Part shown: positions 1-33,789 of the stretch, in pieces | Layout of the letters: each line of letters begins with the position of its first letter | Numbering within the stretch: the first letter of the stretch is position 1 | Virus record (IMG/VR): IMGVR_UViG_3300011013_000048 | Location: 1 to 33,789 of that record | DNA from: a virus | Direction: 5' to 3' (one strand) | DNA: 33,789 bases | The notes under the pieces: generated by a model | Seen by the model: only the letters and a program-made list of their open reading frames with translations | The model's database searches: none | Told to the model about the DNA's origin: nothing | Made by a program: the position numbers and the translations under genes

Positions 1-508
1 AAGGAGGAAGAGTAGGTTGTGCTTGACCCCCACTCCGTAACGCTGGGATCTCATTATTAAGAGTAGCTGTTTCAACAGAAAGTCGAGACAAATCTTGAGT
101 TGCTTTAACAAGTTCCTCAACATCCCCATTTTCATATGCAGAAGAATATCTTTTCTTAGCTGCATCCAAATCTGTCGAAACTCGACCAGCGTATTCCTTT
201 CCATAATTTTCACTTAATTGTGTTTGTTGCTGTTGCAAAGAATCATTTTGTGCCTTTATACTTCTTGCATATTGAAGAGCCGCATCTTCACGGCGTTCAG
301 CTTCACGATATTTAGCGGTGAGTTTATCAATTCGTTTCCGAACACCTGAGCTATAACTCTCCAATTCTTCATCAGATGGAAGTTCATCAGAAGATTCTTC
401 AACTTCAGCTGCCTCAATAGTTGGTTGTCCAGAAGCATCATCATCTTTGAGATTAATCTCAACAGCTTCCTCTTCTTCTAGTTCAATAGTTTTTTCATCA
501 TCCGGCAT
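1..508 (-). CDS. Acidic coiled-coil protein, probable capsid scaffold (partial)
   Basis: The reading frame opens at ATG 508-506 (MPDDEKTIELEEEE) and stays open to the window edge, so the C-terminus is missing; 169 codons are visible. The first 60 or so residues are strongly acidic, with runs of Glu and Asp. A Lys/Arg/Glu/Gln-rich helical stretch follows that looks like coiled coil, including a QQQQ run. No catalytic motif is visible. An acidic, helical protein downstream of portal and presumably before the major capsid gene fits the scaffold or head-assembly proteins of short-tailed phages. The assignment rests on composition and gene order, not on a recognised domain. It is separated from the co-chaperonin gene by 58 bases. 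Confidence 0.6.
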   Translation of the reverse strand, partial: MPDDEKTIELEEEEAVEINLKDDDASGQPTIEAAEVEESSDELPSDEELESYSSGVRKRIDKLTAKYREAERREDAALQYARSIKAQNDSLQQQQTQLSENYGKEYAGRVSTDLDAAKKRYSSAYENGDVEELVKATQDLSRLSVETATLNNEIPALRSGGQAQPTLPP

Positions 509-566
509 GGGATTTCCACTCCATGTTTGTCGTTACAATAAGCTGGCATTTTACAAAAGTAAAGAT

Positions 567-1007
567 TTATGTATGTACCAGATAAGAAGGATCCTCTACT
601 ACTCCTAAAATTTCATCATCATTCAAGAGGCGTAGCTCTCCATCGTCAATTTTAAAACGAGACCCAGCATATCGCCCAAAAATAACCCAATCTTTTTCTT
701 TACACCATGCGCCTCCAGGATATCTACTTTTATCCTTATACGCATCAGGGCCAACGGCAAGAACATATCCTACCACAGTAGCTAACTGCTCACGTTCATG
801 AACTTCATCAGGTATTTCTACACCCCCCTTACTTTTCTTAGGAGGAATATAAGGCATAATAAGAATGCGCCACCCTGTAGGTGTGGGCAACTTTTCCATT
901 TCTGTTTTAGGGGCACTTGTTTTTTCTTCCAGTGCTCCATTAGAAGGAGGATTATTGACTTTGGCTAAACGCTGGGGGACGAACAATGTGCCCGACATTA
1001 TCATCAT
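567..1007 (-). CDS. GroES-like co-chaperonin
   Basis: The protein has 146 residues. Residues 44-140 match the Cpn10 fold from memory: a first strand GWRILIMPY, a mobile-loop segment KSKGGVEIPDE (58-68) in the place of the GroES loop that docks on GroEL, AVGPDA (84-89), then VIFGRYAGSRFKIDDGE and the closing NDDEILGVVED. GroES caps the GroEL folding chamber; phage versions such as T4 gp31 replace it so that the capsid protein can fold. The N-terminal 40 residues are an extra tail, so the protein is longer than the usual 95-100 residues. The start could be Met1, Met2 or Met4, all just behind an AAAGGAA ribosome site. It lies between the lysis genes and the putative scaffold, which fits a role in head assembly. 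Confidence 0.85.
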   Translation of the reverse strand: MMIMSGTLFVPQRLAKVNNPPSNGALEEKTSAPKTEMEKLPTPTGWRILIMPYIPPKKSKGGVEIPDEVHEREQLATVVGYVLAVGPDAYKDKSRYPGGAWCKEKDWVIFGRYAGSRFKIDDGELRLLNDDEILGVVEDPSYLVHT

Positions 1008-1188
1008 TTCCTTTCTCTAGGATTTCTTTAATATCTTGGGATATGGCCCCAAGTGCTCTAATTTCTCCCATTAAAGCCCGATACTGTGCCATATCAGTTA
1101 ACTCATTATTCAATAAGAGTTCACTGATCTGATGCTCTCGTGCCTTAATTTCTTTATGGAGTCGCTCACCAAACCAAACTGCATCCAT
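952..1188 (-). CDS. Small helical phage protein of unknown function
   Basis: This 78-residue protein has two predicted helices with heptad-like hydrophobic spacing (residues 10-60, including QISELLLNNEL and YRALMGEIRAL) and a polar tail. It carries no recognisable catalytic motif. Short proteins of this shape are common between portal and capsid genes in marine phages, but I know no function. Its ATG overlaps the stop of the upstream 67-residue gene (TAATG), and its 3' end overlaps the co-chaperonin gene by about 55 bases, so the three are probably translated together. Confidence 0.65.
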   Translation of the reverse strand: MDAVWFGERLHKEIKAREHQISELLLNNELTDMAQYRALMGEIRALGAISQDIKEILEKGNDDNVGHIVRPPAFSQSQ

Positions 1189-1391
1189 TAGCGCACCCCT
1201 CTAAAAGTTACTCCTTGTGTAGCGGCTCCGCCACCACGAGATTTACCTTTAGGTTGCCTTTGAGGAGGAGAAGGATTTTTCTTGTAATCTTCAATCTTTC
1301 CACTCCAATCATCCATGGGTTTCTTTTCCATAACAAGTTCCCCATCAACTTTATAAAGTGGCCCAAAAGGGGACTTCACTGTTTCACTCAT
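1188..1391 (-). CDS. Small basic, Gly/Pro-rich phage protein
   Basis: This 67-residue protein has a polar N-terminal half and a basic, glycine- and proline-rich C-terminal half (PPQRQPKGKSRGGG), which looks disordered and could bind nucleic acid. No family is recognised. Its ATG overlaps the holin stop codon in an ATGA junction and its own stop overlaps the next start in a TAATG junction, so it is a real member of the late operon. The function is unknown. Confidence 0.6.
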   Translation of the reverse strand: MSETVKSPFGPLYKVDGELVMEKKPMDDWSGKIEDYKKNPSPPQRQPKGKSRGGGAATQGVTFRGVR

Positions 1392-1804
1392 TTTGAAACT
1401 CCTTTAAATTTTTCGAAGGATCTCATCCCTCCTAAACCTAGCATCCCCAAAAGAACAGGCATCATAAGGGACATATCAACTTGAGGTAGGGTAACTAGAT
1501 GCCCTGTGTGAGCTAGCCAAAAAACTAATATGGGCTGTATAACGTATGTGTATGCTAATGCAAACCCACATGTCCAACCCACAAAAGGTCTCCACCCCGC
1601 TACAAAAATACTTCGATGTTGTCCTTCGGCTTTGTTAACTTCTATTTGAGCAATATCAACTTTAGCTAAATGTTCAGCAAGTCGAGTTTCTATCTCCCGT
1701 TCTGCTTTTGCACGAGCTTCTTTATCTTCTGGTAAAAATCGACCAATGACATCCCCCACAATAGGAAGAAGACTTGGGAGCAAACTTGCTAAAGGGAGAG
1801 GCAT
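1388..1804 (-). CDS. Holin of the gene-transfer-agent 3-TM type
   Basis: The 138-residue protein begins with a hydrophobic stretch (LASLLPSLLPIVGDVIG), then a charged helical segment (30-63), then the motif GWRPFVGWTCGFALAYTYVIQPILVFWL and a last hydrophobic segment ending LGLGGMRSFEKFKG. This layout matches the GTA_holin_3TM family as I know it, whose members are thought to permeabilise the inner membrane for particle release. Its ATG overlaps the stop of the upstream secreted-protein gene (TAATG). No endolysin is visible in this window, so the partner lysis enzyme must lie elsewhere. Confidence 0.85.
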   Translation of the reverse strand: MPLPLASLLPSLLPIVGDVIGRFLPEDKEARAKAEREIETRLAEHLAKVDIAQIEVNKAEGQHRSIFVAGWRPFVGWTCGFALAYTYVIQPILVFWLAHTGHLVTLPQVDMSLMMPVLLGMLGLGGMRSFEKFKGVSK

Positions 1805-2046
1805 TATGTTTCATCCATTGGCGTGTCCAATATTGAATCTTCTTCTGTAACTAACGCACAGTAAATATCAATTACCTTATATCCTTGTCGGGAATAAAAC
1901 TTAAAAAGATCTTCTCGATCCTTTCCTACCTGCACAGCACACTCTTCTCTAGTTTCAAAAGGTCCAGTAGCTGCAATTTTATACAGGGCATTCGTAGGAA
2001 TTCCCATATTGTACATAATTGCAATAGCTAGCCAAAGTTTAAGCAC
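1804..2046 (-). CDS. Small exported protein of unknown function
   Basis: This 80-residue protein starts at a GTG directly behind the portal stop codon, with no clear ribosome site, so translation is probably coupled. Residues 1-20 (LKLWLAIAIMYNMGIPTNA) look like a signal peptide or single membrane helix. The rest holds two cysteines, in REECAVQ and DIYCALV, that could form a disulfide outside the cytoplasm. Next to a holin, a spanin-like lysis accessory role is possible, but no spanin signature such as a lipobox is visible. I do not recognise the family. Confidence 0.55.
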   Translation of the reverse strand: MLKLWLAIAIMYNMGIPTNALYKIAATGPFETREECAVQVGKDREDLFKFYSRQGYKVIDIYCALVTEEDSILDTPMDET

Positions 2047-2047
2047 T

Positions 2048-4510
2048 TTAATTCACTGTAATAGTCTCATGAGATTTTCGAGGTTCTTGCGCCTTCTTTT
2101 TTTCTAAGTCTAATTTATCTCGTTGAACATCAATACGCTCTGCAGCCTGAGAAGAATCTTGTCGTAATTTTGCTTCTTCTAAGCCCATACGTCCCTGTTC
2201 CCTTTGAACATCAAAAGCCAACCGAGCAGCAGATTCTGCTTCCTTACGTTGCATCTCTCGTTCTTTTAATTGAAGTTCCTGCATACGGATTTGTACAAGT
2301 GGGTCAATACCTGATTCACCTTGTTGCGCAGCAAACGCTTGGGCTTGTTCGCTTATTTGTGCAGTTGCTTGAGCGGCTGCTTGGGCAATTTGATTTTCCA
2401 ATTCGGGGGGTAACTGTTCCCCTTCTTCTGGCAACGGCCTACCAATCATTCGCTCTACTTCCTGGCGATACTGCATAGCAAAGTGTTCTTGGATATGACT
2501 TTGAAGTACAAGCATAGCTTGCTGATTATTTTGAAAAATAGGATTTTGCATAAAAGCCATATGAGCCGCTATATGTGCGCCATGATCCTGGAAGATAAAC
2601 GCTTTAACTGGTTTCCCTACTAACGCATCTGCATTTTCAGTGGCCGGATCTTTTGAATTCTCAGGTTCATCAGGGGGCAAAATATCCTTGATATTTTGTG
2701 TACCCAATGCTTGGTACATTCGAAAATAGGCTTCTCGTAAATTATGAATTTGAGGAGCAGAAGTGGCCAATTGTAATTGTGTCTGAGCCAACATAACCCG
2801 TTGGGCCATGGAAAAAACATTTGGATCACTGTGCGGTACTATGTCAATTTGATCACTAAAGTCATTAACTTTAACAAGTCTCTCCCCACCCGCAACTTCA
2901 TAGGGATACTCCGAAGGCAAATACTCAGCAAAGGTTTCTGCCAAAAGTCTAAACTCGATTTTTTGAGCATAATGGAGGCGCTTATGAATAGCCGACATTA
3001 CTTGCATGCCACGCTCTAATAAAGCTACCGTTGTCCCAACAGGCATTGCCTCATTCATGTCGCCTGTTTGTAATTCAGTGATCGCAGCAAAACGCCGCCC
3101 AGAATCAACTAATACCCCAAGTAGATTTAGTAGAGTACCCGAAGGTTCTTTATAAGGAAGTGGTAACAAAGAATCTCGTAACGCAGAACCAGGAGCGTCT
3201 ACATCTCTCCATTCTCCAGGTTGTAATGGGTCATCTTCATTTCGGACTCGTAACCCTCGAGCTTTAAATCCTGCAGGTAAATTAGCCAACGTCCCAGCGT
3301 CTATCAATTGACGAAGTAGACTTGTCGCCGATTTACTCAGGCCACCAATCATATGGATTAGGCCAAACCCATAGAATCCCAATCCTGGTAGGAATTTATA
3401 ATGAACAAAGTATTGTTTCTTTGCTTGAGTCTCATCCTTTTCTTCCCAGTTTCGACGAATGGAAAGAATTTTAGAACAGCCCTCTTCCAAAGTTACAATA
3501 TAGGGGGATTGAATTCCAAGGGGTTCCCCAGTCTCATCTAATTCCTCATGCCCCAATAGCTCTAAATCTACATGACACTCTAAAATAGTCATGATATCAG
3601 GGGTAAGGTATTTTGTGGGATGCAGCCCCTCTAATTCGTCCACCTTTTTTGTAATTTCTGAAGGATCAGGGGAAGTTGGTATAAGTTCAATATCTCTATA
3701 GAAACCTGAAAGTTGAAGTTTACGCACATCATTTGTTTTCATTTTAATGACATGGGTAATTCTTGAAGCCGATAAGAGATCTGTTGTCTCATAAGGAACA
3801 ACAAGGTCTTCTGATGTAATAAACTTTGAAACGGCCCGATTCAAATTTTCATCATAGTAAACTTTTTTAAACGAAGAACCAGATAAAGGAAGGTAGAAAA
3901 GCATCTGATCTAACTCAGGGTCAAACTCCTGCATTACCTCAGTAATCTGATAGTTCATAAAATCTTTTACACGAGTTGCTTGAGAAGTTCGCTCTGGAGA
4001 AACCTTCCCTACAATTCGAGTATCAACTGGACCCCCCGCTGGAAGTAATTCTTTATAAGCGGAAGCCTGAAATTGTGCAACTGCTTCGGATAATAGGGGA
4101 TGGTAAACTCCAGAAGCCCCCTGAAAAGGTTGCGTCCGTTCTTCATTATCCATCCCTAAAAGATTTAATCCTTCACTATAGGAATTCTCCCAATCTTTGC
4201 GACTGTCCTTATCCTCTTTATAATTATCAATGAGTTGCGAGGCCAACCGATCAAGATCACGTTGGTCCATATCCTCGGATAAATTACGATAAAAATCTGG
4301 TTCAAGGGGTTCTTCCGTAACTTCTTCTCCAAAAGCTACAATAACATTCCCCTCCTCATCTGGAGGTTGCATATCGCCAATCACCTCAATCTCAATATCT
4401 TCTGTACCAAGATTAGGTAAATCAGCTAAAACTTCATCCGCTGCTAATGGAACATCTGTACGAATGGGTCGTTCTATATCCAAGGCAGGAAAAATTGGGT
4501 CATCAGCCAT
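2048..4510 (-). CDS. Phage portal protein
   Basis: At 820 residues this is the largest gene. The portal is the dodecameric ring at one capsid vertex through which DNA is packaged and ejected. The N-terminus is acidic (about 1-80). A core with GMDNEERTQPFQGASGVYHPLL, a conserved-looking FQASAYKELLPAGGPV stretch and KFLPGLGFYGFGLIHMIGGLSKSATSLLRQLIDAGTL-type sequence follows; this pattern is typical of the large P22-like portals in marine phages. The last 130 residues are Gln/Glu/Ala-rich and probably coiled coil, as in the portal barrel. The order TerL - small genes - portal - scaffold supports the call. Its ATG overlaps the stop of the upstream lysine-rich gene (TAATG). Confidence 0.85.
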   Translation of the reverse strand: MADDPIFPALDIERPIRTDVPLAADEVLADLPNLGTEDIEIEVIGDMQPPDEEGNVIVAFGEEVTEEPLEPDFYRNLSEDMDQRDLDRLASQLIDNYKEDKDSRKDWENSYSEGLNLLGMDNEERTQPFQGASGVYHPLLSEAVAQFQASAYKELLPAGGPVDTRIVGKVSPERTSQATRVKDFMNYQITEVMQEFDPELDQMLFYLPLSGSSFKKVYYDENLNRAVSKFITSEDLVVPYETTDLLSASRITHVIKMKTNDVRKLQLSGFYRDIELIPTSPDPSEITKKVDELEGLHPTKYLTPDIMTILECHVDLELLGHEELDETGEPLGIQSPYIVTLEEGCSKILSIRRNWEEKDETQAKKQYFVHYKFLPGLGFYGFGLIHMIGGLSKSATSLLRQLIDAGTLANLPAGFKARGLRVRNEDDPLQPGEWRDVDAPGSALRDSLLPLPYKEPSGTLLNLLGVLVDSGRRFAAITELQTGDMNEAMPVGTTVALLERGMQVMSAIHKRLHYAQKIEFRLLAETFAEYLPSEYPYEVAGGERLVKVNDFSDQIDIVPHSDPNVFSMAQRVMLAQTQLQLATSAPQIHNLREAYFRMYQALGTQNIKDILPPDEPENSKDPATENADALVGKPVKAFIFQDHGAHIAAHMAFMQNPIFQNNQQAMLVLQSHIQEHFAMQYRQEVERMIGRPLPEEGEQLPPELENQIAQAAAQATAQISEQAQAFAAQQGESGIDPLVQIRMQELQLKEREMQRKEAESAARLAFDVQREQGRMGLEEAKLRQDSSQAAERIDVQRDKLDLEKKKAQEPRKSHETITVN

Positions 4511-4611
4511 TATTTTTTCTTTCCTTTAGAACCTTTCTTCTTCTTCTTTTTCTTCTTGCTCTTTGGGGGACGCCCACGCTTAGTACCATAAGTTCCGGGT
4601 CCATAAGGCAT
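4510..4611 (-). CDS. Tiny lysine-rich protein (MPYGPGTYG type)
   Basis: This 33-residue gene starts with MPYGPGTYGTKRGRPP and ends in an almost pure lysine tail. It is too short for usual gene callers, but an AAGGAGGG ribosome site sits about 9 bases before the ATG and its stop overlaps the portal start (TAATG), so it is translated. I recall proteins with this opening motif next to portal genes in alphaproteobacterial phages, with no known role. RGRPPK resembles an AT-hook, so DNA or head-interior binding is conceivable. Confidence 0.65.
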   Translation of the reverse strand: MPYGPGTYGTKRGRPPKSKKKKKKKKGSKGKKK

Positions 4612-4613
4612 CA

Positions 4614-4751
4614 CTATGCCCTCCTTGTCTTACGTTTAGATTTTGAGTGTTTCCTAGCCAAATATGCTCTATAAGACTTTTTAGCTTTTTTAAGAGTATC
4701 ATATACCCCACCCCCAAAAGTCCATCCACCTTTTACTTTTCGTATTGGCAT
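4614..4751 (-). CDS. Tiny basic protein (MPIRKVKGGWTFGG)
   Basis: This 45-residue frame encodes a highly basic protein with a glycine-rich turn (GGWTFGGGVYDTLKKAKK) and an Arg/Lys-rich tail. It ends 2 bases before the next ATG and contains that gene's strong ribosome site in its last codons. No obvious ribosome site precedes its own ATG, which lowers confidence. The tight packing and unbroken frame support a real gene. The function is unknown. Confidence 0.5.
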   Translation of the reverse strand: MPIRKVKGGWTFGGGVYDTLKKAKKSYRAYLARKHSKSKRKTRRA

Positions 4752-4794
4752 TTTCTAGTTGGCTACTCTAGGCTAAAATTCTTAATTTGAAAAG

Positions 4795-5037
4795 TTATTT
4801 TGGGCCTCCATTAAATTTATCACGAAGTTTGTTGCAATAGTCCCATAAAGCAGAAACCTGCTTTTGTATAGTTGACATTTCTGCTTCTAACTTAACCGTT
4901 CGAACATAAGTGTCTCGTTTTATAATTTCATCTACATCTTTACGAAGTTCACCAGTTTGCTCGCGCAATCGTGTGAACATAACAATGATTAAACCAATAA
5001 AAACAATTTGATGCCAGTATTCCTTGAGTAAATCCAC
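4795..5037 (-). CDS. Small membrane protein with coiled coil
   Basis: In this 80-residue protein, residues 10-22 (QIVFIGLIIVMFT) form one membrane helix near the N-terminus. The rest (REQTGELRKDVDEII to the end) is charged and heptad-like, so it projects as a coiled coil. This is the shape of an inner-membrane spanin (Rz-like) and also of several unrelated phage proteins. No overlapping outer-membrane lipoprotein partner is seen. It overlaps the upstream zinc-ribbon gene by one base. Confidence 0.6.
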   Translation of the reverse strand: MDLLKEYWHQIVFIGLIIVMFTRLREQTGELRKDVDEIIKRDTYVRTVKLEAEMSTIQKQVSALWDYCNKLRDKFNGGPK

Positions 5038-5237
5038 TACCGATGCCCTGAACCTTCATCTGTAATAAACTCAAACCCTGTCCCACAAGTTGTGCACCTG
5101 AAACTCATATCATCATACAAGAAAAAATGAGCTGTGATAATATCATTTGCCTCACATACTTCACAAATAAAAGGTTGCCCCTCTATTTCTTTAGATGAAC
5201 CTTTTTGTTCTTTTTTAAAAGGAAGGACATCACTCAT
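5037..5237 (-). CDS. Zinc-ribbon protein
   Basis: I chose the start at 5237 (MSDVLPFKKEQKG) because it overlaps the upstream stop in an ATGAGTGA junction; an earlier ATG at 5249 is possible. The 66-residue product has two CxxC pairs, CEVC and CTTC, about 28 residues apart, the spacing of a four-cysteine zinc ribbon. A binding partner cannot be read from the sequence. Confidence 0.65.
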   Translation of the reverse strand: MSDVLPFKKEQKGSSKEIEGQPFICEVCEANDIITAHFFLYDDMSFRCTTCGTGFEFITDEGSGHR

Positions 5238-5676
5238 TAATTTCACCAATTTCCTCGTAAGTCTTGCCCATCAACTCTTGAAATTCAGGTGGATCCATAG
5301 TCAAACCAAAAGCACCATTGAGTTGTACTATACAATGTAGCTGTACTAAAGGTTTGCCATCTAAAAAATTTTGAAAGAGACGATAGGCCACTAATGCATA
5401 GTCTGCATGATGACGAGACTTGAACACTCGTACCCCAATAATCTCACTCTTTTCTATACTGTTGGCTTCTAAAAGATGTGCAATTTCATCAGAGGTCATA
5501 TCACGGTATTCAACGGTCCACCGTAACTGCCAATATTTGGTTAAGTGATCAAGTTCAGTATCCGCAGACCCACAAGGGCTAATCGCTCCCATTTCTGGGG
5601 GTTCGTGATTGGCAACAGCCACTGAACTCATAAGAAGGAATAAAACTGCAAGTAAAAATTTTGCTGTCAGCCTCAT
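5230..5676 (-). CDS. Secreted protein of unknown function
   Basis: The open frame extends upstream to 5769, but the ATG at 5676 gives a clean signal peptide (MRLTAKFLLAVLFLLMSSVAVA, then NHEPP) and lies just past the TerL stop, so I start there (148 residues). A GGAG lies about 10 bases upstream. The mature part has two cysteines and mixed alpha/beta character (WQLRWTVEYRDMTSDEIAHLLEANS, IIGVRVFKSRHHADYALVAYRLF). I do not recognise the family. Export suggests a periplasmic or envelope role during infection or lysis. Confidence 0.6.
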   Translation of the reverse strand: MRLTAKFLLAVLFLLMSSVAVANHEPPEMGAISPCGSADTELDHLTKYWQLRWTVEYRDMTSDEIAHLLEANSIEKSEIIGVRVFKSRHHADYALVAYRLFQNFLDGKPLVQLHCIVQLNGAFGLTMDPPEFQELMGKTYEEIGEINE

Positions 5677-5695
5677 GACTCGTGTGCTCCATTTA

Positions 5696-7186
5696 CTAAT
5701 AGTAAGTGTATCTTCTACGGTATCCCGAGTTTTCTTCTTTGTAATCCTCCGGATGACCAATAAATCCACCTTGGCGAAATCGTAAAAGTGCTTGAGTCAT
5801 TGAATCAACCAAATCATCATGCTCACCATTGGGGAATTGTGCACATTCTTCAATCATCTCTTCTGCAAAACTTTTCTTTGGTGCCCAAATCATGCCACTT
5901 TCAAAAAGAGGTGCAACCGCATTTACTCTTGCGTATTTATCTTGGCCCTTTCCTGGCGTAAAATTCATTACAGGGATGCCCATTGCGCGAAGTTCCTGGG
6001 TTAATGGGGAACCACTCGCTTTGGCTTCTATGATGACAATATCAGGTTCCCAGTAATGATAATTTTTCAATGCCACTCGTTTTAATTCAGGGAATTCATA
6101 CCGCCCTTTCACAGAATCTAAAAGAATTAAATTTGGTCCTCCATCTTCAATGGGAAAAAACACCCCCCACGTTGAGATAGCGGAATAATCAGAATATTCT
6201 TTTTTCAAAAAAGCAGTATCATAAGATTGAATAATGTACTCCAATCCTGGAACTGACTCTTTATCCCAATCTTTCCACCAATCCCGTTTAAGAATACTGA
6301 TTGCATCAGCCGTTGGCCGTTGTAGCCACTGTGCACTCCATTTTTGTGGGCTTAAACTAGCCTTCACCCCGTCCAATTCCTTACGATTCCAGAACTCAGG
6401 CCAAAGTACCTTGTCCGAATCAAGGATAGCAGGGAACTCAATTACCTCCCATTGATCAGCTTTGGAGTCATAAGACTGTTGCCTTAAAACTTTAGCAGTC
6501 AAATCTCGCTCACTCCACCGTGTCATTACAACTACGATGGCCCCTCCTGGTTGCAATCTTTGGCGGGGGCCGGAGGTGTACCATTCATAGGCATTTTCCA
6601 TTGCGGCATCGCTAAGTGCATCTTGCTCGGAATGAGGGTCATCAATAATCAGTAGATCCGCGCCACGTCCGGTAATCGCACCGCCCACACCACTGGCAAA
6701 GTATTCACCGCCTTGGGTGGTGGTCCATCGACCAGCAGATTTACTATCCGCGCTCAAAGTTACTCCGGGAAAGACTTGTCGAAATTCTCGAGAGTCAATC
6801 AAGTTACGCATCTTCCGTCCGAAATTCATGGCCAATTCGCCCGTATGCGTAGTCTGAATAATTTTGAGTTTTGGATTCCTACCTACCAGATACGCGGGAA
6901 AAAGGTAGCTTGCAAATTCTGACTTTGTATGACGCGGAGGCATGTTGACAATCAGGCGTTTGAGTTTCCCATCGGCCACTTCCTGAAGTTTTTGGGCAAA
7001 GACCCGATGGTGTTTGCCTTCAATAAAGTCAGGCCAAACGTGAGTTACAAAACGCAAAAATTTTGCTTGGGCTTCTTCGCTCAGCTTTATGTCATTTAGC
7101 CGAGTACGAATTGCAAGATATTCTTCAAGTTGCTCTCGACTAAGGTTTTGTAACCTTGCGTCTAACTTTCGATTCTGAAGCGCCAC
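5696..7186 (-). CDS. terL: Terminase large subunit (TerL)
   Basis: This is the ATP-driven motor and nuclease that pumps phage DNA into the head. In its 496 residues the ATPase has a Walker A variant PPRHTKSE (83-90), Walker B LLIIDDPHSE (178-187) and a coupling-motif candidate VVVMTRWSERDL (218-229). The C-terminal RNase H-like nuclease shows acidic residues in SYDTAF (Asp323), IIEAKASG (Glu387) and NGEHDDLVD (Asp457/458). The set fits the Terminase_6 type. The start is a GTG at 7186, 47 bases inside the upstream phosphatase gene, and is the least certain part. The small terminase lies 3.7 kb away across the control region, which is unusual. Confidence 0.93.
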   Translation of the reverse strand: MALQNRKLDARLQNLSREQLEEYLAIRTRLNDIKLSEEAQAKFLRFVTHVWPDFIEGKHHRVFAQKLQEVADGKLKRLIVNMPPRHTKSEFASYLFPAYLVGRNPKLKIIQTTHTGELAMNFGRKMRNLIDSREFRQVFPGVTLSADSKSAGRWTTTQGGEYFASGVGGAITGRGADLLIIDDPHSEQDALSDAAMENAYEWYTSGPRQRLQPGGAIVVVMTRWSERDLTAKVLRQQSYDSKADQWEVIEFPAILDSDKVLWPEFWNRKELDGVKASLSPQKWSAQWLQRPTADAISILKRDWWKDWDKESVPGLEYIIQSYDTAFLKKEYSDYSAISTWGVFFPIEDGGPNLILLDSVKGRYEFPELKRVALKNYHYWEPDIVIIEAKASGSPLTQELRAMGIPVMNFTPGKGQDKYARVNAVAPLFESGMIWAPKKSFAEEMIEECAQFPNGEHDDLVDSMTQALLRFRQGGFIGHPEDYKEENSGYRRRYTYY

Positions 7187-8252
7187 TAGTTGTAGTCCTT
7201 CCTGACCGCTTGAAGTTTAAAAAATCTGCTGCCTCTGCTGTATCCGCAAAGCACTGCATAAACCGCACGGGGTCATCGGTCTCTGGGTCAATGATTGCCG
7301 TTATACTAGCGCCATATTTCTGAGGAAGGTAGCCTTTTTCATTTGCGTAGTCATCATAGAGTTTGTAGCCCCGAGCGCGAGCCGCCCAATAGATCCTTCC
7401 CGATTCCGCATTTTCCGTTTGAAATAAGGCCCATTGGTGTCTGTGCCCACTAATATATAGGTGGGCTTCTGACCCAGAAAAGCGAGCGCGTCGAACCTGA
7501 GCGTGGAGCGGGTTCCACATACTATGTCCTGGCATATCATGTGCCCCTATTATTCGAGCCTCGTTTCCGTTTGGAAATTGTAATTTTAAATTGGCATTCC
7601 AGTTTTCTGCAATTCCCCCCTTCTTGAGCCACTCTATCGGGTCCGCCGCATTTGGAAGCCACATATCATGGTTTCCCTTAATTAAGCACAGCCAGTCGAC
7701 TTCACCCAATAGCCATTCTACTAATTGCCAAGCCTGAACTGCCGACGTTTCCTGGTAGGCCCAGAGTCTTTGTAAACGGCCTATCCAGTTATTACTCACG
7801 TCACCAAGGTTTACCGCCCATAGGCAATCGGTACTATTGATTAAGTCTATATCCAAACGCAAATTGTCCCAGTCGCAATAGTCATCGTCAATGTGGGGGT
7901 CTCCAAAAAATGTAATCCCCACGGCCCCCTGTACGTTTACTTTTATGGGAATCCACTCTCGGGCTACTTTTGCCTCGAACCGCTTGCGACTACGCGTGGT
8001 CAAATGCTCTACTAGGTCTTCCGTAGGCATTTCCTCCGAAGGGAGGGTGGGCAATGTGTATTCTGATTTGGAATCAGGATCGTTTTCTAAAAAATTTTCT
8101 TCCTCACTTTCTCTAAAAAATTCTAACGCCTCCATTCTTCTGCCGATAGCGTTTGGAGTGACCTTTAATAAAATTGCTGCCTTCTTTCGTCCATGTTTTT
8201 TTAAAATTTTTTCTGTCTCTTCGAGTTCTTCCTTTGTTAGTTTCGCAGCCAT
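7140..8252 (-). CDS. Metallophosphatase with N-terminal HTH
   Basis: The 370-residue protein starts behind a strong AAGGAGGG site. Residues 20-41 (HGRKKAAILLKVTPNAIGRRM) look like a helix-turn-helix. From about residue 112 the calcineurin-like metallophosphatase motifs follow in order: GDPH (117-120), GDVSNNW (150-156), GNHD (193-196), a histidine in AHDMPGH (238) and GHRH (269-272). These ligands bind two metal ions, so the enzyme should cleave a phosphomonoester or phosphodiester. The DNA-binding head suggests a nuclease or DNA phosphatase acting on phage DNA. It directly precedes and overlaps TerL, where a small terminase often sits, so a packaging-linked role is possible but unproven. Confidence 0.85.
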   Translation of the reverse strand: MAAKLTKEELEETEKILKKHGRKKAAILLKVTPNAIGRRMEALEFFRESEEENFLENDPDSKSEYTLPTLPSEEMPTEDLVEHLTTRSRKRFEAKVAREWIPIKVNVQGAVGITFFGDPHIDDDYCDWDNLRLDIDLINSTDCLWAVNLGDVSNNWIGRLQRLWAYQETSAVQAWQLVEWLLGEVDWLCLIKGNHDMWLPNAADPIEWLKKGGIAENWNANLKLQFPNGNEARIIGAHDMPGHSMWNPLHAQVRRARFSGSEAHLYISGHRHQWALFQTENAESGRIYWAARARGYKLYDDYANEKGYLPQKYGASITAIIDPETDDPVRFMQCFADTAEAADFLNFKRSGRTTTSGASESKVRRKVTKP

Positions 8253-8444
8253 AATCCCTCCTTTTAACTAAATCTCTCCCCTTTAACCGTTATTACTGGA
8301 CAAAAGTAAAGAGAAATTTTACCATGGGATTTGGAACATGGAGAAATGTAATAAACTGGAGCCAACCTTTTGGGGAGGGCGGGCGGGCGCGGGCGCTGCC
8401 CTGCGGGGGGGTGCCCCCCTTGGGGGTATGCATATAGGTTGAGG

Positions 8445-8474
8445 CTTGGCAGGGACCCCTCGATCCCTGTCAAG
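8445..8474 (-). terminator. Stem-loop downstream of the 8509-8787 gene
   Basis: The arms CTTGGCAGGGA (8445-8455) and TCCCTGTCAAG (8464-8474) pair over 11 positions with one G-T wobble and an 8-base loop. It lies about 35 bases past the stop of the upstream gene, so it could terminate or stabilise that transcript. No T-tract follows it, so it is not a textbook intrinsic terminator. Confidence 0.4.
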
Positions 8475-8484
8475 CTATAGTTGT

Positions 8485-8501
8485 TATAGGCTTTGCCTAT
8501 A
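8485..8501. repeat. TATAGGC palindrome, copy A
   Basis: This is a perfect 7-bp inverted repeat, TATAGGC / GCCTATA, with a TTT loop. It is the same element as copies B and C, 0.8 kb away. It lies 8 bases past the 3' end of the 92-residue gene, so it may also act as an mRNA 3' hairpin. Confidence 0.6.
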
Positions 8502-8508
8502 GGGTAGC

Positions 8509-8787
8509 CTAGTAGGAACAGTAGCCAGGTAGTTCTAGCATGGCGTCTTCAGGTATGTGTGGTAGGTTAGCCGCCTTGCACCAATTGGCATAGGCTTCGA
8601 CGGGTATGCCATCAACCCAGCCTTTAACCTTGTACCATTTGCGAAAGGCCCTTGCTATGGCTAGGTACTCCCAATGGGTAAGGCTACGGGTAGGCTGATG
8701 TATTGCGTCGGGTAGTGGTAGTAGTTGGGTGCGTGCAGGTAACCGTGGGCCTGCCCAATCCCATGCTTCGCCGGTGTCTGTCATCAT
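8509..8787 (-). CDS. Unknown protein in the GC-rich island
   Basis: This 92-residue protein is rich in tryptophan and proline (EAWDWAGPRLPAR, HWEYLAIARAFRKWYKVKGW). The middle part looks helical. An AAGGGG site precedes the two adjacent ATG codons; either Met1 or Met2 may be used. I do not recognise a family. Codons here favour GCC, GTA, CTA and AAG, unlike the late genes to the left. The gene sits between hairpin repeats, which suggests it arrived as part of a small island. Confidence 0.55.
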   Translation of the reverse strand: MMTDTGEAWDWAGPRLPARTQLLPLPDAIHQPTRSLTHWEYLAIARAFRKWYKVKGWVDGIPVEAYANWCKAANLPHIPEDAMLELPGYCSY

Positions 8788-8844
8788 GGTGTGTTACCCC
8801 TTATAAGTAACGGGGGGCAACGTGCCCCCCGCCAAGCCGCTAGG

Positions 8845-9201
8845 CTATTTGTTAGCTACTACCTTTAGGTAGCTTGTGCCGTATGTGCTAGCGCTAGGGC
8901 TAAAGCCGCCATATACCGCTGCTAGTACGTCGTCGTATGTGTTGCCGCCTAGCTTGCCTTCCTCAATGGCCTTGCGTAAGGCAGGGAATGTAATAGGCTT
9001 GGTAAGCATGGCCATGATAGTGGCACGCTTGCCGGTACGCTTGCGTAAAAATGGGTGCAAGGCACCTGCCGTGATGTTTTGCGGTGTTAGTACCGCGTTA
9101 GGGTTAAGGGCTAAAAATGCGCTAAGGTGGTCGGCCTGTACCTTGGCAGATGCCTTGGCTAGGTCCTCACCTTGTAGCGGCTTGTATACTACTTGGGCCA
9201 T
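8845..9201 (-). CDS. Small protein, paralog of the 10107-10454 gene
   Basis: This 118-residue protein aligns by eye over about 90 residues with the product of 10107-10454. Both share an F-L/I-x-x-NP-x-A core, L-x-P-F/Y-L-K/R around an invariant GKR, a later LGG, and GG-x-x-PS-x-x-x-YGTS near the C-terminus. The family is unknown to me. The conserved basic GKR and glycine-rich end could contact nucleic acid. An AAAGGGGGG ribosome site lies 4-5 bases upstream. The two paralogs sit on either side of the iteron clusters, so a role in binding or using that region is a fair guess. Confidence 0.65.
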   Translation of the reverse strand: MAQVVYKPLQGEDLAKASAKVQADHLSAFLALNPNAVLTPQNITAGALHPFLRKRTGKRATIMAMLTKPITFPALRKAIEEGKLGGNTYDDVLAAVYGGFSPSASTYGTSYLKVVANK

Positions 9202-9278
9202 TTGGCCCCCCTTTCGGCTAGTTGCTACCCGTCATCAGGTAGTAGGCTTATACTAGGGTAAATGGGTGTATATATATA

Positions 9279-9305
9279 CCTATACTGGTAATAGGCTACG
9301 CCTAT
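9279..9305. repeat. TATAGGC palindrome module, copy B
   Basis: The stem ATAGGC / GCCTAT (9291-9305) has a TAC loop in place of TTT. It is preceded by the 9-mer ACCTATACT, which also precedes copy C at nearly the same spacing. The shared arms with a changed loop suggest the stem is what selection keeps. Confidence 0.55.
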
Positions 9306-9336
9306 AAGGGGCTTGCATATATGGGCTAGTATGTAT

Positions 9337-9365
9337 ACCTATACTTGCTATAGGCTTTGCCTATA
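9337..9365. repeat. TATAGGC palindrome module, copy C
   Basis: The stem TATAGGC / GCCTATA (9349-9365) has a TTT loop, as in copy A, and ACCTATACT stands just upstream, as in copy B. Copies B and C therefore form a local tandem duplication with a period of about 60 bases in a region without genes. Confidence 0.55.
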
Positions 9366-9454
9366 CCCTGTGGGGCTTGTTATTGCGGGTTGTGGGTTTT
9401 GTGGGCGCGGCGTGGGCGCGGGGCGCGGGTACATTACTGACCCACCATCTACCA

Positions 9455-9514
9455 GATCAAAGCGATCAAAGCGACGACCACTAAGCGACGACCACTAAGC
9501 GACGACCACTAAGC
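9455..9514. repeat. Iteron cluster 1
   Basis: Two tandem copies of the 9-mer GATCAAAGC (9455-9472) are followed directly by three perfect tandem copies of the 14-mer GACGACCACTAAGC (9473-9514). The same GATCAAAGC and GAC units recur in cluster 2 about 540 bases away. Tandem sites of this kind are typical of binding arrays for replication initiators, partition proteins or small terminases. There are no spacers, so this is not a CRISPR array. Confidence 0.8.
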
Positions 9515-9526
9515 GACAGGATAAAA

Positions 9527-9559
9527 GGGCGGAAGCGACTTAGACGACGGCTTCCGCCC
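9527..9559 (-). terminator. Intrinsic terminator 2 after the 9620-9838 gene
   Basis: A perfect 10-bp stem, GGGCGGAAGC (9527-9536) with GCTTCCGCCC (9550-9559), has a 13-base loop and on the minus strand is followed by TTTTATCC. It is the second of two hairpins in a row after this gene, which suggests a strong need to stop transcription before the iterons. Confidence 0.7.
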
Positions 9560-9577
9560 ACGGGGTAAAAGGTAACA

Positions 9578-9610
9578 GTTAGCCGCCCCCAGTTTTAAGA
9601 GGCGGCTAAC
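9578..9610 (-). terminator. Intrinsic terminator 1 after the 9620-9838 gene
   Basis: A perfect 10-bp stem, GTTAGCCGCC (9578-9587) with GGCGGCTAAC (9601-9610), lies 10 bases past the gene's stop codon. On the minus strand it is followed by TGTTACCTTTT, a loose T-tract. Confidence 0.65.
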
Positions 9611-9619
9611 CTTGTCTAG

Positions 9620-9838
9620 TTACTCAGTACGCCACACCCCTATGGTACCGTCTGGTAAACCGCGGGTTGCTGCTCTCTTCTGGCGGTGATGTAAAAAGAC
9701 AACTAGCCCGTTAGCCTCTTTACGCGTGGTAAATATAACACAGTCACCCACCTCCATTTGGTCACATTCACTATACCTACTTGTTTTTTTACCTGTGGCT
9801 GTCCGAACTGGCATAGCCTTATCTTTAATGATCTCCAT
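9620..9838 (-). CDS. Small MEVGD-motif phage protein
   Basis: This 72-residue protein contains MEVGDCVIF in its middle and GVWRTE at the end. The same two motifs (MEVGESFF and RVWRV) appear in the 102-residue product of 17205-17513, so the two are related. I recall many short phage proteins with a YPF-x(n)-MEVGDSF core and a C-terminal RVWR, with no known role. Here the N-terminal part is shorter and basic. An AAGGGG site precedes the ATG. The gene has its own promoter (9878-9906) and two terminators, so it is a separate transcription unit between the iteron clusters. Confidence 0.7.
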   Translation of the reverse strand: MEIIKDKAMPVRTATGKKTSRYSECDQMEVGDCVIFTTRKEANGLVVFLHHRQKRAATRGLPDGTIGVWRTE

Positions 9839-9877
9839 AGCTTTTACCCCTTATAATCATTAGTTAGTACTATTTAA

Positions 9878-9906
9878 AGTATAGCCGCCCCCACTAACAA
9901 CAGTAC
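9878..9906 (-). promoter_or_regulatory. Promoter for the 9620-9838 gene
   Basis: On the minus strand a TATACT -10 box (9878-9883) lies 17 bases from GTACTG (9901-9906). The GTACT-N17 arrangement recurs upstream of two other genes (12815-12843 and 13606-13634). The stretch GTGGGGGCGG just before the -10 box is shared with the promoter at 12494. Confidence 0.55.
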
Positions 9907-9970
9907 CGTTATTTACTGTTATTAATCACATTGCGGTCAGATCTATTAGATCATAGAGTAAGGTGAGGTT

Positions 9971-9993
9971 GGGTGGGGTATAGTAGGGTGGGG
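9971..9993 (+). other. G-quadruplex motif beside iteron cluster 2
   Basis: Four plus-strand G-runs, GGG, GGGG, GGG and GGGG, are separated by loops of 1 (T), 7 (TATAGTA) and 1 (T) bases, which meets the usual G4 rule. It ends 5 bases before the first GATC iteron of cluster 2. Confidence 0.5.
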
Positions 9994-9997
9994 TCCA

Positions 9998-10053
9998 GAT
10001 CTAAGCGATCAAAGCGATCAAACGACGACGACGACGACGATCAAACGACGACA
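9998..10053. repeat. Iteron cluster 2
   Basis: GATCTAAGC (9998-10006), GATCAAAGC (10007-10015) and GATCAAAC (10016-10023) stand in tandem. A run of GAC triplets follows, then another GATCAAAC (10039-10046) and more GAC triplets. These are the same units as in cluster 1 with the 14-mer collapsed to GAC. Each 9-mer contains a GATC, so the cluster could be methylated if the host has Dam. Two more GATC sites lie just upstream (9940 and 9949). Confidence 0.75.
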
Positions 10054-10059
10054 AAGAAA

Positions 10060-10081
10060 TGGCCCCACCGAAGCAGGGCCA
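10060..10081 (-). terminator. Intrinsic terminator after the 10107-10454 gene
   Basis: TGGCCC (10060-10065) pairs with GGGCCA (10076-10081) around a 10-base loop. On the minus strand TTTCTTT follows, which fits an intrinsic terminator before the iterons. Confidence 0.6.
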
Positions 10082-10106
10082 AGTCTCGCGTCCAAAAGGG
10101 GAGGAC

Positions 10107-10454
10107 TTAGGACGCGGCACTCAAAGTGATGAATGACGTACCGTAGGATTTAGACGAAGGGCCATAACCACCCGCCAACCCAGCCGCAATATCACGGTGG
10201 CCACCGCCAAGAGGCTTGGCAGCAGTCAACAGCTTACGAGCATCAATCGACTTACTCATCAGCACGTTAATATCGTGGCGCTTACCCGACTGGCGTTTGA
10301 GGTAGGGAGGAAGCCCACCGTCCTTACCGACTGGGCGTACCGCCGCGCCAGGATTGGCACTAATAAAGGTCTTGACCGCGTGGTCCTGAGCTGCATTAGT
10401 CATAACCAAAAATTCCTCAGTGACCTCGAAAGTTACGTTTGATTTGGTAGCCAT
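10107..10454 (-). CDS. Small protein, paralog of the 8845-9201 gene
   Basis: This 115-residue protein shares with the 118-residue product of 8845-9201 the NP-x-A core, a LPPYLKRQSGKR segment (the other has LHPFLRKRTGKR), LGG and a GGYGPSSKSYGTS end (the other has GGFSPSASTYGTS). Identity by eye is modest, perhaps a third, so the duplication is old or the two came from different sources. The N-terminal 30 residues do not match. A GAAAGGAGAAAG site lies upstream and a good promoter (TTTACT-N17-TATAGT) drives it. I do not recognise the family and infer no catalytic role. Confidence 0.7.
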   Translation of the reverse strand: MATKSNVTFEVTEEFLVMTNAAQDHAVKTFISANPGAAVRPVGKDGGLPPYLKRQSGKRHDINVLMSKSIDARKLLTAAKPLGGGHRDIAAGLAGGYGPSSKSYGTSFITLSAAS

Positions 10455-10495
10455 TTTCTTTCTCCTTTCTGGCTGTACCGTTTAACTATGAAAGA

Positions 10496-10524
10496 ACTAT
10501 AACCCGCCACTAGTTCAGAGTAAA
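10496..10524 (-). promoter_or_regulatory. Promoter for the 10107-10454 gene
   Basis: A minus-strand -35 box TTTACT (10519-10524) and -10 box TATAGT (10496-10501) are separated by exactly 17 bases. This is one of the best sigma70-like matches in the window and lies about 45 bases from the start codon. Confidence 0.65.
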
Positions 10525-10552
10525 GCGTTTATTTATGGTCAGACAAATAAGA

Positions 10553-10951
10553 TTATCGGCATGATACCGCAATCCGATTTAACAGACTGTCCCAGTCGTA
10601 TGGTGCTTCGATCTTGGCCATCGGCTCGATCTCGAGGATGGAAGAAGTCGCAAGCTCTTTGGCCTGTAGTCCAGAAAACAAATAGAGTGGACCCCCCCTC
10701 CCCTCTTTTGTTAGAACGAAAGCATTACCCCCAGCACGACAACGACTGAGAAGCCACGATATTTGATGAGGCGACAGAGCGACCTTATTATGTTTCGCTA
10801 CTTTGAGTTCAATCCAGAATTCACCAAAACTAGCACACCCATTTACATCTGGAACTCCAGGAGACGACCATGATTCAATACGAGTCCAGTGTACATCCGT
10901 AACATTCTCGCGTAATAATTTCCAGAGTTTTGATTCAGGCTTCGGTGACAT
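10553..10951 (-). CDS. PD-(D/E)XK nuclease, VRR-NUC-like
   Basis: I start at ATG 10951 (MSPKPESKLWKLL), since the longer frame to 11005 would overlap the small terminase by 71 bases. The 132-residue product shows an early Glu in ESKLWKLLRE, then GVPDV and WIELKVAK, which together form the E...PD...ExK active site of the restriction-endonuclease fold. Such small phage enzymes cut branched or replicating DNA, as Holliday-junction resolvases do, or act at packaging. It lies directly behind the small terminase in the same transcript, so debranching DNA before packaging is a natural role. The exact substrate cannot be told. Confidence 0.75.
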   Translation of the reverse strand: MSPKPESKLWKLLRENVTDVHWTRIESWSSPGVPDVNGCASFGEFWIELKVAKHNKVALSPHQISWLLSRCRAGGNAFVLTKEGRGGPLYLFSGLQAKELATSSILEIEPMAKIEAPYDWDSLLNRIAVSCR

Positions 10952-11444
10952 CTTTGAAGTCAGCTTCAACGACTGTAGCCAAGGCCCCACCTGATTCACG
11001 ATCAAGATCTTGGAGTCGCCTGATTAGATCATCCTTAGACATGGCATTAATATGAGCATGAAGAACTTCCTTGCGATCAACATATAAACCCCCCACCTGT
11101 CCGCGATGTTTTTCAGCAGATATCGCCGCACTGAACTGGTTATTCGCAGCAGCTTGATCACGAAGACTAGCTAGGTCATGAATGTGATTCTCGTAGGTGA
11201 CTTCATATTTCTTTGCCATTTCTTGACGAAGTTCATGAATGTAATTCGCGACGTGAGGGAATTTCCCTATATCAAGAAGTTCTGACGCCCGAACATTAGC
11301 CGACCCTTTAGCATATCCTGCACGTCGAGCGGCTTCAGTGTTGGAACACCGACCCATGACTATTTCTTCTGCGAACTTTTTCTGGCGAGGAGTGAGTGGT
11401 TTCACAAGAACTGGGTTTACAGTTTCAGTCTTTCTACGTGGCAT
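10935..11444 (-). CDS. terS: Terminase small subunit (TerS)
   Basis: In this 169-residue protein, residues 16-72 match the Terminase_2 family: LTPRQKKFAEEIVMG, then CSNTEAARRAGYAKGSANVRASELL and VANYIHELRQE. This is the DNA-binding head that recognises the packaging start site and loads TerL. A helical middle (YENHIHDLASLRDQAAANNQFSAAISAEKHRGQVGGLYVDR) follows, typical of the oligomerisation part. A GGGAGGAGGTG ribosome site precedes the ATG. It lies just beside the iteron region, so those repeats may be its binding sites. TerL is 3.7 kb further along. Confidence 0.88.
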   Translation of the reverse strand: MPRRKTETVNPVLVKPLTPRQKKFAEEIVMGRCSNTEAARRAGYAKGSANVRASELLDIGKFPHVANYIHELRQEMAKKYEVTYENHIHDLASLRDQAAANNQFSAAISAEKHRGQVGGLYVDRKEVLHAHINAMSKDDLIRRLQDLDRESGGALATVVEADFKDVTEA

Positions 11445-11503
11445 AGTTCACCTCCTCCCTATAATATAGCTCGAGATCAAGTACATTAGTAGTGATTTGA
11501 AGT

Positions 11504-11578
11504 TCATATTCTGTTGAATACACCCATGTTTTATATTGATACTGAACTGCCAATAAGAACCAATACCACCTACCAATA
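11504..11578 (-). promoter_or_regulatory. Shared control element, copy 1 (terS)
   Basis: On the minus strand, TATTGGTAG and TATTGGTTC (11557-11578, 4 bases apart) are followed after about 38 bases by TTCAACAGAATATGA (11504-11518). The last lies 35 bases from a TATATT box (11463-11468). The helicase copy has the same 15-mer and boxes, with 36 bases to its AT box. The conserved distance suggests an activator site or phage-specific promoter. Confidence 0.6.
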
Positions 11579-11641
11579 TATCCCAAAGCTCATTGGTTCA
11601 AGGACCTAGCCCTCTTGATATTGGCTTATTGGTAAAACCTC

Positions 11642-11660
11642 CCTCAAAATTTTTTAGAGG
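11642..11660 (-). terminator. Possible terminator after the 11703-12032 gene
   Basis: On the minus strand, CCTC with AAAA pairs with TTTT and GAGG around a tiny loop with one bulge, and TTTTACC follows soon after. The stem is AT-rich and weak, but the position at the end of a gene fits. Confidence 0.4.
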
Positions 11661-11702
11661 ACCCTCCTTCTCGAGTTCTATATATAGGACACCAATAATA
11701 GG

Positions 11703-12032
11703 CTACTGGAGTTTACTAATGACATCAAAGATGCCCAGCCCTTTAGCATAGACACCCTCTTTCTTGGCCCACCAAACAATAGTTTTGTTGACCTTACCTT
11801 TTGGCAGTTGAAACCAAGGGAAGGCCACATTAACATAGCTACCATCTTTGAGCTGACCGTGACAGTAAGACGTATCCCACCAAGGCAACCCTGGATCGGA
11901 CAGTAGGCGTAGGCGCACAATTTTGGCCAGCCGTTTATCGGTCCAATCGACGGTTTCTTTTGCTGTATTGGTTACCACTTCGTGATAATTTTTGTAAGAG
12001 CCGTATAGCTCTTCGAGATTATTAGTCTCCAT
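11703..12032 (-). CDS. Unknown phage protein
   Basis: This 109-residue protein has an acidic, helical N-terminal third and a tryptophan-rich, more beta-like rest (LPWWDTSYCHGQLKDGSYVNVAFPWFQLPKG, TIVWWAKKEGVYAKGLG). No known motif is visible. The start is 1 base past the stop of the MGYTHYW gene, so the two are co-translated. It ends the first accessory transcription unit before the terS control region. Confidence 0.55.
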   Translation of the reverse strand: METNNLEELYGSYKNYHEVVTNTAKETVDWTDKRLAKIVRLRLLSDPGLPWWDTSYCHGQLKDGSYVNVAFPWFQLPKGKVNKTIVWWAKKEGVYAKGLGIFDVISKLQ

Positions 12033-12033
12033 T

Positions 12034-12459
12034 TTATTTACTCCAAAACCCTATTTCGTCATTGGCCAGACGGGCCGCTTGCTCGGCTTGGTATTCGCTG
12101 TCCCAGTGAGGAAAGTCCCCGTCGCTTGATACAGTAATAAGGTCACCAAAGTGCTTTTCAGCAAGAACCAGCGCTTTGACAACAAACGCGTCGTAGGGCA
12201 GTTGGCGGGTTTTGCAACACGCAAACCATTTACCATCCTCATCCGGTTTTTCTTCTTCGTAGAATGGTGAAAAGCTACGATCAATGCAAAAGGTTTCGCA
12301 TGGCGGGGAACCATTGAAGTAAACTTGTTCCTCCCCTATAAAGACATCCGCTAAAACTTTACCCTCTTCTTCCATTAGAGGTTTAAGTTCCTCGGTCCAA
12401 TTACGCCACTCCTTTAGCGGCAGTATAGCTGGCCTACGCCAGTAGTGAGTGTAACCCAT
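12034..12459 (-). CDS. MGYTHYW-family protein of unknown function
   Basis: The 141-residue product opens with MGYTHYWRRP, the signature of an uncharacterised family I recall from many phages and bacteria. Other recurring parts are also present: FNGSPPCETF, then CCKTRQLPYDAFVVKALVLAEKHFGD, and DGDFPHWDSEY. The conserved Cys, His and Trp hint at a small enzyme or metal site, but none has been assigned. A promoter-like TATACT sits upstream at 12494. Confidence 0.75.
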   Translation of the reverse strand: MGYTHYWRRPAILPLKEWRNWTEELKPLMEEEGKVLADVFIGEEQVYFNGSPPCETFCIDRSFSPFYEEEKPDEDGKWFACCKTRQLPYDAFVVKALVLAEKHFGDLITVSSDGDFPHWDSEYQAEQAARLANDEIGFWSK

Positions 12460-12493
12460 TTTACTTACCTCGTTGTTAGTTAACCGTTAATAA

Positions 12494-12499
12494 AGTATA
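12494..12499 (-). promoter_or_regulatory. Promoter -10 box for the MGYTHYW gene
   Basis: The minus-strand TATACT follows TTAGTGGGGGCGG, the same block as before the promoter at 9878. No good -35 box is seen. The block is also the 3' arm of the hairpin at 12499-12525, so promoter and terminator are fused here. Confidence 0.45.
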
Positions 12500-12525
12500 A
12501 CCGCCCCCACTAATAGGAGGCGGTT
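12499..12525 (-). terminator. Stem-loop after the 12538-12774 gene
   Basis: AACCGCC (12499-12505) pairs with GGCGGTT (12519-12525) around a 13-base loop, 12 bases past the stop codon. On the minus strand ATACTTTATT follows. Since the -10 box of the next gene begins at the foot of the stem, termination and re-initiation may be linked. Confidence 0.5.
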
Positions 12526-12537
12526 ACCTTTATCTAA

Positions 12538-12774
12538 TTACTCGTCATTTTGACAAACCACGTACCAGTCGCCTGTTTCGCCCATACCCGCGTAAATAGC
12601 ATCGGGTGAGCTAGGGTCAGTAACACTGTCTGCCAACCAATCTGATATTTCTGATGGGCTGAGGCCCAGGTCTTTAACCCACGCCGCGTCTGGTATGGGT
12701 GAGTAGCCCTCATCTTCTGGGCTGAGAACCACGTTAATAACATGGCCTTTTAATAATTTATTTGCATCTTGCAT
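12538..12774 (-). CDS. Small acidic protein of unknown function
   Basis: This 78-residue, strongly acidic product (AWVKDLGLSPSEISDWLADSVTDPSSPDAIYAGMG) has no basic clusters after the first 12 residues. No family is recognised. A very acidic, compact phage protein could mimic DNA, but that is only a thought. It has an AAGGGG ribosome site, its own promoter (12815-12843) and a hairpin after it. Confidence 0.55.
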   Translation of the reverse strand: MQDANKLLKGHVINVVLSPEDEGYSPIPDAAWVKDLGLSPSEISDWLADSVTDPSSPDAIYAGMGETGDWYVVCQNDE

Positions 12775-12814
12775 AACATTTACCCCTTATTTATGTTAAA
12801 TTAGTAGTATTTAA

Positions 12815-12843
12815 AGTATAGGGCTTCAGAGTAACAAGAGTAC
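12815..12843 (-). promoter_or_regulatory. Promoter for the 12538-12774 gene
   Basis: A minus-strand TATACT (12815-12820) lies 17 bases from GTACTC (12838-12843). The AACGGTACTCTT context is the same as at 13629, and the -35 box differs by one base from 9901. Confidence 0.55.
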
Positions 12844-12850
12844 CGTTACT

Positions 12851-13165
12851 TTATCCAGTGTACACTTCCCAGTATTCATCATCGGTTTCGGTCTTAGGAT
12901 GGTGTTTAACGTACGGTTCGAATTCAAAACCATAGGAGGAGCCAATTTTACCCATCAAAAGGTCTCGCATGGCGTGGCACTCCGCGGCAAGTTCACTCGT
13001 GTACCCATATCGGCAAAGGTTGAAGCCGATGTAAGCGCCATTATTGAAGAAGGTTTTATCGAGATGCTCATCTAGACCTTCAGGGAATTTTTTCTGGATG
13101 AACTGCTCAATGTCCTCCAACTTTTCGATGATGGGCTTGCCATCTTTATATTTTAATTCAGCCAT
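12851..13165 (-). CDS. Unknown phage protein
   Basis: I start at ATG 13165 (MAELKYKDGKPII), which overlaps the upstream stop by 8 bases (ATGGCTGA); the frame is open upstream to 13198. The 104-residue product has a helical middle (IEKLEDIEQFIQKKFPEGLDEHLDKTF) and an aromatic end. Nothing known matches by eye. Confidence 0.55.
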   Translation of the reverse strand: MAELKYKDGKPIIEKLEDIEQFIQKKFPEGLDEHLDKTFFNNGAYIGFNLCRYGYTSELAAECHAMRDLLMGKIGSSYGFEFEPYVKHHPKTETDDEYWEVYTG

Positions 13166-13571
13166 ATTGACCTGCCCCTCCACATCTGTGAGGTTCATCT
13201 CCTCCTTGAATTTGACTGCCAGAAAACCCCTCTTGACGGCAAATAAGAAGGGCTGTATCGTCGGGCACTAACCCTTTCTCTTCAGCGAGCCGTACTGCCT
13301 CATCTTGAAGAAAACAGGCCCAATTATCCCAAGGAGAATCCGCGACATTACTAACCGTAAATGTTCTTTTAGTTATACCTGTTATTTCAAGCGCGGAATT
13401 ATAATTATAATCAGAATAAATATCATCCTCCGTGCAATACATTCCAAGAACTATCCATTCCGCACCCTCATGAGTATTAGCAACCAGTACCCAATGAGTC
13501 ACAGCCCCTGAGTCGTCTGTTCCATAAACCCCGTTTTTGACTTCCCAGGTACGCCAGCTTGTATCAGCCAT
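13158..13571 (-). CDS. Unknown phage protein
   Basis: I start at ATG 13571 (MADTSWRTWEV), not the upstream GTG at 13583, because of the GAAGTGGG-type site before it. The 137-residue product opens with a beta-like half (THWVLVANTHEGAEWIVLGMYCTEDDIYSDYNYNS) and ends with a glycine-rich tail. No motif is recognised. Its leader has the sequence TAACGGTTAACTAAC shared with the MGYTHYW gene leader. Confidence 0.55.
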   Translation of the reverse strand: MADTSWRTWEVKNGVYGTDDSGAVTHWVLVANTHEGAEWIVLGMYCTEDDIYSDYNYNSALEITGITKRTFTVSNVADSPWDNWACFLQDEAVRLAEEKGLVPDDTALLICRQEGFSGSQIQGGDEPHRCGGAGQYG

Positions 13572-13605
13572 TTTATTACCCACTTCGTTAGTTAACCGTT
13601 ACCTA

Positions 13606-13634
13606 ATAGTAAGGCGGGGGATTAAGAAGAGTAC
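13606..13634 (-). promoter_or_regulatory. Promoter for the 13158-13571 gene
   Basis: The minus-strand TACTAT (13606-13611) lies 17 bases from GTACTC (13629-13634), in the AACGGTACTCTT context. The leader that follows repeats TAACGGTTAACTAAC, as before the 12034-12459 gene. Confidence 0.5.
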
Positions 13635-13640
13635 CGTTAT

Positions 13641-13826
13641 TTAATGGGTATGTTTACGGATGTACATATCTTTTACTCGGCGAGGCAAAACTTTTTCAGC
13701 ATTACATTTGCTGCAACATTTACCATCGTTGATGGGCCAAGCGTTATGGCCCTGATCCCAAGCCACTTCCCCCGTTTCGGGGTGATACAGTATATCGATT
13801 TCGCCGTGACAAATACTACATTCCAT
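13641..13826 (-). CDS. Small zinc-finger phage protein
   Basis: This 61-residue protein has CSIC near the start and GKCCSKCN after the middle, with GHNAWPINDG between. These two cysteine pairs should bind one zinc. I recall a common phage family with the order CxxC, GHNAxP, CCxxCN; its role is unknown. A GAGGAGAAAG ribosome site lies upstream. Confidence 0.7.
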   Translation of the reverse strand: MECSICHGEIDILYHPETGEVAWDQGHNAWPINDGKCCSKCNAEKVLPRRVKDMYIRKHTH

Positions 13827-13879
13827 TATTTCTTTCTCCTCTTTCCCGGACTAACGCAATCCGATTTAGGCCAGTTTAC

Positions 13880-14065
13880 CTATACATCATCCGTTGGGTG
13901 GTGATCCAGTTCGTCCCCAAACAATTCGAATAAATCAATATTTTTAAAGACTTGGGGAATTTCTTTTTCTTCACCCATTGTGACGGTGAGGATGGGAGTA
14001 CCATCCACCACCTTTAGGGTACCAGTCCATTGCACAGTACCCGTCATACAAGTTAAGAGTGCCAT
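13880..14065 (-). CDS. Small protein with NIDLFELFGD end
   Basis: This 61-residue, mostly beta-like protein (GTLKVVDGTPILTVTMG) ends in KNIDLFELFGDELD. The next gene upstream (14067-14336) ends in a near copy, INIDLFELIGDKPN. The two are short tandem paralogs that keep the C-terminal motif best, which may be a docking peptide. The start lies 1 base past the stop of that gene, with GAGGGG as the ribosome site. Confidence 0.6.
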   Translation of the reverse strand: MALLTCMTGTVQWTGTLKVVDGTPILTVTMGEEKEIPQVFKNIDLFELFGDELDHHPTDDV

Positions 14066-14066
14066 T

Positions 14067-14336
14067 TTACCCCTCTTTTAGATCGAAGCCACTACTAATA
14101 GCATTGTTAGGTTTGTCACCAATTAACTCGAACAAGTCAATATTGATACGGTTATTAGTGATCTCACCCTGTACAGGGTGACAATGTACCTCGATGACTT
14201 TTAACACGGGGGTTTTATTTGCCCCATGTATACCGTTTTCCATGTCCAGGTAAATCTCAAACCGAGTACTTTCGTCATCGCCCATGTCATAGGCTAAACC
14301 GCCTATTGTACACTCGAGCCTTTTATCGTCAGCCAT
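14067..14336 (-). CDS. Small protein with NIDLFELIGD motif
   Basis: I start at ATG 14336 (MADDKRLECTIGG), 1 base after the upstream stop and behind GGAGGGG; the frame runs on to 14357. The 89-residue product has a beta-like body (RFEIYLDMENG, VLKVIEVHCHPV) and the motif NIDLFELIGD shared with its downstream neighbour. No family is known to me. Confidence 0.6.
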   Translation of the reverse strand: MADDKRLECTIGGLAYDMGDDESTRFEIYLDMENGIHGANKTPVLKVIEVHCHPVQGEITNNRINIDLFELIGDKPNNAISSGFDLKEG

Positions 14337-14337
14337 G

Positions 14338-14682
14338 TTACCCCTCCTCTCTTTCATCTTGTTTATAGTACCGACCTACTAGCTGGTACAGGTTTACGCA
14401 GTTAGCGTCCTTAGTATCGGGGCAGTATTTAAGAGCATTAAACGCCTCTGCCTCGACATCGGCTAAGTTATAAGGGTTGTCAGGATAAGGGATGGGCGGC
14501 GTACTATCGTGTGCGTCCATGGCATCCCCCGCTATACGGGTGATTAAAGTGCCAGAACCTACCCCTGTGTCTGCCACAACGGCCCACTCTGTACCTATAT
14601 CCACCCCATCTTCGAAGCCAGTAAACGTCCAGACATCTGGGCCTAACTGCCTTACTAATGTTTTTGGAAATTTATCAGACAT
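14338..14682 (-). CDS. Unknown phage protein
   Basis: In this 114-residue product the first half is beta-like (WTFTGFEDGVDIGTEWAVVADTGVGSGTLITRIAGDA) and the second half helical. TEWAVVAD and the overall form recall the neighbour at 13158-13571 (THWVLVANTHEGAEWIV), so the two may be distant relatives; this is weak. It has its own promoter at 14722-14749. Confidence 0.55.
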   Translation of the reverse strand: MSDKFPKTLVRQLGPDVWTFTGFEDGVDIGTEWAVVADTGVGSGTLITRIAGDAMDAHDSTPPIPYPDNPYNLADVEAEAFNALKYCPDTKDANCVNLYQLVGRYYKQDEREEG

Positions 14683-14721
14683 ATTTTACCCCGTAAGTTA
14701 TGTTTTATTAACGTTACCCCT

Positions 14722-14749
14722 ATAATAAAACGGGGGACTAGGGGGATAA
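14722..14749 (-). promoter_or_regulatory. Promoter for the 14338-14682 gene
   Basis: The minus-strand -35 box TTATCC (14744-14749) and -10 box TATTAT (14722-14727) are 16 bases apart, about 40 bases before the start codon. Confidence 0.55.
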
Positions 14750-14757
14750 GCCTGTTT

Positions 14758-14937
14758 TTATCTTTGGATAAATAAGAAAGGAGAGTGGTCATCTATAACT
14801 TTATTTAGGCCATCATTCATGTAAATTTGGAAATTAAAAACGAGGAAATATTCATCACCCATTTTAACGGTGACATCACGTTCAAGATCTCCACCAGGCA
14901 ATTCATTCAGGTACTTTTTGAGTTCAGCGTAGGTCAT
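14758..14937 (-). CDS. Small unknown protein
   Basis: I start at ATG 14937 (MTYAELKKYLNELPGGDLERDVTVKMGDEYFLV), which gives 59 residues of normal composition behind an AGAGTGG. The frame extends upstream to 15057, but that part lies in the palindromic region and is unlikely to be translated. One helix then a beta hairpin is all that can be guessed. Confidence 0.55.
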   Translation of the reverse strand: MTYAELKKYLNELPGGDLERDVTVKMGDEYFLVFNFQIYMNDGLNKVIDDHSPFLFIQR

Positions 14938-14982
14938 TTTACCACTCTTTGATTGGACATACCGCAATCCGATTAATAAGAA

Positions 14983-15084
14983 ATGAGTTGGTGGTTGAGT
15001 AAGAGGTCTTACCCCTTTGCTGGCACTCAACCACCTTGGGTCAGGCGTACTCATCAAAAACCCGAACTAACCGCCAGCAAGGGG
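14983..15084. repeat. Nested inverted repeats, possible structured RNA
   Basis: A perfect 11-bp stem, GGTGGTTGAGT (14990-15000) with ACTCAACCACC (15025-15035), is enclosed by ATGAGT (14983-14988) and ACTCAT (15049-15054). The loop carries CCCCTTTGCTGGC (15012-15024), which can pair with GCCAGCAAGGGG (15073-15084) outside the stem with one bulge, giving a pseudoknot. It fills the 161-base gap between two genes. Confidence 0.55.
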
Positions 15085-15098
15085 AGATCGTACCCCGT

Positions 15099-15323
15099 TT
15101 AATCAGCAGTAGTGATGGGAAGCTGGGCGAGTGACCCTTCAACATAAGAGAAAAGCCCAACTGATTCTATATGGCCGTTCCCGTCAATCATTGTAAGAGT
15201 AAGCGCCTCAAACTCAAATTCCCCGTTAGCATCATAATGGGGTTGATACAGCCCCGTCACACCAGTGAGGTGATGAACACTATACATCGATCTTAGAGTA
15301 GGTGCCTTTAATTCTTCTTCCAT
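15099..15323 (-). CDS. Small unknown protein
   Basis: This 74-residue product alternates in a beta-like way in its middle (FEFEALTLTMIDGNGHIESVGLFSYVEG) and has no known motif. GAGAGGAAT lies upstream, and a strong promoter (15359-15386) drives it. The nested inverted repeats begin 15 bases after its stop, so they could form its mRNA 3' end. Confidence 0.55.
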   Translation of the reverse strand: MEEELKAPTLRSMYSVHHLTGVTGLYQPHYDANGEFEFEALTLTMIDGNGHIESVGLFSYVEGSLAQLPITTAD

Positions 15324-15358
15324 AACTTTATTCCTCTCTGGTAATTAACCGTTACCCT

Positions 15359-15386
15359 ATTATATAAAGGGCGATTATAAAGATAA
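15359..15386 (-). promoter_or_regulatory. Promoter for the 15099-15323 gene
   Basis: The minus-strand TTATCT (15381-15386), a 16-base spacer and a consensus TATAAT (15359-15364) make this one of the clearest promoters in the window. The leader has TAACGGTTAATTA, as in two other accessory leaders. Confidence 0.65.
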
Positions 15387-15406
15387 GCGCTCTTTTATGG
15401 GCAATA

Positions 15407-15904
15407 TTAGTATGCAAATTTATCTCTCGTACCATTTTTATGTGAATCACGTAGGATTTTCCAAAACTTTTCTATCGCAACTTTGTACCCAGTAGAAACG
15501 GGGAAGTCCGGCATGCAAAGTGGATAGAACAGGGGGTGATGCATATAGGCGGCGTCACTAGAATCACTTTTCCGAAACGAATCACACCGCCCAATTAAAA
15601 ACACTGGGTGGCGCTGTGCTAATGCCCCGCCAATCTCCACCAATACCCCGCGATGTTCCTCGCCTTCTTCAGCGTAAGCGATAAGAAGGTCGCACTTATT
15701 AACCTCTTCTACACAGTTTTCCCAGAGGGTACGCTGCTGTGTTGAATTCAACTGGAGCGCACCCTCCGGCTTTTCTTTCGTGCCACAAGGATAGTTAATC
15801 CATGTAGAAATAATATTGTAGCCCTCTTCGTCCCGTAACTTCTGCCATTTCTCAGCGTGCCAAATTTTACTGGCGCAATAGATTTTAGGGCCTAGCTCAA
15901 CCAT
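15407..15904 (-). CDS. Nucleoside 2-deoxyribosyltransferase-like protein
   Basis: The 165-residue protein opens with IYCASKIWHAEKW, as in the N-deoxyribosyltransferase fold. It continues with a CDLLIAY strand (Asp72) and HRGVLVEIGGALAQRHPVFLIG, where Glu90 takes the place of the catalytic or structural Glu in that family. These enzymes swap or release bases from deoxynucleosides in salvage. In a phage it could recycle host nucleotides or remove unwanted bases, and may feed the modification cassette at 22-28 kb. The fold is shared with other nucleotide-binding proteins such as DUF4406, so activity is uncertain. Its start overlaps the stop of the 48-residue gene upstream by 8 bases. Confidence 0.65.
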   Translation of the reverse strand: MVELGPKIYCASKIWHAEKWQKLRDEEGYNIISTWINYPCGTKEKPEGALQLNSTQQRTLWENCVEEVNKCDLLIAYAEEGEEHRGVLVEIGGALAQRHPVFLIGRCDSFRKSDSSDAAYMHHPLFYPLCMPDFPVSTGYKVAIEKFWKILRDSHKNGTRDKFAY

Positions 15905-16043
15905 TTACCCAGTACCCTTTTAATTTAAATCGTGGTTCAGCATTAATCATGTGCGAGTAAATTAGGTAGATGTTTAATTTTGGATACCCACCAAACGGGT
16001 CTGATTGTGTAGATTTCTTCTTTCTTTTCAACCATTTAAACAT
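15897..16043 (-). CDS. Short basic protein
   Basis: This 48-residue frame starts at ATG 16043 behind AAAGGAAAA. It encodes MFKWLKRKKKSTQSD, then a mixed stretch with LNIYLIYSHMINAEPRF. Its stop overlaps the next start (ATGGTTGA), the same junction used between other real genes here. A basic aromatic start suggests membrane or nucleic-acid contact. The function is unknown. Confidence 0.55.
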   Translation of the reverse strand: MFKWLKRKKKSTQSDPFGGYPKLNIYLIYSHMINAEPRFKLKGYWVNG

Positions 16044-16057
16044 TTCAATTTTCCTTT

Positions 16058-16675
16058 CTAAATTGAAGGGTTACGTTGGGTGGCCTCTTTTAATAATTTT
16101 TCCCCACGAGGGGTGGGGCGATAAATATACACACCCCTTCGGTTAGTTCCCGAGATACTTTTTCGTTCCAAAATTCCACTAAAGTAGGCTTGGCTTGTGC
16201 GTTTCGCAAAAAGGTCATGATCACCTTGGTCGGGAACTAGCTCAGCTAATTCGAAATTGGTGAGTGGTTCCCCGTATATTTCTAAAACTTCTAAAAGTTT
16301 TATGATAATACTTCCTCGGTTAATCCCTCTCCCCTTGTATTTCTTAGAAGCCCCTCGTGCACGTTCAAACCCCTCTTCACCAACGGTATAGGATCTAGCT
16401 CCATTAACTTTTTGGATTTTAGCTGGGGCGAGGCGAGGAGTGGATGTTTCTTTAATTTTCTTGCGTACTTCAGCAACGTGCTGTGGAGCAAGATGGTTTA
16501 AAACTGGTGAGCTTATTGTGGGGGGGTTGTCCCGTAAATCTTTGGGAAGGTGTTTTTGTATGAGCCATTTAACTTGGCCGCTCACTGATCGAACTTCACG
16601 ATCGGCCCATAATTTTAAATCATCATACGATTCTACATCAAGTGTTACATTCTTAAATTTCTCTGGATCAGTCAT
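16058..16675 (-). CDS. RHH plus winged-helix regulator
   Basis: This 205-residue protein has two DNA-binding parts. Residues 7-44 (KNVTLDVESYDDLKLWADREVRSVSGQVKWLIQKHL) fit a ribbon-helix-helix of the Arc/MetJ kind. Residues 122-200 (IIIKLLEVLEIYGEPLTNFELAELV, AYFSGILERKSISGTNRRGVYIYRPTPRG) fit a winged helix with its wing near YIYRPTPRG. The middle is basic and probably flexible. Such a protein should bind operators in the accessory region and may be the main phage regulator seen here. The pairing of both folds in one chain is uncommon. Confidence 0.7.
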   Translation of the reverse strand: MTDPEKFKNVTLDVESYDDLKLWADREVRSVSGQVKWLIQKHLPKDLRDNPPTISSPVLNHLAPQHVAEVRKKIKETSTPRLAPAKIQKVNGARSYTVGEEGFERARGASKKYKGRGINRGSIIIKLLEVLEIYGEPLTNFELAELVPDQGDHDLFAKRTSQAYFSGILERKSISGTNRRGVYIYRPTPRGEKLLKEATQRNPSI

Positions 16676-16695
16676 TTCATGAATCCTCTAGCTTG

Positions 16696-16941
16696 TCAGG
16701 CATGCTCCCTATATTGGTCTTGCATTTCAATTTCCCAAGAGCTTGCCATATCTTGAGCGTCACGTTCGGATGCGAATTCCTGTTCCACAACGTGACCATT
16801 ATAGGCAATTGCCCAGTTACGAGGTTCAATTCGTATGGCGCAGTAGCCTAAGTCCCAATACTCAGGTTTCTCATAATACTTACAGGAAGGGCATTCACTG
16901 CCAATACTATAAGCAAGATCATCGCAATTAGGACACTTCAT
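16696..16941 (-). CDS. Small zinc-ribbon protein
   Basis: In this 81-residue protein, CPNC (3-6) and CPSC (17-20) form a close four-cysteine zinc knuckle. A beta-like stretch (YCAIRIEPRNWAIAYNGHVVEQEF) and a helix with ASERDAQDMASSWEIEM follow. The function is unknown. A good promoter lies at 16975-17003. Confidence 0.65.
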   Translation of the reverse strand: MKCPNCDDLAYSIGSECPSCKYYEKPEYWDLGYCAIRIEPRNWAIAYNGHVVEQEFASERDAQDMASSWEIEMQDQYREHA

Positions 16942-16974
16942 AGCTTTCTCCCTCTCTTACTTTCTACTATACTA

Positions 16975-17003
16975 AGTATAGCCGCTCAGACTTAAGACGT
17001 AAA
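16975..17003 (-). promoter_or_regulatory. Promoter for the 16696-16941 gene
   Basis: The minus-strand TTTACG (16998-17003), a 17-base spacer and TATACT (16975-16980) lie about 35 bases before the start codon. Confidence 0.6.
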
Positions 17004-17017
17004 CTTCTTTTTTATCC

Positions 17018-17212
17018 TCAAGGACTTAGGTCTTCGGGTGGGTTTTTTACGTTATCGTAAACCTCTTTTAAATCTTTAGGTGAGCTTGGGTAGCCAGCTG
17101 CTGCCATTACTGTGCCCATATATTCCAGGGCATTTTTCTTACTCAAATTTTGATGAATAGCAGCGTGTGCTGCATCTTCCATAGCCATTAACCAGCTCTT
17201 TACTTTACCCAT
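17018..17212 (-). CDS. Small helical phage protein
   Basis: I start at ATG 17212 (MGKVKSWLMAMEDAA), which overlaps the upstream stop in ATGGGTAA; an ATG two codons earlier is possible. The 64-residue product is helical in its first half. Short phage proteins opening MGKVK-x-W-L-M-x-ME are familiar, without a known role. The AMEDAAHAAI stretch is amphipathic. Confidence 0.6.
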   Translation of the reverse strand: MGKVKSWLMAMEDAAHAAIHQNLSKKNALEYMGTVMAAAGYPSSPKDLKEVYDNVKNPPEDLSP

Positions 17213-17513
17213 TTCCATTCTCCTCTTCTACGGGTACACGCCAGACTCGAATGCCAGCTTCGCCTGTTTCTTCATTCGTCCAAATACGTTGGGTGAATTG
17301 AACAGGTGCGTTTTGTTTCATGCACCGACGCTGGTAAGCTTGCCTTGCTTGGGCGATACGATTACTTAACCGCTTGACGGTTTCGTCTTCGTATTCAGGG
17401 GCGATAAAAAAACTCTCGCCTACTTCCATATCCTCAAAAGGATATTTACGATCATGAGTTCGAAAATCGGTTGGAATTGGAACCGTCTTTTCAATTTTAT
17501 ATTCAATAGCCAT
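17205..17513 (-). CDS. MEVG-motif phage protein
   Basis: This 102-residue protein has the order YPFEDMEVGESFFIAPEY, then RIAQARQAYQRRCMKQNAPVQFTQRIWTNEETGEAGIRVWRV. This matches a widespread family of short phage proteins with a YPF, MEVG, basic helix and RVWR layout; I know no function for it. The basic central helix with repeated Arg could contact DNA. It is related to the 72-residue product of 9620-9838. Confidence 0.72.
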   Translation of the reverse strand: MAIEYKIEKTVPIPTDFRTHDRKYPFEDMEVGESFFIAPEYEDETVKRLSNRIAQARQAYQRRCMKQNAPVQFTQRIWTNEETGEAGIRVWRVPVEEENGNG

Positions 17514-17549
17514 TTATTGTCCTTTCTTGGCTAGTTACGCTATATATAA

Positions 17550-17555
17550 AGTATA
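17550..17555 (-). promoter_or_regulatory. Promoter -10 box for the 17205-17513 gene
   Basis: The minus-strand TATACTTTATATATAGC has a TATACT at 17550-17555. A TTTACC stands 20 bases further upstream, longer than the ideal spacing. No gene fits in the 130 bases between the flanking genes. Confidence 0.45.
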
Positions 17556-17643
17556 GCCTCAGAGTTAGAAGAAAAGGTAAACTTTATCTTAGATTGAAAA
17601 TATCACATAGATAAGGTAGATTACCAAGACCCCCGTAAGAACA

Positions 17644-17907
17644 TCAATCATTTTGTTTTTCCAATGTGATTTTCATTGTCCCTGTTTTCCCTAAAAGATT
17701 TTGCATTTCTTTTGAAATCTGAACCCCGAGTTCATAAAGATCCTCACTTACTTGGGATTCCCCAGCTTTGCTGCCTCGCTTAGTAAAGAACACTTCGTAG
17801 GTGATCCCGGTTTCAGCGTCAAAGCCAAGTGACGCAACAAAATCCCCAACCGTTACATGCACCGTAGGGCGACGAGTTGGGGGTTCAAATTCTTCAGGTG
17901 TAAACAT
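17644..17907 (-). CDS. Unknown protein, weak TSCPD-like look
   Basis: I start at ATG 17907 (MFTPEEFEPP), where the upstream stop overlaps in TAATG; the frame is open to 17934. In the 87-residue product, ITYEVFFTKRGSKAGESQVSEDLYELGVQISKEMQ resembles the TSCPD pattern of a strand, a glycine turn and a helix seen in some ribonucleotide reductase tails and phage proteins. No cysteines are present. The likeness is weak and given only as a lead. Confidence 0.5.
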   Translation of the reverse strand: MFTPEEFEPPTRRPTVHVTVGDFVASLGFDAETGITYEVFFTKRGSKAGESQVSEDLYELGVQISKEMQNLLGKTGTMKITLEKQND

Positions 17908-18326
17908 TAAAACTTCCCTTTCCCTGCTGGCCATACATAGGGCAAATCAGGTGTATCTGTCCATCCAAATTGACTATAATGTTCAGGATTTTTCCGTAAT
18001 AAATTTGAACGATGGCTTGCGTGAAAATTCACATCACCAAGCCACCATGGGTATGAAAAAGAATGTTCTTTTGTAAATTCCATGGTGTTATTAAACCCGC
18101 GACGTATCCATTCTTCAATACATGAATCTTTATAAAAAATCAACGCTTTTTCATAACCGCGCCACATTTTCGTTGCGGGATGGTTTTCCCATGCACCAGT
18201 CTTTTTATATTCACCGTAAAGTGCCCTAAGTATCTGCAACGCTTCAACTCGTTGCTTGCCTAATCTCTTATTATCTAAACAACGAATGGATGCGTTAAAA
18301 GATGGTAATGGTAAAAATGTTTGCAT
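17907..18326 (-). CDS. Pyrimidine-dimer DNA glycosylase-like protein
   Basis: The 139-residue product opens with MQTFLPLPSFNASIRCLDNKRLGKQRVEALQIL and carries NHPATKMWRGYEKAL, EEWIRRGF and FHASHRSNLLRKNPEHYSQFGW before YVWP. This order is that of the MSMEG_6728-type / Pyr_excise family as I recall it. The family includes proteins linked to T4 endonuclease V, which repairs UV dimers by glycosylase and lyase action. A UV-repair role suits a phage of sunlit water. It could also act on a modified base, given the cassette at 22-28 kb. No clear ribosome site is seen; the hairpin 18338-18364 lies just upstream. Confidence 0.75.
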   Translation of the reverse strand: MQTFLPLPSFNASIRCLDNKRLGKQRVEALQILRALYGEYKKTGAWENHPATKMWRGYEKALIFYKDSCIEEWIRRGFNNTMEFTKEHSFSYPWWLGDVNFHASHRSNLLRKNPEHYSQFGWTDTPDLPYVWPAGKGKF

Positions 18327-18337
18327 ATTACAAGATA

Positions 18338-18364
18338 GGTGGCACAGTTAAACCCTGTGCCACC
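18338..18364. terminator. Stem-loop between two genes
   Basis: GGTGGCACAG (18338-18347) pairs perfectly with CTGTGCCACC (18355-18364) around a 7-base loop. It lies between the stop at 18389 and the start at 18326. No T-run follows on the minus strand, so it may attenuate or process the transcript rather than stop it fully. Confidence 0.5.
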
Positions 18365-18388
18365 CCTCCTTTGTTTGATCGACTTACG

Positions 18389-18730
18389 CTATGCAAGTTT
18401 GATATACCCCTTATCCAAAGCGATTTGAATATCAGGGGTACCACCACGCAGCTTTCGTGCTCGACTAAGAAACTCGGTGATAGGCATCCCGTCTCGAAAA
18501 AGCGCGAAGATTTCTGCGCGTTGTGTCCCTTCGCGAACGGGGGCTTTTTCTCCAATAACCTTAATCGTGTTGCCCGTAAACTTGTGGCGCACCGTGCCAA
18601 CTTTAGCAGTTGGTGCGGGTACAGAAGCTACCTTCTTCTTTTTAGAGGTAGCGGTTGAAGTGCGCTTGCTCTTCGAAATTTTCGGTGAGACAGGCGCAAG
18701 GGTTTCATCAAACGCAACAACTTCAGACAT
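18389..18730 (-). CDS. REGTQR-motif protein, paralog of the 28204-28443 gene
   Basis: In this 113-residue protein the first 45 residues are Ser/Lys/Ala-rich and basic, like a histone tail. The C-terminal part reads NTIKVIGEKAPVREGTQRAEIFALFRDGMPITEFLSRARKLRGGTPDIQIALDKGYIKLA. The same order (ILNGENPRREGTQRHQIFEALREGM, EFL, LKGGTKDLQILVESGHVEV) is present in 28204-28443. The helix-turn-strand pattern looks like a small winged helix. I infer a DNA-binding protein; no function is established. Confidence 0.65.
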   Translation of the reverse strand: MSEVVAFDETLAPVSPKISKSKRTSTATSKKKKVASVPAPTAKVGTVRHKFTGNTIKVIGEKAPVREGTQRAEIFALFRDGMPITEFLSRARKLRGGTPDIQIALDKGYIKLA

Positions 18731-18791
18731 AACAGCCTCTCTTTCTTTCTCATTGAATTACTATTCCCAAAATAATAAACCGAAGGATTTA

Positions 18792-18817
18792 GGGGGACAA
18801 CTAAAAAGTTATCCCCC
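18792..18817. terminator. Strong stem-loop after the DUF932 gene
   Basis: GGGGGACAACT (18792-18802) pairs with AGTTATCCCCC (18807-18817) over 11 positions with one wobble and a four-A loop, 11 bases past the stop codon of 18828-19841. On the minus strand TAAATCC follows, so the T-tract is poor. On the plus strand CAGTAAAAAG follows. Confidence 0.5.
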
Positions 18818-18827
18818 CAGTAAAAAG

Positions 18828-19841
18828 TTACGCAGCTTTCGCGTAGTCACAAGCAAGGTCTAATGCTCGCCGTTTTACTTGAGCACCTTGGCCCAGCCAT
18901 CCAGAATGAAGTGCCCCTCCTACGGTGCGCTCACTTTCGCGTTTCCGATGGTCAATAACGTGGGTTACTCCATTCAATGCACCCCACCAAGTACCCTTGG
19001 CCGAAAGTAATTCAGCCCCAGGACTAGTATAGATTGAATCATAAACCATATCAGCGGTTCGATTAAACTCATCTATGAGAGGTACGTCGTTAGCAATTTT
19101 CATTTTCCCACGCTCAACTAAAAGTTGGGGTTGGAAAAGTTCGGCGATGAAGTTTTGAACATCTAACGGCTTTGTCCGTTTACTACTGAGAAATTCCGTT
19201 TGTATCTGGAATTCCTTCATTTTAGTAGAGCTTATACCCAGAGCCTCTTCCGCCGCTGTCATAACGTCGTTATCAAAAGCTGAAAGGTGAAGCACACGGA
19301 ACCGCTCCCCATTATTATTTAGGGCCATTGCCATAGTATTGGCACAAACTACGCGAACAGGAGTAAACATCACCGTGAGGGCTTTCCCCGCAAGGTGTGG
19401 TGAAACAAGTAAAACGTATCCTTCCACTTTATCCCCTCCAGGTAATTCAAAACTTAACTGTATTTTAGCCAAGCCCCAAATTTCCTGACCGTCCTTTAAA
19501 GAACCTGCTGTTTCCATTTTCATATCACCAGCGGTCACAAACCTTTTAAAGAACTTAAAGGTGTCAGCATTTTGGAACGGTACATAATCTTCACCGCACG
19601 CTGATAGTACCGAATTATCAGTATCCCTAACGATAAAGTGATGGCCTTCTGCATTAAGGATGCCTACATCCTCGCTCCATACTGGCGCATTGAGGGTATA
19701 AGCGGGGCGTTTGGATACAGTCCAATTCAGCCCTGCCGCCTCCATCATTTCTTCAGGGGTCATCGTATCTATAACGGGAACCCCAAGCCCATGCCAAGGA
19801 ACTTCCCCCGCATAAGCCATGGTCTCAACTTGATGAGCCAT
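18828..19841 (-). CDS. DUF932 phage/plasmid-like protein
   Basis: The 337-residue product opens with MAHQVETMAYAGEVPWHGLG, the signature of the DUF932 / TIGR03299 family as I know it. The body has RPAYTLN, DVGILNAEGHHFIVRDT, LSACGEDYVPFQN and the conserved-looking FTPVRVVCANTMAMAL, then GTWWGALNGVTHVIDH near the end. The family is common on phages and plasmids and often stands near recombination or replication genes; its biochemical role is unknown. The length is normal. It has its own promoter and a hairpin after it, so it is a single-gene unit. Confidence 0.85.
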   Translation of the reverse strand: MAHQVETMAYAGEVPWHGLGVPVIDTMTPEEMMEAAGLNWTVSKRPAYTLNAPVWSEDVGILNAEGHHFIVRDTDNSVLSACGEDYVPFQNADTFKFFKRFVTAGDMKMETAGSLKDGQEIWGLAKIQLSFELPGGDKVEGYVLLVSPHLAGKALTVMFTPVRVVCANTMAMALNNNGERFRVLHLSAFDNDVMTAAEEALGISSTKMKEFQIQTEFLSSKRTKPLDVQNFIAELFQPQLLVERGKMKIANDVPLIDEFNRTADMVYDSIYTSPGAELLSAKGTWWGALNGVTHVIDHRKRESERTVGGALHSGWLGQGAQVKRRALDLACDYAKAA

Positions 19842-19882
19842 TATTTATTTCTTCCTTTCTATAAAAGTTCAACCTATAAACT

Positions 19883-19910
19883 ATTATAAAGGCTGATATT
19901 ATGGAGTATA
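19883..19910 (-). promoter_or_regulatory. Promoter for the DUF932 gene
   Basis: A minus-strand consensus TATAAT (19883-19888) lies 16 bases from TATACT (19905-19910). The -35 match is poor, so this is chosen mainly on the -10 box and position. Confidence 0.4.
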
Positions 19911-19917
19911 GGGTTTT

Positions 19918-20307
19918 TTAATCTTTTAACTCCTCGGGCTTTTCAATACTATCTAAGCCATTATAAAAATCTAAATCAACATCAATGAAAGAAACATTCC
20001 CATCTGGTTTCATTATAATACCACAACGAACGTGCGGGTCTACTTTTTTACCCAATGCATATTCGTGGACCATACTATAAATGACTGGAAATTTCATGTC
20101 ATCAGGGCAAGTCTCTAAATATTCACTTAATGCTTTAGGGTCTATTGCACGATTGTACCCTATTTCAATTGCCCAATTATTTGCATTTTCTATCTGAGGT
20201 TTTGTGAAGTAAACAAGTTTATTTTTTGAAGTGATCACTTCAGGTGTGTCTTCCGGGATATCAACTTCCGGATCAAAACCAAACGGGTTATTCATTTCTG
20301 GCGGCAT
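19918..20307 (-). CDS. Unknown acidic phage protein
   Basis: This 129-residue acidic product opens with a disordered Pro/Asp/Glu stretch (FDPEVDIPEDTPEVI). A helical part (KPQIENANNWAIEIGYN, IDPKALSEYLETCPDD) follows, then a beta-like end (RCGIIMKPDGNVSFIDVDLDFYNG). No family is recognised. GAAGGAGAAAG lies upstream, and a promoter sits at 20339-20367. Confidence 0.55.
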   Translation of the reverse strand: MPPEMNNPFGFDPEVDIPEDTPEVITSKNKLVYFTKPQIENANNWAIEIGYNRAIDPKALSEYLETCPDDMKFPVIYSMVHEYALGKKVDPHVRCGIIMKPDGNVSFIDVDLDFYNGLDSIEKPEELKD

Positions 20308-20338
20308 ACCTTTCTCCTTCCGCGTTACGCTAGCCTAT

Positions 20339-20367
20339 ATAATATAAAGTAGGATTAAAAAGAAAAG
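20339..20367 (-). promoter_or_regulatory. Promoter for the 19918-20307 gene
   Basis: The minus-strand CTTTTC (20362-20367), a 17-base spacer and TATTAT (20339-20344) stand in a short AT-rich gap between genes. Confidence 0.5.
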
Positions 20368-20380
20368 CGTGGGCTACTCC

Positions 20381-20632
20381 TCAGGAAACATCTTTGCCAC
20401 ATACATCACAGATGAATGAGGCCTCATTTCCGACCAGTCCGGGTTTAAGAGTAGCCCAGCTCTCGTCAGGGGCAACAATCTCACCACACCAATTACATTT
20501 AGAAGTTGAAGATTGTTCCCCTTCACAACAGGGGTCAGTTACGCATTTACAATCTGCGCACTGATAATGGCCGTGGACAAATACTTTTGGTTTGTCACAA
20601 CCACATCGTTCACAAGTGATGTTAATAGACAC
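20381..20632 (-). CDS. Multi-zinc-finger protein
   Basis: The start is a GTG (20632) behind AAGGAAAAAG; it overlaps the upstream stop by 11 bases. The 83-residue product has CERCGCDKP, CADCKC, a CC-x(n) stretch, CNWCGE and CDVCGKD, which is enough for two or three zinc ribbons. Proteins of this type bind nucleic acid or act as adaptors. It is the last gene of the replication operon before the single-gene accessory units. Confidence 0.6.
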   Translation of the reverse strand: MSINITCERCGCDKPKVFVHGHYQCADCKCVTDPCCEGEQSSTSKCNWCGEIVAPDESWATLKPGLVGNEASFICDVCGKDVS

Positions 20633-20795
20633 CTTTTTCCTTCAAAATGAAAGCCAAAATTGCACCTACAATACCCCCATAAACAAGAAGGGATACTCCT
20701 ATGAAAAGACCAATAACACTAGCACCAATTGCTAATGCACACCATGTAGATGGTTCAGATAGACGGTGTCCCCACCACGATATAAATTTTTTCAT
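20622..20795 (-). CDS. Small membrane protein, holin-like
   Basis: This 57-residue frame at ATG 20795 encodes MKKFISWWGHRLSEPSTW followed by two hydrophobic stretches (CALAIGASVIGLFIGVSLLVY and GGIVGAILAFIL) and a charged end. The size and two membrane segments fit a class II holin or a similar pore or anchor. LSEPSTW before the first segment recalls phage holins by eye only. A second holin-like gene far from the late operon would be unusual. It starts 3 bases after the polymerase stop. Confidence 0.5.
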   Translation of the reverse strand: MKKFISWWGHRLSEPSTWCALAIGASVIGLFIGVSLLVYGGIVGAILAFILKEKGVY

Positions 20796-20797
20796 TC

Positions 20798-22717
20798 TTA
20801 TACCTGCATTTTGCCACTACCATCCCCTATACTACGTTGCCATGGTTTATCTGTAAATACCGTTTTTGCCGATCCCCAGTCTTCCCCATATTCAATATCC
20901 ACCTTAGACGGAACTGCTAACTCTACACAGTTTTCCATAATATCAGCAATTTCTCGTATTTGATCAGGGTCACTAGCAGAAAAACACAATTCATCATGGA
21001 CTTGGAGCAAAGGAATAAAATTCTTTTTGAAAAGTTGGCTCATCGCGGCCTTTGTTTGATCAGCGGCAGATCCTTGGATCAATCGATTAAGAGCTTTATG
21101 GGTAAATGCTCGTTTGATACTGGCCCCGTATTCTGCGGATGCTTTTTCAAAGGTAGAAATTTTCCCAATTCCAAATTGCCTTGGTTCCCATAAATCAAAG
21201 CGACACTTCCTCCCTAGTATTGTTCGTATAAACCCTTTACTAGAAGCGCGGTTTCTACAGTAGTCACTTAACATTTTTACAAAAGGAACTTTACGATGGT
21301 ACTGCTGGAAAAGATCTTTGGCTTCTTCCAGTGGTATATTCAATTGAGAAGCGAGCTTCTTTTCACCCATTGAATAAAACAAACCTAGATTAATATCTTT
21401 TGCTTGTCGTCTTGGAATAGAAGCCATTTCAGCAACGATAGAATGGAAATCTGCTTCCCCCTCTTTATAGGCTTCAACAACTGCGTCGACTTCTGGCAGT
21501 TCCAAGAGCGAAGCATAATGAACGACAAGCCTTGGCTCTTGTTGAGAATAGTCTATAGAAACCCACTTTTCACCTTTTTCCGGTACAAAGATGGAACGGA
21601 TCAGGGGGCCAAGAATCTTATGACGAGCAGGAATTTGCTGGAGGTTAGGGTTGCTGTAACTAAAACGTCCAGATACAGTACCTCCGGAATCAGATCGTAG
21701 AGGGTGTATATCCCCATGGATTCTTCCATCATGTTGATATCTCATAATTGAATTGATAAAAGTTGTGTTGGCTTTGTTATATTCTCGGGCTTCTAAAATA
21801 AGACGAGGTAATTCATGGGGATGATCTTGCAAAAAAGCTCTATCAATTTTGGGTGCTTTTGTTTTTTCTGTACGTTCGTAGGGTATTTTTGCTTTATCAA
21901 ATAATCCACCAATAGATCTGGAATTCCATATCTCAACTTCATACCCATATTCTTTTTTAATTTTCCGAAAAATTTTGCGCTCACGTTTTTCCAAATCTAT
22001 TTGAATTTTGTCAGCTTTTTCTAGATCAACCCGTACTCCTTGCCATCGCATTTCTAACAAGAGGGGTAACAGAGATAATTCTAAATCTAAAACAAAATTG
22101 AGATCAGTTTTAAGGATTTCAGTTTTAAGAGCTTTCCATAAATCTAAAGTTGCTCTAGCATCTTGTTCCGCATACGGGCCTACATACATAGAGGGGAGTT
22201 TCCACATTTCCCCTTTAGCATCTACCCCCCATTCTTTTGCTGCTTCTCGTAGTAACTTTTCATCTTTTGAAGAGGCTAGGTAAGTTTTGGCTAAAGCATT
22301 AAGTGCGTAAGAAAAGCGATTTTCATCAAGGAGAGGGGCAGCTATTAAAGTATCTTTAATGGCCCCTTTAACTGGGACTCCTTCTCGTTTAAGCCATCCT
22401 AAATCATAAAGAGCATTATGGAATACTTTATCCGATTCTGTGGATAATTGATCTTTCAGCCAATTTAAGATTAAAGTGGCATCTAGGTTACTTCCATTAT
22501 CATGTCGTATAGGGAAATAGCCAGCCCACCCATCAACTGCTACAGATACGCCAATAACATAGCCATTGCCTGTTGCCCACCCAGACCCTTTGGTTCGAAG
22601 GTCCGGATCACATGTTTCTAAATCTATGGCAATTACTTTAGCGTCTTTTAGATTTGGTAGTGTTTCTGGAGGACACCATGGGCTTTCTGTTTGGAGCAGC
22701 GGAATTTGATAGGCCAC
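20798..22717 (-). CDS. polA: DNA polymerase I family (family A) with proofreading domain
   Basis: The 639-residue enzyme replicates the phage genome. The 3'-5' exonuclease motifs are VIAIDLETCD (Asp32, Glu34), FHNALYDLGWL (Asp105) and YAEQDARATLDLW (Tyr182, Asp186). The polymerase motifs are SGRFSYSNPNLQQIPAR, motif A WVSIDYSQQEPR (Asp389), motif B PRRQAKDINLGLFYSMG (Lys440, Tyr448) and motif C LLQVHDELCFS (His574, Asp575, Glu576). There is no 5' nuclease domain, as usual for phage. Leu444 stands where E. coli has Phe762, a change noted in phage polymerases and proposed to relate to lifestyle. The preceding small gene overlaps its start by 80 bases. Confidence 0.95.
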   Translation of the reverse strand: MAYQIPLLQTESPWCPPETLPNLKDAKVIAIDLETCDPDLRTKGSGWATGNGYVIGVSVAVDGWAGYFPIRHDNGSNLDATLILNWLKDQLSTESDKVFHNALYDLGWLKREGVPVKGAIKDTLIAAPLLDENRFSYALNALAKTYLASSKDEKLLREAAKEWGVDAKGEMWKLPSMYVGPYAEQDARATLDLWKALKTEILKTDLNFVLDLELSLLPLLLEMRWQGVRVDLEKADKIQIDLEKRERKIFRKIKKEYGYEVEIWNSRSIGGLFDKAKIPYERTEKTKAPKIDRAFLQDHPHELPRLILEAREYNKANTTFINSIMRYQHDGRIHGDIHPLRSDSGGTVSGRFSYSNPNLQQIPARHKILGPLIRSIFVPEKGEKWVSIDYSQQEPRLVVHYASLLELPEVDAVVEAYKEGEADFHSIVAEMASIPRRQAKDINLGLFYSMGEKKLASQLNIPLEEAKDLFQQYHRKVPFVKMLSDYCRNRASSKGFIRTILGRKCRFDLWEPRQFGIGKISTFEKASAEYGASIKRAFTHKALNRLIQGSAADQTKAAMSQLFKKNFIPLLQVHDELCFSASDPDQIREIADIMENCVELAVPSKVDIEYGEDWGSAKTVFTDKPWQRSIGDGSGKMQV

Positions 22718-22841
22718 TTTCTTCCCCTAAAATTATAAAAGGTTTTTTACATGAACATTTAGGCCACTTAAAATCTTCAAAAAAGTCTTCAGGAATTTCG
22801 TATTCCTCGTCCCCGCATTTACATTTTAAGGGTATGTTCAT
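22638..22841 (-). CDS. Small zinc-binding protein overlapping polA
   Basis: I start at ATG 22841 (MNIPLKCKCGDEEYEIP), giving 67 residues; the frame runs back to 22916 but that part lies in the upstream gene. CKCG and CSCKKP, about 25 residues apart, form a likely zinc site. The tail is basic and overlaps the polymerase start by 80 bases in another frame. No ribosome site is visible, so confidence is moderate. Confidence 0.5.
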   Translation of the reverse strand: MNIPLKCKCGDEEYEIPEDFFEDFKWPKCSCKKPFIILGEESGLSNSAAPNRKPMVSSRNTTKSKRR

Positions 22842-22848
22842 TTTTTTA

Positions 22849-23280
22849 TTATACGACCCGTAATGAAGGGTCGCTCTGATTAATGTCTTCCTCACATCCG
22901 TCGCTAGGGGGTCCACCGCTATTTCCTAGGGTATTTCCTTCTAAAAACTGAAAGGCCTCCTGAGACTCGTCCGTAGGAGCATGCAGGCTATAACCGCCTA
23001 GCTCAGCCCTCATTTCAGCTTCAACTAGGAATAAATATCGCCTTAAATCCCCAATATCATCCAATATTCCTGTTGGGGATGGGTCTTCATAAATTGTATT
23101 GAAAATATCGTACTGAAATTTCTTAACTTGATTTTCTATACGGTCCCACTTACGGGCCAGCATCATAAATGCACCCATACCACCACGTTTCTTCCAGCTA
23201 TTCCCATAGCTCTTTTCGGCATTAACCAATGCTTCTACATCATAGGAAGCAACCTCTTCTATAGCTTCTTTGATTCCCAT
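22849..23280 (-). CDS. DUF1599-like nucleotide-modification-associated protein
   Basis: In this 143-residue protein, residues 20-92 hold AEKSYGNSWKKRGGMGAFMMLARKWDRIENQV and GILDDIGDLRRYLFLVEAEM. This is the pattern of the DUF1599 family, which I recall being named for its link to nucleotide modification in phages. The helical layout and paired acidic residues recall MazG-type all-alpha NTP pyrophosphatases, so it may clean the nucleotide pool of the unmodified dNTP. The last 50 residues are polar and probably disordered. It follows the thymidylate-synthase-like gene and overlaps it by about 22 bases, which supports a shared role. Confidence 0.75.
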   Translation of the reverse strand: MGIKEAIEEVASYDVEALVNAEKSYGNSWKKRGGMGAFMMLARKWDRIENQVKKFQYDIFNTIYEDPSPTGILDDIGDLRRYLFLVEAEMRAELGGYSLHAPTDESQEAFQFLEGNTLGNSGGPPSDGCEEDINQSDPSLRVV

Positions 23281-24317
23281 TTACTTGCTCTCCTCTCCAA
23301 CCATTCTATACTAGCCTTTCTCCAATCTAAAGCCTCTATTTCTTTAGCGGTCGAAATAGCATCTTTATATTCTCTATGGATTTGTCCCATGTGCCAAGCC
23401 AAAAACATTTTATGCGCAGTCTTTGAAAAAAACCTATTCGTATACTCCGGAGGTGCCGGTGGAAAACTAACGGAATGCCCCATAAAAGTTCGAGTATATC
23501 CTAAAAAATTCTCTATATCCACATCGGCTTGGTTTCTATCTTCAAAAATAGGTGCAGGGGTATAATGCAATCCATCAGGGTTTAACCCTACATAAGAATC
23601 ATACCATAAATAATCATGTTCATGTCTTTCAAGAATAGGTAGCATTTTATGGAAGGGTTCTTCATAAGCATGGTAACTGTCACTGACATGATAATAGTCC
23701 CCTACTTCAATTCCAATTTGAGAAGCTATGTATTCTTGAAGAATTGAGAAGTGCACAGCATTTGCCCCATATGTGCCCCAGATAATATCGTTAGAGCGGC
23801 AAAGAACAGTCATGTTTAATTTGTTGTTCTTTCTTTTAAAATAAATATGAGTATTACAAGGAACATCTTTGTAGTCTTCTATAGCCCTTTTTAGATCTTC
23901 AGAATCCCACATAGTTACTACTGCTCGTCTACTATTTGGATCTTCTATTAAATGTGAAACGGCAAGGTCTAGCTGATCGCTGTGAAAATACTTACGCCAT
24001 CGATACCCATAGGCCCCGTTTAATCTCCACCCGTCATCTGAGTATTCCATCATTCGTTTATTAAAGAATCTTACATAATCAACATCTTCCTGCCCACCTA
24101 ACATCCAAAGGGCTTCAAACAAATGGAAGAAAGGATTTGCATCTCTTGTTGGACTGAATAGCACCCGTTCCTTGGGGCAAAGATATTTAGTAGTGACAGG
24201 ATGGGGATACTCCAATACTCTTCCAGTACGAGTCTCGTGCCAAACCCCACTTGCCTTTAAATGTTCTAGCCCAAGGTATAAGGCCTCCGTGACATTTCTT
24301 GCTTGGATAGTTAACAT
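23259..24317 (-). CDS. Thymidylate synthase family enzyme, possible dUMP hydroxymethylase
   Basis: This 352-residue enzyme carries the family features: VTTK (41-44), DDGWRLNGAYGYRWR (94-108), catalytic Cys154 in DVPCNTHI, RSND (174-177), HFSILQEYIASQIG and SYHAY (214-218). Thymidylate synthase makes dTMP from dUMP; phage relatives instead make 5-hydroxymethyl-dUMP or -dCMP for modified DNA. The usual GLPFN motif is replaced by GTYGAN (181-186), which shifts or removes the Asn that reads the pyrimidine. The C-terminus (RRASKWESKKL) does not look like the usual closing tail. I infer a hydroxymethylase or other 5-substituting enzyme, given its neighbours; ordinary dTMP synthesis cannot be ruled out. 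ATG follows the upstream stop with no gap. Confidence 0.8.
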   Translation of the reverse strand: MLTIQARNVTEALYLGLEHLKASGVWHETRTGRVLEYPHPVTTKYLCPKERVLFSPTRDANPFFHLFEALWMLGGQEDVDYVRFFNKRMMEYSDDGWRLNGAYGYRWRKYFHSDQLDLAVSHLIEDPNSRRAVVTMWDSEDLKRAIEDYKDVPCNTHIYFKRKNNKLNMTVLCRSNDIIWGTYGANAVHFSILQEYIASQIGIEVGDYYHVSDSYHAYEEPFHKMLPILERHEHDYLWYDSYVGLNPDGLHYTPAPIFEDRNQADVDIENFLGYTRTFMGHSVSFPPAPPEYTNRFFSKTAHKMFLAWHMGQIHREYKDAISTAKEIEALDWRKASIEWLERRASKWESKKL

Positions 24318-25319
24318 TTATTTCTCCCACGGTCGAGGTACTGCTCGAGTGTATGGCCCATTACTTAATGCAGCTTGAATGATTAAATCATCCTTTTCGT
24401 CCGGTTTTTCTAAATCTAATTGTCCCTGAGGATCCGGTAATAATCCTGGGCGGTAACTAAGTGCGTCACAACCGTCACATGGACCGAAATCTCGCATCCC
24501 ATGGTACAATTTTTTCCGTGCTGCATTAAATGGGTCGCTTTGCCAAATCTCTTCAAACGTAGTTTCTTGCTCCAAAATATTACCACATTGGTAATGTCCT
24601 GGCCAATCATTGCAACAGATTGCAACACTACCATCCCATCTTACAGACAGTTCTCTAAAAACTTTTGCACACCTCTTTCCCGCCGCTCGATCATTTTTGG
24701 GGAAAGCCGCTCCAGCATGATTGTTTAAAGTAGAGTGGTTTCCTTTAGTGGCTTGAGCTATATCTTGTACTACTACAATATCATGGTCCCCAGGTTTTCT
24801 ACGGCGATGAGGATTAGCCTTTTTAGTGGAAGGATACTCAAGGATTTTATGGAAGCCTTTGTATTGTTCCCGAACTTTATCACAAATCTTTATACCTTCA
24901 TAGTTATCCAATAAAAGTACGTTGATTCCTGCTTCCATTAAGTCATTAATATTTTTTGTTAAGTCACCTTTTAACAAGCCCACCCCATTTGATGTCATCT
25001 GAAGATGCGTTTTAGGTAATTGCTTTCTAAATAATTGAACAATGTCTTTAAAATTGGGATTCATTGTTGGTTCTCCATGCATAGCCATTTCTATGCGAGG
25101 ATTCCATTTATTAGAGCGAATAGCTTGTGCCAATTTACTGACTAAAGTATGGGCATGTGCATAATTTAAATACTTGTAAGGGTCTGATTTTTTACCCCGT
25201 TTATCTTTAGGACCATTCGCTCCATTTTTACGAATAGAAGCAATACCACAAAAGGCACAAGCTAAGTTGCACCCTTCTGTTAATTCAATTTGAACACAGT
25301 ATGGAGGATTCTGTTTCAT
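24318..25319 (-). CDS. Radical SAM enzyme with SPASM domain
   Basis: In this 333-residue protein, Cys17, Cys21 and Cys24 (EGCNLACAFC) form the CxxxCxxC site for the iron-sulfur cluster that splits S-adenosylmethionine. MAMHGEPTMNPNF resembles the GGEP strand that binds SAM, with AMHGEP in place of GGEP. From about residue 218 a SPASM-like part follows: RCAKVFRELSVRWDGSVAICCNDW, GNI, FEEIW and FGPCDGCD, with enough cysteines for one or two more clusters. SPASM enzymes usually alter peptides, but some act on small molecules or sugars. In this cassette it could make a carbon bond or rearrange the substituent on a base. The start overlaps the glycosyltransferase stop (TAATG). Confidence 0.85.
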   Translation of the reverse strand: MKQNPPYCVQIELTEGCNLACAFCGIASIRKNGANGPKDKRGKKSDPYKYLNYAHAHTLVSKLAQAIRSNKWNPRIEMAMHGEPTMNPNFKDIVQLFRKQLPKTHLQMTSNGVGLLKGDLTKNINDLMEAGINVLLLDNYEGIKICDKVREQYKGFHKILEYPSTKKANPHRRRKPGDHDIVVVQDIAQATKGNHSTLNNHAGAAFPKNDRAAGKRCAKVFRELSVRWDGSVAICCNDWPGHYQCGNILEQETTFEEIWQSDPFNAARKKLYHGMRDFGPCDGCDALSYRPGLLPDPQGQLDLEKPDEKDDLIIQAALSNGPYTRAVPRPWEK

Positions 25320-26359
25320 TATTGCACCAGTTTCCTGTATTCAAGCCCAATTCGAATTGCGTCATGAGCATCTAAAAGTTTCATAGCATTAACGCGAATA
25401 AACATAGCCATATACTCTGTTATTTTCCCATTCAAGAAATTAGCAAAAGATTCCCAGTCTTCAAAAGTAATACAATTTTGCTCACTTCCTTCGTCTACCA
25501 TACTATCATCAGGGCGTATCCAATCTCTATGCAATAAACAAATAGTCCCTGCATCTATAGCTTCTAGAAAAGTATATTGAGTTCCACCGCCATCCCCTTG
25601 TATTACAGAAAAGTCCGTCATATATTTAGCATTTTTGCATAGAGCCAATGCTCCCCTGAAGTCTAGCTTAAAAATAGCCCGATCTTCTACTGCGCGGTTA
25701 CTATCCTGTAGATATTCAGGGTACTTAGGAACAATTTTAGTTTTTGTATACATCCGATTTTCCGCGCCCCTGATCAATATTTGTTTGCTAGGGGGCAATA
25801 CTCTATTTGCCTCAAACAACCAATGGCTGTTTTTATCAAAATCCAATCTAGCAATATTAATTGCATAGTTTTCTCTGTTCATCCAATCACTATAATCCAA
25901 TGGATCAACAGTTCGCGCAGCCATATAAGGATGGGGAATAAAAGTTGCCTCAGGCATATGCTCGAGCATAGAACGCCTAATGACAATAACTTGCGCAGGA
26001 TCAATAAACTTTTTAAACTCAGGATTCCGTAGCTCAGTAGGATCATGTATAACAATAAAAGCCCCTTGATCTAAGAGTTTCATTGCCAGCTTACGGTGGT
26101 GCTTATCAAGAGCCGTTATAAGAAGTGGGCCTTCTAATTCTAGAACATCTTCTTCTTTTACATTGCGATAGGGAACCATATTTCCCATTTCTCTATAAAC
26201 TTTTTCAGTGCGTGTTGTTACACGAATCACTTCATGTTGATCAGATTCTGCAAAACGATCCCCCGCAAAAGGGGGCTTTCCTAAAAGCCCATGGTAAAGA
26301 TGACTGGTAAAAGTAACCCAACCTCCATACCTACTCCTGGATAAATATAGCAGCCGCAT
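25319..26359 (-). CDS. GT-B fold glycosyltransferase
   Basis: This 346-residue protein begins MRLLYLSRSRYGGWVTFTSHLYHGL, like the first strand and glycine loop of GT-B enzymes. The mid-chain AINIARLDFDKNSHWLFEANRVLP matches the vgRl-x-x-dKg-x-x-x-ll-x-A pattern that opens the donor domain. VIQGDGGGTQYTFLEAIDAG matches the donor-binding segment with its E-A-x-x-x-G core. It should pass a sugar from an activated donor. Donor and acceptor are not told by sequence. Between a nucleotidyltransferase and a radical SAM gene in a cassette with base-modification families, the acceptor may be a modified base in DNA. Surface glycan or protein are alternatives. It overlaps its upstream neighbour by 29 bases. 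Confidence 0.75.
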   Translation of the reverse strand: MRLLYLSRSRYGGWVTFTSHLYHGLLGKPPFAGDRFAESDQHEVIRVTTRTEKVYREMGNMVPYRNVKEEDVLELEGPLLITALDKHHRKLAMKLLDQGAFIVIHDPTELRNPEFKKFIDPAQVIVIRRSMLEHMPEATFIPHPYMAARTVDPLDYSDWMNRENYAINIARLDFDKNSHWLFEANRVLPPSKQILIRGAENRMYTKTKIVPKYPEYLQDSNRAVEDRAIFKLDFRGALALCKNAKYMTDFSVIQGDGGGTQYTFLEAIDAGTICLLHRDWIRPDDSMVDEGSEQNCITFEDWESFANFLNGKITEYMAMFIRVNAMKLLDAHDAIRIGLEYRKLVQ

Positions 26360-27290
26360 CGTAATCCACCCTTTCTATATCACTCTCACTCAATTCTTCT
26401 CCTAGCCATGCTTCTATAATAATAAGTTGCTCAGATGAAGAAGTATTATGAAGCCAATGATATTCTTTCTTTGCTATTTCTACAACAGAACCAACTCGTA
26501 ATGGTTTTAGTTTCTTATGAAGGAACACTTCATTAACCCAAACTTTACCCTCCCCTTGTACCACAATCCACCTTTCTTCTCGTTTAAAATGACGTTGTAA
26601 ACTTAACGCTCGACCAGGATTGATTCGTAGTATTTTTGCTCGCCATTTTTGGCCCTGTTCAAGAACTTCATATTCTCCCCATGTTCGAATAGTAGTTGAA
26701 CCAGTTGAGGAATTGTAGGTTTCAAGAAGTTCACTTGACGAAGCCTGTTTCCCCCCGCCAACATTCCAAATGAGTTTGATATTATTTTCTTCGCAATAAG
26801 CTCTCTCAGGAGTACTTTTTGAAGTTCTGTCCCCACCGTTTAAGAAGGCGATCTTTGAGTGAGTGTACCTTTCTTGAACATACCTTAATCCATTAACCAC
26901 CGTTCCATCTCTATCAGCGACAGGGGAGACCGCATGGACAGAAGAAAATTCAGAAATAATTTCAGCCCGTGTATCATAATCTAAAAAAGCTCGACCTTTT
27001 TTCCTCTTTAGCCAATCATTACTATTAAGAAGAACATGGACTTTCCCAATAGTAGCAGCTTCCCTTATTAATGCAATATGACCAGCATGGATAGGGTCAA
27101 AACCCCCACTCACAACAGCCACAGTACCACCCCATGGTACAATTTTTTCCTTATATTGTTTGTATTTATTATTACTTTTCATTTCCCTAAGTCGTTTCAT
27201 TTGATCAACAATATAAGAGTCCCAATCTTCTCCGTGTAAAGCTCCTTTATACGGACGGATAGTATTTCGATCTTGGTTGTCCTTGCCCAT
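26331..27290 (-). CDS. HIGH-motif nucleotidyltransferase fused to a cupin
   Basis: I start at ATG 27290 (MGKDNQDRNTIRPYKG) behind AGGG, giving 319 residues; the frame runs on to 27362 inside the upstream gene. Residues 55-195 form a cytidylyltransferase-like domain: SGGFDPIHAGH (61-71), NGGDR (151-155) and ASSSELL (183-189), as in RfaE-C and similar enzymes that activate phosphorylated compounds with CTP or ATP. From residue 204, WGEYEVLEQG, SLQRHFKREERWIVVQGEG and YHWLHNTSSSEQLIIIEAW form a cupin like the C-terminal part of type II mannose-6-phosphate isomerase/GDP-mannose pyrophosphorylase. The order copies that enzyme but with an unrelated nucleotidyltransferase. It probably makes the sugar donor for the next gene. 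Confidence 0.8.
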   Translation of the reverse strand: MGKDNQDRNTIRPYKGALHGEDWDSYIVDQMKRLREMKSNNKYKQYKEKIVPWGGTVAVVSGGFDPIHAGHIALIREAATIGKVHVLLNSNDWLKRKKGRAFLDYDTRAEIISEFSSVHAVSPVADRDGTVVNGLRYVQERYTHSKIAFLNGGDRTSKSTPERAYCEENNIKLIWNVGGGKQASSSELLETYNSSTGSTTIRTWGEYEVLEQGQKWRAKILRINPGRALSLQRHFKREERWIVVQGEGKVWVNEVFLHKKLKPLRVGSVVEIAKKEYHWLHNTSSSEQLIIIEAWLGEELSESDIERVDYDAAAIFIQE

Positions 27291-28092
27291 TTCGAACCCT
27301 TTCATATTTATCGAATTCGCAAAGGCTATGCTCAATATCTCGAAGTTCCAAAGTGCCCACACCTTTCTCGAGATAAAGATCAGATATATCTAAAAGTTTA
27401 CGCATCTCAGAACACCAATCATGTCGCTTTGAAACGTAGGTCAGTTCTCTACCAAAAATTCTATTTAGTCCTCGCATAGCCCCTGGACCCGCATTAGCCC
27501 ATGTATTTATATCAAGAGCCTCATCACCAATGCAAGTATGTCGCAAATCAGTAACAATTTCGTAGGCTAGGAATGGGCCTAAAAATGGATACCCCTCTAA
27601 AAAGTAACACATTTTTTCTAAAGATGCCCAAGGGGTTTTCCTTAGGAAATGTGCCCTTCCCTCCCAAACGGTACTAATAGTTTGACAAACACCTTTTACT
27701 TTATTTCTTCCAGTGGGACTTTTAATCATATACGCCCCTGTTATCCATTTATCTTGGGGGATAATAGCCTCGTATGCTTTTTGGGGATCCCAATCTACAT
27801 GTAAATTATGGCGTAGTAATGTCTCGCCCGTTTCAATTAAATTGAACCATCGGAAAATAACAGTGGCCATATAAACGTCATGGCTATCTTTTAAGGGATC
27901 CCGAATATTTTCTCGGAACCAAACAGTAGTCTTGTCTTTTTCACGGAAAGCATTAGTGAATTTAAATTCACGCAGAATTTTGTCTTCTGTCCAAGGCCAA
28001 GGTTGCCCTGCATCTTTTTTAACTTGGATGCTTGTTCTCTCATTTATCCAGCTAAAAAACTTTTCTACAAACTCATCTCTTTCTTCTAGCAT
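27247..28092 (-). CDS. HMUDK_hel / aGPT-Pplase family DNA base hypermodification protein
   Basis: I start at ATG 28092 (MLEERDEFVEKFF) behind GAAAGGAAAGGG, giving 281 residues; a TTG at 28125 lies upstream. Motifs in order: FFSWINERTSI, GQPWPWTEDKIL (29-40), FKFTNAFREKDKTT (43-56), VIFRWFN, TGAYMIKSPTGRNK, FLGPFLAYEIVTDLRH and the late block INTWANAGPGAMRGLNRIFGR. This is the pattern I know from phage proteins annotated as 5-hmdU DNA kinase helical domain or alpha-glutamyl/putrescinyl thymine pyrophosphorylase. Such proteins act after hydroxymethyl-uracil is in DNA, activating it so that a larger group can be attached. The helix-hairpin-like GPFLAYE and the Asp-rich end recall DNA glycosylases. 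It heads the modification cassette. Confidence 0.82.
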   Translation of the reverse strand: MLEERDEFVEKFFSWINERTSIQVKKDAGQPWPWTEDKILREFKFTNAFREKDKTTVWFRENIRDPLKDSHDVYMATVIFRWFNLIETGETLLRHNLHVDWDPQKAYEAIIPQDKWITGAYMIKSPTGRNKVKGVCQTISTVWEGRAHFLRKTPWASLEKMCYFLEGYPFLGPFLAYEIVTDLRHTCIGDEALDINTWANAGPGAMRGLNRIFGRELTYVSKRHDWCSEMRKLLDISDLYLEKGVGTLELRDIEHSLCEFDKYERVRNGQGQPRSKYYPSV

Positions 28093-28111
28093 CCCTTTCC
28101 TTTCTAGGGTT

Positions 28112-28146
28112 GTGGGGGATCCCAAAGCATATTAAGAATCCCCCAC
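28112..28146. promoter_or_regulatory. Stem-loop before the modification cassette
   Basis: GTGGGGGAT (28112-28120) pairs perfectly with ATCCCCCAC (28138-28146) around a 17-base loop. It sits 20 bases before the first cassette start codon. No T-run follows on the minus strand. It could be a processing site, a partial terminator or an mRNA stabiliser that sets cassette expression apart from the helicase genes upstream. Confidence 0.5.
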
Positions 28147-28203
28147 GAGGTCACAGATTAACCACACAAGCACCGCGCATCATATTGAAAAGAAATCTGC
28201 AAC

Positions 28204-28443
28204 CTATTCGGATCCATTGGAAACTTCGACATGTCCTGATTCAACTAAAATTTGTAAATCTTTTGTTCCCCCTTTCAAGGGAATCACAATGTCAAGGAAT
28301 TCGTCTACAGTCATCCCTTCTCTGAGAGCTTCAAAGATTTGATGCCTCTGAGTTCCCTCTCGTCTAGGGTTCTCTCCATTTAAAATATGGATAACTTGGT
28401 TACGCTGGAAAAGACGAGTTTTGCGCTTTTGTTTTTCAGCCAC
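28204..28443 (-). CDS. REGTQR-motif protein, paralog of the 18389-18730 gene
   Basis: I start at GTG 28443 (VAEKQKRKTRLFQRN) because AAAGGAA lies 7 bases before it; another GTG at 28464 is possible. In the 79-residue product a basic N-terminus is followed by ILNGENPRREGTQRHQIFEALREGMTVDEFLDIV and LKGGTKDLQILVESGHVEV, which align with the C-terminal half of the product of 18389-18730. It looks like a small winged helix. It lies between the helicase and the modification cassette and may regulate either. Confidence 0.65.
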   Translation of the reverse strand: MAEKQKRKTRLFQRNQVIHILNGENPRREGTQRHQIFEALREGMTVDEFLDIVIPLKGGTKDLQILVESGHVEVSNGSE

Positions 28444-28519
28444 TTTCGATTCCTTTATTGGCACTTTCTTTAATATTTTATTTTACTTTCCCATTAGTTA
28501 AAAGTAAACCCCTCTTTAA

Positions 28520-30013
28520 TCAAATAAGGAAAGCTCGAGAAGTTAGGGGTTGCACAATATGCAGGTTTTCTTTTACACGGGTTAATGCTACATAGAATAC
28601 CCGTATCTCATCATCAGGTTCTTTTTGCATTTGTATCCAACTTTTCTGCCCTATATCCGTTAACACTACCACATTATCACACTCACTCCCCTTGGCTCCA
28701 TGAATCGTTGATAATCGGATGCGGGGTTCTGTGGTAAACTTTTCTCCCCTACGCAAACAAGCAATCAAATATTGTTTTTCTTTATCTGAAACCTTATCAA
28801 AAGCCTCATGCCAAATAGCCGTAGTTAATAAACCATAAGACTCTAGTAATTTTTGTAGAGTAACTTGCTCTTCATCAAAGACAGCTTTGAGCGTTTTATG
28901 GGTTCGGCTAACTCCTTTGTTTGAATTCATATATTTATAAATACTTCTTACTTGGGCAATAGTAACCACCCCACCTTTGCGAAGTCGCTCCCAAGCTAAT
29001 ATTGCATTAAGTAAGGTTTCCGATACACTTTTCCTGTGACCTCGCTGATAAAAGAACCCTTCAAGTCGACACTGTTGTTCAACACTATTCAACATATAAT
29101 TATTTCGGGCAAGAACAAGCCAGTTACCTTCACGCATATCAATATGTTCAACTTCTGAATGCCAAAATAGCTTGCCTTCTTTTGGCCTTGGTTTCCAGAA
29201 CTTAGTTCGACGTTTAGAAACTCTTTTAACAATAGAATCAGCTAAGTAATGGGCATGTTGGGGAACTCGGTAGGATTGATCTAAAACTTGGATATCCCCC
29301 TCTAATGATAAGAAATGGTTTACATCAGCCCCCGCCCACCTGAAAATAGCTTGGTCATCATCCCCAGCAATATAGACATGTTTAGCTTTATTTTGAAGTT
29401 TAGAGACAAGTTGCCATTGTAAAAAACTTAGATCTTGAGCCTCGTCTATGAAAACTACATCAAGATCAGGGGCAAGGTCTTGGTCTACAAATAGGGAGAG
29501 CATATCAGTGAAGTCATAAAGGTGGCGCTCCCGTTTAAAAGCATTTAGCCCCCGTTCTGCTCTATCTATTTCATACCAATTAATATCCAAATTATCATCT
29601 AACCATTGCTTATGAGTAGTTACTCCTCGGACTCGAGCAACTTCTATTGTTCCCAAAATTTGATCACCCTTCTTAGAAAAAGCAAGTGACCCTTCTTCTA
29701 AAGAACTGTACCCCCTCACCTCTAAGCCCATGAGTTGGCCAAATTCCCTACGCTGTTCATCATTTAAAACTTGTGACCGACTTAACCCTAGTCGTTGAAA
29801 AGCCAAACTATGAAGAGTCCGAAAGAAAGGTAGGTCATCACCTCCAAGGTTGAACTTATTGTACGCTCTTTCTCTAGCCTCGTCTGAAGCTCGGTTAGTG
29901 AACGCAAAATACCCTATCTTATGAGGTGGAATCCCTTTTTCAATATGGTCTTCCACTAAAGAAAGTAGGGTAGAAGTTTTACCTGTTCCTGGGGGGCCAA
30001 TGATAATATTCAA
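28520..30013 (-). CDS. UvrD/PcrA-like SF1 DNA helicase
   Basis: This 497-residue ATP-driven helicase translocates on single-stranded DNA. Motif I is GPPGTGKT (6-13), motif Ia AFTNRASDEARERA, motif II VVFIDEAQDLS (187-196), motif III AGDDDQAIFRWAGA (216-229), motif IV QSYRVPQHAHYLA, motif V RLSTIHGAKGSECDNVVV and motif VI VFYVALTRVKENL. It is shorter than bacterial UvrD (about 720), with reduced 1B and 2B insertions, as in phage versions such as T4 Dda-like enzymes. It overlaps the primase-like gene by 4 bases and precedes the modification cassette. Confidence 0.92.
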   Translation of the reverse strand: MNIIIGPPGTGKTSTLLSLVEDHIEKGIPPHKIGYFAFTNRASDEARERAYNKFNLGGDDLPFFRTLHSLAFQRLGLSRSQVLNDEQRREFGQLMGLEVRGYSSLEEGSLAFSKKGDQILGTIEVARVRGVTTHKQWLDDNLDINWYEIDRAERGLNAFKRERHLYDFTDMLSLFVDQDLAPDLDVVFIDEAQDLSFLQWQLVSKLQNKAKHVYIAGDDDQAIFRWAGADVNHFLSLEGDIQVLDQSYRVPQHAHYLADSIVKRVSKRRTKFWKPRPKEGKLFWHSEVEHIDMREGNWLVLARNNYMLNSVEQQCRLEGFFYQRGHRKSVSETLLNAILAWERLRKGGVVTIAQVRSIYKYMNSNKGVSRTHKTLKAVFDEEQVTLQKLLESYGLLTTAIWHEAFDKVSDKEKQYLIACLRRGEKFTTEPRIRLSTIHGAKGSECDNVVVLTDIGQKSWIQMQKEPDDEIRVFYVALTRVKENLHIVQPLTSRAFLI

Positions 30014-31515
30014 ATTATATCTTCTTTAAAGTCAGGTAAATCAAAGGGGTCAGATTGTACACTAAAGGCGGGAAGACCCCAAAGGTTAACAAATCTACCC
30101 TTGATATTAACCCCTTGATGCACAGCACTCATGTCCCTCAACCTAGCGGTTATTTTAGGACGAGGAAAGTAACGGAAGTTATGTCGTTGAAGATACGCCT
30201 CAAGATCAGATAATCTGAAAAAGGTTTTCCCTTCTTCAGTGTACGGTTTACCAAGTAAAATCTCTTCCCTAGTTTGGGCTTGTGCCCGATCAGTGCAAAA
30301 AGACTCAACGAGATCACTGAACTGCCCCTCAATAGACGCATCCGGTGGTACATCAATTAGAGTGACATTGTCTAGTAGGTTTTGGATAACCCCTTGCCAT
30401 GCTCGCTCACTCATTTTAGGGGGCATCTTATTGATAGCTTCCATACAAACACGCTGAAATCGAGTTTGATTTTGCAAATCTTCTGTTGACATTTCCAACC
30501 TATTAGCTTCCACATCTAGAAACCACACGGGTGGGTTGGAATTTTGTTTGGTTAAAGAACCAAAGGTAGGCATTGCCGTGGCAGGAGAAATACCAAACTT
30601 GCGTGTTTTACATATTCCCGAATTACAATGACTAGCAATAGGTTGGTCATTACATTTATAGTTGTATTCTTTTGTACGAAGTTGTTTGATAATAGTTAGA
30701 ACTTCATTTGCCGCAAGAGGGGGAGAAAGATACTCTCGGTTATATTCCTCTATTCGAGTTTCCCAATTATCAGGTTCTGATAACTTTGCATAAATCCCTA
30801 AATTAAATAGGCCATTATTACGAGTGCCTAAAGGAAATCCTTCAGTTATGAGGTGCTGTAAGCAAGGTGGGCCATTATTTAATGATTTAACCTCACTTTT
30901 AATTTTAAGATTAGTAAGGTCTTCAGGAGTCAAAGCAAAGGTATCAGCTAAGTCTAAGAATTGTTCAAGGGTATTCACCTTCCCTTCTGCGTTTAATGAA
31001 TAGCGGGTAGTTTGGTCTCCTCCGAAATAAGGCAGGTTTAAGAAGTTACCCGTATCCCCCCGTTCGGTTAGAATATGCGTTTGTTTAGGGAATATTTCGT
31101 GGGAGGCCAGCCCTAGTTTAGCCGCAATTTCGACTAACTTTAGCCTCATGGTAGCCGCAGCAATATAGTCAGTAGTGAATATGAAAATATGTGCCCCCCC
31201 TGATTTACTACGGCAAGTAACCAAGGGGAGCTGATATTTGTAAACTTCAGAATTGAGTACTTTTAGATCGACTGAAAAGTCATCTACATCAATACACCCC
31301 CAACGACAGCTATTCTCATCTGTGATAGGAATTATACCAAGGGAAGGCTCTTCACCTTCAAGATGCTTTTCCCAAAGATCTTCGGTAGGCTCACCCCGTT
31401 GTACTCGGGATTCTACCTTTTTCTTGCCATCTTCCCGTAAGCCTATGATAGTTGTTGTACCATAGGCGCGGTGTAGCCCTGAAAATCTTTGTATAAATCT
31501 TTCTAAATTACTCAT
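30010..31515 (-). CDS. AEP-superfamily primase-like protein
   Basis: In this 501-residue protein the N-terminal part carries SLGIIPITDENSCRWGCIDVDDF with an acidic triad-like DVD (76-78) and CRSKSGGAHIFIF (101-113), as in archaeo-eukaryotic primase / primase-polymerase domains of phages and plasmids. Later, PPLAANEVLTIIKQL and CNDQPIASHCNSGICKTRKFG (about 277-297) look like a PriCT-type helix and a zinc site of three or four cysteines and a histidine. A C-terminal part of 180 residues has no motif I know. It would start DNA synthesis for the polymerase. No helicase domain is fused, but UvrD-like and SNF2-like helicases are encoded beside it. Confidence 0.8.
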   Translation of the reverse strand: MSNLERFIQRFSGLHRAYGTTTIIGLREDGKKKVESRVQRGEPTEDLWEKHLEGEEPSLGIIPITDENSCRWGCIDVDDFSVDLKVLNSEVYKYQLPLVTCRSKSGGAHIFIFTTDYIAAATMRLKLVEIAAKLGLASHEIFPKQTHILTERGDTGNFLNLPYFGGDQTTRYSLNAEGKVNTLEQFLDLADTFALTPEDLTNLKIKSEVKSLNNGPPCLQHLITEGFPLGTRNNGLFNLGIYAKLSEPDNWETRIEEYNREYLSPPLAANEVLTIIKQLRTKEYNYKCNDQPIASHCNSGICKTRKFGISPATAMPTFGSLTKQNSNPPVWFLDVEANRLEMSTEDLQNQTRFQRVCMEAINKMPPKMSERAWQGVIQNLLDNVTLIDVPPDASIEGQFSDLVESFCTDRAQAQTREEILLGKPYTEEGKTFFRLSDLEAYLQRHNFRYFPRPKITARLRDMSAVHQGVNIKGRFVNLWGLPAFSVQSDPFDLPDFKEDII

Positions 31516-31527
31516 CTGAAGCCCCTA

Positions 31528-32301
31528 CTAAAAGGGTACTTCGTCAGTACTGACTTCCTCCTGTTGAGGTCTGGCCTTTACCGTACCTGACATTACTGCC
31601 TGATAGAACGCCGCCCCAAGTTCAAATTCTTCAGTACTAACAGGCCGTTGCTCAGATATATCAAAGCCAAACCAACTCCCTTTAGCGTTTGATTCAGCTA
31701 CTGTCCGTAGCCTATAAGCAAAGGCAAATGAAGGATAGGGCCTCACACCCGTTTCCGTTTGTAAAGTTTTGGAAACCATTTGAGTATTCCAGCGGCGTGA
31801 CTTCTTTAATTGCGTTGAAGTCATTGAAAGTACCGCTTGCGTCAACCCATGATTAGGGCTTAAAAGCAGTACATAGTGGTTCGCCGTATTAGCCAAGTAA
31901 TTACCATTGGGTAATACGTCTTGCCCTCTTTCATTTTTAGTCGCTTGCTGAAGAATACCGCTTTCGGGGTCATGTGAGGCTACAAAGCCCCCTTCCTGTT
32001 CTCTTGGGACCCACTCAATAAGGTTACGTTGGTAAGCGCAGGGAACTACCTCCACCCCTGCTTCACCATCAAATATTTCATTACTAACCGTATTAAAAAG
32101 CATCCCTGCCTCAGCACCTTCCACATACTTTCCCTCGCGCTTTTTAATTTGAGGGGAACTATCTTGAAGAATATTTAAGAAAGGAATAGCAAGGTCATCG
32201 GTGCTTAAATCTTCAACACCTTGTCCTGCGTAAAGTTGTAACTGTTCGTCTGTTAGAGTGGCAAGAGGAGCGTCCTCTTTCTTCGCAACTTGAGTAGCCA
32301 T
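31528..32301 (-). CDS. SSB-like protein with acidic C-terminal tip
   Basis: This 257-residue protein ends in EEVSTDEVPF, which mirrors the acidic, Pro-Phe-ending tip of bacterial SSB and of some phage ssDNA-binding proteins. The body has many beta-like strands (AGVEVVPCAYQRNLIEWVPRE, NHYVLLLSPNHGLTQAVLSMTSTQLKKSRRWN, FAFAYRLRTVAES) compatible with an OB-like fold. I recall similar proteins in replication modules of marine phages without an assigned function. SSB function is inferred from the tip and the neighbours, the primase and helicase. Confidence 0.6.
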   Translation of the reverse strand: MATQVAKKEDAPLATLTDEQLQLYAGQGVEDLSTDDLAIPFLNILQDSSPQIKKREGKYVEGAEAGMLFNTVSNEIFDGEAGVEVVPCAYQRNLIEWVPREQEGGFVASHDPESGILQQATKNERGQDVLPNGNYLANTANHYVLLLSPNHGLTQAVLSMTSTQLKKSRRWNTQMVSKTLQTETGVRPYPSFAFAYRLRTVAESNAKGSWFGFDISEQRPVSTEEFELGAAFYQAVMSGTVKARPQQEEVSTDEVPF

Positions 32302-32311
32302 TTCTAATCTC

Positions 32312-32887
32312 CTACTTTATTGAGGCTCGTTCGCCAATGAAAAGAGTAAATAGAGCATCTGGTAAATCTTTACCGTTCTCTACCTGTTCTCGAGCAAAAC
32401 CCCGTAGTGTGGAGGGTTCTACCCATTCTTTATCGCTAGGATAAAGGCCCCTATCCTCAAGTTCTTCTTTGAGAACCAAGGCTTGATCATCCTTATCGCG
32501 AGTAAAGTCTATTGTTACCCGATGCTTTATTAGCCCGTCATGCCCATTATCTCTTAACCATTCTAGGGCTTGAGGGGTTTTATCAGCAGGGATAGTACAA
32601 CTATAGAATTTTTTAACGGATACCTTACTTCCATCACTAAGTGTTATTTCCGTAAGGCCATGTTCCGTCATTAAAGCTGGAAGAAAATCTTCGGCCAACT
32701 TCCGACGCTGTTCCTTTTTAAGTTTAAGGGCCTTTTCGTCTTCTGCAATATCCTTATCAAACGCAACTATTTGATTGGCCATAGTTGCCACGCGGCCAAG
32801 TTGCTTATCCTTAAATTCAGGTGCATCGGTAAGTGGGTCAAAAAAAGCTGCAATTTCTTTCTCTGTAACAGCTAACTTTTCAGACAT
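32312..32887 (-). CDS. Conserved phage replication-module protein
   Basis: This 191-residue protein has a long charged helix at residues 35-75 (FDKDIAEDEKALKLKKEQRRKLAEDFLPALM), then LTEITLSDGSKVSVKKFYSCTIPADKTPQALEWLRDNGHDGLIKHRVTIDF and a closing VEPSTLRGFAREQVENGKDLPDALFTLFIGERASIK. I recognise this layout from phage proteins located beside SSB-like genes, but it has no name or known activity that I can state. The coiled-coil start and beta centre suggest an adaptor or DNA-end protein. Confidence 0.65.
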   Translation of the reverse strand: MSEKLAVTEKEIAAFFDPLTDAPEFKDKQLGRVATMANQIVAFDKDIAEDEKALKLKKEQRRKLAEDFLPALMTEHGLTEITLSDGSKVSVKKFYSCTIPADKTPQALEWLRDNGHDGLIKHRVTIDFTRDKDDQALVLKEELEDRGLYPSDKEWVEPSTLRGFAREQVENGKDLPDALFTLFIGERASIK

Positions 32888-32889
32888 AT

Positions 32890-33207
32890 CTATCCCCCTT
32901 TCTGGTGAATATCTATATGAACTGGGTAATAGTCTTTTTCAATTCGGTCCCATTTTAAAAGCCCAAATTTACCAAGGTTAGTTTCTGCCGCTATTACGCA
33001 AGCAAGCCCAATAGCAGCGGGATCCCCCATTAATAGTAAAAAATCTTCTGAGTTGAACCCTTTAAGATTTTCCCTCAACCTTCTAGTAGTTGGGGCAGGG
33101 CTAAGAACAATGTTTACATTAGGAGGGAGTAAAACTTTTAGATCACCGAACTTTCGGGCACCAAGGATATTCCGACCTGGGACTTCTTGGACAACAAAAA
33201 CTGTCAC
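32890..33207 (-). CDS. Conserved phage protein, first gene of the replication operon
   Basis: This 105-residue protein contains GFNSEDFLLLMGDPAAIGLACVIAAETNLGKFGLLKWDRIEKDYYPVHIDI, the core of a small phage family I have seen near replication genes, with no assigned role. The N-terminal VFVVQEVPGRNILGARKFGDLKVLLPP is also typical. The start codon may be ATG or GTG; GAAAGGAGAAAGG lies upstream. It leads the leftward operon from the divergent region. Confidence 0.7.
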   Translation of the reverse strand: MTVFVVQEVPGRNILGARKFGDLKVLLPPNVNIVLSPAPTTRRLRENLKGFNSEDFLLLMGDPAAIGLACVIAAETNLGKFGLLKWDRIEKDYYPVHIDIHQKGG

Positions 33208-33474
33208 GCCCTTTCTCCTTTCTTTTTTATTACTTTACTAGTTTATTATATAGGGTTCATGAAAGCTACTTCTTTTTTGTCTTCCGGAAACAAATAGGCA
33301 ATATGCCAATAAATTTTTAGCCAACCCCTTGTACCGTAAAGAACAATCAAGTATTGGTAGATATTGGTTCAGTGGGTTCAACAGAATATGACTCTCACTT
33401 TCTAGATAAAAAACAACTTTATATTCTTATATATAGAGGGTAAACTTAAACCTTCTCAGAAAGCTAAGAAAGTT
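33208..33474. promoter_or_regulatory. Divergent control region
   Basis: These 267 bases without a gene lie between the leftward replication operon and the rightward helicase. On the minus strand a TATAAT (33245-33250) could serve the leftward operon; its -35 is unclear. On the plus strand the shared element (33352-33391) and TATATA (33428-33433) precede the helicase. CCAATA and TATTGG boxes occur several times. This is the switch point between leftward and rightward transcription. Confidence 0.6.
33352..33391 (+). promoter_or_regulatory. Shared control element, copy 2 (helicase)
   Basis: TATTGGTAGATATTGGTTC (33352-33370) is followed by GGGT and TTCAACAGAATATGA (33377-33391). The 15-mer and both boxes match the element before terS. 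From the 15-mer to the AT box at 33428 is 36 bases, against 35 at terS. Confidence 0.6.
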
Positions 33475-33789
33475 ATGGTGAAAAAATACCGTTTTAAAAC
33501 GAAACCTTACGAACACCAGCGAGCTGCTTTAGGGGCAAGTTGGGATAAGAACGAGTTTGCCTACTTCATGGAGATGGGTACGGGGAAGTCAAAAGTTTTG
33601 ATTGACAACCTAGCCCTCCTTTATGATTACGGCCATGTTGACTCGGCGCTGATTGTGGCACCTAAGGGAGTCTATAAAAACTGGGCTGAATTAGAAATCC
33701 CTAAGCACTTACCAACCCATATACATTGTAAGATTGTTAGTTGGTACCCAAACCCTAATAAAGAACAGAAAGCTGCCCTTTTCAGTTTA
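33475..33789 (+). CDS. SNF2/DEAD-like helicase (partial)
   Basis: This is the only rightward gene. The frame runs from ATG 33475 to the window edge, 105 codons, so the C-terminus is missing. FKTKPYEHQRAAL is a Q-motif-like start, AYFMEMGTGKSKVLIDNLALL is motif I (Walker A) and ALIVAPKGVYKNW is motif Ia of SNF2-type superfamily 2 enzymes. Phage versions act in replication or recombination. The ribosome site is weak (AGAAAG). Its upstream region shares a control element with terS. Confidence 0.82.
   Translation, partial: MVKKYRFKTKPYEHQRAALGASWDKNEFAYFMEMGTGKSKVLIDNLALLYDYGHVDSALIVAPKGVYKNWAELEIPKHLPTHIHCKIVSWYPNPNKEQKAALFSL

What the first reader, a model, noticed from the sequence alone, without database searches (positions are those of the whole stretch)
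22849..28092. Candidate DNA-base hypermodification cassette of a new make-up
Six tightly coupled genes encode, in order, an HMUDK_hel/aGPT-Pplase protein, a HIGH-type nucleotidyltransferase-cupin, a GT-B glycosyltransferase, a radical SAM/SPASM enzyme, a thymidylate-synthase-family enzyme and a DUF1599-like protein, directly before the DNA polymerase. Seen: the motifs and the overlaps. Known: the first family acts on 5-hydroxymethyluracil in phage DNA, and phage TS relatives make 5-hydroxymethyl pyrimidines. Inferred: the phage carries a substituted, perhaps glycosylated, pyrimidine, with the radical SAM enzyme shaping the side group. I do not know a described pathway with this set; no separate P-loop 5-hmdU kinase is seen.
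Basis: partly seen in the sequence, partly recalled or inferred. Interest (0 to 1): 0.88.

Follow-up and report, generated by a model that had tools for sequence, protein, structure and literature searches.

The report
Phage thymine glycosylation and radical-SAM cassette
A marine virus of bacteria carries a gene set that very probably makes hydroxymethylated thymine, attaches a sugar to it in the viral DNA and then reshapes that sugar with a radical enzyme, a branch of DNA armouring for which I found no description in the literature I could search.

Summary
The six genes are real, co-directional and tightly packed beside PolA; five of six family calls hold. 'DUF1599' has no Pfam support and follows the phage backbone, not the modification. 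TS plus aG/PT-PPlase1 beside PolA is published for HTVC023P-type pelagiphages (PMC9599517); I found no description of the added GT-B and radical SAM genes. The TS is dUMP-type (Asn177) with Asn147 as in phage M6, so 5-hmdU is the likely base. The M6-type kinase and amino-acid transferase are absent here and in near-complete relatives; glycosyltransferases take their place. Of 36 non-redundant radical-SAM loci with ample flanks, 33 hold HMUDK_hel, TS and a GT, none a kinase. The window's GT family lies beside either HMUDK_hel+TS (14 loci) or a TET/JBP oxygenase (14), two routes to 5-hydroxymethyl pyrimidine. The radical SAM twitch domain matches BtrN, an aminocyclitol dehydrogenase. Best reading: glycosylated 5-hmdU, further sculpted by the radical SAM enzyme. 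No chemistry is shown. Cultured phage LuckyBarnes carries a kinase-free TS-GT-GT-HMUDK_hel set.

The parts
27247..28125 (-). HMUDK_hel (PF18723; aG/PT-PPlase1), HhH DNA-glycosylase-like protein; likely ATG start at 28092; proposed to bind DNA and present 5-hmdU
   Evidence: Pfam 5.6e-46; AlphaFold pLDDT 94.5, nearest structures PaMx11 gp46 glycinyltransferase Z 11.0 and HhH DNA glycosylases
26331..27362 (-). Nucleotidyltransferase (HIGH type) fused to a MannoseP_isomer-type cupin (ATG candidates at 27305 and 27290); proposed to make the activated sugar; accessory
   Evidence: CTP_transf_like 3.9e-9, MannoseP_isomer 2.4e-19; whole in L004 and L007, cupin only in L005, absent in L003 and L006
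25319..26359 (-). GT-B glycosyltransferase; proposed DNA 5-hydroxymethylpyrimidine glycosyltransferase
   Evidence: GT-B fold, best structural match T4 DNA alpha-glucosyltransferase, tied with other GT4 enzymes; family found beside HMUDK_hel+TS or TET/JBP
24318..25319 (-). Radical SAM enzyme with SPASM/twitch domain; proposed to modify the attached sugar
   Evidence: Pfam SPASM 2.7e-11, Radical_SAM 1.7e-8; CX3CX2C and four twitch Cys invariant; profile matches BtrN only
23259..24317 (-). Thymidylate-synthase-family enzyme, predicted dUMP 5-hydroxymethylase
   Evidence: phrog_5131 3e-103; Cys146, Asn147, Asn177 as in M6 gp58
22849..23280 (-). Small conserved protein without a Pfam family; backbone gene, probably not part of the modification pathway
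   Evidence: No Pfam DUF1599 hit in 19 members; presence follows the UvrD/primase backbone, not the modification type
20798..22717 (-). Family A DNA polymerase next to the cassette (context; would have to use 5-hm-dUTP)
   Evidence: DNA_pol_A 1.2e-63
28520..31515 (-). UvrD-like helicase and archaeo-eukaryotic-type primase upstream (backbone context)
   Evidence: UvrD-helicase 4.9e-28, AEP-TOTE 2.9e-12

Best explanation
A thymidine hypermodification cassette whose middle step is glycosylation instead of phosphorylation. The TS homologue converts dUMP to 5-hydroxymethyl-dUMP, which the phage polymerase incorporates as 5-hmdU. HMUDK_hel, a DNA-glycosylase-like HhH protein, binds the DNA and presents the 5-hmdU base. 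The GT-B enzyme transfers a sugar to the 5-hydroxymethyl oxygen, using a host donor or one made by the NT-cupin protein. The radical SAM/twitch enzyme then modifies that sugar, most likely as a BtrN-like alcohol dehydrogenase. The product would shield virion DNA from restriction nucleases and from glycosylases that excise 5-hmU. Shown here: gene content, families, residues, predicted folds, recurrent linkage. Inferred: every reaction, their order, the sugar, the role of HMUDK_hel. My confidence is about 0.8 for glycosylated 5-hmdU, 0.5 for the radical SAM enzyme acting on the sugar and 0.5 for the HMUDK_hel role.
For: TS family: Asn177 (dUMP type) in 146 of 146 and Asn147 in 145 of 146 cassette TS sequences, as in M6. 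33 of 36 well-flanked non-redundant radical SAM loci have HMUDK_hel, TS and a GT; none a kinase. Gene order differs between lineages while membership stays. In other loci the GT slot holds TAGT, the family of T-even DNA glucosyltransferases. The window's GT family sits next to TET/JBP oxygenases in 14 loci and to HMUDK_hel+TS in 14. GT model best matches T4 DNA alpha-glucosyltransferase, tied with other GT4 folds. HMUDK_hel model is HhH-glycosylase-like and nearest to PaMx11 gp46, an enzyme of 5-hmdU-derived bases. Radical SAM profile matches BtrN. PF18748 and PF18724 absent in the window and near-complete relatives.
Against: No biochemistry. The GT model is of middling confidence (pLDDT 66) and T4 AGT is tied with non-DNA GT4 enzymes. 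The BtrN match covers the twitch domain only. Six HMUDK_hel loci have both a kinase homologue and a GT, so glycosylation need not exclude phosphorylation. Many HMUDK_hel loci have a methyltransferase and no GT, so HMUDK_hel itself does not imply glycosylation.
Confidence: 0.68

Rival explanations
1. Same cassette, but the radical SAM enzyme acts on the base or its 5-substituent (as the radical SAM enzyme of M6/ViI acts on an amino-acid-derived group) before or instead of sugar modification, and the GT caps that product.
For: M6-like phages also carry a radical SAM gene in their cassette; many HMUDK_hel loci have a GT without this radical SAM, so the sugar alone is a sufficient end product.
Against: The M6 radical SAM protein is a different family; the window's family co-occurs with a GT in nearly every well-flanked locus and its twitch domain matches BtrN, an aminocyclitol dehydrogenase.
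Confidence: 0.15
2. HMUDK_hel works with an unrecognised or host kinase, so a phosphorylated 5-hmdU (or a sugar phosphate) is an intermediate, as in the six loci with both a kinase homologue and a GT.
For: Kinase homologues occur beside GT and radical SAM genes in L365, L366, L355, L301, L375 and L316; the family is named after the 5-hmdU kinase.
Against: No PF18748 match in the window or in near-complete relatives; ADDT, the step that uses the phosphate, never co-occurs with a GT.
Confidence: 0.1
3. The GT, NT-cupin and radical SAM genes modify a host or virion surface glycan and only happen to lie between HMUDK_hel and TS.
For: The NT and cupin domains resemble nucleotide-sugar and mannose enzymes of glycan pathways; the GT has no sequence-level match to a DNA GT.
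Against: The GT and radical SAM families recur with HMUDK_hel+TS or TET/JBP in shuffled order across backbones; the same slot holds T4-type DNA GTs elsewhere; only three hits came from 84,980 cellular species, and the one read is phage-like with the same partners.
Confidence: 0.03

Closest known systems
M6/ViI-type thymidine hypermodification (PMC9476957, PMC6449724)
   Same: Pyrimidine hydroxymethylase of the TS family, HMUDK_hel (aGPT-Pplase1), a radical SAM gene, location beside PolA
   Different: No 5-hmdU kinase (PF18748), no amino acid:DNA transferase (PF18724), no PLP enzyme; radical SAM of another family; a glycosyltransferase instead
HTVC023P-type pelagiphage TS + aG/PT-PPlase1 pair (PMC9599517)
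   Same: Same backbone type, TS and aG/PT-PPlase1 beside PolA; a putative glucosyltransferase nearby in some of those phages
   Different: The paper does not mention a radical SAM gene (0 occurrences); GT-B family, NT-cupin and radical SAM are additional here
T-even 5-hmC glucosylation (T4 AGT; TAGT of T6-like phages, PMC13390438)
   Same: TS-family hydroxymethylase plus DNA glycosyltransferase; GT model matches T4 AGT best and TAGT fills the slot in relatives
   Different: dUMP-type (Asn177) instead of dCMP-type hydroxymethylase; HMUDK_hel and radical SAM added
TET/JBP-GT phage gene clusters (base-J-like logic)
   Same: Same GT family, and in five loci the same radical SAM family, beside a TET/JBP oxygenase
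   Different: Hydroxymethyl group made in DNA by TET/JBP rather than in the nucleotide pool by a TS homologue
Yersinia phage YerA41 (PMC9023294)
   Same: Thymidine carrying a large substituent of apparent oligosaccharide character
   Different: No HMUDK_hel found in its genome; pathway unknown

Membership tests
M6/ViI-type thymidine hypermodification | dUMP hydroxymethylase of the TS family | tested here: met
   Cys146, Asn147, Asn177 as in M6 gp58; activity itself not tested
M6/ViI-type thymidine hypermodification | HMUDK_hel / aG/PT-PPlase1 | tested here: met
   PF18723 5.6e-46
M6/ViI-type thymidine hypermodification | P-loop 5-hmdU DNA kinase (PF18748) | tested here: not met
   No match in the window or in 52.7 and 56.5 kb relatives; found in M6 by the same search. 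The model is weak on distant kinases (three below cut-off).
M6/ViI-type thymidine hypermodification | Amino acid:DNA transferase (PF18724) | tested here: not met
   Absent in window and HTVC023P-type relatives, present in M6 and five others
5-hydroxymethylpyrimidine DNA glycosylation | Glycosyltransferase tied to a hydroxymethylating enzyme | tested here: met
   GT-B fold; family beside HMUDK_hel+TS or TET/JBP in 28 of 32 loci
5-hydroxymethylpyrimidine DNA glycosylation | Sugar on the bases of virion DNA | not testable with these tools
   Needs LC-MS
Radical SAM with SPASM/twitch domain | CX3CX2C and auxiliary-cluster cysteines | tested here: met
   C17, C21, C24 and C217, C235, C281, C284 invariant in nine homologues
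BtrN-like sugar/cyclitol dehydrogenase | Homology over the whole protein | tested here: inconclusive
   Only the twitch domain matches (2.5e-8)
DUF1599 | Match to the Pfam model | tested here: not met
   No DUF1599 hit at E<=1 for 19 members

The most novel reading that the evidence does not exclude
HMUDK_hel is not a kinase domain but a general HhH base-presenting module for 5-hmdU in DNA that phages pair with interchangeable chemistry (kinase+ADDT, glycosyltransferase or methyltransferase), and the radical SAM enzyme here is a sugar-modifying enzyme that works on DNA-linked glycosides, whether the hydroxymethyl group comes from a TS-type or a TET/JBP-type enzyme.
Probability: 0.35. Interest if true: 0.87.

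Novelty: new variant of a known kind. Interest (0 to 1): 0.74.

Why it matters
[quoted passage not shown] This cassette, recurrent in dozens of viral contigs, predicts phages with glycosylated, further tailored thymine and lists candidate enzymes: DNA-base glycosyltransferases of at least two folds, a radical SAM enzyme for DNA-linked sugars, and HMUDK_hel as a portable 5-hmdU module. Such enzymes could be tools for labelling 5-hmU, and the modification would help explain how abundant marine phages evade restriction and base-excision nucleases. The cultured phage LuckyBarnes makes the central glycosylation claim testable now.

Tried and rejected
Surface-glycan origin: rejected, because the GT and radical SAM families follow HMUDK_hel/TS or TET/JBP, and cellular genomes gave only three hits. 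'No kinase because the contig is cut': disfavoured by near-complete relatives. Strict kinase/GT exclusivity, first seen in 80 loci, did not survive a larger sample: six loci have both; what holds is that ADDT never co-occurs with a GT or the MT279 methyltransferase. DUF1599 label: rejected. Sequence search of the GT-B profile against PDB: nothing at E<=0.1. Sequence search of HMUDK_hel against PDB: nothing meaningful. YerA41 as a ready example: no HMUDK_hel found. Key papers known to me (Iyer 2013, Lee 2018 and Lee 2022, and, from memory, the PaMx11 gp46 structure paper) are not held, so I could not check whether they list a GT-radical SAM cluster; a literature search on radical SAM, DNA hypermodification, glycosyltransferase and phage gave nothing matching.
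Full report
Observation. The window (a 33.8 kb virus record) carries on its minus strand, in transcription order: HMUDK_hel (27247-28125), nucleotidyltransferase-cupin (26331-27362), GT-B (25319-26359), radical SAM/SPASM (24318-25319), a thymidylate-synthase-family enzyme (23259-24317), a small conserved protein (22849-23280) and PolA (20798-22717), overlapping or abutting down to the small protein. Pfam and PHROGs support the first, second, fourth and fifth. The third has no family hit; its predicted model (pLDDT 66) is a GT-B fold (Foldseek E 7e-6), and among Foldseek's candidates VIA-align ranks T4 DNA alpha-glucosyltransferase complexes first (Z 15.6, rmsd 4.6, 298 residues), tied with other GT4 enzymes. 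The sixth is not DUF1599 by Pfam. The backbone resembles Pelagibacter phage HTVC023P (64% DNA identity in the polymerase gene) and, more distantly, Pseudomonas phage M6.

What is already known. TS plus aG/PT-PPlase1 (the HMUDK_hel protein) beside PolA is described for HTVC023P-type pelagiphages of clades V, VIII and IX, with a putative glucosyltransferase nearby in some phages (PMC9599517). In M6-like phages the set is pyrimidine hydroxymethylase, Nmad5, aGPT-Pplase1, nucleotide kinase, radical SAM, PLP enzyme and aGPT-Pplase2 (PMC9476957); 5-hmdU in DNA is phosphorylated by a kinase and then substituted (PMC6449724). In Pfam terms M6 gp54 is the kinase PF18748, gp51 the transferase PF18724 and gp55 HMUDK_hel.

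What is different here. Neither PF18748 nor PF18724 is found in the window, in relatives of 52.7 and 56.5 kb, or in the other HTVC023P-backbone records searched; M6 and five further records have both. Relatives L003-L007 keep hel-(NT-cupin)-GT-radical SAM-TS, followed by the small protein and PolA where the contig reaches. NT-cupin is whole in L004 and L007, cupin only in L005 and absent from L003 and L006, so it is accessory.

Survey of the radical SAM family. In viral contigs 91 relatives were found, the best 80 kept. With near-copies removed (95% identity) 56 remained; of 36 with at least 6 kb on both sides, 33 have HMUDK_hel, TS and a glycosyltransferase within 8 kb, and none a kinase or ADDT homologue. 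Gene order varies (hel-GT-rSAM-TS, hel-rSAM-GT-TS, rSAM-GT-hel-TS, GT-rSAM-hel-TS), which argues for function rather than shared descent of one block. A scan of contigs from 84,980 cellular species gave three hits. I read one (L207), a phage-like contig with radical SAM, GT-like, hel and TS genes; L208 was not read and L209 is a weak match. That scan relies on two short peptide patterns, so it is not exhaustive.

Survey of HMUDK_hel. From several scans, 81 loci below 90% identity with at least 4 kb flanks: 79 with TS; 35 with a class I methyltransferase (MT279) and no GT; 30 with a GT and no kinase homologue; 9 with kinase and ADDT; 6 with kinase homologue and GT; 1 with none. ADDT never co-occurs with a GT or MT279. 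On a quick tree of 117 HMUDK_hel proteins these states need at least 19 changes, GT+radical SAM 14, so partners seem to have been exchanged repeatedly; support is SH-aLRT only. The scans return best matches, so these are not frequencies in nature. HMUDK_hel keeps 38 invariant columns across the kinase, GT and MT groups. Its model (pLDDT 94.5) is nearest to PaMx11 gp46, a glycinyltransferase on phosphomethyl-dU DNA (Z 11.0, 215 residues), then to HhH DNA glycosylases; for a helical protein such a Z is suggestive, not proof.

Which glycosyltransferases. The GT slot is filled by TAGT proteins (PF20691 8.6e-24 and 1.1e-12; homologous at about 25% identity to T-even beta-glucosyl-HMC-alpha-glucosyltransferases), by the window's GT-B family, by a Glycos_transf_1 protein (with an FkbM methyltransferase), or by a fourth family whose GT assignment is weak (Pfam 0.025). 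Outside hel loci, the window's GT family follows a TET/JBP oxygenase gene, mostly with a 4-nt overlap: of 32 loci (not deduplicated) 14 have hel+TS, 14 have TET/JBP, none both, 4 neither. TET/JBP enzymes also make 5-hydroxymethyl pyrimidines (established for the family), so two unrelated hydroxymethylation routes are coupled to one GT family. In five radical SAM loci without hel a TET/JBP gene lies within about 2.5 kb.

Substrate. In 146 cassette TS sequences Cys146 and Asn177 are invariant and Asn147 nearly so (145), as in M6; E. coli TS has His147/Asn177 and the CMP hydroxymethylase MilA Thr/Asp. Asn177 marks dUMP, Asp marks dCMP (PMC8670742). So the pathway starts from dUMP, and the Asn147 shared with M6 argues for hydroxymethylation (inference).

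Radical SAM step. CX3CX2C and a four-Cys twitch site are invariant; the only PDB matches of the profile are BtrN structures, through the twitch domain (2.5e-8). BtrN oxidises an alcohol of an aminocyclitol (established knowledge). Action on the attached sugar is therefore the preferred inference; substrate and timing are open.

Cultured test case. Brevibacterium phage LuckyBarnes carries TS (Asn147, Asn177), two TAGT genes and HMUDK_hel in a row. PF18748 and PF18724 do not ring in its 50.8 kb record; the same models do ring in M6. The radical SAM family has no relative in it by tblastn, so it tests the glycosylation step only.

Verdict. It is a new variant of thymidine hypermodification: a glycosyl branch plus a radical SAM add-on. 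Not shown: any reaction, the sugar, the role of HMUDK_hel.

Noticed in passing
L008:7171-8010, L011, L015, L022 and many further loci: The commonest HMUDK_hel+TS cassette in the sample has neither kinase nor GT but a class I SAM methyltransferase (MT279) directly upstream of HMUDK_hel; it could O-methylate 5-hmdU to 5-methoxymethyl-dU.
   Followed up: partly
L197:1234-4285, also L184, L196, L205: A TET/JBP oxygenase directly followed by the window's GT family, beside terminase genes (ParB-TET-GT where the upstream gene was identified, L197): a separate candidate DNA glycosylation operon.
   Followed up: partly
L160:7964-10883: GT-radical SAM-TET/JBP in a row: the radical SAM family also joins the TET/JBP route.
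   Followed up: no
L033:8935-11269: HMUDK_hel, FkbM methyltransferase, GT of the Glycos_transf_1 family and TS together; suggests an O-methylated sugar on 5-hmdU.
   Followed up: no
L365, L366, L355, L375, L301, L316: Loci with a kinase homologue together with a GT (four of them also with the radical SAM family): a mixed branch that the simple kinase-or-GT picture does not explain.
   Followed up: partly
L427 (NC_047851.1, Brevibacterium phage LuckyBarnes): Cultured phage with TS, two TAGT glycosyltransferases and an HMUDK_hel protein annotated as hypothetical.
   Followed up: yes
window 30010-31515 (-): Replication primase of the archaeo-eukaryotic (AEP-TOTE) type next to a UvrD-like helicase.
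   Followed up: no
window 22849-23280 (-): Highly conserved small protein family (EKSYGDSWKKRGGxGAFMMLARKWDRIENQ...DDIxDLRRYL) without a Pfam family, usually just before PolA on this backbone.
   Followed up: partly
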